Source: Medakamo hakoo
Lineage: Eukaryota > Chlorophyta > Trebouxiophyceae > Coccomyxaceae
Reading direction: 5' to 3'
NCBI GenBank assembly: GCA_026636295.1
Contig: CP089454.1
Span: 1-64,000, forward strand
Length of the DNA stretch: 64,000 nt
Within the stretch, counting starts at the first letter, position 1. Each line of letters starts with the position of its first letter. Under the pieces are notes generated by a model, which was not told the DNA's origin, did not search any database, and worked only from the letters and a program-made list of their open reading frames with translations. The position numbers and the translations under genes are program-made. Positions 1-64,000 of the stretch are shown here, in pieces.

Positions 1-177
1 CCTAACCCTAACCCTAACCCTAACCTAACCCTAACCCTAACCCTAACCCTAACCCTAACCCTAACCCTAACCTAACCCTAACCCTAACCCTAACCCTAAC
101 CCTAACCCTAACCCTAACCCTAACCCTAACCCTAACCCTAACCCTAAACCCTAAACCCTAAAACCCTAAAACCCTAA
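1..177. repeat. Telomere, TTAGGG type, chromosome left end
   Basis: Uninterrupted array of CCCTAA units (TTAGGG on the other strand) starting at base 1, with a few 5-base slips (CCTAA, e.g. near 22 and 70). At the inner edge the unit lengthens: two CCCTAAA (142-155), then two CCCTAAAA (156-171), then a last CCCTAA ending at 177. The C-rich strand reads 5'->3' into the chromosome, so this is a true left end. Confidence 0.97.
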
Positions 178-383
178 GGCACGGGGGAGCGGGCGGAGAC
201 GTTTTAGGCGCGGCGACGCGGGCGAGCCTGCGCTGCACAGCCGCAGCGTCCATCGGTGGGCTCCGGTGGACGCGCTGGCGCGGTGGACGAAGGCAGGCCA
301 GAGAGGGCTCCACACCGTGCACGCCGCCTTTGGGCGCGGGCCGCCTTCCCCCCGGCACGCCGCGCGCCGTGCGCTGTATGTGC

Positions 384-426
384 TATATGTGAATTTCTTG
401 TTCTGCCCGCAAGAAATTCACATATA
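384..426. repeat. Perfect 17-bp inverted repeat with 9-nt loop
   Basis: TATATGTGAATTTCTTG (384-400) is followed by its exact reverse complement (410-426) around a 9-base spacer (401-409). The arms are AT-rich in a strongly GC-rich setting, so the hairpin is not a by-product of base composition. Function unknown: hairpin RNA, a footprint or end of a small element, and a protein site are all open. Confidence 0.85.
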
Positions 427-2480
427 CAACGCCACGCGCTCCCGCTGGCGGGGCGGCAACACTGTATGTTTTCTTGCTTGGTCACCGACCTTTCCACTGC
501 CAAGGCGGCGGCAAACCCGGGCACGGCCGTCCTCCGCTCCCGGTGGAACAATAGACCGCCTCATGGCCATGCCGGTTCCGGGCGCTGGCGGCGCGGCGGT
601 GGCGCGGCGGTGGCGCGGCGCACGGGCGTGCAGTTGGGCACACAGCAACAAAAAAAACAAGAAAAAAGAAGTCCAGCGAGCACCCCACGCCGCTGATGGT
701 GGGTGGCCACCCCCACCAATTGCGCGCCCGCCGCCACCTCCAACCCCGCCATGGCCTGGGCAGGTTTCTGTAGCCTCCACGTGTGCGTGTGTGCGCGGCA
801 GTGCGTAAAGTGGGTTGCTCGCAACAGCGCTTGCGCCCTGCTCGCTCTCGCTGCCGCTCCTGCGCTTCAGCGCGCACGCACAACCGATGCGTTTTGTCAA
901 GAGAGCCCGCCCGCTGTGGCACTCCATGCAGTGCCAACCCCACCATGACGTACCATTGATATGTCAGCTTTTAGGGCAGGTGCGTGGCGCGGCACGAGAC
1001 GGCGTGCTTGCTTTTTGTGGGCATGCTGCCTGTCTGTGGCCGGGCCGACCGGCCCTGACCTCCACTCTGGACTGGCCGTGCCTGCCTGGGCCGGCCGTGC
1101 GCTCGGTCCTGATTTTGAAGGCGGCCCGACCCTGCACTTGCACGGGCGTGCTGTGGACGTACCAGCACACTGCCTGCCGTGGCAGGTTTGCATTTTGACG
1201 CGGCCGGCACGGGCGCGCGGGGGCCGTGGACCCGACCAGTTTCCACCTGGCCGCATATCGGTGCACAGTGCGTTGGCGCGGGCGCGCCACGGGTGTCATT
1301 TGGCATGCCCCTGCGTGTGCTCAATGCATTTTACTGCCGTGCCGTGGGGGCTGGTTGCGATGTGGAAACGTCCGACCCGCGCGCGCGGGGAAGGCTGTTT
1401 TCTTCATGGCCTGGGCCGGCCGCCACTTGTCGGTGCATTCCAGGCACTACGATGCAGGGCGCGCATCCGCATGAAGTCAGCTTGACCGCATCTTGTTGGA
1501 AGCGCCTCGCACCAGACTCAGCGTGCAAGTCCCCGCCACAGGACCGGCCTTAGAGCCGCCCGGCGTGCAGAGGCGGGCGAGAGGGCGGTCAGTGCGTCTC
1601 GGGACGCAACCTCCACCAAGCAAACGCCATGAGACGCCGCGCCCGCCCACCCGCGCCGATTGCGCCCCACCAAACGGGCATGATAAAGTCTTGGCCTCAG
1701 CCTCGGGCTCATGCTACGGCCGTAGTGTTGCGACGGGCCGTCGCCGGGGCGGCCTCGGCCATGAGCCTGCAGGCGGGGGTGGCTGGAACATGGACACCCC
1801 CAGCCGCTTGCAAGCGAACACGCGTGCATGTTGCGGGTTGGACCGGACACAAAAGCACGTTTGCGTTCCCAACCCGCGCAGTCAGCCCGCGCGGGACGCA
1901 TGCAGAAAAGACGACGCGTCGTCCTTTGCCAGGTAAAAATCGCGCACGCGCGACACATGGAATGAGGCAGGTGGTGGTTTGGCCCCGGTCGCCCGCACCA
2001 CAAGCCCACGACCGCACGCCCCGCCCGGCGCGTGGTAAGCAAGCCGCCACACCGGCACATGTGCGGTAAAAGAGCGGGTGGCTTCTTCGCCATGAAAGAA
2101 CCAAAACACGCCATCATGCACAGGCACAGGTGGCGAGCAATGGGGAAGGTTTCCGCCGCCGGCCCGCTAGTCAAAGCAAAACCGCGCCCGCGGCCCACCA
2201 GGCGGGCGGGAAAAGGGTCAAACTCACGCGGTCGTGGCCGCCGCTCACGGCTGACGCGCGCGCGGCCGCCGCGCGGGGCGGTCACACGTTCATAACTACA
2301 CGCGCGTAAAACGCGGCGCTCAAAGCAAACAGCTCAAACCATTTTACTTTACCAATCTTTGCGTGCGACGAGTGACAAGCAAGGGGTAAAAAAACCAAAT
2401 GAACTGGGCGGCGCCATGAACACGACGTTTAAAGAAGTTGCAAGGAGGGTTATGAAAAGGCCGCGCTTTTTCCTTGCCGT

Positions 2481-2552
2481 CCCCCCACCCACCCACCCAC
2501 CCACCCACCCACCCACACCCCCACACCCCCACCCCACCCACACCTCCAAAAA
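2481..2552. repeat. CCCA-type microsatellite
   Basis: Run of CCCA units grading into C(4-5)AC variants, followed by an A-run and a CT-run near 2549-2568. Simple sequence repeat in the subtelomere. Confidence 0.9.
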
Positions 2553-2718
2553 AAAACTCTCTCTCTCGTAGTAACCGCGCTTCCCGACTGTCTCCCCCGC
2601 CTGCACGGTGCAGCCCTCAGCACACGGCATCGTCGCGCCACACCACGGGCCGCTGCGTCCAGGATGGCGAGCTTGGCCGCGTGCACCTGGGCGACGACGT
2701 CGTCGCCTTTGCCGTGAA

Positions 2719-2760
2719 CCTGACCTAACCCTGACCCTGATCCTAAAACTACCGTAACCC
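2719..2760. repeat. Degenerate telomere-like tract
   Basis: Seven or so imperfect units related to CCCTAA (CCTGA, CCTAA, CCCTGA, CCCTGA, TCCTAAAA, CTACCGTAA, CCC) in the same orientation as the terminal telomere. It lies just before the first gene and may mark an old chromosome end or the subtelomere border. Confidence 0.55.
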
Positions 2761-2877
2761 GGCCGAGAAACAAGAGAGACGAAGGTCTAAACGGGGCGAG
2801 GAAACCGTGCAGGCGTGTGTTTCAATCCAGGTCCCTCCCTCCACCCATCCATCCATCCAGTTCCCGCCCACTCTCTA

Positions 2878-5592
2878 CTAGCCCAGCACGATGCTCGCCA
2901 GCAAGTGCTCCCGCCGCCGCCGTGCTCCCTGCAGCACTGCTGGCCTGGCCTCCTCAGCCTTCAGGCCCAGCGCCGGCGGCGCTTCCACCTCTTCGGCAAC
3001 CACCTCCACTGTTCCATCCAAGTCATGCACGGGCGGCAGCGCAACCTCCGAATCCCGGGCCACGCCGCCGCGCAGCCGGGCCCCACCGCGCACCGCGGCT
3101 TCAGCGTACGGCGCCCACTGCACCACGTTGCTGAAATCGTTGACGCCCATGCCGCCCGCCAAGCCCCGCAGCATTTGGGTGACGCGGAGCACGAAAAACA
3201 CGTCCGGCGGGAAGGTGTCGATGGAGATTTCTTTGATGGGGCTGTCGGCAGCGAAAGGGTCGACGCGGTAGGACGTCCGCGAGTCGAACTGCGAGGGGGC
3301 GTGGGGGTGGGGAGGTGGGGGGAGGTGGGTGTGAGAGCCCGCAACCCCTCGCCCCGCGGCCCCCCCAAGCCGCCCGCACTTGGATCCCCCCCCCCCCCCC
3401 GTCGCCCGTCCAGCCCCGCCCCGCCCGCCCGCCCACCACCCGCTCCACAGGCGCTCACCATGCCGTGCGCCATCTGCGCGATCTTGACGTTGTCCACCTT
3501 GGAGAACGCCACCCCCAGGTCCGCCATCGCGTTGGTCACCGCCGCCTTGTCGCACTTGGCGTAGCTGGGCTGCATGGCCAGGATGAGGCGGGCGAACGCC
3601 AGGCGGTCGTGTTCCGGGAGTTGCTTGGCCTGGCGCGTGTGCGTGGGTGTGGGGTGGGAGGCGGGGGAGGGCGGGGAGGGTGAGTGGCGGGGCGGCAGAG
3701 GGTGGTTGCTTACCCCTCGCCCGGCGCGAGTGCACCCGCCCTCCAAACCAAAAACGCTCGCCGCCCAGCCACGGTCGCCGCCCGTGAGCCCTCTCACCTG
3801 CCCGTAGTCCAGCAACGCGATCTTGCCCCGCTTCTGGACGAGGATGTTGCCCGGGTGGGCGTCAGCCTGCAGGGGACATCACATGCGTGGTGGGTGGGGG
3901 TGATGGGGCGGTGAGGGACAGGGTTGCTTGCCCGGTGCGCGCGTGCAGGGCCGGAGGCGGTCGCTCCCCACACGTGCGCGCGCTGTGCGAGCAAGGGCGT
4001 GCGCAGGTGGGTCGTCGCGCCCGCCCCAGCCCCCGTCCCCCACCCACCATACCGGCCGGCCCGCACACACCTGGAACAGGCCTTCGCCCAGGATCATCGC
4101 GCCGTACGCCCGCGACACCCGCGACAGGATGAGCTTGGCGGCGGCCTTGCGCCGGGCTGGGGACAGGCGCTTGACCTTGGACTGTTGTGGGGAGGGGAGG
4201 GGAGGGGGGGACGGGGGTCGGGAGGGCGTGAGAGCCACCCCAGGAAAAAACACGCACCACACCCCCCACACCACCACCACCACCACCACACCCACGCCGC
4301 CGAACCCATCATCATCCCAAGACCTCACCTCGAGCCGCCCAATCTGCTCGCCTTCCACGTAGCCCATCGTCAGCAGGCGGGGCGTGACCAGCCCCCTCAC
4401 CGCCCGGGGCACGGTGACGCTGCGCTTCAGGTCCGCCAGGTGCCCCGCGACCGCGTTTTGGATGGCGGCCTCGCGCACGAAATCGAATTCCAGGCCGACC
4501 TGCGAGTTGAGCTCGTCGACGGCGGACACCATGTCAAACGCGATTTCGGACTTGGACAGGATCTTGGCCCACGTCCGCACGTGCTTCAGGTCGTCGGCCA
4601 TGGTGGCGGCCGCGCCGGGCGTCTGGATTTTGACGGCGACCAGGCCGGACGGGCCGGCGGGGCCGGCCACGTCGACAGCCGCGGACGCCGCGGCCGCGGC
4701 GGCGGGCCAGGTGGACGCCGCGCCGGCCGGGCAGTCGAGCACTTCTGCGCCGGGAGGTGGGCCGAGCGCGGCCTCGGCGGCCGCGTCGCCCGCCCGGAGT
4801 CGGCCGGCGAAGAGGGGGTTGACGAGCCGCGACCGCAGCGTGCGGCGCAGCAAGCCGCGGCGGCGGCGGCGGCACGCGTCCAGGCTCGACGCCCCGCGCA
4901 GCCGGGCCTTGTGCACCTGCGCCACGGACGCAGAGCCCAGGGGGTTGGCCAAGTCGATCCACTCGAAGACGGCGCCCAGCGGCGCGCCTCCCAGCTCCGC
5001 CTCCAGCGCCCGCCGAGCCAGCGGCGGGGGCATGGGTGGGACGGCGTCGTGCAGCTTGGACAGGTGGCGGCAGATGGGGGCGGGGACGAACTCGGAGCGA
5101 GCCGCGATGAACTGGCCGACCTGTGGATGAGAGGACCCGGGGTGGACGGCGGGCGTGGCGTGAGGGCGGTGGGCGATGGAAGGTCTAGGGGGGGGGGGGG
5201 GCCGGCCCCGACCGGGGGCGCGGTCGCCCAGCGTCGGTCCAGACCCCGCCCCCGATCGGCCCGCCCGCCCCTCTCCGCCCAGCCCCTCCCCAACCGCCCC
5301 GCACCTTCAAATAGAAGCCGCGCAGCGTGACCGCCATGTCATACAGCTCAGCGCCCGCCCACTCGTGGTGGGGCGCCCACAGCTCATCCCGCAGCTGGTC
5401 AGGCGAGTATTTCCCAGTCGCGCGCAGCACAGCCGCTTGCGCTTGCCGCGCCTTGTACGCGCCGTACACGCCCGCTGCACGCCGCCAGAAGGTGAAGGTG
5501 CGCGCCGGGCCGGATAGGCGGCCGCCGCCAAACTTGAAGTCGTCCTCATTCAGCTGGGCGGCGGCGGGCGGGCTGGGTGATGGCGCGGCCAT
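2878..5592 (-). CDS. ABC1/UbiB-family atypical kinase (ABC1K)
   Basis: Six exons: 5592-5305, 5120-4329, 4181-4071, 3866-3798, 3629-3459, 3288-2878, giving 613 aa; all introns are GT-AG and every junction is in phase 0. Diagnostic features are the KxGQ motif (K96-V97-G98-Q99, split by intron 1), the Ala-rich loop with ASVAQVHKA (about 160-168), the VAVK lysine (K260), EFDFVRE (about 307-313), HPGNIL (401-406) and LDYGQ (416-420, in place of DFG). Plant members regulate prenyl-lipid and ubiquinone/plastoquinone metabolism in plastids or mitochondria; which organelle applies here cannot be told. An Arg/Ala-rich stretch of about 80 residues separates the Ala-rich loop from the VAVK lysine, where most relatives have only a few. 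ATG 5592 is taken as start because it directly precedes the conserved exon. Confidence 0.9.
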
Positions 5593-6096
5593 GATGGTTT
5601 GGTTTTTGCTTTTTGCTTTTGCGCCTCGCTCAGCGGGCGTTCCAGGGCCCGGTCGATGGCGGCAGCAAGCGCGGTGGATGCGCAGAGGCCGTCCGCACCC
5701 GCGTGCGAAAAGTGTGTGGGAGGTGGCGCGACTCAGGACAGGGCGAGCGCGCGCGCCGCCTTTCCGTCTCTCCAATGGCTTTGACTGCGCTTGCCGACTC
5801 ACTCACCAAACAAAACACAAACGCGCATGAAGCTCGCGTCGTGCCCGCGCCCGCGGCCAGCCGGCGCCGTGCCGGCGGCCCGCCCCCGCCAGTGCGATGT
5901 CTGCCGGCCCCTGCTCCCGCCCGTGCGCGCGAAACCATCCCGGAGCGGCGAGGCGAAAGGTGCGCACGCGAAACGCGAGCGTTGTCGAGTGGCGCGAGGT
6001 TTTTTTTTTCGCTGTGCGCCCCGCTCTCGTTGGAACGTCTGCCCGCGCCCTGACGTGTGTCGGAACGCGTTTTCGTTGCTTTGTCAGACACGCGCG
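5593..6096. promoter_or_regulatory. Divergent intergenic region, ABC1K / carboxyl-terminal protease
   Basis: About 500 bases between two divergent start codons; it must hold both promoters and 5' UTRs. An upstream ATG at 5827 is in frame with the protease's first exon, so part of this stretch could be coding. No clear TATA box seen. Confidence 0.5.
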
Positions 6097-7946
6097 ATGC
6101 CAGCGCTTGCCAACGATGGGTTTGCAGCCTCAATGCCGCTCGGCAAGGCGGCGCCATCGCGCCGTGAGAGGAAAAGGGGCAAGGGCATGCGCAAACCGCA
6201 CGCCGCGCGCGCACCCCGCCACCCGAGGCCGGGTTCAAACCCCCACGACCCGCCCGCCCGCAGGCCGGGCCTCGCCCACGCCCGCGGCCCGGCCCGCAGG
6301 GAAGCGACGGCCGGCCCGTCCGAGAAGCAGGCACGCCCAGCTCTCTCACACTCCTCCTCCTCCCCCCCGACCCCCACCTGACCAACAACACACACCACCC
6401 AGCCCCGCCGGCCACCCCGCTCCCCACCCGCCTCGCCTCGTCCGCCACCGCCCTGGCCGCCGCCGCCGTCATGGCCCTGGGCGGCCTGATCGTCTCCCCG
6501 CCGCCGCTGTTGCTGCCAGCGTCCGCGGAAGTCAGCAGCCTCGCACCATCACCGCCACCCACGACGGACGACGGGGCCATCCCACCGCCTTCCCCCGACC
6601 CGGCCCTGTTCGCCGTCCAGCGCACGCTCTACGCGGCCTGGGACGCCCTGGACCGCGGCTTTGTGGACGCCAACTTTGGCGGCCGCGACTGGCGCGCGGA
6701 CTTGCGCGCCGGGCTGCGCGCCGTCGCGTCCGCGCCGTCCCCCGCCGCCGCGCGGGGGGAGATGGCCGCAATGGTCGCCCGCCTGGGCGACCCCTACACC
6801 CGCCTCCTGCCCGCGCCCGAGTACGCGTCGTACAAGACGGCCGCGTCGGGCGAGATCCAGGGCGTCGGCCTGCTGGTCGCCGCCGACCCGGGCGGCCGCC
6901 TGGTCGTCGTCGCCCCCGTCGACGGCGGCCCCGCCGACCGGGCGGGCGTCCGCCCGGGCGACCAGCTGGTCGCCATCGACGACCAGGCCCTGCCGCCCGG
7001 CATGGGCAGCGAAGCCGCGGCGGCCCTGCTGCGGGGCGCGCCCGGCTCGTCTGTCACGCTGCGCGTGGCGCGGGCCGAGCAAACCAGCGACGGCGGCGTC
7101 GCGGCGGCCGTGCCTGGCGTTGCGCGCCGCGCGCCGCGCCCGCCCCCCACCCCCGCCCCACGCTACTCCGTCCGGACGTTTGCCCTGCAACGCGAGGCGG
7201 TGGAGCTGTCGCCGGTGGCGACGGCCACCCTGCCGCTGCCAGGCGCTGGCCGACGCGCCTCCCACGGCGGCGGCGGCGGCCTCCTGGGCTACGTGCGCCT
7301 GCTGTCCTTCACCGACCGCGCCCCCGGCGACGTCGCGGCCGCGCTCGCCGACCTGGACGCGGCCGGCGCGCGGGCGTACGTCCTGGACCTGCGCGGCAAC
7401 CCGGGCGGCCTCGTCCGGTCCGCCCTGGGCGTGGCCCGCCTCTGGCTGGCCCCGGCCTCGCCCGTCTTCAACGTCGTCGGCCGCGACGGCGCGGCGGCGG
7501 CCGAGCGCGTCGTCCTCGACGGCGAGGCGCCGCCGCCGTCGTCGTCCTCGCCGCCCACGACCGCCTCCCCGCCGCTCGCCGTCCTCGTCGACCACGGCTC
7601 CGCGTCCGCCGCCGAAATCTTGGCGGGCGCGCTCCGCGACAACGGCCGGGCGGCCGTCATCGGCGACCGCACGTTCGGCAAGGGCGCCATCCAGGCGGTC
7701 GTCCCGCTCGACGACGGGTCGGGCCTGTCCCTGTCCATCGCCCGGTACACGACGCCGGCGGGGGACGCCATCGACCACGTCGGCCTGCGCCCGCCGCGGG
7801 CGTGCCGGGCGGCGCGGCTGCCGCCGGCCATCCCCGCCCCCCGCGCCGCCGTCGCCGCGCCAGGCGCGCAGGAAGCGCTGGCCGCGGCGTTGGACGCCGA
7901 CCCGTGCATGCGGGTCGCCGCGGGCGTCCTGGCGTCCCAACTCTGA
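6097..7946 (+). CDS. ctpA: Carboxyl-terminal processing protease, thylakoid lumen (D1-processing type)
   Basis: The main exon 6403-7946 encodes a hydrophobic lumen signal ending near LLLPASAE, an N-terminal helical region, a PDZ domain (about residues 145-215) and the S41 protease core. The catalytic dyad is Ser424 in GSASAAE and Lys449 in TFGKG, with the family's 25-residue spacing. Such enzymes trim the C-terminus of pre-D1 in the lumen so the manganese cluster can assemble. The first exon (6097-6163; donor GTGAGA at 6164, acceptor CACCCAG at 6402, CTGAC branch-like site before it) is inferred from phase and gives 536 aa; an in-frame ATG at 5827 would lengthen the transit peptide. Convergent with the RRP7 gene. 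Confidence 0.88.
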
Positions 7947-8111
7947 GAGTCGTCGTCGCCTGTGCATTTGTATCATCATGTCTGTGTGTACGAATATGTT
8001 GATGTTGAGTGTGTGTGTGTTTGCGTCCCCTCCCCCTAGCCGATGACGGGAAAAAAAACTTGAGATTTTTTAGACGATGAGTGTGTTGGCTCCTCACAAA
8101 AAAAAAATTGT

Positions 8112-8116
8112 TGTAA
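8112..8116 (+). terminator. TGTAA poly(A) signal
   Basis: TGTAA followed by CACC, 166 bases after the protease stop codon. TGTAA is the usual poly(A) signal of chlorophyte algae and a rare word in DNA this GC-rich. Confidence 0.5.
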
Positions 8117-8149
8117 CACCATCCCACCTTCCCTCCCCCACCACACTCA

Positions 8150-9442
8150 CTACCCGGGCCGGAAGCGACGGCTGGCCCGCAGCTCGGCGATGCGGCGCTT
8201 GTCCTCCTCGAATTTGAGGCGCAGCTCCGCCAGTTCTGCGGGGGTGGGGGTGGGGTGGGGTGAGTGTGGAGGGCGGTGCTGCGTTGTGTGCCCGTTGCCA
8301 GCGTCCCAGCGTCGCCTTCCACAGACTCACCATGCCGGCGCGCATCCCGTTTCTGGAACCGGTAAAAGTCCGTGTCGACCTTGGGCGCGCCCTTGGCGGC
8401 AGCCCTCGCCGCGGCGGCCGCGGGCGCGACCGCGCCCACGCTGATCCCGCCGCCGGACGTCTTCTTGCGGCCGCCGCCCCGGACCACGACCGTCCACCCG
8501 TCGTCGTCGGTCGCGGCGGCCGCCGCTGCCGCAGCCGCCGCGGTTTTACGGGCTTCTTCCGCGTCAAAGGCCGCCATCCAGCCGTCGACCTGTGGGGCGT
8601 GTTTGGAGTGGGGGGGGCGGGGTGTGGGGCGCGCGCGCGTGAGGGGGACGGATGGCGCTCCTGCCAGGCGGCGCACTGGCGGGTAGCCAGACCGCGGACT
8701 CGCGGCAGCCGGCTTGGGTGGCCGCGCGCATTGCACAGCTGGGCGCCAGGCCACCTGCCGAGCGGCTGAGCCATCGCACCCGACGGCCGGCCATCGCACC
8801 CCACCCCCCCACCACCAGCACCACACCCCTCCGCCCCCCATCACGCACCTCTTCCCGCAGCCTATCCACGCCCAGAAACGCGGCCTTGTGGCGTTCCACC
8901 CAGGCCTTGAGTCCAATCGGCGCGTCAACCGGCGGCAAGTCGCCCGCCTTCAGGCGCGCCACCTTCCCAGCCCGCGCGGCCGCCAGCGCAGCCGCGACAC
9001 CGGCCGCGTCCTCAAACAGCACGACAGCCGAGTCGCCGCCACCCTCATCCACGGCAACACCGGCCACGCTCCCAAACTTGGACATGAGCGCCCGCAGCAC
9101 GACCGCGGCCGGCCGCCAGGTGAAGGACAGGCGCGTGACGACGAGGGCCGTGGCTTGGTCGGCGGACCCGCCCTCGTGCGGGCGGATGCGCAGGGCCCGT
9201 CCCGCAGGCGCGTCGTCGGCAATGGAGATGGCCAGGTCTACAAAGTCCGACGTGGACGGCTCGAGTGGCGCGGCTGCCTGCGACGAGCGGCGGCGTTTTT
9301 TCGGCGGCGGTGGCGGCGGCGGCGCGGCGGCCGACGCAGAGGCCTCGCCGCCGCCGCGCGTGGGCGGGGGGGCGTTCAACGGTTCGCCGCCGCACGCGGC
9401 CGGTCGGGACCGGCGTCGACTGGAACTGGGTGCAGTCGTCAT
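8150..9442 (-). CDS. RRP7: RRP7-like ribosomal RNA processing protein
   Basis: Three exons, 9442-8849, 8589-8331 and 8235-8150, giving 312 aa. The N-terminal half carries a basic patch (KKRRRSS) and an RRM-like fold (LSFTWRPAAVVLRALMSKFG, about residues 110-130). The C-terminal half has the RRP7 signature: DDGWTVVVRGGG, DTDFYRFQKRD and the terminal helix FEEDKRRIAELR ending FRPG-stop. RRP7 works in the nucleolus in early 40S assembly and 18S rRNA processing. The last intron is only 95 bases, the shortest in the window. ATG 9442 is preferred; an in-frame codon at 9538 would add 32 residues with no obvious function. Only 145 bases separate it from the divergent neighbour. Confidence 0.88.
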
Positions 9443-9587
9443 GGGGGTGCGAGACGATTTTGCACCCGCGACGCCGACGCAAACTAAAGTGTGCGCCGCG
9501 CAAATGCGTTTGGCTGGTGTGATGCCAGGCCCGCTCAACCCGCTCTCCTCCCTCTCACACCTCTAATCAGCCTGCCTCCCCCCGACC

Positions 9588-11458
9588 ATGCTGACCTCCA
9601 CCCCACGCGCCGCCTCCCCCGATCCGGGCACGCCCGCCAGCGTGCCCAAGCCAGCCACTGCCCTGGCGCCGCCCACGCCCGCGTCCGCGCCCGTCGCGTT
9701 GGCCGGCACCTCCTCGGACGGGTGCCCCGCGCGGCACGCGGCCTCGCCCGCCGCGCCCCGCCCGCCGCTGCCGCCCCGCCCGCCCGGCGCGGGCCTGGGT
9801 GCGACGACGACGTCGTCCGACGTGTCCGGCTCCGACCACCACGACCAGCAGCAGCAGCACCGGGCGTCGTCGGCGTCCCCGCCGCTGCGCGGCGCGGCCG
9901 CGAACGCCCTCCTCCCCAAACACACGCTCGTCCGCGTCGTCGGCAATGCCCGTACCCGGGCGTCCCTGGTCGGCGCCGAGGGCCGGGTGCGCCGGTCTGT
10001 CGGGCTGGGCGGGTGGCACCTGCTGACGGTGAGCCTTGGTGTCTTTGCGCGCGCCGGGGTCTCTTGGTGGTGGTGGTGGTGGTGGGAGAGGTTGCCGGAG
10101 CGGCCAGGACCGCCCCCCGTCGCGCGCTTGTGTGCGCCGGCGCTGACCCCTCCCCCCATCGGCTCGATGCCGACCCACCCGCATTGGACCTGGAACGTTG
10201 CCGCCGGACTGTCCGGTGGGCGTGAGCACGCAGCGGCATCGCTCGTGGCGCTCCGCGGCCGTGCTTTGGGCAACACATCCACCGACAAGACGCGGAGCGG
10301 CGCGCTCGCCAACCAAAACCACCCATCGTGCCTGAGGCGGGCCGGCGGGGGGCCAGACCAAACTAGCCCCCTCAAAGGGCGTCGGCAGTCCTGCCCTAGC
10401 CATCGCGGGCGGTTGTGGCATTGGAACAGCTCCACAAGCCCTGTCGGAGGGCGATCCTCCAGTGCGCTAGACCACGCCCACATGCGGGGCGCTTTGGCGG
10501 TGGGCGCGCTCGCTCGACACGCCTCCCGCGGGCGGCAACCGCGGTGGCGTGGCCGTCGATTCCGCCTCAAGTCGTGGCGCGCATCCAGACCATGCGTTCT
10601 GGATGGAAAGGACGACGGACCGGGACGATGCGAGCGTCCGGCAGCGCTTGGCAAGGCGCAGCTTGATGGCAGCAGGGCACAACAACACAAGCGGCCCGAC
10701 CAGAGGCGCTGACCCCCTCCCTCCTCTCTCTATCGCCTGGCCGCACCCACTCACGCCTCCCCACTCCCCACCCACCCAATCAGATCCTGGAGACGGGCGA
10801 GGAAGTCCGCCTGCAGCGCAACGCCCTGACCGTCCTGGCGCCGCCGACGGGTGACGAAACGGTGTGTGTGAGGGTGTGCCGGGGCCTGGACGCGCGGCGC
10901 GAGCGCCTCCCCCCAGGCGCGCGCGAGGTCTCACCCCCCCACCCCCCACTCACCCACCCCCACCCCTTCCCACCCCACTTCCAGGACTCGTCCGACGACG
11001 AGGGCGACGACGGCGGCGCGTCCCCGGCCGCGTGCGTCGGGCCTGGCGGCGGCGCCTTCACCCTGCCCCGCACCCGCCCGCGCCGGCCGCCCGCCCACCA
11101 CCGGGCGCCGACCGCCCTGGGCGTCCTGGGCGGCGGGCTGGGCAAGCAGGCCACGCCCGCGACCTCGCACGGCTCCGCCGGCGGCCGCTCCGCCGCCACG
11201 ACGGCCTGGGTTGCTTCCGTCGCCGTCCCGACGGTGTCCACCTCGTCGCCCGCCTCCTCCACCTCGTCCGCCGCGACCGAAGGCTGGCTGGCCCGCCGCC
11301 TGAGCCCGCCGGCGTTGGCCCGCTACGCCGCGGCGCACAACCTCCCCGCCCCCACCGCCGCCGCCGCCGCCGCGCACTGGACGGGCCACGCCCTCCTGGA
11401 CGACCGGGCGGTGGCGGGCGCGTTTGTGGCGGCGGTCGCGCGTGCGCGCCGGTATTAG
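9588..11458 (+). CDS. KOW/SH3-like domain protein of unknown function
   Basis: Exons 9588-10028, 10784-10861 and 10985-11458, 330 aa, all phase 0. Residues 1-105 are low complexity (Pro/Ala/Ser, a short Gln run). The conserved core is LVRVVGNARTRASLVGAEGR, then SVGLGGWHLLT, joined across intron 1 to ILETGEEVRLQRNALTVL. This looks like a small beta-barrel of KOW/SH3 type; from memory, plant and algal proteins share the SVGLGGWH...LQRNAL pattern, but I cannot give a function. An acidic stretch (DSSDDEGDD) follows, then a C-terminal segment with WLARRLSPPALARYAAAHNL and a final helical region. Intron 1 is 755 bases, the longest seen here. Confidence 0.75.
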
Positions 11459-12141
11459 GCGGCACAACTAGAAATTTTTCCAGCGAGCGAGCGCCGGGCC
11501 AGCGCCTGTGCGTGTGTGTGTTGTTTCAATCACACGCACGCGCGCCCGCCCCCGACCGCCGCCTATTTTTCAAAACCCCCCAAACCAAGCAACAAACATT
11601 GGACCTACATACAAGGCGTGATTTTTTTTGCTCCGTTTCTTTTGACCGATCCCCGTACCGTTGTGTTTCCCCCCATCCCCCCACCCTTTCATTTTTACCA
11701 TCAACACCCCACCCCATCCCCCCCTGTTTTTTTATCTCCTTGAACTCTGGGCGTTTTTCGTGTGTGTGTGCGTGTGCGTGTGTGTCTTTTAGTGAGCATT
11801 TTCTTCTTTTTCTTTCCGTTGGCGGATTCGTCGGCTGTGGCGGGATGTTCCTGTTTTTGCGTGTGTGTGCGGGGGGCGGGCGGTGCCCACGGAGAGCGAT
11901 GGTCTTGCTGCACCCTCGGCCTCCCCGCCCGCGCCGCCGCTCCCACACACACCCTCAACAGCGATACCCGCGCCTTTTTGTTTTTGTATCAACTCCTACC
12001 CCATTTTGCGTTGGCTTGACTGGCACTGGGCGGGAGCGGGGGGCATGTGCGTGCTGGTGCGTGGGGATTGCATGTTTTTCGGGGCCGTGCAAACCTTACC
12101 TCCCAGTCCGTCCCCCGGTGCGCCCCATCTTTTCGACCACA
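11459..12141. other. Convergent intergenic region, 3' UTRs
   Basis: About 680 bases between the stop codons of the KOW-like gene and PEX3. It is less GC-rich than the coding DNA, with T-runs and TG/GT-rich stretches, as expected for 3' UTRs. No conserved coding signal on either strand. Confidence 0.6.
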
Positions 12142-13782
12142 CTACAACGGCGGCCCGCACGAATACACCGCCGCGCACAGCTCCCTGACCTCCGGCAGCT
12201 CACCCACAGCCGCCACCGCATCCGCAAACGCGGGCGACCCAGGGTCCAGCAACGCCCGCCCGACAGCCGCCGCCCGCGGCACGGCTTTCGCCAGCGGCAG
12301 CGGCACCGACTCGGACGTCGCGCCCAGGGCGGACGCCAGCGCAGTCGCGGTTTGGGCGGCGACCGCCGCGACGGCGGCGCGGGCGGCGGTCGCGAAGCGT
12401 GGAGACGCGTAAATCAACGCCAGCTCGGCCGCCATGCCCCGGACGAGGGCTTCGTCCGCCGGGGACAGGGCAGGGCCGGGCGGCGAGTCGGGTCCGCCGC
12501 TGCCGCCCCCTCCCACCAACAGCGCGTCTTCCGACCCCGCCGGCGGCGGCAGCAGCAGCGCCGGCCAGCCCGTCACGGTCGCGCCGGTGGCCCCATATTC
12601 CAGCGCCCAGGCCGTCACGCCCGCGTCCACCGCCGCGTGCGCGGCCGACAGCCGGTCCAGCAGGTCGTCGGCCAGCAGCGGGTCGGCCAGGCCCAGCCCG
12701 CCCGCGGTGCCGGCTTGCACGGCCGCGGGCTTGACGGCGCCGGCCAGCAGGGCCGCCGCGCCCGTGCGCACAAAGTGGTGGCCGTACTCCAGCAGGCGGG
12801 CCTGGGCGGCCGTGGAGACGGCGGTGGTGGTGGGGGGCGGCGCCGCGCCGCCGCCGCCACCGCTGCTGCTCGGCCGCCGGCCGCCGCCGCCGTCGCCACC
12901 GACGTGGGCGGCGAGGAACAGGTGCCGGCCCAGGACGTTGAGCTGGACTCGCAGAGCCAGGGCCAGCGCTCCAACCAGCCAGGGCGCGCCCAGGGCGGAC
13001 GTCAGCCCCGCATCCCTCAGCGCCGCCCACGTCGCGCGTTTCGCGTCGGCGTCGAGGGGCGGGCCGGCGCCGCCCGACCCGCCGTCTTTGAGCTTGGCGG
13101 TCAGCCCAGCCACGTCCGCGACGCTGGCCAGTGCAGCGCTCAAGTCCCGGGCCGCGGCCGGCAGCGTCACGCCGTCGCAGATGGACTGGACGGAGGCGAA
13201 GTGGCGGTCCAGGTCCGCGGCCGCGGACGCGACGGCCGCGGCGTGCGGGTCCGGGTGTGGTGGCGGTGGCGACGGCGCGGACGGCGGTGGCCCGCCGCCA
13301 GCGTCGCCGTCTCCGCCGCCGCCGCCGCCGGCGGGCCTCGCCACCACCGCCTCCATCTCCACCTCGACCGGGCACGGCGCGGGCGTGGCGTCGGGCCCGC
13401 CGCGCCGCCCGCCCGCGCCCGCTGCCTCCTCTCGCCTGCGCCGCCGGGCCGCGGCCTCGGCCTCCGCCGCGCCCGCCCAGGACGTCAGGCTACGTTCGGC
13501 CAAATCGGGCGGCAAGGGCGGCGGGGTGGCGCCGCCGTCGTCGGCATCGCTGTGTTTGGGGTGTGGGGCGGTGAAGGACGGGATGGCATCAGGGCGGGGG
13601 ACAGCGCGGAGGGTGTGGGGCGCGCGCGAAAAAATAGCCCCCTCGCGCGCGCGTCCCCCCACCTCCACGCCCCTTCCGTACCTTTCATCGCCGTCCGCAT
13701 ACCACCATTGGTACGCCACGTACGCGGCGGCAGCAGCGGCCGCGGCCGTGAAGGCGAGGCGGCGCCAGCGGGAGGGCGGCAT
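12142..13782 (-). CDS. PEX3: Peroxin-3, peroxisomal membrane biogenesis factor
   Basis: Two exons, 13782-13682 and 13549-12142, 502 aa; the intron splits an AGC serine codon. The N-terminus is a short basic stretch followed by an Ala-rich membrane segment (about residues 9-26, ending YVAYQWW), the expected PEX3 anchor. The cytosolic part has the family's central helix, seen as VQLNVLGRHLFLAAH, and a C-terminal helical bundle ending in LPEVRELCAAVYS. PEX3 docks PEX19 and its membrane-protein cargo at the peroxisome or ER. It carries extra Gly/Pro/Ala-rich linkers (e.g. near residues 110-150), so it is longer than the usual ~370 aa. Convergent with the KOW-like gene, divergent from the nucleotidyltransferase gene. 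Confidence 0.85.
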   Translation of the reverse strand: MPPSRWRRLAFTAAAAAAAAYVAYQWWYADGDERYGRGVEVGGRAREGAIFSRAPHTLRAVPRPDAIPSFTAPHPKHSDADDGGATPPPLPPDLAERSLTSWAGAAEAEAAARRRRREEAAGAGGRRGGPDATPAPCPVEVEMEAVVARPAGGGGGGDGDAGGGPPPSAPSPPPPHPDPHAAAVASAAADLDRHFASVQSICDGVTLPAAARDLSAALASVADVAGLTAKLKDGGSGGAGPPLDADAKRATWAALRDAGLTSALGAPWLVGALALALRVQLNVLGRHLFLAAHVGGDGGGGRRPSSSGGGGGAAPPPTTTAVSTAAQARLLEYGHHFVRTGAAALLAGAVKPAAVQAGTAGGLGLADPLLADDLLDRLSAAHAAVDAGVTAWALEYGATGATVTGWPALLLPPPAGSEDALLVGGGGSGGPDSPPGPALSPADEALVRGMAAELALIYASPRFATAARAAVAAVAAQTATALASALGATSESVPLPLAKAVPRAAAVGRALLDPGSPAFADAVAAVGELPEVRELCAAVYSCGPPL

Positions 13783-14078
13783 TGGTCGGTGCGGGGTACG
13801 CCAGGAACCGATGCGAGGGGGGGAAGGGGAGGAGGCCACTGCGGGCCGTGAGCGCGGGTGCTCGGTCGGTGCGCGACGCTGCGCGCGTGCACGCGGCCGT
13901 CTCTCTCTCGGCCAGTTAGATGGTGAGACGACCACGCAGCCTGGTCGCGGGCCCACGCGACGGAAAAAAAAGACGAGTGAAGGGCTGGTTTGGTTGCACA
14001 GCGAAAAAAAAAAGAGACGACGATGAAGTGAGCCGCCCGCCCGCCCGCCCCACACATCCACCCGGCCAATTCCCACAC

Positions 14079-16105
14079 ATGCGCCGCCGCCTGGCTCAAG
14101 TCCTGGTCCACCACCTGTCTGCTGTGAGCCGGGGCGCGCCGGCCAGCAGCAGCAGCGGGATGGCGGCCGCGCTTTCGCCGTGTGCGCCGCCGCCGTCGGC
14201 TAGGCCCCTCACCATCGCGTCCGCGTCCAGCAACGGCCGCCCGAGACACGCTCCGCCGCCCAGCAGCAGACGCAGAGGACCAGTGCCCAATCCCCAGCAT
14301 CGGCGCGGGGCGGCGTCGCCCGCGCCGCGGGAAGACGACGACAGCAGCTTGGGCGACAGACCGCCGCACCCGCCGCCCGCGCCCGGCGCGCGCCGCGGCC
14401 GCCCGCCCGGCAGCCAGGCGGGCGGTTTGGAAGGCAGGCTGCCGCCTGCCCTGGCCACGTCGCCACGCTCGCCGTCCTCTCCTCGCCGGTCCACCGACGC
14501 GGGCCGGGCCATGCCCCGCGGCGTGTGGGGCGTCCTCACAAAGCTGCGGGATGAAGGTGGGGGCGGGAGATGGGATGATTGGGGGGGGGGGGAACGGAGG
14601 TGGTGGGGACTGGAGGTGGGGGCGGGGGCCGGCGAGCCACCCGACAGCCAGCACAACTCCCCTCACGCACCTCCCTCCCCATCCACATCCCTGCACTGGT
14701 GGGACCAGGCTACGCCTCCTTCCTCGTCGGCGGCGCTGTCCGCGACACGCTCGCCGGCCGACCGCCCAAAGACTTTGACATCCTCACGACGGCGCCGCCG
14801 TCGGCGCTCCTGAAATTTTTCAGAAAGGCCCGGCTCATCGGCGCCCGCTTCCCCGTCGTCCACGTCCTGGGCTCCGGGCGGGACGTGCACGAGGTGTCGA
14901 CCCTGCTGCCGGGCGGGGCGGAGGGCGGCGTGGCGGAGCTGCCGCCGCCGCCGCGCGGTGGCGGCCCGGGCGCACCCCCGCCGCCGCCAAAGACCGCGCG
15001 CGCGGCCCGCCAGCGCGCGGCCCTGGCCGCCCTGGACGGCGGGGTCTGGCCGGCCGACGCAGCCGAGCGCGGGGCTGCCATTGCAGCCGCGCTGGCCGCG
15101 TCCGCCGCCGCCCGCGACTTCACCGTCAACGCGCTCTTCTTCGACCCGTGGACCGGGGAGGTCCACGACCCGACGGGGCGCGGCCTGGCCGACCTGGCCG
15201 CCCGGCGGCTGGCGAGCGTGGACGAGCCCGGCGCGTCGTTTGCGTCGGACCCGGCGCGCATGTTGAGGGCGGTGCGGCTCGTGTCTCGGACGGGGCTGCG
15301 GCTGGCCCCCGCCGACGCCGACGCCATCGGCACCCACGCCCACCTGACGGCCAGTCTGTCCGCCGGCCGCCTGGGCGGGGAGCTCACCGCCTGGCTGGCC
15401 CACGGCCACGCCGCGCCGGCGGTGGCGGTCGCGCGCCGGTGCGGGTTGTTGCCGTACGTCCTGCCGGCCCACGCGGCCCTGCTGGACGCCGAGTGCGGGC
15501 CGATGGGGAGGGGGGAGGGCGCGCTGGCGGGCGAGGGCGAGGGCGACGCGCAGCCCAGCCGCCGCGCGCCCGCCCGTGTCGGCGGCATGGCCGCCCTCCC
15601 CGCCCTGGACAGCTGCGCGTCCCCGTCCTCCCCCGCGCCGCCTGCGATCGTCGCGGCTGCGCTGCTCATGCCCCTGCTAGCCGATGAAATCCGGCGGTGG
15701 GCGCCCGGCGCCAGCGCCGACGAGGCGGGCCCAGCGCCCTCGTCTGGCAGCGGCAGCGAGGGCGACGACCCCGGCTCCTCCCACGACGCCGACCGCCCGC
15801 CCGAGACGCCCGCCGAGTCCGCTTTCCGCCGCTTGGTCCACCGAGCCATCGGCCGCATGTGCGTGCCTGTTGCGTGCGCCGAGGCCGCGGCTGACCCGAA
15901 CACCCGCCTGATCTCGCGGGCGACGGCCGCGTCTGCCGGGCGCATGATCCGCGCCGCGGCGGCCGGGGAACTGAGTGGGAGCGGGGCCGACGCCCGCCCG
16001 CCGCGGGCGACGTCGTCTGGCCTTGCCCGGTACGAGCCCGTGTTCAGGGAGTGTCTCCCGCTGGCGGCGGCGGTGCGGGCAAAGGTGGTGGGACGCGAGT
16101 CGTGA
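14079..16105 (+). CDS. CCA-adding enzyme / poly(A) polymerase family nucleotidyltransferase
   Basis: Exons 14079-14556 and 14709-16105, 624 aa. Exon 1 is a ~159-residue low-complexity, Arg-rich leader starting MRRRLAQVLVHHLSAV, likely an organelle presequence plus a disordered spacer. Exon 2 starts exactly at the catalytic head: FLVGGAVRD, RPPKDFDI (metal-binding DxD), ARDFTVNALFFDP, SDPARMLRAVRLVSRTGL. This is the class II nucleotidyltransferase fold that adds CCA to tRNA or A-tails to RNA; sequence alone does not separate the two. Gly/Pro and acidic insertions interrupt the head and tail. TGTAA lies 9 bases after the stop. Confidence 0.85.
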
Positions 16106-16113
16106 GCACTGGC

Positions 16114-16118
16114 TGTAA
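16114..16118 (+). terminator. TGTAA poly(A) signal
   Basis: TGTAAGC, 9 bases after the stop of the nucleotidyltransferase gene and just before an A-run. Confidence 0.55.
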
Positions 16119-16288
16119 GCAGAAAAAAAAAATTGTGTGAAGAAAGCGTGTCAACAACGCCAGCGCAAAAAAAGGAACACAAGCCAAAAACGCAAACAAA
16201 ACAAAACAAACAAGGACGCAGGGGGGGACAGGCGCACCCAAGGAGGGTACAGCAGGCGCGGCGGCGACGCGCCGCCCCCTACCTTGCC

Positions 16289-17947
16289 TCAAAACCCGTC
16301 TTCCAGCGCGTCGCCGCCCGCATGGTCGGGCACGCCGCCCGCCTCGCCCGACGGGCCCCACCGCACGCACGTCCCGTCAAAGGACGCGGTGATGAGCGTC
16401 GACGGATCACGCGGGTGCCAGGACAGGTCGCGCACTGTCTCGCCGTGGTACGCCAGCTCCGCCACGAGCGCGCCGGTGACGAGGTCCCACACGCGCGGCG
16501 TGCCGTCGGCGGAGCCAGCGTACACAAACGCGCCGCCCGTCGGGCCGGGGGGGGAGAAGCGGGCGCGTATGAGGGTGGACGCCACGACGTGGCCGCGGTA
16601 CGTCGCCACGGACGTGTCGCCCGCGTGGACGCCGGCCGCCAGGCGGCGGGGGACGGCCTGCCACCGGTAGTCAAAGGCCAGGCCGCCGGCGTCGGACACG
16701 GGGCCCAGCGCGGCCGCTTCGGCCGACGTGCCGGGCCCGCCCCCGCCCACGGCGCTGCGGCGGACGTCCCACAGCTTGGCGGTCTGGTCTTTGGAGTTGG
16801 ACAGCAGCGTGACGCCGTCGCCGCGGGCGTCCAGGTACGTGATGCCGGCCAGGTGCCCCGCCAGCAGGCCGACGGTCGGCGCCGACCCTGTCCGCGTGTC
16901 CACGAGCTTGACCAGGCCGTCGTCCGCGCCGGTCGCGAACACGTGGGGGGACGCGTCGTCCAGGAACGCCAGGGCGTTGACGTCCCACTCGTCGCCGTGG
17001 ACGGCCAGGACGGCCGTCGTCTTGGCACGCTGGCAGTCGTGCACGTACACGGCCCCGCCCGCGCCCGCGCCGGCGAGCATGGCAGCCGACGCGCACGACC
17101 CGGGCGTGAAGCGCAGCGCCCACACGCCAAACGGCGGCAGCCGGGCGTCAGGCGGGGCGTCCACCAGTTCGTCCAGGGGGCAGGCGGCGTGGATGTCTGT
17201 CGTGTTGGCGACCGACCGCACGCCCCGCCCGCCCTCCAGGCTGACGACGTGCACGACCGGGTTCAGGCTGGCGTACGCGCACAGCGCTTCGTCGCTGGAC
17301 AGGGCCACGTCCGTGACCGTCCACCGCAACAGCCGGCACTCGATGTCCTTGAGCAGCGGGTAGCCGGGGATGACGCCCGTGGACGCGGCCGGGCCTGGCA
17401 CGGCGCGCCCAGGCGCGGCGGCGGTCGCCGCGCCGACGGCCGGGCCGGCCGACGGCGACGCATCGTACACGCGCAGGCGGCGGTCCTGCTGGAAGGCGGC
17501 GAGGAAGACGTTGCCGGACGGGGAGCAGTGGCCGATGTACGCCCGGCTGTGCATGGCGTCGACGACCGCGGCGGGCGCGCGGGGGGCAAACGGCCCGCCG
17601 CCCAGGTGCGCGCGCTGGCACGCGGCCCACCCCGGGCGGCCGCCCGTCATCGCCGCCTCCCGCGCGCGCAGTAGCGCCACCGCGGGCGAGGGCGAGGGCG
17701 AGGGCGTGGACGGCGCCAGGTCGTCGAGGCGGGCGCTGGTGTGCAGGCCGACCTGCCGGGCGAGCGGCGTGGCCGCGACGGGCGGGCGGGTCGGTTGCGG
17801 ACGCCTGGGCGCCGCCGCACCGCGGCGGGCGAGGCGGGCCGACCGCCGCGCGGCGGCCGCGGCGACGATGACATCGTCCTCGTCTCCCTCGCTTGAGTCG
17901 CCGCCCTCACCGGGCTGGTAGTCCTCGTCGTCGGAGGAGGAGGACAT
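16289..17947 (-). CDS. DCAF11/LEC14B-like WD40 repeat protein
   Basis: Intronless, 552 aa. An acidic Ser-rich N-terminus (MSSSSDDEDYQPGEGG, SSEGDEDDV) and a basic linker precede a WD40 propeller. Recognisable blades include AYIGHCSPSGNVFLAAFQQD, LLRWTVTDVALSSDEALCAY, GDEWDVNALAFLDDASPHVF, GHLAGITYLDARGDGVTLLS, NSKDQTAKLWDVRR and GSADGTPRVWDLVTGALV. The order and wording match the LEC14B/DCAF11 (WDR23) family, substrate receptors for CUL4-DDB1 ubiquitin ligases, though the receptor role is inferred from the family. The start is the only ATG upstream of the acidic tail. Confidence 0.87.
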   Translation of the reverse strand: MSSSSDDEDYQPGEGGDSSEGDEDDVIVAAAAARRSARLARRGAAAPRRPQPTRPPVAATPLARQVGLHTSARLDDLAPSTPSPSPSPAVALLRAREAAMTGGRPGWAACQRAHLGGGPFAPRAPAAVVDAMHSRAYIGHCSPSGNVFLAAFQQDRRLRVYDASPSAGPAVGAATAAAPGRAVPGPAASTGVIPGYPLLKDIECRLLRWTVTDVALSSDEALCAYASLNPVVHVVSLEGGRGVRSVANTTDIHAACPLDELVDAPPDARLPPFGVWALRFTPGSCASAAMLAGAGAGGAVYVHDCQRAKTTAVLAVHGDEWDVNALAFLDDASPHVFATGADDGLVKLVDTRTGSAPTVGLLAGHLAGITYLDARGDGVTLLSNSKDQTAKLWDVRRSAVGGGGPGTSAEAAALGPVSDAGGLAFDYRWQAVPRRLAAGVHAGDTSVATYRGHVVASTLIRARFSPPGPTGGAFVYAGSADGTPRVWDLVTGALVAELAYHGETVRDLSWHPRDPSTLITASFDGTCVRWGPSGEAGGVPDHAGGDALEDGF

Positions 17948-18276
17948 GATGGAGAGCGTGTGTTGGATGGGATGGTGGGGCTAGGTTGCAGGCGTGGCGG
18001 ATGAGGAGGGGTGAAAAAACGCGCGTGCGCGTACGAGTCAAAGCCCGATCAGCCACGCGAGTGGCCGGGCTGGGGACCCTGGCTCTCGCTACGCCCGGCG
18101 CGAGAGGCGGGTGGGCCAAGAAGCGCCCGGTAGTCCGCCGCTTTTCCTCGCGAAAGATGATGGGTGTGGGGGGGCAAATGCTTCGCCCCCCCCTCCAGAC
18201 TCGCAAACAAACGGCCGTCGCGCCAAAGGAAAAAGCGACGCCCTCCCACGCACAAGCACTTGCCCCTCCCTTTGCC
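17948..18276. promoter_or_regulatory. Divergent intergenic region, DCAF11-like / NDUFS4
   Basis: 329 bases between two start codons, presumed to hold both promoters and 5' UTRs. Nothing else recognised. Confidence 0.5.
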
Positions 18277-19174
18277 ATGCTTGCGCGCGCCGCGTCCGCC
18301 CTCCTGCACCGGGCCGACCGCACTGCGGCGGCCGGCGCCACGGCCGCCGCCGCGGCTGCGTCCGCTTCTTCTCGCGCCGCTTCCACCTCCGCGCCCTCCG
18401 CGCCCGGCGGCGCGGGCATCGCGTCCGGCGTGCCGGACGAGTTCCTGAAGCGCGAGGTACGCTGTGTGGGGGGTTGCTGTGTTGTGCGTGCGCGCACGCG
18501 AGCGCGCCCTCTCTCTCCTTCCACCTCCTCCGCCGTCGTCAATCGCGCCGCGCCTCCTCACCCCCTGCACCGCCTCACCCCACAGGTCGTCATCTACGCG
18601 CCCGCACGCACGCCGTCCCAGCAGGGCATGTCCAACACGGCCACGTCCCTGGGCAAGGGTGGCGCCTGGCGCATCGAGTTTGAGACCCGGCCCAAGTGCG
18701 TTTTGGTTTTGTTTGCGGCCGCGCGCACGCGGCCGCGGCGCCGACCTGCGACCCGACGCTCCAGTCCGGCCGGCCGGGGCACGCACGCACACGCCACGCT
18801 GACCGCTCCTCCTCCCCGCCCTCCCAACACGCAGGTGGATCAACCCGCTCATGGGCTGGACGTCCACGGCCGACCCGTACGAAAACGTGGGCCGGGCGGG
18901 CATGTCGTTCGACTCTGCCGAAGCCGCGGCCGCGTTTTGCAAGTCGCACGGCTGGACGTACACAATTCGCCAGCCGGCGCCCGTGTCGCCCAACGCGCGG
19001 CCGAAGCGGTACCTGCAGTATGGGGACAATTTCAGTGTCCGGCGGAACGGCATTCCCGAAGGCGGGCTCGTGTCTGAAAACGGGTACGCCGCGGCCGCGG
19101 CCGGCGGCGAGGGCGGCGCGGGTGCGGCCGCGGCCGCGCCGGCGGCGCCCAAGCGCGGACGGAAAAAGGCTTGA
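18277..19174 (+). CDS. NDUFS4: NADH dehydrogenase Fe-S protein 4, complex I 18-kDa subunit
   Basis: Exons 18277-18456, 18586-18695 and 18835-19174, 209 aa. Exon 1 is a mitochondrial presequence (MLARAASALLHRADR, Ala/Ser/Arg rich). Exon 2 starts at the conserved domain: VVIYAPARTPSQQG and GGAWRIEFETRPK. Exon 3 gives WINPLMGWTSTADPYENVG, FDSAEAAAAFCKSHGWTYTI and YGDNFSVRR, the hallmarks of NDUFS4. The subunit sits in the matrix arm of complex I near the N module and is needed for assembly. An Ala/Gly-rich tail ending KRGRKKA extends beyond the usual C-terminus. Confidence 0.95.
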
Positions 19175-19840
19175 GAGAGTGAGCAGGGTCGTGGCGAGGG
19201 AGTGGGGCGGGCGCCTGTCTGCGCCGTCTTGAGACACCCGCCGGCGGCGGCGGCGGCGGCGAAACCCTAACCACGGCCGCGGGCGCGCGTCCTCGCTGCG
19301 GGGCCGCAGGGCGAGGGAGAGGGGGGCGGGGAGGGGGCGCGTAGAGTGTTGAAGGAAGAGGTTCTCGTTCTGCTTTCTTTCCCCCGGCGCCTGGACGCTC
19401 GCGCGTCGTGTGAGGCAGTCGCCGCTTCTGTCTCACAGCCTCGTCGACGATCGTGAGATGCACGTGCGCGCTTTGAGGGGGGGATGGAGTGGAGGGAGAG
19501 GCCGCCCACCGCCGCTCACACCTCCCCCTCGCCGTCTCTCGCGTCTGCCTCCACCACCCGCCTTTCTCATCCGTCCACCCACCCGCCAACTGACAGGACA
19601 GACCACCGGGAAGCCTTTCGACTTCTTTCGGGGCGCGTGCGCCGTGTTTTTTCTTACACGCGCGCCCGGCTGTGCGCACTCACCCGCTCTCTCCATCCTG
19701 CAAACAAAACACAAAAACAAAAATTCCGGCGCCCACTGCTCTCTCTCACGCCCGCACGCCGCACACACGCACACACACACACACGCCTGTGTGTGTGCGC
19801 GCACGCTGGCCCCTCTCTCTCGCACCCCCTCCCTCTCACC
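19175..19840. other. Convergent intergenic region, 3' UTRs
   Basis: About 665 bases between NDUFS4 and phosphoglucomutase stop codons. Contains a single AAACCCTAACC telomere-like word at about 19261, T-rich patches and a short CA/TG repeat near 19755-19800. No gene seen. Confidence 0.55.
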
Positions 19841-21982
19841 TCACGTGATGACCGTCGGCTTGTCCCGCCCCGTAAACTCCGCCAGGCGCGACGTGTCGAG
19901 CGCGACCTTGATGATCGGGCCCAGCGCGTCCTGCGCGTCCGTCTCCGCCGCGGCCTTGCCGTCGGCCGCGTACTGTTCCACGTACAGCCGGACGGTGGCG
20001 CCCGCCGACCCCGTCCCAGACAGGCGGAAGATGATGCGGGAGCCGTCGGTGAAGACGAAGCGGATGCCCTGGTTTTTGGAGACGGACCCGTCGACCGGGT
20101 CGGTGTACGCGAAATCGTCCGCGGTCTGCAGCGTGAACGCGCCAAACTTGTCGCCCGGCTTGGCGGACGCGATGACGCCGCGCAAGTGGTCGACCATGCG
20201 GGCGGCTGCGTCAGAGTCGACGCCCTCGTAGTCGTACCGGGAGAAAAAGTTGCGGCCGTACTTGGCCCAGTGCGCGCGCACGACGTCGCCGACGCCGACC
20301 AGGGGGCCGCCCGGCGGCGTGTCCTTGTTCGCGGCCGCCAGGATGGACAGCCACGCCAGCACCGCCCACAGCCCGTCCTTTTCCCGGACGTGGTCGGAGC
20401 CCGTGCCGAAGGATTCCTCGCCACAGACGGAACACTTGCCCGCGTCCATCAGGTTGCCAAAGAACTTCCAGCCGGTCGGGACTTCGAAAAAGGGGACGCC
20501 CAGGTCGGCGGCGACGCGGTCCAGGGCGCCGGACGTGGGCATGGACCGGGCCACGCCCTTGAGGCCGCCCTTGAAGTACGGAATGGCGGACGCCGCGTTG
20601 GCCGCGATGACGGCGACGGAGTCGGCCGGGGACACGAAGAAGCGGGCGCCCAGGATCATGTTGCGGTCGCCGTCGCCGTCGGACGCCGCGCCAAAGGTGG
20701 GCGCGTCCGGCGCCCACATGCGGGCCACCAGCTCGGCCGCGTACGTCAGGTTGGGGTCCGGGTGCCCCCCGCCAAAGTCTTCCTTGGGCGTGCCGTTGAG
20801 GATGGAGGCCGGGTCCGCGCCGAGCGCGTCCACGAGGATCGGGCCCGCGTACGCGCCCGTCACGGCGTGCATGGCGTCAAAGACCATGGTGAAGTCCGGG
20901 CGGGCGATGAGGCCGCGGATGGCGTCAAAGTCGAAGACGTCCCGCAACGTCGCCAGGTAGTCGGCCACCGGGTCGACGACTTCGACCTCAAACCCGTCGC
21001 CGTAGCGCGTGACGCCGACCTTGGACAAGTCCACGTCCGGCATGTCGGCCGCACGCAGGGTGGAGATGGACTGGGTGTAGCCGTAGATGGCGTCCGTCAC
21101 TTTCTCGGGGGCGGGCTCGCCGCCGGACGCGTTGAACTTGATGCCCCAGTCCTCGTCCGGGCCGCCCGGGTTGTGGGACGCCGACATGATGAGGCCGCCG
21201 TACAGGCCCCGCCTGCGGATCATCGCGCTCATCGCGGGCGTCGCCATGATGGCGCCCCGCCCCACGACGACGCGGCCGAAGCCCGCGGCGGCGGCGTGCT
21301 TGATGATGGTCTGGGCGGCGGTCGCGTTGAAGTACCGGCCGTCGCCGCCCAGGCCCAGGGCCTGGCCCCGGACAGCGTCGGGGCCGAGCGAGTCAAAGAG
21401 CGCTTGCACCCAGTTGGCCAGGTACGTTCCGCCCGCAAACTCCTTGGTCTTCTTGCGCAGGCCGGACGTCCCCGTTTTCTGGCCGGGGATGGGGGTGGTG
21501 GGCGTTTCGACGACGGCGACGGACGCGGACGGCGGGGCGGTGGACGGGCGGGCAGCAGCGGGGCGGCTGGTGGGTGTGAAGGGGGGGGATGGGAGGCGGG
21601 CGGTGGGGGAGGAGGGTGAGAGAGCGCTTTCGGGCGCGCGCGCGGCTGGTGGGGTGTGGACTCCGCCCGTTTTGGGCGGGCGAGACAGCAGGAAATCACA
21701 GCACGCCCCCTGTGGCCGGGGACCAGAAGCCTGGAGATGCATTAGGCGGGCGGGCGACCGCAGTGCCGCACTCCCCACCCCGTGCGGCCGTCGCACAGGG
21801 GGGCCATTGCGCGCGGCTCGACCCTCAACGGTGCGCCGCACCGCTGCTTGGCCGCGAGCGGTCAGGCGCGCATCCGTCCCACACGCGCCCACTATAACGC
21901 ACCGTCCCACGCCGCGCGGCGCTGGGCACGCGCGGGCCGGGCCACTCAGGCGGCCAGCACGCGCGTGAGCGGCGGCGTGCAT
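19841..21982 (-). CDS. PGM: Phosphoglucomutase
   Basis: Two exons, 21982-21903 and 21566-19841, 601 aa. The large exon holds all four alpha-phosphohexomutase signatures in order: catalytic serine loop [18 protein letters not shown], metal loop SDGDGDRN, sugar-binding loop [12 protein letters not shown] and phosphate-binding loop [15 protein letters not shown]. It interconverts glucose-1- and glucose-6-phosphate in starch and sucrose metabolism. Exon 1 ([18 protein letters not shown]...) is inferred from a GTGCGT donor at 21902 and matching phase; it would act as a transit peptide and suggests a plastid isoform, but this end is less sure than the core. Tandem with calnexin, one of four same-strand pairs. 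Confidence 0.92.
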
Positions 21983-22457
21983 GGAGGTTTTTGGTTGTTG
22001 AGGGGAGGGGAGAGGAGGGGAGGAGAGACGGCGAGCGGCTTGCGGCGCGCCAAGAAAGGAAAGCAGAAGTGGCTGGGAGGGAGGGGCGCTGGGTCCCCCT
22101 CCCTCCCTTCCACCCCGCTCCGGTGTGCATGTTTTTTTTTTTCTCTCATGCTCACTCACACGCACCGTGGTGTTACACGCCCGGGTCGACGTCAGAGGAG
22201 GGGGCAGCACACGCGCCGCACCTGCCTCGGCCGTCCCTCCCCACGTGCAGTCGCACCACACCAGTCGCACACCACCACCCAACCGCACGTGCGGGCTGGT
22301 TGATTGGCCCGTTCCGTCGTCAAAAAGCTGTGCTCACCCCTGCGCGCTCCACCCACCCTTGTATAGAAGAAAAAAGAGAAACTGGCAGTTTCTGAGGGGG
22401 GATGGAAAAGAAAACACGGCACCCGGTCGCACCACCCCACCCCCTCCCAGCAGCAGC
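21983..22457. promoter_or_regulatory. Intergenic: PGM promoter and calnexin 3' UTR
   Basis: 475 bases between the start of PGM and the stop of calnexin, both on the minus strand. Contains a T-run near 22132-22143. No coding signal. Confidence 0.5.
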
Positions 22458-24969
22458 TCACTGGTCGCGGCGGGAGCGGCGGCGGGGCGCGGCCGCCTTG
22501 TCGTCGTCGGCCTCGCCCTCCGAGCCGGCCTGGGCGTCGGAGGCGTCAGCGTCGCCGTCGTCCTTCTTCTTGGACGGCGTGGTGGCGGGCGCCTTGCCCG
22601 CCTTTTTGGCCGCGGCAGCCGACGCGGCTTTCTTCGCGGCGGGCACGCCCGCGCCCCGGCCTTTCGCGAGCAGGGCGACCGGCGCGGCCGCCAGCAGCGC
22701 GGGCAGCGCCACCACCACCCACGCCAGCCACTCGTTGTCCGCGACCGCGTCCAGCAGGGGTTCCGCCACGTCGCGCAGCTTGGCCAGGGGGGCGCCCTCC
22801 TCAAACAGGGCCAGCAGGCGGTCGGCCAGGGAGCCGCCGGCGGCGGCCGCCTTTTTCGCGTCCGCCTCGGCCTTCAGCTTGGCTTCCGCCTCCTTCTTCG
22901 CGGCTTCCTCGGCTTCCACCGCGTGCTTGGGCGCCCAGTGCTCCTCACGCGCGGCGGCGGCGTCGGCCGGGTCGGCCGACAGCAGGACGTTGGAGAAGGC
23001 CTGGCCCTTGTCCATCGTCCAGATTTCGAGCGCGACGCCGCCGACCTTGCCGATGGACGCCAGGGGCGTGCCGTCCTCGTAAAAGTCGGGGTTGGGAATC
23101 TTGCGCGGCGCCCAGGGGCCCTTGTAGGCCGGGTTGTCGACCATGGGCGCCGTCCACTTGCCCTTGTAGTCCGGGTTGATCTTCTTGGGGCGCGTCCACG
23201 GCCCGCACCCGGGCGCGTCGGCGCACGCCGGGTTGGGCACCTTGGGCGCCTCCCACGTGCCGTCCTCCTCCTCATCCCAGTCCGCCGGCTGCTTGGCGTC
23301 CGGGTCGTCGACCTCCGCCGGCTCGTCGTCCAGCCAGCCGTCCGGCTTCACCGCGTCCTCGTCGTCCACCATGCGCGGCGCGTCCTCGTCCCAGTCGGCC
23401 GGCTTTTTGGCGGCCGGGTCCGGGATGCGGGCGACGTCCACCCAGTCGGCCGGCTTGGTGTCCTTGGGGTCGTCGATCTCGGACGGCGGGTTGATGGCCG
23501 GCTCGAAGTCTTCCAGCAGGGAGCCGGCCTTCTTGGACACGCCGTCGACGAGGATGTCGTACGACGAGTTGGCCGGGTGGAGGAGGAGGGTGTACACGTG
23601 CGTCAGGCCGTCCGTCTCGACGAGCGGCGGGGACGCCAGGTGCTTCTCCTCGACCTCGCCGCTCTTGGGGGACTTGTGGCGCAGGATGAGGTGGACCTGT
23701 GTGTGCGTGGTGGTGGTGGGACGGAGGGGGGGGGGGGGGGGGGGAGGGGGCACGGCGCCGCGTGAGAAAGCAGGGACGGGTGTGCAAAAAGAAGACAACC
23801 ACCCCAGGGGAGGAGGATTGGGGGCGCCCGCGGCCTCACCCCTCGCCGCCCGCTCCCGGCTTTCCACGGCCGGACCCGGGCAGCTGGGCAGGCTTCACCC
23901 CGCGGGCGCGGCGGTGAAGAGAGAGGGAGAGGCGCGGCCACGCCTCTCTCCAGGCGCGCGTGGCGGGAAAAAAAACAATGAAAACAAGACGGCGCGCGCG
24001 CGCGCTGGCGCGGGCTGAAATTCAAAACGGCCGCCACCCCCCACCTCTGCCTCCTCCCGCCGCGTTCCCTCACCTTGTTCGTCGCCCCGCACTTGTCCGG
24101 GCCGAACATGATGGTGTACGGCGTCGAGTCGACCAGGCCTTCCGGGCTGAAGCCGTCGTCGTCCGTGACCAGCTTCATGTACGCGCCGCCGCACGTCCAC
24201 CCGTCGGACCCGAGCTTGAGCTCATACTGGAAGGCCAGGCCCTGGGCCGGGTCTAGGGGCGACGCGAGCTTGGTGGCCAGGCCGTAGTGCTTGGCGGGCT
24301 CCGGGACCTGCGGGCGGGTGGCGTGGCGGGAGGGGGGGAGGGGGGCGGGGAGGGGCGTGAGGCGTCGCGCGGGAAAGAGGGGATGGGAGCGGGATGGATT
24401 TTTGAATGGGGGGGGCGAGGGGGGGGGAGAGACGCGCGAGCGCGCGTGCGGGTTTCGCCCTGCTGCCCACTGGCTGCCGCCGCCCGCGCCTCCCTCTCCC
24501 ACTCCATCTATGGCCTCCCCTAATCCGGATCCGGCGCATGGGGTGGGTGGGAGGGCGGCGGGCGAGGCGGGACCGGCCGGTTTTTGGAGTCCGATCGGAA
24601 GGAGGGCAGGGCGGACGCGAGCGGAGCGCGGGGAGGCCATGCCTTTCGTCGGGCGCCTCCAAACGCCCGCTCGCCGATGCGCGGCCGGCCCGCCACACCT
24701 ACGGACCCTTGCCCAAGCGCCGTGTCACCCCCGCCGAGGGGCGAGAACGGAGGGCCAGGGCCTGCAAGCGCCGCGCGCGCCCGCCACGCAAACACCAACA
24801 CACGCACCGTGAGCGCGCCGGCCTTGGTGTCGAAGCGGCCCTCGTACTTGGCGTCGCCAGAGTGGGCCCAGGCGCCCAGGTCAGCAAAGGACGACTGGAG
24901 CACGGGCTCGGCCGAGGAGGACGCGACCGCGCCGGCGGCCAGGGCCAGGGCGAACGGGGCGAGGCGCAT
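22458..24969 (-). CDS. CNX: Calnexin, ER membrane lectin chaperone
   Basis: Exons 24969-24808, 24307-24074 and 23696-22458, 544 aa, all phase 0. Signal peptide [20 protein letters not shown], then the lectin domain ([41 protein letters not shown]). The P-domain shows four type-1 units (variants of KPADWDE) and type-2 units such as [20 protein letters not shown], with the conserved Cys pair in [11 protein letters not shown] membrane segment ([20 protein letters not shown]) and a long charged cytosolic tail ending RRRSRRDQ make it calnexin rather than calreticulin. Function: folding of monoglucosylated glycoproteins in the ER. Intron 2 contains an 18-19-base G-run near 23728. Divergent from SAHH across 160 bases. 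Confidence 0.95.
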
Positions 24970-25129
24970 GGGTGGTGGTGCTGTTGGTTTTTTCTTTCGC
25001 GGAAGGAAGAAGAAGGAATGAGCGGGGGAGGTCTCCGGCCGCGCGCACTCCCCTCTCCCTCCCCACTCCCTCATTCGCCTCCCCCCCCTCTTTTTATCCA
25101 CACCAAGACCAACCACACCAACGCAAACC
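24970..25129. promoter_or_regulatory. Compact divergent promoter, calnexin / adenosylhomocysteinase
   Basis: Only 160 bases separate two start codons of genes expected to be highly expressed. A CTTTTTATCC word lies near 25089-25098, about 32 bases before the SAHH ATG. Shared promoter inferred from spacing. Confidence 0.5.
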
Positions 25130-26831
25130 ATGGCGCCCACCGTCGACCAGATTGCGTCTGGCCGCCAGGTACGAGGGTGGGAGGGGGCGACGGGGCGGGG
25201 CGGTGTTGGGGCGGGAGGATGGCCTCGCGCCACAGTGTTTGGGCGCCCCTCCGCTTTGAGCGCGCGAACTTGTCGCCGGCCGGCGCAGCCGCCCCCCAGC
25301 GGGCGCCGTGAAACAGGGCCCAAGCCGGGCCGCCACCCCGGCGAGTGGGTTGGCCATGCGCACCGCTTGCTTGCTGGGCGTGGCTGGTGGGCAGGCGGGC
25401 GGCACGTCGTTCCGTCCGGCGCCCGTTTGTTTGGGGGCCGAGCATGCGTCGGCCTCGCGCGTTTTTTTTCTTTTGGCCCGCCCGCGCTGTCTCACCGCCC
25501 CGCTGCCTCGGCGGGCCGCCCTGCCGCGGCCCGTATCGATCGTGCTGGTCTGCCTGGCACCGGCCACGATTGGAGGCGCGCCGATTGAGGGCACGCGCGC
25601 CGGCCTGTAGCGCGCTCGTTGCCCGCTTCCCGCCCGTCGCTCGGCGCGCGGCGCGCCGACCCCTCCGATCGACGCTCAACCCTTCCGCCTTCTTCCCATC
25701 CCGTCCCCGCCACAACAGTACAAGGTCAAGGACATCACCCAGGCCGACTTTGGCCGCCTGGAGATCGAGCTGGCCGAAGCCGAGATGCCGGGCCTGATGT
25801 CCGCCCGCGAAGAGTTCGGCGCGGCCCAGCCGTTCAAGGTAAGTAAGAAGAGAGAGAGGAGCGCGGACCGTTTGCCTGTGTTCAAGCGCGCGCGCGAGGC
25901 GCGTGATGCGGTGGCGCGCCGCGGCGGGCACGCCCGCCAACCAATGCGCCCCTCCCGCCCGTGCCTAGCCAGCCACTTTGCCCAGGGACTGGGCGGGGTG
26001 CGCGGGCGACGACGGCGCCCGGTCGGCCGTGGCGGAGGCGGGAAGGGGCGGAGGTGGATGCCGCGCCCGCCCGCCCCCGCGCGCGGCGCCGGCGCCACCC
26101 TGAGAGCAGCACACACGCACTTCCCACGCCATGGCGACGTGGCCGGCCGTGCGGCTCCCTGACGCTCCCTGACCCCCGCCACCTCCGCGCGCCCTGGCTC
26201 TGCTGGCGGCGTCTTGTGGGCGCGAAGGCTCGCACGCCTTTGGAAAGTAAACGCCGCACCGCTCCATCCTCACCCCCCCCCCCCCAACACACACACACAC
26301 CACTCCACACACACACAGGGCGCCCGCATCGCCGGCTCCCTGCACATGACCATCCAGACCGCCGTCCTCATCGAGACCCTGACCGCCCTGGGCGCGGACG
26401 TGCGCTGGTGCTCCTGCAACATCTTCTCCACGCAGGACCACGCAGCGGCTGCGATCGCGCGCGACTCGGCCGCCGTCTTTGCCTGGAAGGGCGAGACGCT
26501 GGAGGAGTACTGGTGGTGCACGGAGCAGATGCTGACCTGGCCGGACGGCGAGGGCGCCGACCTGCTGGTCGACGACGGCGGCGACGCCACGCTGCTCATC
26601 CACGAGGGCGTCAAGGCGGAGGCCGCGTTCGCCAAGGACGGCACGCTGCCCGACCCCGAGTCGACCGACAACCCGGAGTTCAAGATCGTGCTGCAGGTCA
26701 TCAAGGACGGCCTGGCCAAGGACGCGACCAAGTGGACGCGCATGGCCGAGCGCATGGTCGGCGTGTCCGAGGAGACGACGACGGGCGTCAAGCGCCTGTA
26801 CGACATGCAGGAGACGGGCGCGCTGCTCTTC

Positions 26832-26864
<33 letters not shown>

Positions 26865-26866
26865 TC

Positions 26867-26899
<33 letters not shown>

Positions 26900-27614
26900 C
26901 CTGCCAGACGGCATCATGCGCGCGACGGACGTCATGATCGCCGGCAAGCAGGCGTTCGTGGCGGGGTACGGTGACGTCGGCAAGGGCTGCGCGTCCGCCC
27001 TGAAGGCGGCGGGCGCGCGCGTCGTCGTCGCCGAAATCGACCCGATCTGCGCGCTGCAGGCTTGCATGGAGGGCTACACCGTCGCGCCGCTGGAGGACGT
27101 CCTGTCCACCGCCGACATCTTCATCACGACCACCGGCAACAAGGACATCATCATGGCCGACCACATGGCCAAGATGAAGCACAACGCCATCGTGGGCAAC
27201 ATCGGCCACTTTGACAACGAGATCGACATGGCCGGCCTCATGGCGGTGTCCGGCATCAAGCGCCAGACCATCAAGCCGCAGTGCGACCGCTTCATCTTCC
27301 CGGACGGCCACGCGGTCATCATGCTGGCCGAGGGCCGCCTGCTCAACCTGGGGTGCGCGACCGGCCACCCGTCCTTCGTCATGTCCTGCTCCTTCACCAA
27401 CCAGGTCATCGCCCAGCTGGAGCTGTGGAACGAGCGGGCGTCGGGCCGGTACGAGAAGAAGGTGTACGTCCTGCCCAAGCACCTGGACGAGAAGGTGGCG
27501 GCCCTGCACCTGGACAAGCTGGGCGCCAAGCTGTCCGTCCTGTCGGACGAGCAGGCCAAGTACATCGGCGTCAACAAGGACGGCCCGTACAAGCCGGCGC
27601 ACTACCGTTACTAG
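25130..27614 (+). CDS. SAHH: Adenosylhomocysteinase (S-adenosyl-L-homocysteine hydrolase)
   Basis: Exons 25130-25168, 25719-25838 and 26319-27614, 484 aa, all phase 0. NAD-dependent cleavage of S-adenosylhomocysteine to adenosine and homocysteine, which keeps methylation reactions running. Seen are [20 protein letters not shown], the NAD-binding [10 protein letters not shown] loop, the active-site Cys region [12 protein letters not shown] and the C-terminal [18 protein letters not shown]. The plant/alga-type insert (about residues 145-190, with [20 protein letters not shown]) is present. Introns of 550 and 480 bases follow the first 13 and next 40 codons; intron 2 ends in a CA-repeat. Base choice at third positions is strongly G/C. 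Confidence 0.97.
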
Positions 27615-27999
27615 AGCGTGCGCGCGCGTGCGCGGCCAGGATGGGATGGGATGGGGGGAGTGGCGCGGGTTGTGGTGCGCGTGCATGCCTGACGCGCGCG
27701 CGCACGGCCCACGTCCGCCCCCCCACCCCCTGCTTTGCCTTGCGTCTGACTTGACAAAAGAAAAAAAAATCCCCTTGAAAGCGTGGAGTGTGGGAGAGAG
27801 AGCGAGTTTTTTTTCTGCCTCTATCGGTCGTGGATGAGTTTTTTTTCCTTCTTTTTCGCAACGCCTCCCAAAAAAAGGCCCAGCCTGGTCGCCGTGACTG
27901 CCGAGGGGCGGCCGCGCTCGCCCCTGCTGTTGTGTAAAAGACAAGAAAACGCCGAACACGGCCATCCGCTCATTACACTCCTCCCACCTCCAGTCAGTC
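27615..27999. other. Convergent intergenic region with opposed poly(A) signals
   Basis: 385 bases between the SAHH and formin stop codons. TGTAA on the plus strand at 27933-27937 and on the minus strand at 27973-27977 suggest the two 3' UTRs overlap or abut. Contains A- and T-runs near 27760-27880. No gene seen. Confidence 0.55.
27973..27977 (-). terminator. TGTAA poly(A) signal of the formin gene
   Basis: TTACA on the plus strand (TGTAA on the minus), 23 bases after the formin stop codon, supporting that stop as real. Confidence 0.5.
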
Positions 28000-30838
28000 T
28001 CACACACCTCCAGTCTCACTTACCGTCCCCGGCCTGGCAGCCCCACAAAACAGGCGGGCCGCCCATGTTGGCCGTTTCGAAGCGGCGGCAGCGACGCCGG
28101 CTTCTAAAGGTCCAGGCGGCAGGGCCTGTTCCTGCTGCCGCCGCCCGCCGCGCCGCCAGCGCCAGCCCCGCTTGCGCCGTTCTTCCACCACAGCCGGCGA
28201 CGGCACCGCCGACCGTGGCCCGGCCAGCGTGGCCTGCGGCGTCCACTCCGCCGCGCTCAGCGGGCGAGGTGGGCTGCGCCCGCGGGCGCGCGACCGTGGG
28301 GGGGACGGCGACGCCCCGCCGCGCAGGGGTGGCAGGCCGCCGTCCAGCGAGGCCGAGCACAGCGGCGCGGGCGTCAGGCCGGCAGCGACCTCTTCCGAGA
28401 GCGCGGGCAAGGCCGCGCCCGCAGAGGCGCGGCGTCCCACGCCGCGCCACCCCCTGGCGCTGCTCACGCTGGGCAGGCCGCCCGGCATGGACGACCGCAT
28501 CGCTTTGGCGGCCAGGGCGGGCGGCGGGCGGGGCAGGGACGAGCCAGCCGCAAACGCAGGCGCGGACGCGCGCAGGCGGGCGAGGCCGCCGCCGTCCAAC
28601 GATTCCGCGAGCTCCACTGGCGAGCCGAACGCACCGCTCCCACCGGCGCTGCTGCGGCGCAGGCCATCAATGGACGCCCGCAACGGCCCGGGCGGGACCG
28701 CGCCCACCCGGGCGCGGGTCAGGCCTTCGCCCAGGCCCAGGCGCTCGGCCGCGCCGCGGGCGGCGGCCGCGCGCGCGGCCGCCGCCCGGTCCACCGACGC
28801 GCTCCCGTCCGCCACAGCCAGCAGGGCTTCCACGCAGGCACGCTCACGCGCAGCAGACCGTCCGGCACCACTGCTTCCCCCGCCCGTGCTCGGTGGCGTG
28901 GCGCACGGGTTGGCCCGCCGCACGGCGGTCGAGTCGGTCGACGGCGGGTCGGCAAGGAACAGGCCGCCCGTGGACGGCGAGTCGGCATGGCCGGGCGGCG
29001 CGCGGGCGTACCGGTCACCAGCAGCTGAGGACGTGAAGTGCAGCAGCCCAGCGGGGACGGCAGGGCAGGACGCGCCGGTCGCGAGGCCGCCACCACCTAC
29101 AGCACCGCCACCACCCGCCCGCCGTGCAGCGCGGCCGACCGCGCCGCCGCCCAGCGGCGCGGCAGACGGCGTCGTCCAGGCCGGCAGGCTGGCCCGGGCG
29201 CCCGCCGCAGCGCGGGCGCGTGCCCGGGCCAGCGACGGCCCCGGCCCCCCACGCAGCAGGGCGTCCCGTTCGGGGCTGCGCAGCGCGCCGTGCGCGCGGA
29301 CGGCGGCCAGCACGGCGTCCCGGTCGCGCAGCGTGCCGCCCCGACCGAGGCCGGCCGTGGACGGCTGTCCGCGGGTGGGCAGGGGTGGCAAGCCGCGGAG
29401 GTGGAGCGGGCTGGGCGAGGCCGGGGCGGCCCGCGCCGCGGGGTGGCGGCGGTGCCGCGCCTTCTGCCGCGCCGCGCGGTCGGCCGCGAGCTCGGCCGCC
29501 GCCACCGCCAGGGCGTCCGCCCAGGTCGAGAGCGTGCCCAACACAGCGGGAACGTCACGGACGGATGGCGGGGCTTGAACACCCAAGTACGTCGCCAGGC
29601 CGTCAAAGGACGCGACCGCGTCCTCGACGGCAGCCGCAGCTCCAGCCGCGCGCGCGGCCGCGCGCGGCGCCCAGGCGGCCGCCGCGTCGCCGGCCCCACC
29701 CCCTGCCCGCTCCGCGTCCGCCACGATGGACCGCACGCCTTCCACCAAGGCGGCAGCGGCGTCGATCAGGGCTCCAGCATCCACAGCCCGTGCGGCTTCT
29801 TTGGCGGGCGCCAGGTCAGCCGCCAGGGCCGCCGCGTCGCCGCAGGCGTGGCCTTGGGCGTGCGCTGCGGCCAGGCCGCGGGCCACCCAGTGCAGGAGCG
29901 TCCGCCGCCGGCCGCCTGCCTTGCCACCACCAGTCTCACGGACGTCGCCCAGCTTGAGCAGGGAGGGCAACGCCAAGCCGACAGCGTCACCGACGGCCGA
30001 GCCGGCGTTGAGGCGGTTGCCAGCCGCCAAAGCCAGGGCGAGCGCCGGCCTCAACCCAGCCGCACCCCGCACGGCCGCGCACCCGTCCGCCAAAGCCCGC
30101 GCCTGGCCCTCCACCCAGCTCGCTGCGCCGTCAAAGCCGCGCATGCCCCGCGCAGCAGCCAAGCTGGCCCGTGGAGATGGCAGCCCCGCCAAGGCCAGCA
30201 ACGCCGCGTCGGCGGGCGGGAGGCGAATGCTTTCACCCGCCTCGCCGTGCGCTGCTGCCAACCGCGCCGCTTCCTCGGGCGACGGCAGGGCCGCCTCCAC
30301 CGCGCCCAGGTCGTCTTCAGCCAAGGGCCCCGCTTCACCGGATTGGAAGGCGACGGGTAGCCCCGCCACCGCCGCCGCCAGGCCCGCCGGGTCCAGTTTC
30401 AGTTTTGCGAGTAAGATTTCCACCTGGCGCGAGCGGCGCGGGGAGAGGGCGGAGACAGCCGGAGGTGGGCCGGCGTGCGCTTGAGGCGGGGACGCGCGCT
30501 TGGCCGGCCCGGCTGGAGCAGGCCTTTCCGCTCGGAAGTGCGTGGCCAGGCCGTCCAGGTCAAAGGCCGCGGACGCGGTGGAGGTGGCGGGCGAGGCCGG
30601 GGTGTGGGGTTGGGCGTCGCGCCCGCCGTCACCGCCGTTGCTGCGCCGCCCGCCCGCCCGCATGGGCAGGGGTGGCAACCCCTCCCACACCGTGCCCTGC
30701 ACCGCCGCAGGCGGCAGCTTCTCCCAGAAGACGCGGAGGGTGGGCGGGCCCGTGGGCGCAGTGGCGGGCTTGGCCCCGCCTGGAGGTGGCGGCGGCGGGG
30801 GTGGAGGAGGCGCACCGGCTGCACGCCGCCCGCCGGGG

Positions 30839-30869
<31 letters not shown>

Positions 30870-31981
30870 CCGTGTTGCGCCGGCCAGCCGTCGGCGGCGG
30901 TGGCGGCGGCGGCGGTGGCGGCGCCGCCTGCCGGCGTTCCCCTCCAGCAGCTGCGGCGCTCGCGTCCGCCGCGCGTGCGGCCGCGGCCGCCGCCTCTTCC
31001 GCCCGGGCGCCCGCCTCCTCTGCCGCTTCCGCGGCTTCAGCCGCCGCCGCATCGGGCGAGGGCGCGGACACCACACGCAGCCGTGTGACCCGGTGCGCGG
31101 GCGGGCGGGCGCGGGACGGACTGCCGGCCGCCTGCCCGCCGCGACCGTGCCCACCCCCCCCGCTCTTCACCCCGATCAGCGACACGCGCAGGTACCGGTT
31201 GACGACGGTGGCGGGCGGCAGGCGCAGGACGTGGACGGGCGGGCCCGGCGGGGCGTCAGGGCCGGGGGGAGGCGGCGCCCTCAACGCCACCTCGCCCAGC
31301 CGGGCCCACGGCCCGCCCGGGCGGGTCGAGTGCGCGAGGCGCACCGCGGCCGGCGGGCCGTCGTCGCCAGCGCCTTCAGCGAAAGCGATGCGCACCACCA
31401 CGCCCGCCTGGGCACGGCCGCTCAATTCCAGGACGCACCGGGCGGCCGGGTCGGCGCCGCGGGCCGGCGCGTGCGTGACCCAGGCCGGTCGGCGGCCGGT
31501 GGAGGAGGGTGGCGGGGCCGACGCGCGCAAGCCGACGACGGACCCGCCGCACCCGCTGCCCGTGGCGGCGACGACGCCCACCACCAGGTGTGAGGGTTTA
31601 TGGGGTGGTGCTTGGGTCTGGGGCGGCGGGCGAGGCTGGAGTGTGAGGGGGCGGGTGGTCCGGCCCGTGAGAGACAACGAAAAAAAGTCGTTGGCCGCGA
31701 AACGCGATGCGCGCGCGGCGGGCGCGACAGCCTCGCTCCCTCCACAAACTCACCGCGGGCGCCCTGGCCACACTCGGCGGCGGCACGTCGGACACGACTT
31801 CGCCCTCCCGTTGCGAGACGGTCGCAGCACGCGGCAGCCTGGACGTGACGGTGGCGGGAGGCGCAGCCCCACCGGCCGAGCCGGCGCGAATGCTCCAGCT
31901 CGCGGCTGTCGCGGAGCCCGCCGCCGCCTTGTGCGCGCCAGCCCGCAAGGACAGCAGGGACGGCGTCAAGGCGTCGGCCAT
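28000..31981 (-). CDS. Formin (FH1-FH2 protein), actin nucleator
   Basis: Two exons, 31981-31754 and 31617-28000, 1,281 aa. After a ~300-residue N-terminal part comes an Ala-rich helix and an FH1 region with three poly-Pro runs of 10-12 (about 305-365). The FH2 domain (about 370-790) has the lasso Trp motif LRVFWEKLP...GTVWEG, the knob/post segments and the diagnostic GNRLNAG, LPSLLKLGDVRETGG, TLLHWVARGL. Formins nucleate and elongate actin filaments. Unlike plant class II formins there is no PTEN-like domain, and unlike class I no clear signal peptide or membrane segment. The C-terminal ~400 residues are disordered, with repeated PSTGG/PSTDS phrases. A GTAAGT donor-like site lies just before the stop (28018-28023). 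Confidence 0.88.
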
Positions 31982-32248
31982 GGCTTGGGAGAAGAGCGCT
32001 CGTGCGCGCGAGCCCCAGTGGAGAGGGCGGCCACGGCCTCCAACAGGAAAAGTCGCGCAAGTGGAGAGGGGGGGGCAGCCCGGCCGCGTGCGTCGGGCCT
32101 CCACTCCTCCCCTCGACAGCGTGTGCTTGTTGCCTCCCCGCCTTTCTCCTTTCGCCGGGGGGCGGCCGGGCACGCACGCAGCGTTCCACCTCCCCGCGTC
32201 CGGGCCGCGCAGAGAGAGAGAGCCCCCTCCTCCACGGACACGTGACGC
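31982..32248. promoter_or_regulatory. Divergent intergenic region, formin / DEAD helicase
   Basis: 267 bases between two start codons; presumed two-way promoter. Contains a short GA-run near 32214-32222. Nothing else recognised. Confidence 0.45.
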
Positions 32249-34264
32249 ATGCGCCTGGCTGTCGCCGCGGTCGTCGCTGCATTCCGTGTTCGTTCCTCGC
32301 CACCGCACTGCAACGCTCGCGCCGCAGCAATGCCCCTCCTGCAGCTCCGGCACGGCCGGCCGTCGCCCGGAGGGACGTGCCCGCCTCCACGCCCGTCTCC
32401 TGGCCTGCCTCGTGTTGTCACCAGCCTGGTACCGTGGGGACGTGGGGTTGCGTGCGCGGCTGCGCTCTCCACGGCGCCCGCCGCCGAGGCCGGCGGCAGC
32501 CGCTGGCCACGCCCGGCCGGCGGCGGCCACCCGCCCGGCGCGCGGGCGGCGGCCGCCGAGTTTTTGGCCCCACCCGACGTCACGCACGAGTCCATCGGCC
32601 TGTCGCCGCCCGTCGCCGACGGCTTGCGGGCCGCGGGCTTCGCCCGCCCCTCCGCCATCGCCGCCGCCGCCGCCCCGCCCCTGGTCGCCGGCCGCGACGT
32701 CGTGCTCGCGGCCGAGACGGGGTCCGGCAAGACGCTCGCGTACTTGGCGCCGCTCGTGTCCCGCCTGCGGTCGTCCGCGCCGCCGCACCGCGTGGACGAC
32801 GACGACGACGGCCGGCCCGCCGACCCGCTCGGCATCCTGGTCCTCGCCCCCAACGCGGCCCTGTGCGACCAGGTGGTCGCCGCCGCGCGGGCGGCGTTCC
32901 CCGGCCTGACCGCGGCGAGGGTGACTGGGTCGGCCGTCCCGCCGTCGCCGCCGCCAGACCTGACGGTCGCGACGCCCGCCGGCTTGTTGGGCGCGACGTA
33001 CGCGCACGGCGCGTCCTCCCCCGCCTGGAACCCGCCGGCCGTCGTCCGCCGCACGCGGGCCGTCGTCCTGGATGAAGCCGACGCGCTCCTGGGCGGGGGG
33101 TACGCCAACGACACGGCCCGCCTGCTGGCCGGCCTGCGCGGCGCGGACGCCGAAGCCCGGTCGGCGGAGGCGGAGGCGGCGGCGGGGCTGGCGCCCGGCG
33201 GCGCGGCGTCCCTGCCGCGCAAGCTGCGCCGGGCGGCGGCCGAAGGCGGCGCGTCCGGCCTGGCCGCGGCTGCCGGCGGCCTGGACGGCGTGGTGGGCGG
33301 CGGTGGGAGGGACGCCCCGCACGCGACCGCCGCCGCCCCGCCCGCCCCCCCGCCCCACCCGCTCCACGTCCGCCAGTACGTCTTCTGCGCGGCGACCCTG
33401 CCCCCCGACCCGCGTGACGTTGCGGAAGCGGGCGGGCCGGGGATGGCCGGCGCGGGCGCGCCGCCGTCGCGCGCGCGGCCGCGCAAGGGCGCGCCCGCAG
33501 GCGGCGCGCTGCGGGCTCGCTTCCCAGACGCCGTCTGGGTGACGGGGCGCGCCCTGCACCGGACGCTGCCCCGGGTCCGGCATGCGTGGGTGGACGTTGC
33601 CGCGGACGAGGGCGACGGAGGCGGCGGAGAAGGGAGCAGCGAGCGCGGCGCGCCTCCGCCGCCGCCCGTGCCGGTCCGCACCCCATGGAAAGATGCGCTC
33701 GTGGCCGCCGTCCGGCGGGGCGCCGACGCCGGCCGCACGCTCGTCTTTGTGCGCGACCCGCGCTCGGCGCTCCGCGCCGCCGACGCGTTGAGGGACGCCG
33801 GCATCGGCGGCGTCGCGACGTACACGGCCGCCGACCCGCCCGCCGCCCGTGCCGCGACGCTCGCCGCGCTCGCTGCTGCGGCGCGCCCGGACGCGCACAC
33901 TGCGCCGCCGCCCGCGCCGTCCGTGCTGGTCGCCACGGACGCCGCCGCCCGCGGGCTGGACGTCCCCGGCCTGACCCACGTCGTCCAAGCCCATTTCGCC
34001 GCCAACGCCGTCGATTTCCTGCACCGCGTCGGCCGCACCGCGCGCGCGGGCGGGGACGGGGCCGTCACCTCCCTCGTCGAGCCCGGGTCGGCCGACCTGG
34101 CGGCCGCCGTGCGCGGGGCCGTCGAAGCGGGCTCGCCGCTGGAAGGCGCCTTCTCACGGAAGCGGTCCTTCCGGCGCAAGCTGCGGCGGTACGGCGAGTA
34201 CGTGCCGCGTGGGCAAAGGGTGGGGAGTGGTGGCACGGAGAGGAAACCAGCCGTGCGCGAGTGA
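32249..34264 (+). CDS. DEAD-box RNA helicase, probably organellar (RH22-like)
   Basis: Intronless, 671 aa. A basic/hydrophobic N-terminal leader (MRLAVAAVVAAFRVRSS) suggests import into an organelle; a second ATG at 32330 is possible. Motifs in order: Q-motif FARPSAIA; motif I AETGSGKT (about 155-162); Ia LVLAPNAALC; Ib VATPAGLL; motif II VLDEADALL (about 273-281); motif III as CAAT in place of SAT; IV LVFVRDPRSAL; V ARGLDVPGLTHVVQ; VI HRVGRTARAG (about 592). The wording around DEAD resembles plant RH22, a plastid ribosome-assembly helicase, but this assignment is tentative. Large Gly/Ala/Pro insertions follow motif II. The stop lies 72 bases from the convergent gene's stop. Confidence 0.87.
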   Translation: MRLAVAAVVAAFRVRSSPPHCNARAAAMPLLQLRHGRPSPGGTCPPPRPSPGLPRVVTSLVPWGRGVACAAALSTAPAAEAGGSRWPRPAGGGHPPGARAAAAEFLAPPDVTHESIGLSPPVADGLRAAGFARPSAIAAAAAPPLVAGRDVVLAAETGSGKTLAYLAPLVSRLRSSAPPHRVDDDDDGRPADPLGILVLAPNAALCDQVVAAARAAFPGLTAARVTGSAVPPSPPPDLTVATPAGLLGATYAHGASSPAWNPPAVVRRTRAVVLDEADALLGGGYANDTARLLAGLRGADAEARSAEAEAAAGLAPGGAASLPRKLRRAAAEGGASGLAAAAGGLDGVVGGGGRDAPHATAAAPPAPPPHPLHVRQYVFCAATLPPDPRDVAEAGGPGMAGAGAPPSRARPRKGAPAGGALRARFPDAVWVTGRALHRTLPRVRHAWVDVAADEGDGGGGEGSSERGAPPPPPVPVRTPWKDALVAAVRRGADAGRTLVFVRDPRSALRAADALRDAGIGGVATYTAADPPAARAATLAALAAAARPDAHTAPPPAPSVLVATDAAARGLDVPGLTHVVQAHFAANAVDFLHRVGRTARAGGDGAVTSLVEPGSADLAAAVRGAVEAGSPLEGAFSRKRSFRRKLRRYGEYVPRGQRVGSGGTERKPAVRE

Positions 34265-34336
34265 GACCCCTGGAAAAACACACACGCCCACACACATCTA
34301 CACACACAACACGCCTCCCCCCTCTCTCCTTCTTTT

Positions 34337-35218
34337 TCACGGCTTGAACGGGTCCACCCTGAACGACTGGCTGATCGACCGCAAGTCCGCTTCCGCCCGC
34401 CGCCACTGGACCCCGCTCGCCGAGATAGCCATCAAAAACAGGCGGTTGGAGACCGCCGTCGCCGCGACCAGGCGGTGCGGCTTCAGCGTCCACCTGTAGT
34501 ATTTCAGGCCGGTGCCCTTGTCCTCGCTCACGTCCGTCTCCAGCACGTCGCCGTCGTTCAGGGGCGCGCCAAACAGCTCAGGCGCGAAGCCGGCAATGAT
34601 GGCGTCCGGCGGGCCCAGCTCTTCGATGTGGACGTCCGCATTGAACCCCACGTCCCGGAAGCGCAGGACGGGGGCGACGACGACGGCCAGGGACCCTTGC
34701 GCCGGGTTGGAGAAGCGCAGGTCGATTTCCGTGCCCCCCAAATCCGCGATCGAGACCGGCGTCTCCTCCCAGCCTTCCGGCACGGCGAACCGGTATTTGG
34801 GAATCACAGACCAGCCGACGCCGTGGCCGCCCGACTTGCCCTCTGGGCGGACGTATGCGTACTTGCCGTCCGGACCCGGGCGGGGCGCCAGGCCGGGGAT
34901 GCGGCCGGCGGTCAGGCCTTGGATGGCGGCGGCGGGCGGCGGCGGCAGGCCGACCGCGGCGCCGGCGGCGAGCAGGGAGGCCAGGGCGGCGCGGCGAGGG
35001 ACCTGTGGTGTGTGTGTGTCGTTTTTTTTTATGTGCGTGGTGTGGGCGGAGCGACGAGAGGGTCGGGGGGCCAGGCGGGCGCCGTCGCGCGAGCTGCTGC
35101 TTCCCTCCCCATCTCAACGCACGTCCTCCGAGGCTGCCCGCACGCAGACCGCCGTGCGGCGAGGCAGGGGACCTGTGCGGCCCGTCGTCGCGGTGGGGAG
35201 GGTGGAGCAGGCCTGCAT
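34337..35218 (-). CDS. PsbP-domain protein, thylakoid lumen (PPD4-like)
   Basis: Exons 35218-35123 and 35002-34337, 253 aa. Exon 1 encodes a plastid transit peptide (MQACSTLPTATTGRTGPLPR). Exon 2 starts at a twin-arginine lumen signal, VPRRAALASLLAAGAAVGL, ending near PPPAAA. The mature part IQGLTAGRIPGLAPR, KSGGHGVGWS, SIADLGGTEIDLRF, VVVAPVLRF and a C-terminal GVQWRRAEADLRSISQSF fits the PsbP fold and most resembles PPD4 of plants. PsbP-like proteins help assemble or stabilise photosystems; the exact role of PPD4 is not settled. Divergent from NDUFB7 with 214 bases between starts. Confidence 0.9.
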
Positions 35219-35432
35219 TGCGGCTGGTGGGGCGTGCGAAAAAGGGAGAGGAGACAACCGCGCTCTGTGCTGCGGCGGGCGAGTGCGTGCGACGCACACA
35301 GGCGAACAAGACGCAGCGCAGACAAGGGAGAGACGCGGAGCGTGCGCCTCCTCCTACGGACCCGGCCTGTCGCCGAGCCAGCCCTCGACGTCGCTCCGCG
35401 CTCAGCACTCGCCCACGCATCCCACGCACACC

Positions 35433-35943
35433 ATGGGCGGCTCGGCCCCGCCGGCGATGGTGGCGACGCAGGTGAGAGACGAAGAGAGGCGTGCGCCGCC
35501 GATTCCCTGGGCGCGCGCAATGGGGAGCAGGTCAGCACGCCGCGCCCTGCTCTGATGCCGCGCCCGCGTTGCCCTGGCGCGCCTGCGCCTAATCCACGTG
35601 GGTGGACGGGAGCAGCGAGGGAAGCAAGCGCCGACCCGCCGCGACGGAGAAAAAAGGAGGCGCCGCACGAAAAGAGGAGGCGCCCCCCCCCCCGCTCCAC
35701 CACCCTGCCCCCCCACCCCCCCCACCCTCGACACCACAGGAGGAACTGCGCGCCGCCAAAATCCCGCTGGGCGACCGGGACTACTGCGCCCACCTGCTCA
35801 TCCCGCTGAACGAGTGCCGGCGCAAAGCGTACTACATGCCCTGGGCGTGCGGCGCGCAACGGCACGCGTACGAGAAATGCCTGTACTTCGATTACAAGGC
35901 GCGCGTGTCGGCCAAGGAGGCCGAAAACGCCGGCAAAAAGTAG
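35433..35943 (+). CDS. NDUFB7: NADH dehydrogenase complex I subunit B18 (NDUFB7)
   Basis: Exons 35433-35471 and 35740-35943, 80 aa. Exon 2 has the twin Cx9C motif of the coiled-coil-helix family: CAHLLIPLNEC and, after KAYYMPWA, CGAQRHAYEKC. This fold is oxidised in the intermembrane space by MIA40. NDUFB7 is an accessory subunit of the distal membrane arm of complex I. It is shorter than animal versions but has the whole conserved core. An in-frame GATGG ATG at 35457 exists; ATG 35433 gives the full N-terminus. Second complex I subunit in the window besides NDUFS4. Confidence 0.93.
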
Positions 35944-35987
35944 AGGCGGGGGCGGCGCGTGAGGCATCACGAGCGAGGGGGGGGGTG

Positions 35988-35992
35988 TTACA
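35988..35992 (-). terminator. TGTAA poly(A) signal of the MAPKKK gene
   Basis: TGTAAC on the minus strand about 50 bases after the MAPKKK stop, within the 98-base gap to the convergent NDUFB7 stop. Confidence 0.5.
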
Positions 35993-36041
35993 ACAACAGA
36001 GGCTTGGCTCTTCTGATCATCGTCCCCGTCCCCGCCTTCTA

Positions 36042-39000
36042 TCACGCCTTGTTGCTCACCGCGCCGCTGGCGCTGCTGCTGCCGCCACCGCCACCACCGC
36101 TCGCCGCGGCTTCCGCCTTTAAGAAAGCGGTCAGCGAGTCGATGATGCTGCCAAAGTCGGGGCGCGACCGCGGCTCGTCGGCCCAGCACGCTTCTATCAG
36201 CGCGCACACCGCGGGCGGGACGGTCGGCGGGATGGGCAGGCGCGCGCCACCAAAGCCGACCGCGCCCACGACTTGGACGGACGTCAGCTCCGCCCATGGT
36301 TCGAGCTGCGTAAAGAGCTCCCACAGGACGACGGCGAAGCTGTAGACGTCGGACTTCTCGTTGCAGCCCTGCGAGCGCAGCACTTCGGGCGCGGTCCACT
36401 CGGGCGTCCCCGCCCGCGACCGGGCGGACAGGTACGTCCGCCCGGACCGCACGGCGGACAGGCCAAAGTCGCACACGCGCACGACGCCGCCCGCGTCGAC
36501 CAGCAGGTTGGGCGACTTCAGGTCCCGGTGGATGATGGGCGGCGAGCAGGAGTGGAGGTAGTGCATGCCGCGCGCGACGTCCAGGGCCATGCGCGCGCAC
36601 CGCCGGGCGTCAAAGACCGGGCGGGGGCCGCCGCCCGGCTTGTGCAGCAGGCGGTACAGCGACCCGCCCGGGCAGTAGTTGGTGAGGATGGCCATGGACG
36701 AGACGGCGGCGGTGCCCGGCCCGCCGCCGGCCGTCGCGCCCGGCCAGGGGCGCGGCCCGGCGGCGTCCGCGCCACCGCCGTCCGGCACCTTGGTGACGGC
36801 GCCCAGGAACTGGACGATGTTGGGGTGGAGCAGCTTGCGCATCAGGGCCACCTCCCGCTTGAACTCGGCCACGGCGCCGGGGCCGTCCGACTCCAGGCCG
36901 TACAGGATCTTGACGGCCACGTCCGTCTTCCTCCACTGCGCGCGGAAGACTTCGCCAAAGCTGCCGATGCCGATGCGCGGGCCCATCACGATTTCGGCCG
37001 GGTCGATCTCCCACGGGTCGTCCGCGGCGGCGGCGGCGGCGTCGGCGGCGGCGGGTTGAGGGGGGGCGGCGGCGGAGGCGGTGGCCGTCGCCGGCGCCGC
37101 GGCCGCAGCAGTCTCACCCAAGAAGCGACCGACCCCACCGCCGGGCGGCTCATTGCGCAGCGGGGGCAGCGCGGGCGGCGGCGCAGCAGGCGCGGCGGCG
37201 GCGGCGGCGGCGGCGACGGGCCCGCCGCCCGAAAACTCGTGAAACGCGGACGCGCCGCCACGGCCAGGCGCGTCGACGGCCGGCACGCGGGCGAGCAAGT
37301 CTTTCGCCGACGGCCCAGCCGCCGGCGCGCCCGCCGCCGGCGGTGGGAAGGGCGACAGCCCGACAAAGGGGTCCAGGATGGCGGGCGTGGGCAGGCCCGC
37401 CGCGGCCGCGCGCGCGGCGCGCAGCCCAGCCGCCGCCTCTGCGCTGGGGCGTGGGCGGGCGGCAGGCGGCGCCGCGGCCGCCGTCCGCACCGGCAGCGGC
37501 ACGGACGAGGCGTGGTGCGGCGGCAGCGCCGCGCCCGGAGGCGGGGGCGGCTGGCTCGGCGGCACGGCCGGCTGAGCCGGTGGCGGTGGCAGCGGCGCCG
37601 CCGCGAATGGAGAGGTGGTCGTCGTCCCGGGCGCAGGCCCGGCCGCCAGCCCTGCCAGGTCGGGCGCGGACGACGAGTGGACCACGTGCGGCGGCGGCGG
37701 GCTTGGCGCAGCGGACGCAGGGACGACGTCTGGGCCGCCGCCGCCGCCGCGCCCGCCGCGCCCGCCGCCCCCCTCGACCGCGACCGCCGCCGACGCCGCG
37801 TCGTCGCCCAGCTCGTCGGAGCCCGACAAGTCGATGAGCGCGACGCTGGTGCGGGGTGGGGGCAGGCCGCCGCCGGGAGGTGTGGCCGCGCTGTCGGCCG
37901 GCGCGGCGGAGGCGGGGGTCGGGGGTGTGGCCGCCGCCGCCGCCGCCGCCGCCGCGTCGGCCGCGGCTTGCAGCCTCGCCGCCGTCCGCGCAACAGCAGC
38001 GCTCGCCGTGCCATCCCCGGCCGCCGCGGGCGAGGCGGCCGCGCTTTGGGCTGCGGCCGCCGCCGCAACCGCCGCCGCCGCCCGCTCGCGCGGCGCGTCT
38101 CCGGGGGGCGGCGGCAGGGCGGGGACGGGGCCCGGCGCCGACGGCGAGGGCTTGGCCGACGCGGGCGTGCCGGGCCCGCCCCCGCCGTCGGCGGAGGAGG
38201 GTGGAGGCGATGGCGCGGCTTCCTCCACCACTGGTAACACCGCACGTGTCGGCGGCGCCGCCGTCACCGCCCACGCTGCCGCGGCGGCCGGCGGCGCGCC
38301 CAGGTCGACCAACCATTCCTGCCTGTCGACGGTGACGTGGATGAGGGCCGGGTCGGCCGGCGTGCCGCCGGGCGGCGGCGGGCGCCCAGCCCGGACGTGC
38401 GTCAGGCGGCACGGCAGCGCGCACGCGTCGGCCAGGGCTTTGAAGAGCAGGGCGCGGTGGCGCAGGGAGGCGGAGCCTGGGGCGGTGGGGCCGCGGGCCA
38501 GCCGGTCGCCCAGCGGGAGGACGGCCGCGCCACGGCGGGCGGACCGCAGGGCTGGCAGGGCGGCCGCCGCCGCCGCGGCCAGGGCGGCCGCAGAGCCCGG
38601 CCCGCCGCCCGCGGTGATCACGACGCGGGCGAGCGCCGACACGCAGGCAGCCGGGCCCGCCCCGCACGCGTCCGCCAGTGCCGCCGCGGCGGCGCCGTCC
38701 ACGTCCCGCAGCGGACCGTCCGCGCCAAAGTCGACGAGCGTGACTTCCCGGCCGTCGCCGGGCGGGAGGACGAGGCGGGCCAGGTCGGCCAACGGCGGGA
38801 AGAGCGGCGCGGGCCCGCTGCCGTCTTCGGCCATGCCGCCCAGCCCCTCGAACGCGCCCGCCACGTCGTACAAGCCGTCCGAGACGGCGTCGTCGTACGC
38901 CAGCTCGCCGACGGACCAGAGCTTGTACGACAGGGCGGCGGGCCGGCCGCCATCGCCCGCCAGGGACAGGCGTTTGGCCGCCGCCAGCGCCCGGTTTTCG

Positions 39001-39284
39001 GCCTCTGTGGCCGCGGATGCGCCGCCTCCGTCGCCGATACGCGTGCCGGCCAAGGACGCGGCCAACGCGGCTGCCAGGTCCGGGTCATTGCCGTCGTCGT
39101 CATCGTCGGCAAGGTCGCCGGCCGGTGGTGGTCGTGCTGCTGCTGGGCGTCCGGGCCGCCCGCTGCTGCTCGCCGGCGCGGCTTGCGGGCTGGCGCTGCC
39201 TTCCGCGTCCGACAACCAGGGGGCCACATAGCCGCCCGCGCCTTCCGGGCGGCGGAGAAACCAGGACAGGCGGGGCGGGGCCAT
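36042..39284 (-). CDS. EDR1-type Raf-like MAPKKK protein kinase
   Basis: Intronless, 1,080 aa. Residues ~118-330 match the EDR1 N-terminal domain (LSYKLWSVGELAYDDAVSDG, then a degenerate transglutaminase-like region ending WLVDLGAPP). A ~430-residue Ala/Pro/Gly-rich linker leads to a C-terminal kinase domain (about 763-1050): glycine loop GIGSFGEVF, VAVKIL lysine, HRDLKSPNLLVD, CDFGLSAV, GTPEWTAPEVL, SDVYSFAVVLWELFTQ. These are the features of plant CTR1/EDR1 Raf-like kinases, negative regulators in hormone and stress signalling. The kinase looks catalytically complete. A ~25-residue insertion lies between helix C and the hinge (near PDGGGADAAG). Start taken at the ATG before APPRLSWFLRRPEG. 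Confidence 0.9.
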   Translation of the reverse strand: MAPPRLSWFLRRPEGAGGYVAPWLSDAEGSASPQAAPASSSGRPGRPAAARPPPAGDLADDDDDGNDPDLAAALAASLAGTRIGDGGGASAATEAENRALAAAKRLSLAGDGGRPAALSYKLWSVGELAYDDAVSDGLYDVAGAFEGLGGMAEDGSGPAPLFPPLADLARLVLPPGDGREVTLVDFGADGPLRDVDGAAAAALADACGAGPAACVSALARVVITAGGGPGSAAALAAAAAAALPALRSARRGAAVLPLGDRLARGPTAPGSASLRHRALLFKALADACALPCRLTHVRAGRPPPPGGTPADPALIHVTVDRQEWLVDLGAPPAAAAAWAVTAAPPTRAVLPVVEEAAPSPPPSSADGGGGPGTPASAKPSPSAPGPVPALPPPPGDAPRERAAAAVAAAAAAQSAAASPAAAGDGTASAAVARTAARLQAAADAAAAAAAAATPPTPASAAPADSAATPPGGGLPPPRTSVALIDLSGSDELGDDAASAAVAVEGGGGRGGRGGGGGPDVVPASAAPSPPPPHVVHSSSAPDLAGLAAGPAPGTTTTSPFAAAPLPPPPAQPAVPPSQPPPPPGAALPPHHASSVPLPVRTAAAAPPAARPRPSAEAAAGLRAARAAAAGLPTPAILDPFVGLSPFPPPAAGAPAAGPSAKDLLARVPAVDAPGRGGASAFHEFSGGGPVAAAAAAAAPAAPPPALPPLRNEPPGGGVGRFLGETAAAAAPATATASAAAPPQPAAADAAAAAADDPWEIDPAEIVMGPRIGIGSFGEVFRAQWRKTDVAVKILYGLESDGPGAVAEFKREVALMRKLLHPNIVQFLGAVTKVPDGGGADAAGPRPWPGATAGGGPGTAAVSSMAILTNYCPGGSLYRLLHKPGGGPRPVFDARRCARMALDVARGMHYLHSCSPPIIHRDLKSPNLLVDAGGVVRVCDFGLSAVRSGRTYLSARSRAGTPEWTAPEVLRSQGCNEKSDVYSFAVVLWELFTQLEPWAELTSVQVVGAVGFGGARLPIPPTVPPAVCALIEACWADEPRSRPDFGSIIDSLTAFLKAEAAASGGGGGGSSSASGAVSNKA

Positions 39285-39644
39285 GGATGGGCCGGAAGGG
39301 CAAGGACACACTCGGCGAAACGAATGCCCGTCTGCGACGAAAAACTCTCGACCGGGAGGACGCGGGCAGCAGTCAGGCGCCGGCAACGACCGGCTCGCTG
39401 GGCTGGACAGACGCGGCCGCTTGTGGGCAGTGCAAGCGCGGCGATGGACGGCGTTGTCGCGCTCCGGCACGGCGTCCGGGAAGCCGGCCGCACCACGTGC
39501 GAACGAGCGTTTGGGTGGCGAGACCGCGTCCCTGTTTGGCTCCCTCACTCCCCTCTTGTTTTCTCGTCCCGCAATAACAACAACACGAGGAGGCGGAGGG
39601 GAGCGTGTGGGGGCACAGCACACTTCACACGCAGGCGCGCGTCC
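39285..39644. promoter_or_regulatory. Divergent intergenic region, MAPKKK / bL32
   Basis: 360 bases between two start codons. No gene-like signal; two-way promoter inferred from position. Confidence 0.45.
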
Positions 39645-40171
39645 ATGTCCTCTTCCCCAGCCCTGAAGTCCGCCCTCGCCCGGCTGGGCGGCGCGCTGCT
39701 GGGCCGCGCCACCAGCGGGGCGGCCGCGTCGACGTCGGCGTCGTTCGGAGCCGCGCCCTTTGCCGCTGCGGCCACCTCCCCGCTCCACTGCCTGGACCAG
39801 CGCCGGTGGATGGCCGTGCCCAAGCGCAAGGTGTGTGTTTATGCGGAAGAAGTGGACGGGAGGAGGCGGAGCAGCACGCGTGGGTTGTGTGTCCGACGCT
39901 CGATCGACCTGGCCACAGGCTCAACCTCCATCCATCCCCCCCTCCGTCCCATCATCAGGTCTCCCCCTCCCGCCGCGGCATCCGCAACGGCCCCAAACTC
40001 CCTCGCCGCGTCGACGCCATCGCTCGGTGCAGTGCGCCCGGGTGCGGCCGCATCTTCCCGCTGTGGGCGGCGGCGCCGCCGGCGGACTGCAAGGAGGCGG
40101 GGTGCCCGTCCAAGGTGAGCGCGGCGGCGGCGACTGCCGTTGCTGGCGCTGGCCCGACAGCCGCAGCGTGA
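39645..40171 (+). CDS. Organellar ribosomal protein bL32 (probably mitochondrial)
   Basis: Exons 39645-39830 and 39959-40171, 132 aa. A Ser/Ala-rich presequence (MSSSPALKSALARLGGALLG...) leads to the bL32 core WMAVPKRK, interrupted by the intron, then VSPSRRGIRNGPK. A zinc-ribbon follows: CSAPGCGRIFPLW...C...C. bL32 belongs to the bacterial-type large subunit; green algal plastids usually encode their own copy, so a mitochondrial version is favoured. The last 20 residues are Ala-rich and not conserved. Stop is 17 bases before a TGTAA motif and 57 bases from the convergent BPG2 gene. Confidence 0.82.
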
Positions 40172-40188
40172 AAGGGGGGCACTCGAAG

Positions 40189-40193
40189 TGTAA
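40189..40193 (+). terminator. TGTAA poly(A) signal of bL32
   Basis: TGTAAC 17 bases after the bL32 stop, within the 57-base convergent gap. Confidence 0.55.
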
Positions 40194-40228
40194 CAACAGG
40201 GGCGGTCCCGCAGGTTGGATTGACACGT

Positions 40229-42598
40229 TTACGCGGCGGCCGCCCGGCGCGGCGGCCGGGGCCCGCCACCACCCTTTTTGCCGCCGCCGCCGCCACCGCC
40301 CCCTTTCTTCCCGCCCCCCTTGCCGCCCCGTGCCGCCGCCGCCGCGACCACTTTCTTGGGCGGAGGACGCACCGCGGACGTGCCAGGCCGCTCCAGGTCC
40401 GGCGCAAAGTCGGGGACCAGGGCTTCCCGGACCGTCAGCCCGACGCCGGGCGGCGCCCACACGCGCAGGGCCGCGCTCCCGCCCACGCCCACGCCCACCC
40501 AGCCCAGGCCGGCGATGGCGACGTCGACGGACGACGCCTTCCAGCCCGTGCCGTTGACGGTGACGTCGCGGGGGGACAGGGGCAAGGCGGGCGGGCGGGC
40601 CGGCGCGTCGGCGTCGCCGCCGCCCTCCTCCTCGGCAAACGGCGGCGTGAGCGTGCGGCCGACCGCGCGCGCGGCCACGGCGTCGGCCCTCTCCGTCTTG
40701 CCAAAGTGCGAGCTGACCGCCGGGCTGGCCCACAGTGTCAGGTACAGCGTCGCGCCAGGGCAGGCCAGCACATCGATGCGGGCCAGCCCGCCGATGAGGA
40801 CGGTCTGCCCGGGCGCGGCGCGGAAAGTGCGCGGGACGAGGCGGCCGGGCGACGCGAGCGCTGCCGCGTCGGCCGCGCCCGCGGCCGCTTCCAGGCGGGC
40901 GGCGAGGGAGTGGGAGTGCGGCACGCCCGGCGTGTCGAGGAGGCGACACCCGGCCGGCAACAGGCCCGGCACGCGCAGCACGCCGAGCGTCGTGCCCGCG
41001 CGCGGGGAGGCTGTCAGCGCGCGCGGCCCGCCCGCCCGCCCGACCGCCGCCCGCATCGCGTTCACCAGGCTGGACTTGCCCGCGTTCTGGGCGCCGATGA
41101 CCCAGACGTCACCGCGCCGGCCGACGGCGGTGTGCAGGGTGGCGAGGAGGGCGCGGACGCCCGCGCCCTTGTGTGCCGAGACGAGGGCGACGCCCGCGGG
41201 TTTGGGCAGGCCAGCGGCCGCGACCCGCCGCCGCACCCACTGTTCCAGCCGCCCGGGCGTCGCGGCTTTGGGCAGGACGTCGGCTTTGTTGACGGCAATA
41301 ATGATGAGCGGTGGGCGGGGCGCGCCCGGTGGGAGGGAGTCTGGCGAGGCGCTGCCGCTGTCGTCCGCCTTCAGCCAGGCGCCGCCCGCGCCAGCCGTGC
41401 GGTCGGCCGCTTCCATCAACTCTCGCAGGGCTTCCCGTGGCAGCGACCCGTCGAAATCGCCGGCGTCCACCACAACGAGCAAGACTTGGCGCCTGAACCG
41501 CGCCCGGCCCAGAGCCGAGCCGACGCGGCGTGCGAGGTCAAAACCAGGCAACGCCGCTTCAGCCGTCTCGGATTTGACGCGGCCATAGTGCGTGAGACTG
41601 AAACACCGCGCGCACACGGGCGCGGGGGCTGTGTCTTCTGGATGCAAAGGTTCCAGGTCTAACGGGATGAGCGGCGGCCGGGACCGGGTTTTGGCAGGCG
41701 ACGGCGCCGGGCCGACCTGCAAGCCCCACGCCGCCGCGGCAGACGCGAGGTCGGCGTCCATGTCGAACGACCCCGTCCGCACATCGTCGTCAAGGCCGGC
41801 ATCGCCTTCTTCGTCCTCCTCGAATTCGTAGCCTAAAGCCTCAGCAGACAGCTCCAGCTCGTCCCCATCCTCGTCGTCGGGGCCCAAGGCATCCAGCGCC
41901 ACCAAGAAAGCGGCTTCCTCCGCGGCTTCCTCGGGCGTCAGGCCATCGCCCAGCCTGCCAAACGCCGGGTCGCGCGTGGTGGCGGGGGCGGAGGCTGTGG
42001 GCCGCGGCGCGGGCGCGGCGTCAAAGTCTTCATCATCCACAACGTCCACGTCAAAGGCAATGTCGTCGGACGCGGCCAGCATGCGGGCGGAGGGCGGCGT
42101 GTGCGGACGCGCCGCCGTGCTCGCACCCCCGTCCCAGGCGCCGCCGCCACCTCCGCCACCATCCTCACCACTACCCTCGGCCAGTTTTTTAGGCACGCGG
42201 TAAAACCCGGGCGCTTCCGGGTCCCGGTCTTGAAGGACGATGCCACACCCGCCGCAGTATTGTTTCAGGGTGGCGGGGCGTGGAGGCGGAGGTGGTGGAA
42301 GAGGCGGCGGCGGTGGTGCTCTCTCGCGTGCCGCTGGCAAGGCCGCCCTCCCGCCGCGCGTGCGGGCGGCCGTCGACACGTCGCGCGCGGACGCGGATGA
42401 AGCTGAACGCACACCAGCAGCAGGCCTGGACACAGCGGCATGCTTCCAGCACGGGAGCGGGTTGGCGGAGGGCGTGCTCAGGGCCCGGGCGGGCGGCACA
42501 GCCGCCGCCGGCGGCGGGCGCATTGACAGCGGCGCAGCGGGGATGTCGGACGAAAACAACAGCGACGCGCGGCGGTAAACCCGTGTCAAGCGGCGCAT
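40229..42598 (-). CDS. Circularly permuted GTPase, BPG2/YqeH type
   Basis: Intronless, 789 aa. The N-terminus MRRLTRVYRRASLLFSS looks like an organelle-targeting peptide; another ATG lies at 42522. A zinc finger is split as CGGCG (about 114) and CARCFSL (about 329) around an acidic, low-complexity insert. GTPase motifs occur in permuted order G4-G5-G1-G3: VNKAD (about 436), SAHKGAG (about 471), GAQNAGKSSLVNAM (about 508), LLDTPGVPHS (about 552). This order defines the YqeH/BPG2 group, which acts in small-subunit ribosome assembly; BPG2 is its plastid member in plants. The C-terminus is a Lys/Gly-rich tail with KKGGGG repeats. The zinc-finger insert is longer than usual. Confidence 0.88.
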   Translation of the reverse strand: MRRLTRVYRRASLLFSSDIPAAPLSMRPPPAAAVPPARALSTPSANPLPCWKHAAVSRPAAGVRSASSASARDVSTAARTRGGRAALPAARERAPPPPPLPPPPPPRPATLKQYCGGCGIVLQDRDPEAPGFYRVPKKLAEGSGEDGGGGGGGAWDGGASTAARPHTPPSARMLAASDDIAFDVDVVDDEDFDAAPAPRPTASAPATTRDPAFGRLGDGLTPEEAAEEAAFLVALDALGPDDEDGDELELSAEALGYEFEEDEEGDAGLDDDVRTGSFDMDADLASAAAAWGLQVGPAPSPAKTRSRPPLIPLDLEPLHPEDTAPAPVCARCFSLTHYGRVKSETAEAALPGFDLARRVGSALGRARFRRQVLLVVVDAGDFDGSLPREALRELMEAADRTAGAGGAWLKADDSGSASPDSLPPGAPRPPLIIIAVNKADVLPKAATPGRLEQWVRRRVAAAGLPKPAGVALVSAHKGAGVRALLATLHTAVGRRGDVWVIGAQNAGKSSLVNAMRAAVGRAGGPRALTASPRAGTTLGVLRVPGLLPAGCRLLDTPGVPHSHSLAARLEAAAGAADAAALASPGRLVPRTFRAAPGQTVLIGGLARIDVLACPGATLYLTLWASPAVSSHFGKTERADAVAARAVGRTLTPPFAEEEGGGDADAPARPPALPLSPRDVTVNGTGWKASSVDVAIAGLGWVGVGVGGSAALRVWAPPGVGLTVREALVPDFAPDLERPGTSAVRPPPKKVVAAAAARGGKGGGKKGGGGGGGGKKGGGGPRPPRRAAAA

Positions 42599-42763
42599 GC
42601 ACCTGTGACTGACAGGTGAGCACGCGCACGCGTGCGTACTAGCGTGGGTGGCGGGCCCTCTAGTAAACGAGATTCTGGACAGCTCGCTCGGCCCACAGCC
42701 CGGCTCCATCTTCTTCTCCTTTGCATCTCAACCCCCCCCATCTCTCTCTCGCAATGCAGGTTG

Positions 42764-44886
42764 TCACCGACCCAAAATCGACGTCACGACGCCTTTCGTC
42801 GTCTCCACCTGCTGCTTCAGGTCGGGCGGCAGGTCGTTGGACGCTTCCGGGCCCGACATCAGCACGGCCTGCTTGGCCGCCTGGCCCATCGTTTTCACCC
42901 GTTCCACCATGTGCTGGGCGACGGCCGCTTTCACGTCCTCCGGCAGGGCCTTGTGGCCGTGCCCGACAAAGTAGTCGTCGGCCACGGCGCCCAGGACGTC
43001 GAGCGTTTTGGGCTTGAGCGGGTACGTGCAGTTGGGGTTGAGCTCGATCGCCTCCTGTTTGGGGTGGGGTGTGTATGTGTGGGATGGGGATGGGTGTGGG
43101 AGCGGGGGTGAGGGGTGCGCGCGCGGACGGCGGCAGGCGAGCGCCGGGCCGTGTGGAGGGAAGCGCCGCCGCCGCCCACCTCGCACCTGCAACGCGGGCG
43201 CGTACGAGTCGGGCGCATAAATCGTGTCCGGCCCCTCCTCACACCCGGCCCAGAACCAGAGCAGGTCGGAAAACACGACACGCGTGACCTGGCCGGTGCT
43301 CGACGGCCCCGTGGCCACGCCGTCCACCTGCTGCACGCAGTACCGGTGCGGCTTGTAGCCGCGGTAGTAGTATTCTTTGGGCCCGCCCACGATGGGGAAG
43401 CACCGGTCCTTGCCCTCGGCCGCCGCGTACTGCAGCCAGTGGCGGGAGGCCATGAGCTCCACGAAATTGATCTTGCCGTCGTACGCGCCGAAGATGAAGG
43501 TCTGGCCGAAGCCCTTGAAGGGCGGCGTCAGCTCGGGCGACAGGGCGTTGATGAGGTGCGTGCCCATGCCCGACACGGCCAGCGCCGTGTTCATGAACGC
43601 CCCCGTCGGGAAGCAGCCGATGGGCAGCGGCTTGCACGACCGGTACCACGCGTCATACGACAGGAAACCGTACCGCGTGCACGGCCCGTTCTCGATCATT
43701 TCCACCTCCTGCGCCGAGGTGTAGTACAGGTGGTAGTCAAAGTGCGGGTCGGAGTAGATGCCTGGTGAGGGAAGGGGGGTGGTCGGTGGTGGGGGATGGG
43801 GGGTGGTGTTGCGGGGCGGTGTCAAGGTGGACAACCCCCTCCCTCCCTCCCTCTCTCGCATCCGTCTTACCCGCCGGCGCGTGGCCAATCGGCTCCCAGT
43901 CCAGCTGCGCCGTCTTAAAAGGCTGGAAGTCGGACCCAGCGCCCGGCATGTCAAAGTACTGGCGCAGGAACGGCTGCTGGCACAGCGTGCCGTTGACCTT
44001 GCCGCCAAACCAGGCGCAGTACGGCGCGCGCGCGGCCGTGACGGCTTCCTTGGTCGGCACGTTGCCCGGCTGGAACAGGGAGGACGCGTGCTCGAAGCCC
44101 GTGTCCACGGACAGGCAGTTGTCCGCGTTCAGCACTTTGACGGTCAGGAAAGTGCGGACGTAGACGGGCGTGGCGGAGACCTGAGGGAGGGGTGGGCGGG
44201 TGGGAGAGGGCGGGCAGTGAGGGGCCGCTGCGTCGTCGCGCACTTTTTTTGGGGGGGGGGTGCAGGCACAGCAGGCATCTCCGCGGGTCTGCACGCCTCG
44301 CCCACCCCCTGGCCACGCCCTTGCAAATGGTCCACACTTTCACCCTGTGCAGGTGGCGTGGCGTGGCGACGCCGTCGCTGTACGCCGTCCGTCGTCGCGA
44401 CACCAAAATAGAAACGCGGGCCTCTCCCCCGCATGCCGCCATAGAGCGAGCGCTTTTTGTGTCTTTTTGCGTCCATCCCACGGGCGCCTGCACGCTCTCC
44501 CCTCCTGCACTCACCGACATGTTGGCCCACGGCGTCCAGGGACCCCACAACCGGATCTTGCCATTGTCCAGCGGCTCCTTTTCCGCGACGGAGCTGGAGT
44601 TGAGCAGGGCCGCACAGCCGGCCGTCGGCGGGTCGTAGTGCTTGACGTCCGCGGCCAGCTCGGCCTCGGATTTACCGGACGCGGCAATGTACTCGTCCGC
44701 GGTCTGGTATGTGTGCTTGCCGGACGGGCGGACGGGCAGCTCGCCAAAGACGACGACGGGCGAGTTGGAAGACGTCGCCGACGACGCGGCCGCGGGCTTT
44801 TTCGCAGCAGCGTCGGCGGCGTGGGCGACCGGCACCGCCACGGCAGCCAGGACGGCCAGCAGCACCAGGCCGGCGTGGCGTGGCAT
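42764..44886 (-). CDS. Secreted Cys-rich protein, possible TTHB210-like (DUF5602) domain
   Basis: Four exons, 44886-44515, 44180-43871, 43761-43187 and 43054-42764, 515 aa. A clear signal peptide (MPRHAGLVLLAVLAAVAVPV, cleaved near AHA-AD) with no later membrane segment points to the secretory pathway. It has about 11 cysteines and several N-glycosylation sequons (NSS, NMS, NGT). The core YSDPHFDYHLYYTS, VSGMGTHLINALSPE and FIFGAYDGKINFVELM resembles, from memory, bacterial TTHB210-like/DUF5602 proteins, which share an HFDxHxY motif and a G-YDGK-F-E block. No enzymatic role is known to me. Three introns mark it as a settled nuclear gene. Tandem with the BPG2 gene, 165 bases upstream of it. 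Confidence 0.72.
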
Positions 44887-45494
44887 TTTGGGACGGCGAG
44901 GCGCCTGCGCGTGAGTGCGTGTGTTGTTGGGCGGGGCTTTCCTTGGTGAGCGTGAAACAGGGGGGCGCGTCGCAGCCGCGGCGAAGGCGCGCCAGAGCGC
45001 GCGCAGAGCGACGCGTGAGAGGGCTAGGGTTGGCCCAGCTCCATGACCGACAAGGCAGCATGCATGCCAAATCCTCAATGAGAAGGAGAGGGCATTGCGA
45101 GCCGCGCCGCGCACGGTCGCGGTGGGGGCGCCGGCTTCCGCGCGGGCGCATGGGCCGGAGCGGCGCGAGCGCGGCCGCGCGTCTCTGGAGCGGGCGTCGT
45201 CCCTGCTTGAGGGCTCCGGCGCCTCCCAAGGCAGCCTGTGAGGCGCGGACAACACGCTCTTCCAGTCGGGAACGCTGCGACTCACCGAGTCTGAAAGGTG
45301 GAAAAGTGGGGCGCGCACGCAGGCGCGAAACAGTGGAGTGGCGAGTGGTGTCTGCCGCGAGGGGGTGCGCGCGCACCCTCGGGCTCAGAGCGAAAAAACT
45401 CGGGCCATCGCTTTCCTGTGCGACGTCCGCCCGCCCGCACGGTCCGTCTCTAGCACAAAACACTCACCCGTCTGTGAGACCGCAAGACACGCTC
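44887..45494. promoter_or_regulatory. Divergent intergenic region, secreted protein / lumenal cyclophilin
   Basis: About 600 bases between two start codons, the widest divergent gap. An open frame runs through it in the cyclophilin frame without family similarity. No RNA gene seen. Confidence 0.45.
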
Positions 45495-46364
45495 ATGCAG
45501 TGTCAGAGCGGGACTGCGCGGGCGTCCCGCGCCCGGGCTGTCGTGCGGCCGGCTGCACACGCCGGCGCTCGACCCGGTCCGCCTCCACCCCCTCCGCACC
45601 CCACCACCCGCCGGGCCGCCCTCTTGGCCGGCGCCGCGGCCGCCCTGCTCTCCGCGCCCACGCCAGCCCGGGCCGCGGAACCCGACCCGACATCACCAAC
45701 CGGCCGCGTCTTCTTGGACATCGGCCTCTGCCCGGGCGGGTTCCGCCCCGACCGCGCGCTGGGCGACGCGTCGGCGCTGTGCACCGACCCGGCCCCGCTG
45801 GGCCGCATCGAAATCGAGCTGTACGGCAACGCGGCGCCGGACACGGTGGCCCAGTTCACGGCCCTCGTGTCCGCGGGCGACCTGGACAACACGCTCATCC
45901 ACAAGGTGTTGCCCGGCCGCTTCATCGCCGGCGGGCGCCAGGGCCCGCGGCGGATGGGCGGGCTGACGCCGTCGTCCCCCCTCCCCGAAAACGCCGACCT
46001 GCTGCGGGCGGCCGCCTTCACCGCCCGCCACCTGCGCCCCGGGACCGTCAGCCTGGCCGTCGCCGCATCGGACGACGAGCCCGCCCTCAAAGCGCGGCCG
46101 GGCTACCGGCCCGCCGGCTTTTCCATCACCACGGGCCCGGGGCCCGTCCCGTCGCTGGACGGCGGCAACATCGTGTTTGGCCGCGTGGCCTCGGGCCTGG
46201 ACGTCGTCACCGCCGTGTCCAAGCTGCCGGCGCTGGGCCCGACGCCCGGCCCCTTCAACGCGTTGGCGGACCTGCTGGGCGACGAGCGCGGCGCGCGCGC
46301 GCGGGCGAGGTACGGGCAGCCGCTCAGGCTTGTGGTTATTACACGTGCCGGGGTGTTGAAGTGA
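45495..46364 (+). CDS. Thylakoid lumen cyclophilin-like protein (CYP26-2-like)
   Basis: Intronless, 289 aa. The N-terminus (MQCQSGTARASRARAVVRPA) is a plastid transit peptide, followed by a twin-arginine lumen signal TTRRAALLAGAAAALLSAPT ending ARAAE. The mature protein starts with RVFLDIGLCPGGFRPDR and PLGRIEIELYGNAAPDTVAQ, typical of a group of plant lumenal cyclophilin-like proteins. The usual catalytic arginine and FMxQGGD region is replaced by HKVLPGRFIAGGRQG, so proline isomerase activity is doubtful; the late SLDGGNIVFGRVASGLDVV keeps the cyclophilin fold. Convergent with the kinase gene, 130 bases between stops. Confidence 0.85.
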   Translation: MQCQSGTARASRARAVVRPAAHAGARPGPPPPPPHPTTRRAALLAGAAAALLSAPTPARAAEPDPTSPTGRVFLDIGLCPGGFRPDRALGDASALCTDPAPLGRIEIELYGNAAPDTVAQFTALVSAGDLDNTLIHKVLPGRFIAGGRQGPRRMGGLTPSSPLPENADLLRAAAFTARHLRPGTVSLAVAASDDEPALKARPGYRPAGFSITTGPGPVPSLDGGNIVFGRVASGLDVVTAVSKLPALGPTPGPFNALADLLGDERGARARARYGQPLRLVVITRAGVLK

Positions 46365-46494
46365 CAAGGGAAGGACGGGGAGGAGGGGGGGGGGTGCCGG
46401 TGTCGCGTGAAGTCAGAAACAAGAATGCGGGTCGTCCGCCGCTCTCTCTGGTCGTTCGGATCACACACACACGCCACAACCTGTCCCATTCCCA

Positions 46495-48669
<2,175 letters not shown>

Positions 48670-48909
48670 GGCGGCGTGGGCGGCGTGGGAGGCGGCGTGG
48701 CCGGACCGTCCCGAGAAAGTGGTCGGCTGGCTGGGGTGCGCGGGGTCAAAACGCGCGAGTGGGGACGGGGCGGGCGAGAGCGACGCGGCACCCCTCCACT
48801 CACGCTTTCGCCTCCGTCCACGACGAAAAGTGCAGCGCGCCCATTCCGGTCACGCCAGACCCCCTGTCCCCTTCTGAGGCCTAGACCAGACAGACCCGCA
48901 GACCAGCAC

Positions 48910-49489
48910 ATGGACGCCATCAAATCATTCTTCAGCAAAGGGGCCGGCAAGGCGGAAAAAAGCCACAAAGGTGTGCGGGGGGCCCATCGCAAACCACAAC
49001 CCTCATCGCCCGCCCGCCCCCCCCTCCCTGACACAGCTGTGTCAGTCCACTTGCCGTGTTCGCACCGTCACCATGGCGGTCCGACCATCGCCCAGCTGCA
49101 CGCCCGGCTCGCCTGCAACCACCTCTGTCCAGTCCGACTGGACTGGAGGGCGGCGGACTACACCCGCCACCTCACCCCCGCCTTTCACCTGAAAAATAAC
49201 CACAGACAAGCTCGCCCCGACCAAAGCCGCCGAACGGGAACGCAAAGAAGCGCACAAGGCCGAACTGGCCGCGGCCAAAGCCGCCAAAGCCGAAGCCGCA
49301 AAGGAGCGGTCGGCGCTGTACCGCGAGGAACGCCAGGCCAACCACGACACGGGCCACCGGGCCGCGGCCGACGCCCGCCGCGCCGAGAAGAAAGAAAAAC
49401 ACGCGGCTGGGGCCAAGGTGTGTGAGCATGGCGTCAGCCGGTGCCGCATCTGCTTCCCGCACGAAAACCACGGGAAAGGAAAGCGGTGA
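48910..49489 (+). CDS. Small coiled-coil protein with Cys/His motif, unknown function
   Basis: Exons 48910-48970 and 49206-49489, 114 aa; exon 2 has no internal ATG, so this gene is easily missed. N-terminus MDAIKSFFSKGAGKAEKSHK, then a long charged, Ala-rich helix (ERERKEAHKAELAAAKAAK... to RRAEKKEKHAAG). The C-terminus is CEHGVSRCRICFPHENHGKG: a CxHx4CxxC pattern that could bind zinc. The joint GAC codon restores frame exactly across a GT-AG intron. No family recognised; CxHG...RCxxC motifs occur in varied zinc-finger proteins. Its intron holds a perfect 18-bp palindrome. Divergent from the kinase gene and in tandem with RAD17. Confidence 0.72.
49028..49045. repeat. Perfect 18-bp palindrome within an intron
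   Basis: CTGACACAGCTGTGTCAG is its own reverse complement. About 80 bases further on, GTCCAGTC (49127-49134) and GACTGGAC (49136-49143) form a second inverted repeat around one base. Both lie in the single intron of the small Cys/His gene. Confidence 0.85.
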
Positions 49490-49963
49490 ATAAGGGGTGG
49501 AGGGTGGGTGAATGGGTGAGAGGACACGCGCGCCTCTCCCCCAACCGGGCGGTTTTCTTTTTTCTCCTTTCATGGGGGGTGGATGGAGACAGGAAGAAAC
49601 GCGCCGCGCTATCTTCCGCTCCCGGGCGGTTTTGTTTTTCCTTTTTTTCTACCCAGAAGTGATGACGTCGTGTGTGACGAGGCTTGCTTGCTTGCGCGCG
49701 CGCGCGCGTGTGTGTTTGTGTGTAAGCCTGGTCACGCGCCCGTGTGTGCGTGAAGAAATGAGACGGCGGGTTTGGAGGTCGGAGCGGGGTGGTCGCTCGG
49801 TGCTCACACCTAAACAAAGGACTCGCACCTCCCGCCACGCGCGCGCCTCCCCGTCCCTTCATTCCCCACAAGCCCATGACCACACCCTGCCCGCATCCGT
49901 AGGGTCGGAAACCAGCGCCCTCTCTGGGCGGCGGCCCCAGCGTTTGTTCGTCCTCCCAATCCA
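49490..49963. other. Intergenic: 3' UTR of small Cys/His gene and RAD17 promoter
   Basis: 474 bases between two plus-strand genes. Contains T-runs, a CG/TG-rich patch near 49696-49722 and TGTAA at 49721-49725, a likely poly(A) signal for the upstream gene. No coding signal. Confidence 0.5.
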
Positions 49964-52235
49964 ATGCCGTCGCGAAAACTGCCCGACGGCTCCGTCCTGG
50001 TTCTGGACTCGTCCGACGAGGACGAGCGCGCGGGTGGGCCGGCGCGTCAGCCTGCAGGTCCTGCCAGTGGGCGGCGCCGGGCCCGAGGCACGGAACCAGC
50101 GCGCAAGGTGCGGGCGGACATGGAAGGCATGCGCCCGGCGCGCGCGTCCCACTGCAACCCGGCGCGCGAGCGCGCTCACTCCACACACCACGCCCCGGCG
50201 CCCCACACACCCATAGCCCCCACCCCACCCCGCCCGCCCGCCCCTGGCCCTGCTCCTGGCCCAGTCCGGCGAAGGAGCGGGGACGGCGGCACCGGCTCGC
50301 GCACCTCCACCACCCCCACCTCCACCCACCGCCGCCGCGCAACCTTGCCACGACTGGACGGCCGCCGCCGCCCCCTCCACGCTGGCCGACCTGGTCGTCG
50401 CCAAGCCGCGCGTCGCGTCCCTGACCGACTGGCTGGCTCGGCAAGCCGCCGCGGACGGCGGGCCGGCCTCGCCCGGGCGCCTGTTGCTGGTGTCGGGCCC
50501 GCCCGGGTGTGGCAAAGCGACGGCCGTGCGCCTGGCTGCGGCGGCTGCGGGCTGGGCCGTCGACGAGTGGGCCGCGCCCGCGCCCACGCTGTGGGTCGAA
50601 CACACGTACGCGCGTGGCGAAGGAGGCGGCGGCGGCTGGCCCGAAGCGGCCGCGCCGTACGCGTCCAAGCTCGCGGCCTTTGAGCGGTGGGTCGCCGACG
50701 CGCGGGTGGGCGGCGGCGGCCTGCCGCTCGTGTCGTCGTCCTCGTCGTCCGCTGCCGCGCCTCCGCCGCCGCCGCACCCCCGCCGCCGGCGCTTGCTCCT
50801 CATCCGGGACTTGCCGCACGCGGCGGGCCCGCCGCAGCGCGCCGCCCTGGCCGCCTGCCTGGCCGCGCTCGCGGCGCCGTCCGCGTCCGCCCCACCCGCC
50901 GTCCTCATTACCACCACCTCAAAAGGCGCGGAACGGGCGGGGGGCGGGCGCGGCGGCGGCGGCGGTGGGTCTGACGCGGCGGCGGGCTTGCACGGCGGCC
51001 TGCACCGGGACCTGACGGATGCGGCGGAGGCGGCCGGCGCGGAAAGTCTGACTTTCAACCCAGTCACCACGGCCGGTGTGGTGAGAGCGCTCAAAGCGGC
51101 AGCAGCCGCTGTGGGCGTGGGGCTGGATGCGGCGACCGCCACCGCGGTGGCAGCCGCGGTGGGCGGGGATTTGCGCACGGCCCTGCTGGCGGCGGGGCTG
51201 GCCGCGCGCGGCGGTGGCCGCGGCGGCGCCCAGCCCTCACCACCTCCGCCTCCGGCCAAGCGCGCCCGCGGCGGTGCTGGCCGCCGGGCCCGTGCTGGCG
51301 CCGTTGCGCCGACCGCACCCGGCCCACCCACCGGCCTGGTCACGGCCATTGCCGGGCGCGACACCGGGCTGGACGGCCTGCACGCCCTGGGCAAAGTCCT
51401 GCACTCCAAGCGCGGCGAGGAGCGGCGCGGCGACGGCGGCGGGTGTGGTGGCGGCGCGTCCGCGTCCGCCGCTCCGTTCCACGCCCGCCCGCGCCCGGCG
51501 CCCACGTCTGTCGCCCTAGACGCCGTCGAATCGCTAGCCGAACGGGCTGGCTTGGATGCGGCGGGCGTGGGCGCCTGGCTCTTTGAAAACGTGCCGCCGT
51601 TTTTTGGCGTGAGCGGGAGTGGCGGCTGCGGCTCAGCGCCGCCGCCGCCCCCACCCCCACACACCGCCCTCGCCCTCGCCCAAGAGGCGGCAGCCATCGC
51701 CGACTACCTGTCCTGGGCCGACGTCTCCTTGCACGCCGGGCGAGCCGCCAGCGGCGGCGCCCCGCCGGACGCCCTGTCCGACGCGGCCTCGGCCGCCGTC
51801 TCCCTCCGCGGCGTGCTCTGGGCCCGCGGCGCGCGCCCGGCCCCACCGGGCTGGCTGTCCCTGCGCGCGCCACTGGCCTGGACCATCGCCCGCGCGTCGG
51901 CCGCCAACCGGGCCCGCCTGGCCGACGCGCTGGCGTCGTCTGCGGGCCTGGCCGGCGCGGCGGGCGGCGGGTGCGGTGGCGCGGCCGGCGCAGCAACGGA
52001 AACGCTGCCGGCGCTGCGGTCGTTGGCCCGGGCCCGGCCGGCGGCGTATGCCGCGTACTTACCGGCGGCCTGGTCGCGCGTCTGGGCTGGGAGCATCCAC
52101 GAGGAAGTGAACAGCGTGGCGGCGGCGGCGCAGGCCAAAGCTGCTGCTGCTGCTGCGGCTGGTGGTGGTGGTGGTGGCGGAGGGCGTGGTGGCGCCGTCG
52201 ACGAAGAGCCGGACGACCCCATCGAAGAGGACTGA
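49964..52235 (+). CDS. RAD17: RAD17-like checkpoint clamp loader
   Basis: Exons 49964-50107 and 50265-52235, 704 aa. An acidic N-terminus (LDSSDEDE) and a Pro-rich stretch precede the AAA+ part: STLADLVVAKPRVASLTDWL, Walker A SGPPGCGKAT (K132) and a Walker-B-like LLLIRDLP. The later IAGRDTGLDGLHALGKVLHS is close to the RAD17/Rad24 signature, as is WLFENVPPFF. The family loads the 9-1-1 clamp at damaged DNA. The residue after the Walker A lysine is Ala (GCG codon at 50517) in place of Ser/Thr, with Thr one place later. Several Gly/Ala/Pro-rich insertions. Convergent with the PsbP-domain gene. Confidence 0.85.
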
Positions 52236-52450
52236 CTGCTTGTTTAGAGAGCCAGATTCCACTGCATGCTTGGGCGCACGCGCGCGCGTGTGTGTGGAGT
52301 GTGAGTCCGCGCGCGCGCGCCTTTCTGTTCTGTTAGCGTTTTCCCTGTTTCCCTCCCAGCACCCAACCCACGCAGTCGCTGTTTCGTTTTTGCATTCTCT
52401 CCACCGCCCGCCACGCCCCCCCCTGCGCCCCGCCCGCCCACCCCGTGTCA

Positions 52451-53293
52451 TCAAGCGCGGAACGAGTGCGACACGGCCCGCAGCATGGGCGCACACTTGG
52501 CCCACTGCTTGTCATTGGCAGAGACGACAAACAGGAAGGCCAGGTCGCCCTTGGCCGCGACCGCGACCGCCGCGTGCGGGCCCATCCCCTTGGCGCTGTA
52601 ACCCGCCGCGTTGACTTCATACTGGTACTGCGGGTCGCCGCCCTCCGTCCGCACGGCTTTGGCGTCCAGGACGTCGTCCGGCTCCAAGTACGTGCCCGTC
52701 ACGAAGGAGCCCAGGGCGGCGATGACGCTGGTCAGGCTGCCCACCGCGTCGATGGGCAGCTCGATGCCCGGCCCCGCGCGCGGCGTCAGCTTGCGCAGCG
52801 GCGACACAATGACGCGGGCCGAGCCTTCGTCGGGCGATTCAAAGACCACCTCCGTCCAGGGCTCCTCACACTTGGGCTGGCAGTAGTTGCCCGACTGGAT
52901 GTTCGCGACGCGCGCCTCCCGCCACGACGGCGGCACGGCGAACGAGTAAGGTTTGGTCACGGTGCCCGCGCGCAGCGCGGGCGTCTTGGTCGGCCCGGGG
53001 ACGAACGTGCGCAGGTTGTACTGTTGCCCGCCCTCGCCCGCGTACGCCGGCAGGTATTCAGACACCATCTGGACGTCGCCCGCGGACGCGGGCAGGGGGG
53101 CGGGGAGGAGGGCCGCGGCGGCCGTGGCGGCGCCGGCCAAGAGGGCGGACCGGCGTGTGGTGGTGGTGGTGGGCGGCAGCCCGGCGGGCGGCTGGTCGCC
53201 GGCCGCTGCTGCCGCATGCACGACCGCCACACCGCGACGGCGGACCGCGACAGGCCGGCCGATCGTGGCCGACAAGCCCACAATCTGGGTCAT
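52451..53293 (-). CDS. PsbP-domain protein, thylakoid lumen (PPD6-like)
   Basis: Intronless, 280 aa. Transit peptide MTQIVGLSATIGRPVAVRRR, then twin-arginine lumen signal TTRRSALLAGAATAAAALLP ending PASAGD. The mature protein has YNLRTFVPG, KPYSFAVPPSWREARVANIQ, SGNYCQPKCEEPWTEVVFES and a C-terminal LFVVSANDKQWAKCAPMLRA. The CQPKC pair matches plant PPD6-type proteins, in which a redox-active disulfide has been reported; the subfamily call is from memory. Such proteins are soluble lumen factors linked to photosystem function. Divergent from a plastid TPR gene, 337 bases between starts. Confidence 0.88.
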   Translation of the reverse strand: MTQIVGLSATIGRPVAVRRRGVAVVHAAAAAGDQPPAGLPPTTTTTRRSALLAGAATAAAALLPAPLPASAGDVQMVSEYLPAYAGEGGQQYNLRTFVPGPTKTPALRAGTVTKPYSFAVPPSWREARVANIQSGNYCQPKCEEPWTEVVFESPDEGSARVIVSPLRKLTPRAGPGIELPIDAVGSLTSVIAALGSFVTGTYLEPDDVLDAKAVRTEGGDPQYQYEVNAAGYSAKGMGPHAAVAVAAKGDLAFLFVVSANDKQWAKCAPMLRAVSHSFRA

Positions 53294-53630
53294 TGCTGGA
53301 AGCGGGCGGAATGTGGATCCTGCGCGGAAGGAGTCGTGCGCGCGGCGCCGGAAGGAGGCGCAGTGAGAGCAACGAACGGCGAGAGAACGGGTGTGGCCCC
53401 GTGCGGCGCGGCGCCCCCCCACACAAACACGCACTCCGCGCACGCCCCAGTTTCGGCCCCCATTGCCCGCCCTGGCCAGGCATCCCGCACCCTCCACCCT
53501 GCGCGCGACGGCTCGCACTATCCGGCCACCAGCCGTACGCCGCCTGAACTGCCGATCCAAGCCATACAAGGCCCGGCCTTGTGTGTTTTTGTCGCGCGCG
53601 TGCGCGCTCGCAAAAGGCAAAGACTCGCCG
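53294..53630. promoter_or_regulatory. Divergent intergenic region, PPD6-like / TPR protein
   Basis: 337 bases between start codons of two predicted plastid proteins; shared promoter possible. No other signal. Confidence 0.45.
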
Positions 53631-54608
53631 ATGGTCTGTGCCCGCCCCCCGCCCACGCCCGCCCGCCGGCTGGCCGTGCCGTGCCGTCCGTCCAGGCCTG
53701 TGGTACAAAGTCTCCGGCACACGCTGCGTGCAGCTGCGACGGACGGCGCGTCCAACGCCGACCAGCCGCCCGCCTCGCGCTCGACGCGGCCGCCCCAACC
53801 TGTTGGTGCTGCGTCTGGACCCACCGCCGACGCCACGCCCGCCATCAACACGACGCCGCCGCCCGCCTTGCGCACGGCCGCCGCGGCCTGGGAGGAAGCC
53901 GTGAAAGCCGGCATCGATCCAGACGATGCGGTGGCCGCCATCGCGTTTGGCGTGCCGGACGCGTCCGCCCTGTCGGACACGCAGGCCAAATACGCCAAAG
54001 CCGTCGCGGCCAAGCTGGCCGACGCGGCCGCCGCCGAGAAAGCGGCCACCGCCGCCAAGGCCGCGGCCTTTGAAGCCGGGAAAAGGCTGTATGCCGCGGG
54101 CGAGTACCGCCGGGCCGTGGACGCCCTGCAGGTCGCCCTCGACGCGGAGGGGCCCATGAGCAACCTGGGCGGCGACATCCAGCTGTGGAAGGCCCTGGCC
54201 CACCAGGCGGCGGGCCAGGAGGAGGAGTGCCTGGCAGTGTACCGGTCGCTGGAGGCCGGGCACCCGTCGCCCCGCGTCCGCAAGCAGGCCGCGGACTTGC
54301 GGTTCATCATGGAAGCGCCCAAGCTTCGTGTGGGAAGAGATGAGAGAGTCGAACTCCCTGAACTCGCGCCGCCGGAGAGGCCGGCGGGGGAGCGCGGGGG
54401 GCGGCGCCGCGGTCCGCCACCCCCGCCGCCGGGCGGGCGGCCCGTCACCAAACCCCGCCGCCCGAAAACCTGGGAAGAACGGTGGGCGGAGGAGTGGAAG
54501 CCGCCCGTCCTGCTGGCGAACCGGTACGTGCGGGTGGCGGCTGTTGTGGTGGGCGTGGCGGCGGCGGTGTATTCGGCGGTCGTGTCCAGGAGTGGTGGTG
54601 GGATGTAG
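53631..54608 (+). CDS. Plastid TPR protein ('lumen common' family)
   Basis: Intronless, 325 aa. The N-terminus MVCARPPPTPARRLAVPCRP...LRAAAT resembles a plastid transit peptide. A helical Ala/Lys-rich region leads to TPR-like repeats (FEAGKRLYAAGEYRRAVDAL, LWKALAHQAAGQEEECLAVY, about 145-215), then SPRVRKQAADLRFIMEAPKL, a phrase typical of a plant family annotated as 'chloroplast lumen common'. The C-terminal third is Pro/Arg-rich and ends in WEERWAEEWKPP and a membrane segment (YVRVAAVVVGVAAAVYSAVV), which suggests a thylakoid or envelope anchor. Exact function unknown. Confidence 0.8.
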   Translation: MVCARPPPTPARRLAVPCRPSRPVVQSLRHTLRAAATDGASNADQPPASRSTRPPQPVGAASGPTADATPAINTTPPPALRTAAAAWEEAVKAGIDPDDAVAAIAFGVPDASALSDTQAKYAKAVAAKLADAAAAEKAATAAKAAAFEAGKRLYAAGEYRRAVDALQVALDAEGPMSNLGGDIQLWKALAHQAAGQEEECLAVYRSLEAGHPSPRVRKQAADLRFIMEAPKLRVGRDERVELPELAPPERPAGERGGRRRGPPPPPPGGRPVTKPRRPKTWEERWAEEWKPPVLLANRYVRVAAVVVGVAAAVYSAVVSRSGGGM

Positions 54609-54735
54609 AGGAGCGGTGGCGGTGGGTGGTGTGAAAGGCCAGTGCGTTGTTTCGCGAGCGCGCCCCTCCCCTCCTCTCTCTTCTCCCGGCCCGCGCACGC
54701 GCGCTCGGGCACACTCGGCCGTTGAGGGTCTAAGC

Positions 54736-55749
54736 ATGCGCGCGAACCTCAGCAAGCCCTGGGCCAGGGGCGGTGCGGCGGGGCCAGCGCCCAGGCCGGC
54801 CCCTGCTGCGGTGACGAATTTCGGCGCCGCCGGCCGCGCTCGCGCTCGCACTCCGACCCGCTCGACCCTGCGCTGCCGCTCGAGCTCGGCCGCTGGCGCC
54901 ACGGCCGCCGCCGCCCAACCACCGGCCGGCTTCCACGTCTCCCGCATGCGGGCAGCTCCGCCCGGCACACCCCGCCCACCCCCACTCCCAACGCTCGCCC
55001 TGCGCGTCGCCACGGCCGACGCCGACCTCGCGGCCGCGGCCGCGTTACGCGCGCAATCCTTTTTCGTCTACCCGCCCGAACGCGCCTTTGCGGGCCGCTT
55101 ACACCAAGAACTGAAGACGCGGGAGGAATATGAAGCCTTGGTTGCAGTGCGGGACGCAAACGCGGCGGCCGCTGCCGCCGGCACGGCGCCAGACGCGCGG
55201 TCGGTGTGCGTGGTCGCGGTCGCGCCCCTGGACTCTTTCGAGGTCGCCGACCTTGGCGGCGACGCCGACCCCACCGCGTCCACCTCCGCCCCGCACCCTG
55301 CCCTCCACATCGGACCCGATGCCGCGTTTGGCGGCGCGCCGGCCGCCGTCGTCGGCACGCTGGACGTCGCCTTTGCCCGCGCCCTGCCCGGCGAGGACCT
55401 GATCGGCGACGCGGCGGCGGGCGGCTGCGCGTCCTACCTCGCCAACGTCTGCGCCTCGCCCGCCGCCCGGCGCCGGGGCGTGGGGCGGCGCCTGCTGGCT
55501 GCGGCGCGGGGCGCGGCCCGGGCCTGGGGCGCCGACGCCCTGTACGTGCACGCGCTGGCGGTGAATGAGGTGGCGGCCCGGTTTTACGGACGCGCGGGCT
55601 TCGCCGTCGAGAAGGAAGAAGACCCGTCGAGCGCCAAAGCCCGCGGGCATTGCCTGGATGGCGTGGAAGGGCTGGGGCGGGCGGTGCTGTACAGGGATGG
55701 CAAGCTCTGGGATGAGGGCACCGAGATCGAGGCCTTGGACGGATTGTAA
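54736..55749 (+). CDS. GNAT-family N-acetyltransferase, probably plastid
   Basis: Intronless, 337 aa. A Ser/Ala/Arg-rich leader (MRANLSKPWARGGAAGPAPR...) fits plastid import. The GNAT fold follows, from LALRVATADADLAAAAALRA; the acetyl-CoA site is LANVCASPAARRRGVGRRLL (about 238-257, RRxGxG) and the last motif ALAVNEVAARFYGRAGFAV. Plant plastid GNATs of this kind acetylate protein N-termini and lysines; substrate unknown here. A low-complexity loop lies before the acetyl-CoA motif. The TAA stop is itself part of a TGTAA word (55745-55749). Confidence 0.85.
   Translation: MRANLSKPWARGGAAGPAPRPAPAAVTNFGAAGRARARTPTRSTLRCRSSSAAGATAAAAQPPAGFHVSRMRAAPPGTPRPPPLPTLALRVATADADLAAAAALRAQSFFVYPPERAFAGRLHQELKTREEYEALVAVRDANAAAAAAGTAPDARSVCVVAVAPLDSFEVADLGGDADPTASTSAPHPALHIGPDAAFGGAPAAVVGTLDVAFARALPGEDLIGDAAAGGCASYLANVCASPAARRRGVGRRLLAAARGAARAWGADALYVHALAVNEVAARFYGRAGFAVEKEEDPSSAKARGHCLDGVEGLGRAVLYRDGKLWDEGTEIEALDGL
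55745..55749 (+). terminator. TGTAA overlapping the GNAT stop codon
   Basis: TTG-TAA at the end of the GNAT gene creates TGTAA. If used as the poly(A) signal, the 3' UTR would be only about 10-20 bases. Confidence 0.35.
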
Positions 55750-56033
55750 TGGGTCGATAAGGTTTTGTTTGCACGCACATGGGATGGGACGCACCCGCCG
55801 CTCTCTCTCTTTCCCGCACCACACCACACGCGTTTTTTAATCGTCTCCCGCACACGCACACACGCACACACGCACACACACATCTATCTCATGTAGAAAA
55901 AAAAACACGCACGGGTTCCGCGTTTTTTGTGAGACCTCATCCCACCTCCCCCCCCCCCCGTTTTTTTTTCATCTCACCACGCACGTAGGACACACGCACC
56001 ACCCACGCCCTCCCTCTTTTCTTTTCCTCCTCC

Positions 56034-59000
56034 TCACGCCCGGCGCTGGGGCACCGGCTCCACGCCGCCCGCCGGCGGCGCCGCCGGCTGGAACATGCGG
56101 CGCGGCGCGCGGTAGCGCCCGCCGACGGTCGTGCCGCCGGCCGCGCCGGCCGCGCCGGGCTCGCCGCCCAGCCGGTCCCATTCCGCCTTGCACACCACGC
56201 GCAGCACCTCCGGGTCCAGGCCGGTCAGGTCGGCGGCGGTGAGGCGGCGGGCGTTGGACAGGGAACCGATGGCGCCCGAGCCGCGGCCGCCGCCGCCGCG
56301 GCCGCCGACGCCGCCGTCCAGCCCAGCCGCGCGGCGCAGCAGGCTGCGCACCCACCCGGCCGGGCCGTCGACGGGCACGCCGCCGCGCCCGGGCCCGTCC
56401 GCGTCCAACGCCGCCTGCAAGGGGTCGTACTTGCTCTTGGCGGAGGACGGGCCGGGCAGGCCCAGCTCGCCAAAGGCCAGGCGGCCCAGGCGGTCGACGG
56501 CTTCACCCGCCGCCGACGCGCCGCGCGACGCGGCAGAGGCAGGCGAGCCGGCGCCGCGCGCGCCGCCTGCACCCGACCCGACCGTGCGGACGATGCCGCG
56601 CAGGGGCCCGCCCTCGCCGCTGGCGCCCGGCGTGGGCAGGCCACGCACAAAGTCGCGCAGCGGGTCGCCGCCGCCGCCCGGCCCGTCGCCCAGCTTGCGC
56701 AGGGGCGTGCCCTGGGCGGCGACTTCCGCTTCGACTTCGCGGGACGCGCCCACGGCCGCGCGCAGCACCTGGCGCAGGGCGTCGTATTTGGCCGGGTCGC
56801 CCGACCCGGCGCCGGCGCCGGACAGGCCGCCGCCACCGCCGCCACGACCGGCCGCACCGCCGCGCCCAGACGCGATGTCGCCCAGCCCGCGTAGCAACGA
56901 GCGCAGGAAGGAGCCGCCGCGCGGCGGCTCAAACCCGTCCAGCTGGGCGAGGGGGTCGTACTTGTAGTTGCCCGAGGGCGGGGAGATGGTGAAGGGCGAG
57001 CCGGAGGCGCCGCCGCCGCCGTCGGCCATGCCGAGCAGGCGGGCCAGGCGGCGCAGTGGGTCGCTCTCCCCGCCCTTCCCGCCCGCGGCCATGGCGGCTT
57101 CGATCGCCGCCGCGTCGCCGCACGCCGCAGTCGCCGGGTCGGCGACCAAAGCCGCAGCGGCGCGGGCGGCCACGTCCGCCAGGGCGGCCCGGTCGACGCC
57201 CGGCGGCAAATCCATCTGGGCGACGGCCGCCCGCGCGCGCGCCGCGGCCGCGTCGGCGGCGGCCGTGATGGCGGCCGCCGCGCGTTCGGCGGCCGCCAGG
57301 GTGGACGGGTCGACGATGCATTTCTCCTGCCCCGCGCCCGAAGCGGCGGCAACCGCGGCCGCGACCGCGTCGGCCGCAGCTTTGTCGGCCGCCAGCGCCG
57401 CTTTGCCCGCCCGCCCAGCCGCCGACGCGGCGCGGGCCAGGGCTTCGTCCGCAGCTTTCATGGCGGCGGAGCGCGGCGTGGATGGGGCGGGCGTCGGCGT
57501 GGAGGGCGCGGCGGGCGCGGAAGAGCCCGAGCCGGCCGAGCCCGGGCTGCCGGCACTGCGACCGCCGGCCGCACCCGTCGCCGTCGCGGAACCAGACGCG
57601 CCCGCGCCCGTGCCGGCCGCGCCCGCACCACCGCCAGACCCGCTCGTCTGGCCACCGGCACCAGCCCCGCCGGACGGCCCGCCGGAACCGCGGACCATGC
57701 GGTCCCACCAGCCCATGGCTTTCTGGCCGACCGTCTCTTCGCCAGCGCCCGCGGCGCCCGCGGCCGTGCTCGAGCCGCCAGCCGCGCCGCGCGCACCGGC
57801 TTCCAGGCCCGCCCGCGCGGCCGCGGCAGCCTTGTTCGCGGCCGCTTGCGCGTCCTCGGCCAGACCGGAAGCAGTGCGCGCCGCGGACGACAGCCCGGCC
57901 TCGCCGTCCTTCACAACCCCAGCCACCTTGGACTGCAGCGCGCCAGCCTCAGATTCCAGGGCCCGCACGGCCGCATCTTTGGCCGCCGCGCCGTCTTTGG
58001 CCGCGGCGCCCAGGCCGGCGCGAGCAGAAGCGGACGCAGAGCTCGCGGCATCGGCGGCTTTGGCACCGCTGTCTTTCAGGGCGGCTGCAGCCGCGTCGGC
58101 CTTGGCGGCCAGCTCCGCCTTCATTTTTTCGGCTTCCGCTTTGGCGCGGGCCAGGGCGTCCGCCGCCGTCTGCTGCGCTTCTTTCGCCCGCTCTTCCATG
58201 GCGGCTTTGGCTTTGGAAGCGCCGCCGTCGATGGCGGCCAGGGAGCGAGCGCGGGCCTCGGCAGCAACAGCAGCAGCGTCGCGCGCGGCCGCGTCGAGGT
58301 CGGAGGCGGTTTTGTTTGCCAGGGCCTGGCCTTCACCGACGGCGGCGGACGCGCCAGACTTGGTGTCCGCGGCGACCGACCCCAGCGTCGACTTGAGCTT
58401 GGACGCCGCGTCCGCCGCTTCCTTCTCCGCTGCGGACATGGCGCCGGACAGCTGGCCGGCCGCGCCACGGGCGGCGTCGGCGGCCGAACCCGCAGCACCG
58501 CGCGCCGCGTCCGCGGCGGACCCGGCTGCGCCACGGGCGGCATCAGCAGCATCACGGCCCAGGCCAGCCACCTTGTTGGCCGCGTCAGCGGCTTGTTTCT
58601 CGGCAGCAGACAGGCCGCCGGACACGCGACCCGCTGCACTACGCGCCGCGTCGGCGGCCGAACCCGCGGCACCGCGCGCCGCGTCCGTGGCGGACCCGGC
58701 CGCGCCACGGGCGGCGTCAGCAGCATCACGGCCCAGACTAGCCACCTTGCTCGCCGCGTCGGCGGCTTCCTTCTCCGCGGCGGAGATGGAAGAGGAAATC
58801 TGGCCACCAACACCCGACGCGGCGGCTTTTGCCTTGTCGGCGGCCTGGCGGGCCGCTTCTTCCGCCTGTTTGGCGCTGTCGCGCACAGCGGCTTGGGCGT
58901 CAGCAGCGGCGGAGGAACCAGCGTTAGCAGCCCGGCCAAACAACGACTTGCCTTGTTCGACGGCGGCTTTGACTTTCGCCTCAGCGTCCGCAGCAGCGCT

Positions 59001-61334
59001 CGCTTTTTGTTCGAGCGCAGCTTTCGCGTCTTCGGCCGCCCGGCGGGCGGCCGCTTCAGCGCCCGCCGCCGCAGCCTTGGCGTCGTCAGCCGCGCCTGAG
59101 CCGGCTTTAAACACGCGGCCCAGTAAACCCTTGCCTTCTTTAGCGGCGGCGGCAGCCGCGCTCTCGCCCGCCTGCGCGGCAGCACGCACGTCGGCAGCAA
59201 AATCGCCGGCCGCCTCACGCACGCCGTCCGTGCCCGCCGCCGCGGCAGACCGGGCGGCATCAGTGGCATCCCGACCCAGGCCGGCTAGTTTATCAGCGGC
59301 GGCGGACGCTTCCTTCTCGGCTTGGGAGAGACCTTCGGACAGGCGCCCCGCGGCAGAGCGCGCGGCCGCGTCCGCGTCCCGGACACTCCCACGGACGGCG
59401 GCTTCCGCGTCGTCAGCCGCCGCCGAGCCCGCATTGAAGAGGCGGCCCAACAGTCCACGGCCTTCCTTTGCGGCGGACGCGGCGGCGGCTTCGCCCGCGC
59501 GTGCGACGTCGCGCCCAGCGTCCGCGAGGTCTTTCGCGCCCTGGGCGGCCGCGCCGGCCGCGGCACGGGCTTCGGCCGCCGCCGCGTCGAGGGACGCGGA
59601 CGCGGAAGAGGACGTGTCGGAGCCGCCGCCACCGCCACCGCCAAAAAGCTTGCCTAGGAAGCCGCCGCCGGTGGAGCGGCCGGTGCCGGACCCCGGAGCG
59701 CCGCCGCCGCCCCGCTCGTCAGAGGGAACCGCGACGCTCCAGCCCGACGTGGGCGCGTTGGGGCCGGACGTGATGGGCGCGCTGGGGCCGCCGGGCGGGA
59801 CGAGGCCGCGGGCGCCGGTGCCGGTGCCGGTGCTGCCGCCGGCCCGGCCGTCGAGCGCGGCGCGCGCGCGGTCGACCGTCGCGGGCGAGTCGCCGCCGCC
59901 CTCGCCACCGCCGCCACCCCAGCCGCCCAGGCCGCCGGCGCTCCCTCCGCTCCCACCCCGGCCGTCGTCGCCCAGGATGCCGCGGACGTCCAGGCCGGCC
60001 GCGCGCGCCGCGGCCGCAGCCTTTTCTTCCTCGGCCCGCTGCGCCGCGGCGCTCAGGGCCGACCGGCCCAGGCCCAGGGCCGTCATCAGCACGAAGTAGG
60101 CCAGGGCGGCCGTCAGGCGGGCCCGGTCTTCCACGGCAAACCAGTCGTCCAGGGCCGTGCCCAGCCGGGTCTGGGCGCCGGTGCGGGACAGCAGCCACCA
60201 CTCGAGCAGGTCGTCCCACGCGCCCGCCAGGCCGTCGCGCCGCTCCGCCACGGACGCGGCGGGCGTGCCCTTGGACAGGCCCGCCCGGTTGGCGGCGCCA
60301 CGCAGCGCGCCCGCCGCCGCGTCCAGGAACGCGTCGGCGGCCGCGGCCGTGCCGTGGACGGCGGTCCCCACGACGCCCGTCGCCGTGTCGGCCGCGAGTG
60401 CGGCCGCGCCGCTCAGCGTCCCGACGGCCGTGCCGGCCGCTTCGAACACGCTGTCCGCGGCCAGGGCCAGGCCAGACGCAGGCGAGCCGGACGCGCCGCG
60501 GGCGGCGGCGGCGGAGGAGCCCGCCGACGTGTTGATGGCGCCGGCGGGCGCGGACCGGCCAAAGCGGAAGCCGCCGCCGCCGCCCTTTTTCGCGGCCGCC
60601 GCGCCGCCGGCGGCGCCGCCCCCACCCGCACCACGGTCCGCGTGCCAGCCCAGGGCCGAGAACGCGCGCGGCGGACGGGCTGCGTCAGTGTCACCACCGC
60701 CCCTGCCGCCCTTGGCGTCGCCGGGCTCCACGCGGGTGAAGGGCGACGCGCCCGTGGTCAGGGCCTTCCACCCGCCGCCCGCCTTGGAGTCGGCTTTCGC
60801 CTTGCCATCCGACGCGCCACCCTTGGCCGACGCCCAGGGCGAGGAGGAGGAGGAGCCGGCGCCCTTTTTGGCAGGAGCGGAGGCGGCAGTTTTGTGGCCG
60901 CCACCACCACCGCCAAAGCTCCAGCCGCTCCCACCACCGCCGCGAGACGCGCCGGCGCCGTCCTCGCCGCTGCCGCCGACCAGCGACCGGACCGCATTGA
61001 ACGGCGCGGACACGACGGTCTTGGCAGCGTTGGCAGTGCCGGACGCCGTCTTGCCCACGGCCCTCGCCACGTCGCCGGGCAAAGACACGATGGACGAGTC
61101 GTGCGCGTCGTGCGCGTCGCCGCCCTCGCGCCGGTCCAGGAAGCCCAGCGCGGAGAACGCGCGGGGCGGCCGGGCCTGGGCCGTTGAATCCTTGAAGGAC
61201 CGGGAGGCGGACGCAGACACAGAGCCCTGGCCACCACCGCCCCAGTTGAAGCCGGATCCACTGCTGCCGGCGTTGGACTTGGACGCGGCGCCAGACGACG
61301 ACCGACCAGCGGCGCGCGCGCCGCCCGACCCGCC

Positions 61335-61365
<31 letters not shown>

Positions 61366-62214
61366 AGGTCGTCGACGACGCTCTTGACCAGGTTGAAGGG
61401 CGCTTTGATGACGGCCTTGGCAGCGCCAGCCGTGTTGGACGTCGCCCTGGACGCGGCGCGGGCCAGGTCGGCGGGCAGGTGGGCGATGGACGGGCCGCTG
61501 GACCCGGCGCCGACCTCTTCGGCCGCGGGCTTGTGCCAGCCCAGCGCGCTGAAGGCACGCGGGGGGCGGGCCGCGTCCGCGGAGCCGGCGGCGGCCGGCC
61601 CAGAGGACGAGCCTTTCCCCCAGCCGAAGCCGGACGAGCTCCGCCCACCGCCGCCGCCGCCGCCGCCGCCACCGCCGCTCGCTTTCACGGCCTTGGCGGC
61701 GCGCGCGGCGCCCGACGCCGACGCCGACGAACCCTTGCCGCCGCCACCGCCACCACCACTGCCACCACCCCAGTTGAAACCGGAGCCGGTCGACTTGCCG
61801 GACGCAGGCCCGCTGCCGTCGCCGCCCGCGTCGCTGACGAAGCCCTTCAGCACGCGGAGGGGCGCCGAGACGACGCCTTTGGCGGCCGACGCAGACCCGG
61901 ACACCAAGTCTTTCGCCGCAGACGCCGACCCCGTGACCATGCCCGCCGCCGCGTTGGCTGACCCGGTCACAGCGCCTTTGGCCGCGCCCGCCGTCGCCTT
62001 GGTGGACTCGGCGATGGCGCGGGCCAGCTCGCCGGGCAGGGAGGCGATGGACGAGCCCGTCCCGGCCGCCGCCTCCTCGCCCGCCCGCTTGTCCAGCCAG
62101 CCCATGGCGGAGAAGGCGCGCGGGGGGCGGGCCTGCGCGGTTGAGTCGGCGAACGACCGGGCGACGGAAGAGGAGGGGGGGGAGGCCTTGGCGGAGGCGG
62201 GTGCAAACCCCCAC

Positions 62215-62249
<35 letters not shown>

Positions 62250-63375
62250 TGCCGGGGCGCCGGCCCTCGCCGCGCCTGTCGACGCCCGGCCGGCGCCACT
62301 GCCGCCGCTCCCGCCACCGCCGCCGCCGGACTCCAGCTCGCCCAACGCGGCACGCACAGCATTGACCGGCGCGGCCGCCACGACGCGCGCCGCGGACGCC
62401 CCGCTCTCTGCGATGGAGCGCGCGGCCGCGGCGCCGCCCGCCGCGACGCCCTTCGCCGCGGAGGCTGCGGTGCCGGCCGTCTTCACGACGGCCCGCCCCA
62501 AGTCAGCGGGCAGGCCCGTGATGGAAGACGAGCCAGAGCTGGGCGCGCCGCCGCCGGCCGCGCCGCCGCCGGGCTGGTGGAAGCCCAGCGCAGAGAACGC
62601 GCGGGGCGGGCGGGCCTGCGCCAGCGACACAGCGCTGGAGGCGGCTGGGTCGGCCACGACGCCGCCGCCGCCCCACTTGCCGCTAAAGGCCTTGGTGGGG
62701 GTGCCGCCAGGCTTGGAGGCCGGCGCGGACGGGGCGCCGCCCCCGCCCCCTCCACCGCCGCCCCCCGCGTCCACCCAGCCGAGCGCGGTGAACGCGGGGG
62801 GCGGGCGCTTGCCCGACCGCGCGCCGCGGCTCTTGAGCGAATCCACGGCCGTGGGCACGGGCTGGAAGGGGGCGGGGGCCGCGGCTGCGGCCCGGGGGAA
62901 CAGGGCGGGCAGCAGGACGGTGGGCGTCGCGGCCAGGAGCTGTGGGCGTGTGCGTGCGTGTGTTTGTTGGGTTGAGGGAGGGGCGTGAGGGCGGGGGTGG
63001 GTGGGTGAGGGGGTGGGCGCAACAGGGTGGCGCGCAGGGCACTGCGGGTCGACGCATGGCCCACGACCCAATTCAATCGCCGCCGCTGGCGCCTCACGGT
63101 CCCCAGCCCGCCCAATTCCGTCCCAAACCACGGACCAGTAATGCTAGTGCACTGGAGGAGCGCTTGCGCGGCTCATAGTCCGGCACGCACGGCTCGGCCG
63201 GCTCGGGAGGCGGGTCGGCGCCTTGCGGGTTGGCGGTCGCCCGAGCAACCGGCCGCCCACACGCGCCACGCGGTCGGCGAACTGCCACCCCCGGCGCGCC
63301 CTGGCGGACGGGACGGATGGGCAGAGGCGCCAAGCCTCGCACTCCGGGCTTTGCGGGAGTTTGAAGGCTTTGCAT
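56034..63375 (-). CDS. Giant modular repeat protein, unknown function
   Basis: Main exon 62939-56034 (2,301 codons plus stop), preceded by a CACGCCCACAG acceptor; it has no early ATG, so a short first exon is needed. Best candidate: 63375-63343 (MQSLQTPAKPG, donor GTGCGA); ATGs at 63176 and 63057 are alternatives. Regions: six RPPRAFSALGW-type motifs (62.8-60.6 kb) alternating with LPxDLARAV blocks, 11-residue Ala/Lys/Ser repeats, APFNxVxSLV, Gly-rich linkers and G-F-x-W-G; one possible membrane segment (LTAALAYFVLMTALGLG, near 60.1 kb); a long LEA-like helical region with 11-mers such as AAGSAADAARG (59.6-57.8 kb); then WWDRMVRG and a C-terminal part with KYDPL/DPLR repeats. No family recognised. 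Lipid-droplet, membrane-surface or stress-protective roles are inference only. Confidence 0.7.
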
Positions 63376-63535
63376 GGCGATAGATCTTTCGTTTTCTTCT
63401 CAAGTTGAGGCGGGAGATGAGAGGAGTGAAGAGAGGGAGGAGTGAGGACGCGCGCGCCGATGCCTGTGCCGGTCAGAACACCCGCGATTTTCTCTCGCGG
63501 GCACGGCGGCACCAAACCACCGCCCACACACCAGC
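63376..63535. promoter_or_regulatory. Presumed divergent promoter, giant protein / TBC gene
   Basis: 160 bases if the favoured first exon of the giant gene is right. Nothing specific recognised. Confidence 0.35.
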
Positions 63536-64000
63536 ATGGATCTGTACGGCTTTCCTTTCGCCGACGACGCGGGCGCCGGACCGTCATCCTCACCCGCCGC
63601 CGCGGCGGCGCGGGCAACCTGCGCGGCCGCCCAAGCGCGCCGCGCGCCCCGCTGGGCGGCCGTCTCGCCCGGCGGCCCGCTGCCACCGCACGACGAGCTG
63701 AAAGCCCTGGCACGCAAGGTGTGAGGGGCTTGTGTGTGGATTGGGCGGCGCAGTGAAGAGGCCGGGATGCCCCGGCAAACGCGGGCCCCCATTCACAAAA
63801 AAACGCGCGCGCCGACCACCCCCTCCCCTCTCCCCTCTCCCCGTCCACCTCAACAGGGCATCCCCCCGCACCTCCGCCCCTGGGTCTGGGCCGCCGCGTC
63901 GGGGGCCGCCACCGCCGCCCGGTCGCACGGACCGCACTACTACAGTGCGTGCGTGGCCATGGGCGAGTCGGAGTGCGTCAGCGCGGCACGCCAAATCGAC
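63536..64000 (+). CDS. TBC-domain RabGAP, 5' part, runs off the window
   Basis: Exons 63536-63718 and 63857-64000 (continues beyond the window); 109 codons seen. Exon 1 MDLYGFPFADDAG... with an Ala-rich stretch ends DELKALARK. Exon 2 starts GIPPHLRPWVWAAASGA and reaches SAARQID: the opening of a TBC domain, where xLRxxxRxGIPxxLRxxVWxxLSGA and a later QIxxDxxRTFP are typical. TBC proteins are GTPase-activating proteins for Rab GTPases in vesicle traffic. The catalytic Arg and Gln fingers lie outside the window. Confidence 0.85.

Follow-up and report, generated by a model that had tools for sequence, protein, structure and literature searches.

A 2,301-codon exon of Medakamo hakoo encodes a modular orphan protein that may be a scaffold on lipid surfaces

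Introduction

Tandem 11-residue amphipathic repeats occur in perilipin 4, a coat protein of human lipid droplets, and in alpha-synuclein, and an 11-residue amphipathic helical periodicity is a defining feature of the group 3 LEA proteins. For the lipid-droplet helix of perilipin 4 a HeliQuest moment of 0.257 is given, and a version with its net charge switched from +1 to −1 is reported to have lost droplet targeting (PMC5889406). Linkers such as EPYC1 and CsLinker are confined to close relatives and are mostly disordered with spaced repeats, and the FLIPPer criterion for Rubisco linkers is stated as repeating structured elements 20-120 residues apart (PMC11570498). MITH1 and SAGA1 are described as acting at pyrenoid membranes (PMC11649565).

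The genome of Medakamo hakoo (15.8 Mb, 7,629 genes) is reported to be among the smallest known in the plant lineage (PMC9871001). The alga itself is ~1 micrometre across. Here we describe a gene in the first 64,000 nucleotides of contig CP089454.1 (the window, to which all coordinates refer), which devotes ~7 kb of this very small genome to a protein without a relative within reach. Like perilipin 4 and alpha-synuclein, the product carries tandem 11-residue amphipathic repeats, and it has the long in-phase 3-11 helix of low hydrophobicity typical of perilipin and synuclein. The physical kind of protein appears to be a known one, of 11-residue lipid-surface helices, of which this orphan would be a variant.

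Results

On the minus strand of the window a frame is open from 63131 to a stop at 56034, and most of it is occupied by one exon.

56034..62939, minus strand, main coding exon (2,301 codons plus stop)

Codons were scored with the M. hakoo counts given in Table 3 of PMC9871001, with stop codons set at −10. The frame 62939..56034, and this frame only, scored positively (+871 bits). The remaining minus frames gave −1398 and −1930 bits, and all three plus frames were negative (−567, −181 and −2345 bits), and antisense genes were rejected accordingly. The best-scoring segment begins exactly at 62939, the position of a CAG acceptor. In 200 simulations with a first-order Markov model of the exon, no stop-free stretch in any of three frames exceeded 1,291 codons (the longest per simulation averaged 640), so that the observed run of 2,301 codons was longer than in 200 of 200. 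The preliminary description had taken this 6.9-kb open exon to be unlikely as random GC-rich low complexity. Codon score, acceptor position and simulations agree that the exon is real, and a random GC-rich open frame is rejected on the frame-specific score and the simulations together with the motif constraint described below. The segment is a genuine coding exon.

The first Met of this exon, exon 2 of the gene, lies only at residue 359, so an upstream exon is needed for the ATG. The preferred model, which yields a protein of 2,381 aa, contains:

63136..63375, minus strand, preferred exon 1 (80 codons; ATG 63375 in frame with acceptor 62939)
62940..63135, minus strand, preferred intron (196 bp, GTCCGT...CACAG)

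It is plausible that 63375..63136 supplies the ATG. The acceptor at 62939 scores 6.78; across 55 inferred introns the median acceptor score is 6.67. The donor at 63135 (CTG followed by GTCCGT, 4.41 bits) is the best of the 7 in-frame donors of ATG 63375 and lies slightly under the lower quartile of the inferred donors (4.86); the donor at 63342 (GTGCGA, 3.91 bits) is second. The encoded leader is acid-free and Arg-rich, with 0 D/E and 9 K/R in residues 1-50, and is followed by RKRSSSALALL. Exon 1 scores −37.8 bits over its 80 codons, with all three frames negative, and the leader is uncertain because this exon, though plausible, lacks codon support. Six upstream ATGs join in frame to the acceptor at 62939. 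The strongest donor overall, at 63531 (6.90 bits, 592-bp intron), can be reached from ATG 63792 (87-residue leader) or ATG 63537 (two residues), but we set these starts aside because they overlap a stretch, from ~63538 onward, that in our reading opens a divergent neighbouring gene as its exon 1. The donors of ATG 63587 score at most 3.54 bits, and those of ATG 63176 and ATG 63057 1.56 and −1.06. The donors at 63097 (6.14) and 63190 (5.44) are good but out of frame with ATG 63375; by hand, a two-intron model combining them was found to require a 47-bp intron.

From its N-terminus, the predicted protein comprises an Arg-rich leader with a hydrophobic segment, modules of a short motif (motif A) and helices (B), a borderline membrane segment, a long rod and a KYD[PA]L region. 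Two hydrophobic segments were located.

62889..62939, minus strand, N-terminal hydrophobic segment, residues 73-97, as far as it is encoded by exon 2 (in the preferred model 63136-63159 of exon 1 encodes its first 8 residues)
60054..60122, minus strand, possible internal membrane segment (residues 1020-1042)

The possible membrane segment noted earlier, the internal one, proved borderline (Kyte-Doolittle 1.52); the strongest hydrophobic stretch of the protein is instead the N-terminal one, with a 19-residue peak of 2.2 and PRAAAA after it. Residues 101-900 form a basic, repeat-bearing and Gly/Ser-rich region (pI 11.1). Gly/Ser-rich linkers and low pLDDT are found in the protein, pLDDT without an alignment being a weak guide to disorder. 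An example of a predicted peptide from the gene product is SLVGGSGEDGAGASR.

Motif A, RPPxAFxAxG[WF], occurs six times, against 2e-6 expected from composition, at spacings of 65, 161, 187, 132 and 165 residues.

62775..62807, minus strand, motif A copy 1, RPPPAFTALGW (residue 125)
62580..62612, minus strand, motif A copy 2, RPPRAFSALGF (residue 190)
62097..62129, minus strand, motif A copy 3, RPPRAFSAMGW (residue 351)
61536..61568, minus strand, motif A copy 4, RPPRAFSALGW (residue 538)
61140..61172, minus strand, motif A copy 5, RPPRAFSALGF (residue 670)
60645..60677, minus strand, motif A copy 6, RPPRAFSALGW (residue 835)

Constraint was measured between the repeat copies inside the gene. 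At the same pS of ~0.42, pN/pS was 0.27 for motif A, a value biased downward because the copies were picked by likeness, and 0.81 for helix B. Copies of motif A thus differ mainly by synonymous changes, while copies of helix B show equal synonymous and threefold more replacement divergence. Motif A is under protein-level constraint, in keeping with the earlier remark that short motifs are strictly kept. A strict DNA pattern for the motif found 5 sites in the genome, all within this gene (copy 1 falls outside the pattern), and the reversed pattern used as a control matched nowhere in the genome. The strings RPPRAFSA, FSALGW and PPRAFSALG did not occur in the literature searched. Modules 2-5 are clearly related, modules 3 and 5 being by far the most alike, and module 6 is nearest to module 4 by score. 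That a unit of two modules was doubled (3+4 to 5+6) is only a suggestion, as the flanks of motif A do not show it: copies 4 and 6 share 6 of 21 flanking residues, and copies 3 and 4 share 7.

Four amphipathic helices with SIxxLPx[DE], spaced 158, 187 and 132 residues apart, and the rod were analysed for hydrophobic periodicity.

62325..62525, minus strand, helix B1 (residues 219-285; peak 98.5 degrees)
61830..62051, minus strand, helix B2 (residues 377-450)
61362..61490, minus strand, helix B3 (residues 564-606)
60975..61094, minus strand, helix B4 (residues 696-735)
57780..59612, minus strand, amphipathic rod (residues 1190-1800, 611 in all; 11- and 58-residue repeats)

All five peak at 98.5-99 degrees per residue (11/3 = 98.2), a periodicity reached by 0 of 300 shuffles in each case. 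In helix B2 the consecutive 11-mers can be read directly (AAKGAVTGSAN, AAAGMVTGSAS, AAKDLVSGSAS, AAKGVVSAPLR; identity at lag 11 of 0.46 versus 0.135 expected). The best 18-residue hydrophobic moments of the B helices are 0.43-0.57, and their whole-helix net charges +2 to +3. Structure prediction, suggested for one module in the preliminary description, returned B3 and B4 as helices, but the AlphaFold2 model is of low confidence (mean pLDDT 40.9). The periodicity of the helix before the membrane segment and of that at 1905-2035 is unremarkable, the same values being reached by 33 and 73 of 300 shuffles, respectively.

For the rod the power is 42.8 at 99.0 degrees. Its windows hold a periodicity of 98.5-100 degrees across 611 residues, and the weakest of them was equalled by only 3 of 1,656 control windows taken from coding segments elsewhere in the same genome. 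The rod is 40% Ala and 26% charged, nearly neutral (net −3), with basic and acidic residues both facing away from the hydrophobic side. Large hydrophobic residues make up 10% of it; Cys and Trp are absent. The periodicity and composition fit the earlier term "LEA-like"; in Pfam, however, neither LEA_4 nor any other model matched the exon-2 protein at E up to 1.

The basic C-terminal region (pI 10.4), found at this place only in the genome, was predicted by AlphaFold2 with low confidence (mean pLDDT 42.7). It contains three KYD[PA]L motifs.

56037..57074, minus strand, basic C-terminal region (residues 2036-2381)
56949..56963, minus strand, KYDPL copy 1 (residue 2073)
56775..56789, minus strand, KYDAL, variant copy 2 (residue 2131)
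56418..56432, minus strand, KYDPL copy 3 (residue 2250)

The KYDPL region reported earlier is therefore present, one motif being a variant, and the separate repeat zones (six motifs A, four SIxxLPx[DE] helices, the rod repeats and three KYD[PA]L) are real.

That the protein belongs to no recognisable family also held: the exon-2 protein matched nothing in Pfam or NCBIfam at E up to 1, and PDB searches with the single sequence and a module profile gave only three matches, at E 0.87-0.95. LEA_4 run against the whole genome gave no match, which shows little because the controls were likewise silent. Separate regions also served as queries in three protein searches, with E limits of 0.001, 0.001 and 1; no relative emerged among proteins of 0.55-1.75x the query length sharing exact words, the only ones that these searches could find. 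The first two, limited to 7,962 and 7,987 candidates, may have been dominated by Ala/Gly words; the third, with a low-repeat segment as query, scored 473. Viral contigs yielded nothing with the N-terminal or C-terminal part as query, nor prokaryote contigs with the N-terminal part. In its own genome, queries from the modules, membrane region, rod and C-terminal region found this gene alone at E up to 0.001. A DNA match to contig C12 (79% over 65 bases) was dropped as short GC-rich similarity. Within the reach of these searches, the protein appears as an orphan.

Discussion

We infer the gene start, the plastid location, lipid contact and partner binding of this protein. Our main reading, to which we give a probability of roughly 0.4, is a scaffold of ~2,380 residues, probably mostly disordered, spread over a membrane or lipid surface that is probably in the chloroplast, acting in the manner of perilipin 4, synuclein or chloroplast LEA proteins, with RPPRAFSALGW as a multivalent partner tag. 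The protein would be brought to a membrane by its N-terminal signal and hydrophobic segment. Upon contact with lipid or drying, the rod and the four helices of the modules would fold and coat the surface, and RPPRAFSALGW, carried on flexible Gly/Ser-rich strings, would offer a partner protein several binding sites. The preliminary description had offered a scaffold on a membrane or lipid surface or a stress protectant. The scaffold remains the best reading, with the internal membrane segment borderline and stress protection as its rival.

On the best reading, the B helices and rod may be the kind of helix that adsorbs to lipid surfaces. Their mean moments (our own script, 33-residue windows at 98.18 degrees) are 0.26-0.39 and 0.25, against the published 0.257 of perilipin 4. 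However, the leading lags of the rod do not include the 33-mer register of perilipin 4, and the rod is near neutral and richer in Ala than the positive perilipin 4. Motif A, the N-terminal signal and the hydrophobic segments also set the orphan apart. No sequence relationship to perilipin or synuclein is claimed, because Pfam gave no match to either family at E up to 1. M. hakoo is reported to make lipid droplets without nitrogen (PMC9871001), and therefore lipid surfaces besides thylakoids exist. Against a lipid coat stands the near-neutral charge of the rod; against the reading as a whole, exon 1, which bears the leader, is codon-negative, its donor falls slightly short of the lower quartile of inferred donors and alternative starts are possible. 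The low confidence of both AlphaFold2 models, the two unremarkable helices and the downward bias in the motif constraint weigh on the same side.

An LEA-type stress protectant is unlikely, yet it is the rival that we weigh first. Such a protein would be disordered in the hydrated state, would fold into amphipathic helices when dried or frozen, and would shield membranes and enzymes of the plastid with no specific partner. The periodicity of group 3 LEA proteins is present in the rod, and Ala-rich amphipathic helices of near-neutral charge, here with both charge signs opposite the hydrophobic face, are shared with COR15A, which is described as folding to amphipathic helices that stabilise chloroplast-like membranes (PMC11043620). 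The LEA proteins HIC6 and HIC12 of Chlorella vulgaris are reported to guard an enzyme against freezing (PMC3749462). In contrast, the orphan is far larger and is without a Pfam match, and neither hydrophobic segments nor constrained W/F motifs, of which the orphan has six, are in our judgement features of LEA proteins.

Less probable still is a self-assembling rod of right-handed (hendecad) coiled coils or helix bundles, forming a structural filament and not a lipid coat. The periodicity maintained along the entire rod would suit it, and coiled coils with periods other than seven are noted as possible in the COR15A paper (PMC11043620). Its few large hydrophobic residues seem to us low for a coiled-coil core, and the lack of Cys and Trp also counts against it. 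We consider equally improbable a secretory or cell-wall protein, in which use of the donor at 63342, nearly equal in score to that at 63135, would join MQSLQTPAKPG of exon 1 to LLAATPTVLLPALFPRAAAA, reading as an ER signal peptide. Thick cell walls are reported for M. hakoo (PMC9871001). This join gives up a leader that to our eyes resembles an organelle import signal, whereas with the 63135 join the residues after RKR run together into one unbroken hydrophobic core.

A pyrenoid or Rubisco-condensate scaffold, with motif A as the Rubisco sticker and the helices tethering the condensate to membranes, is very doubtful. The basic Gly/Ser-rich repeat region, an LCIB-family carbonic anhydrase domain encoded in the genome and the lineage restriction shared with EPYC1 and CsLinker favour it. 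The Chlamydomonas-type Rubisco-binding motif is [DN]W[RK]xx[LIVA], which is not a FLIPPer criterion, and it has 0 matches across the 2,381-residue model. The repeats are also differently spaced: 4 of 5 motif A and 3 of 3 helix B spacings exceed the published window of 20-120 residues (PMC11570498), leaving 1 of 8 inside. The main text of the M. hakoo papers searched makes no mention of a pyrenoid. By its size, motif content and spacing the orphan differs from EPYC1, CsLinker, SAGA1 and MITH1. Most speculative of all, and a long shot, is a lineage-specific plastid organiser: a giant array of helices lying on the membrane, with RPPRAFSALGW tags that would bring a stromal client, either Rubisco or some other abundant enzyme, to the thylakoids. 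Such a protein would have evolved independently and would do alone what EPYC1, SAGA1 and MITH1 do as a set.

If the preferred reading of a membrane-coating scaffold is true, the rod would be among the longer known 11-residue amphipathic helices, and to our knowledge none so large is known in this lineage. With modules 2-5 related, the gene bears on the growth of lineage-restricted scaffolds through module duplication, and the strict keeping of motif A should make a partner directly findable by pull-down.

The giant gene is coding and its product is unclassified

The frame of the giant gene on the minus strand is free of stops from 63131 down to the stop codon at 56034, a run of 2,301 codons, whereas the longest stop-free run in 200 first-order Markov simulations was 1,291 codons. 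When scored with the codon counts published for the alga (PMC9871001, Table 3), this frame gained +871 bits and the remaining five frames −181 to −2345, and the top-scoring segment opened exactly at 62939, a CAG acceptor. The single long open coding exon proposed in the preliminary description is therefore borne out. Its view that the protein belongs to no recognisable family also held: Pfam and NCBIfam gave no match, and PDB gave matches only near E = 1. Protein searches by region returned nothing at E limits of 0.001, 0.001 and 1 (7,962, 7,987 and 473 candidates scored) among proteins of 0.55-1.75 times the query length sharing exact words, the only ones that could be found; the candidate lists of the first two were truncated and may have been dominated by Ala/Gly words, and the third used the low-repeat segment. 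No relative was found in viral contigs (N- and C-terminal queries) or prokaryote contigs (N-terminal query), and in the alga's own genome (15,638,232 bases, 16 contigs) the queries matched only the giant gene. The protein thus appears to be an orphan within the collections searched, a term limited to these because the genomes of Choricystis, Botryococcus and M. limnetica lie outside them. The gene is real, constrained and unclassified.

The nuclear genome of M. hakoo is in 16 contigs; together with two organelle contigs it amounts to 15.81 Mb, at 72.7% GC (PMC9871001). A Pfam family above cut-off was obtained in 16 of the 18 other coding segments scanned (of 31), all ordinary cellular genes. 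Two coding segments in the window are:

52460-53149, minus strand: PsbP-family coding segment (Pfam E 1.6e-7)
22488-23696: calreticulin coding segment

The PsbP-family segment lies ~3 kb away from the giant gene; its product is likely a thylakoid-lumen protein, and its leader offers a possible plastid-targeting comparison.

Gene start and leader

Exon 2 contains no Met upstream of residue 359 of the 2,381-residue model, so an upstream exon is required. Splice sites were weighted by training on 55 inferred introns from 260 kb of the same genome. ATG 63375 is preferred because of its context (GCCATGC) and its Arg-rich leader without acidic residues. Among the donors in frame with it, 63135 scores highest (CTG|GTCCGT, 4.41 bits; 25th percentile of the inferred donors, 4.86) and 63342 comes second (3.91 bits). 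The exon 2 acceptor scores 6.78 against a median of 6.67 for the 55 introns. Joining at 63135 gives RKR-SSSALALLLLAATPTVLLPALF-PRAAAA, one hydrophobic core (Kyte-Doolittle 2.2). Counting against this start, every frame of exon 1 has a codon score below zero (−38 to −56 bits), and ATG 63792 or 63537 could use a stronger donor at 63531 (6.90 bits); in our own reading, both of these ATGs overlap the first exon of a divergent neighbour gene. The hydrophobic stretch LLAATPTVLLPALF within exon 2 is retained under each start/donor join considered. The leader, and hence the compartment, remains a model.

Amphipathic helices and rod

The protein is laid out as follows (residues):

1-72: leader
73-97: hydrophobic segment
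125, 190, 351, 538, 670, 835: motif A (RPPRAFSALGW type), six copies
219-285, 377-450, 564-606, 696-735: helices B (B1-B4)
468, 518, 644, 753, 871: F/W-x-F/W-G motifs
1020-1042: possible membrane segment
1190-1800: Ala-rich rod, acidic to neutral (pI 5.7, net −3)
2073, 2131, 2250: KYD[PA]L motifs

Residues 101-900 and the C-terminal region are basic (pI 11.1 and 10.4). Each of the four B helices had its hydrophobicity peak between 98.5 and 99.0 degrees per residue, and the rod had one at 99.0; 0 of 300 shuffles reached any of these peaks. Segments 903-975 and 1905-2035 failed the periodicity test, with 33 and 73 of 300 shuffles as strong. The control for the rod drew on 106 coding segments, the giant gene's own excluded, which yielded 1,656 windows of 140 residues (246 windows exceeded 30% Ala); three of these equalled the weakest window of the rod, and none came up to the rod's median. 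The highest control window came from the calreticulin segment, whose repeats have a strong 132-degree periodicity. AlphaFold2 without alignment placed helices at B3, B4 and around the possible membrane segment, but the pLDDT is too low for these models to be relied on.

A proposed surface-lying scaffold and its alternatives

The evidence, namely amphipathic 11-mer helices, hydrophobic segments and a multivalent short motif, favours a surface-lying scaffold. Physically, the repeats follow a known design, here in a new combination. The mean moment of the rod (0.25) resembles that reported for perilipin 4 (0.257, by a different program), but the rod is near neutral, whereas droplet targeting was abolished in a perilipin 4 helix whose charge had been reversed to −1 (PMC5889406). 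COR15A, a LEA protein stabilising chloroplast membranes, illustrates how such helices can work (PMC11043620). M. hakoo without nitrogen makes lipid droplets (PMC9871001), which could be an alternative surface.

That the giant protein is a Rubisco linker has a low probability. The Chlamydomonas-type Rubisco-binding motif, of pattern [DN]W[RK]xx[LIVA], is absent from the 2,381-residue model. The repeats are mostly spaced beyond the published 20-120 residue criterion; the idea is kept because known linkers are lineage-restricted (both PMC11570498) and an LCIB-type domain, part of a CO2-concentrating mechanism, is present in the genome:

Contig C3, 749889-750599, minus strand: LCIB-type carbonic anhydrase domain (E 2.4e-75, 485-aa open frame)

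The word "pyrenoid" is absent from the main text of the two M. hakoo papers searched.

An apparent second 11-residue repeat protein

The giant protein is apparently not the only 11-mer protein of the alga. The window covers bases 1-64000 of contig C7; beyond it, at 103830-104315 (plus strand) of the same contig, lies another helical protein. It carries 11-residue repeats (97.5 degrees) of the type SAAADGVKSVG together with the hydrophobic stretch GLAIAGGVLAAVAGGALVW, and apparent short introns with GTGCGT donors come next.
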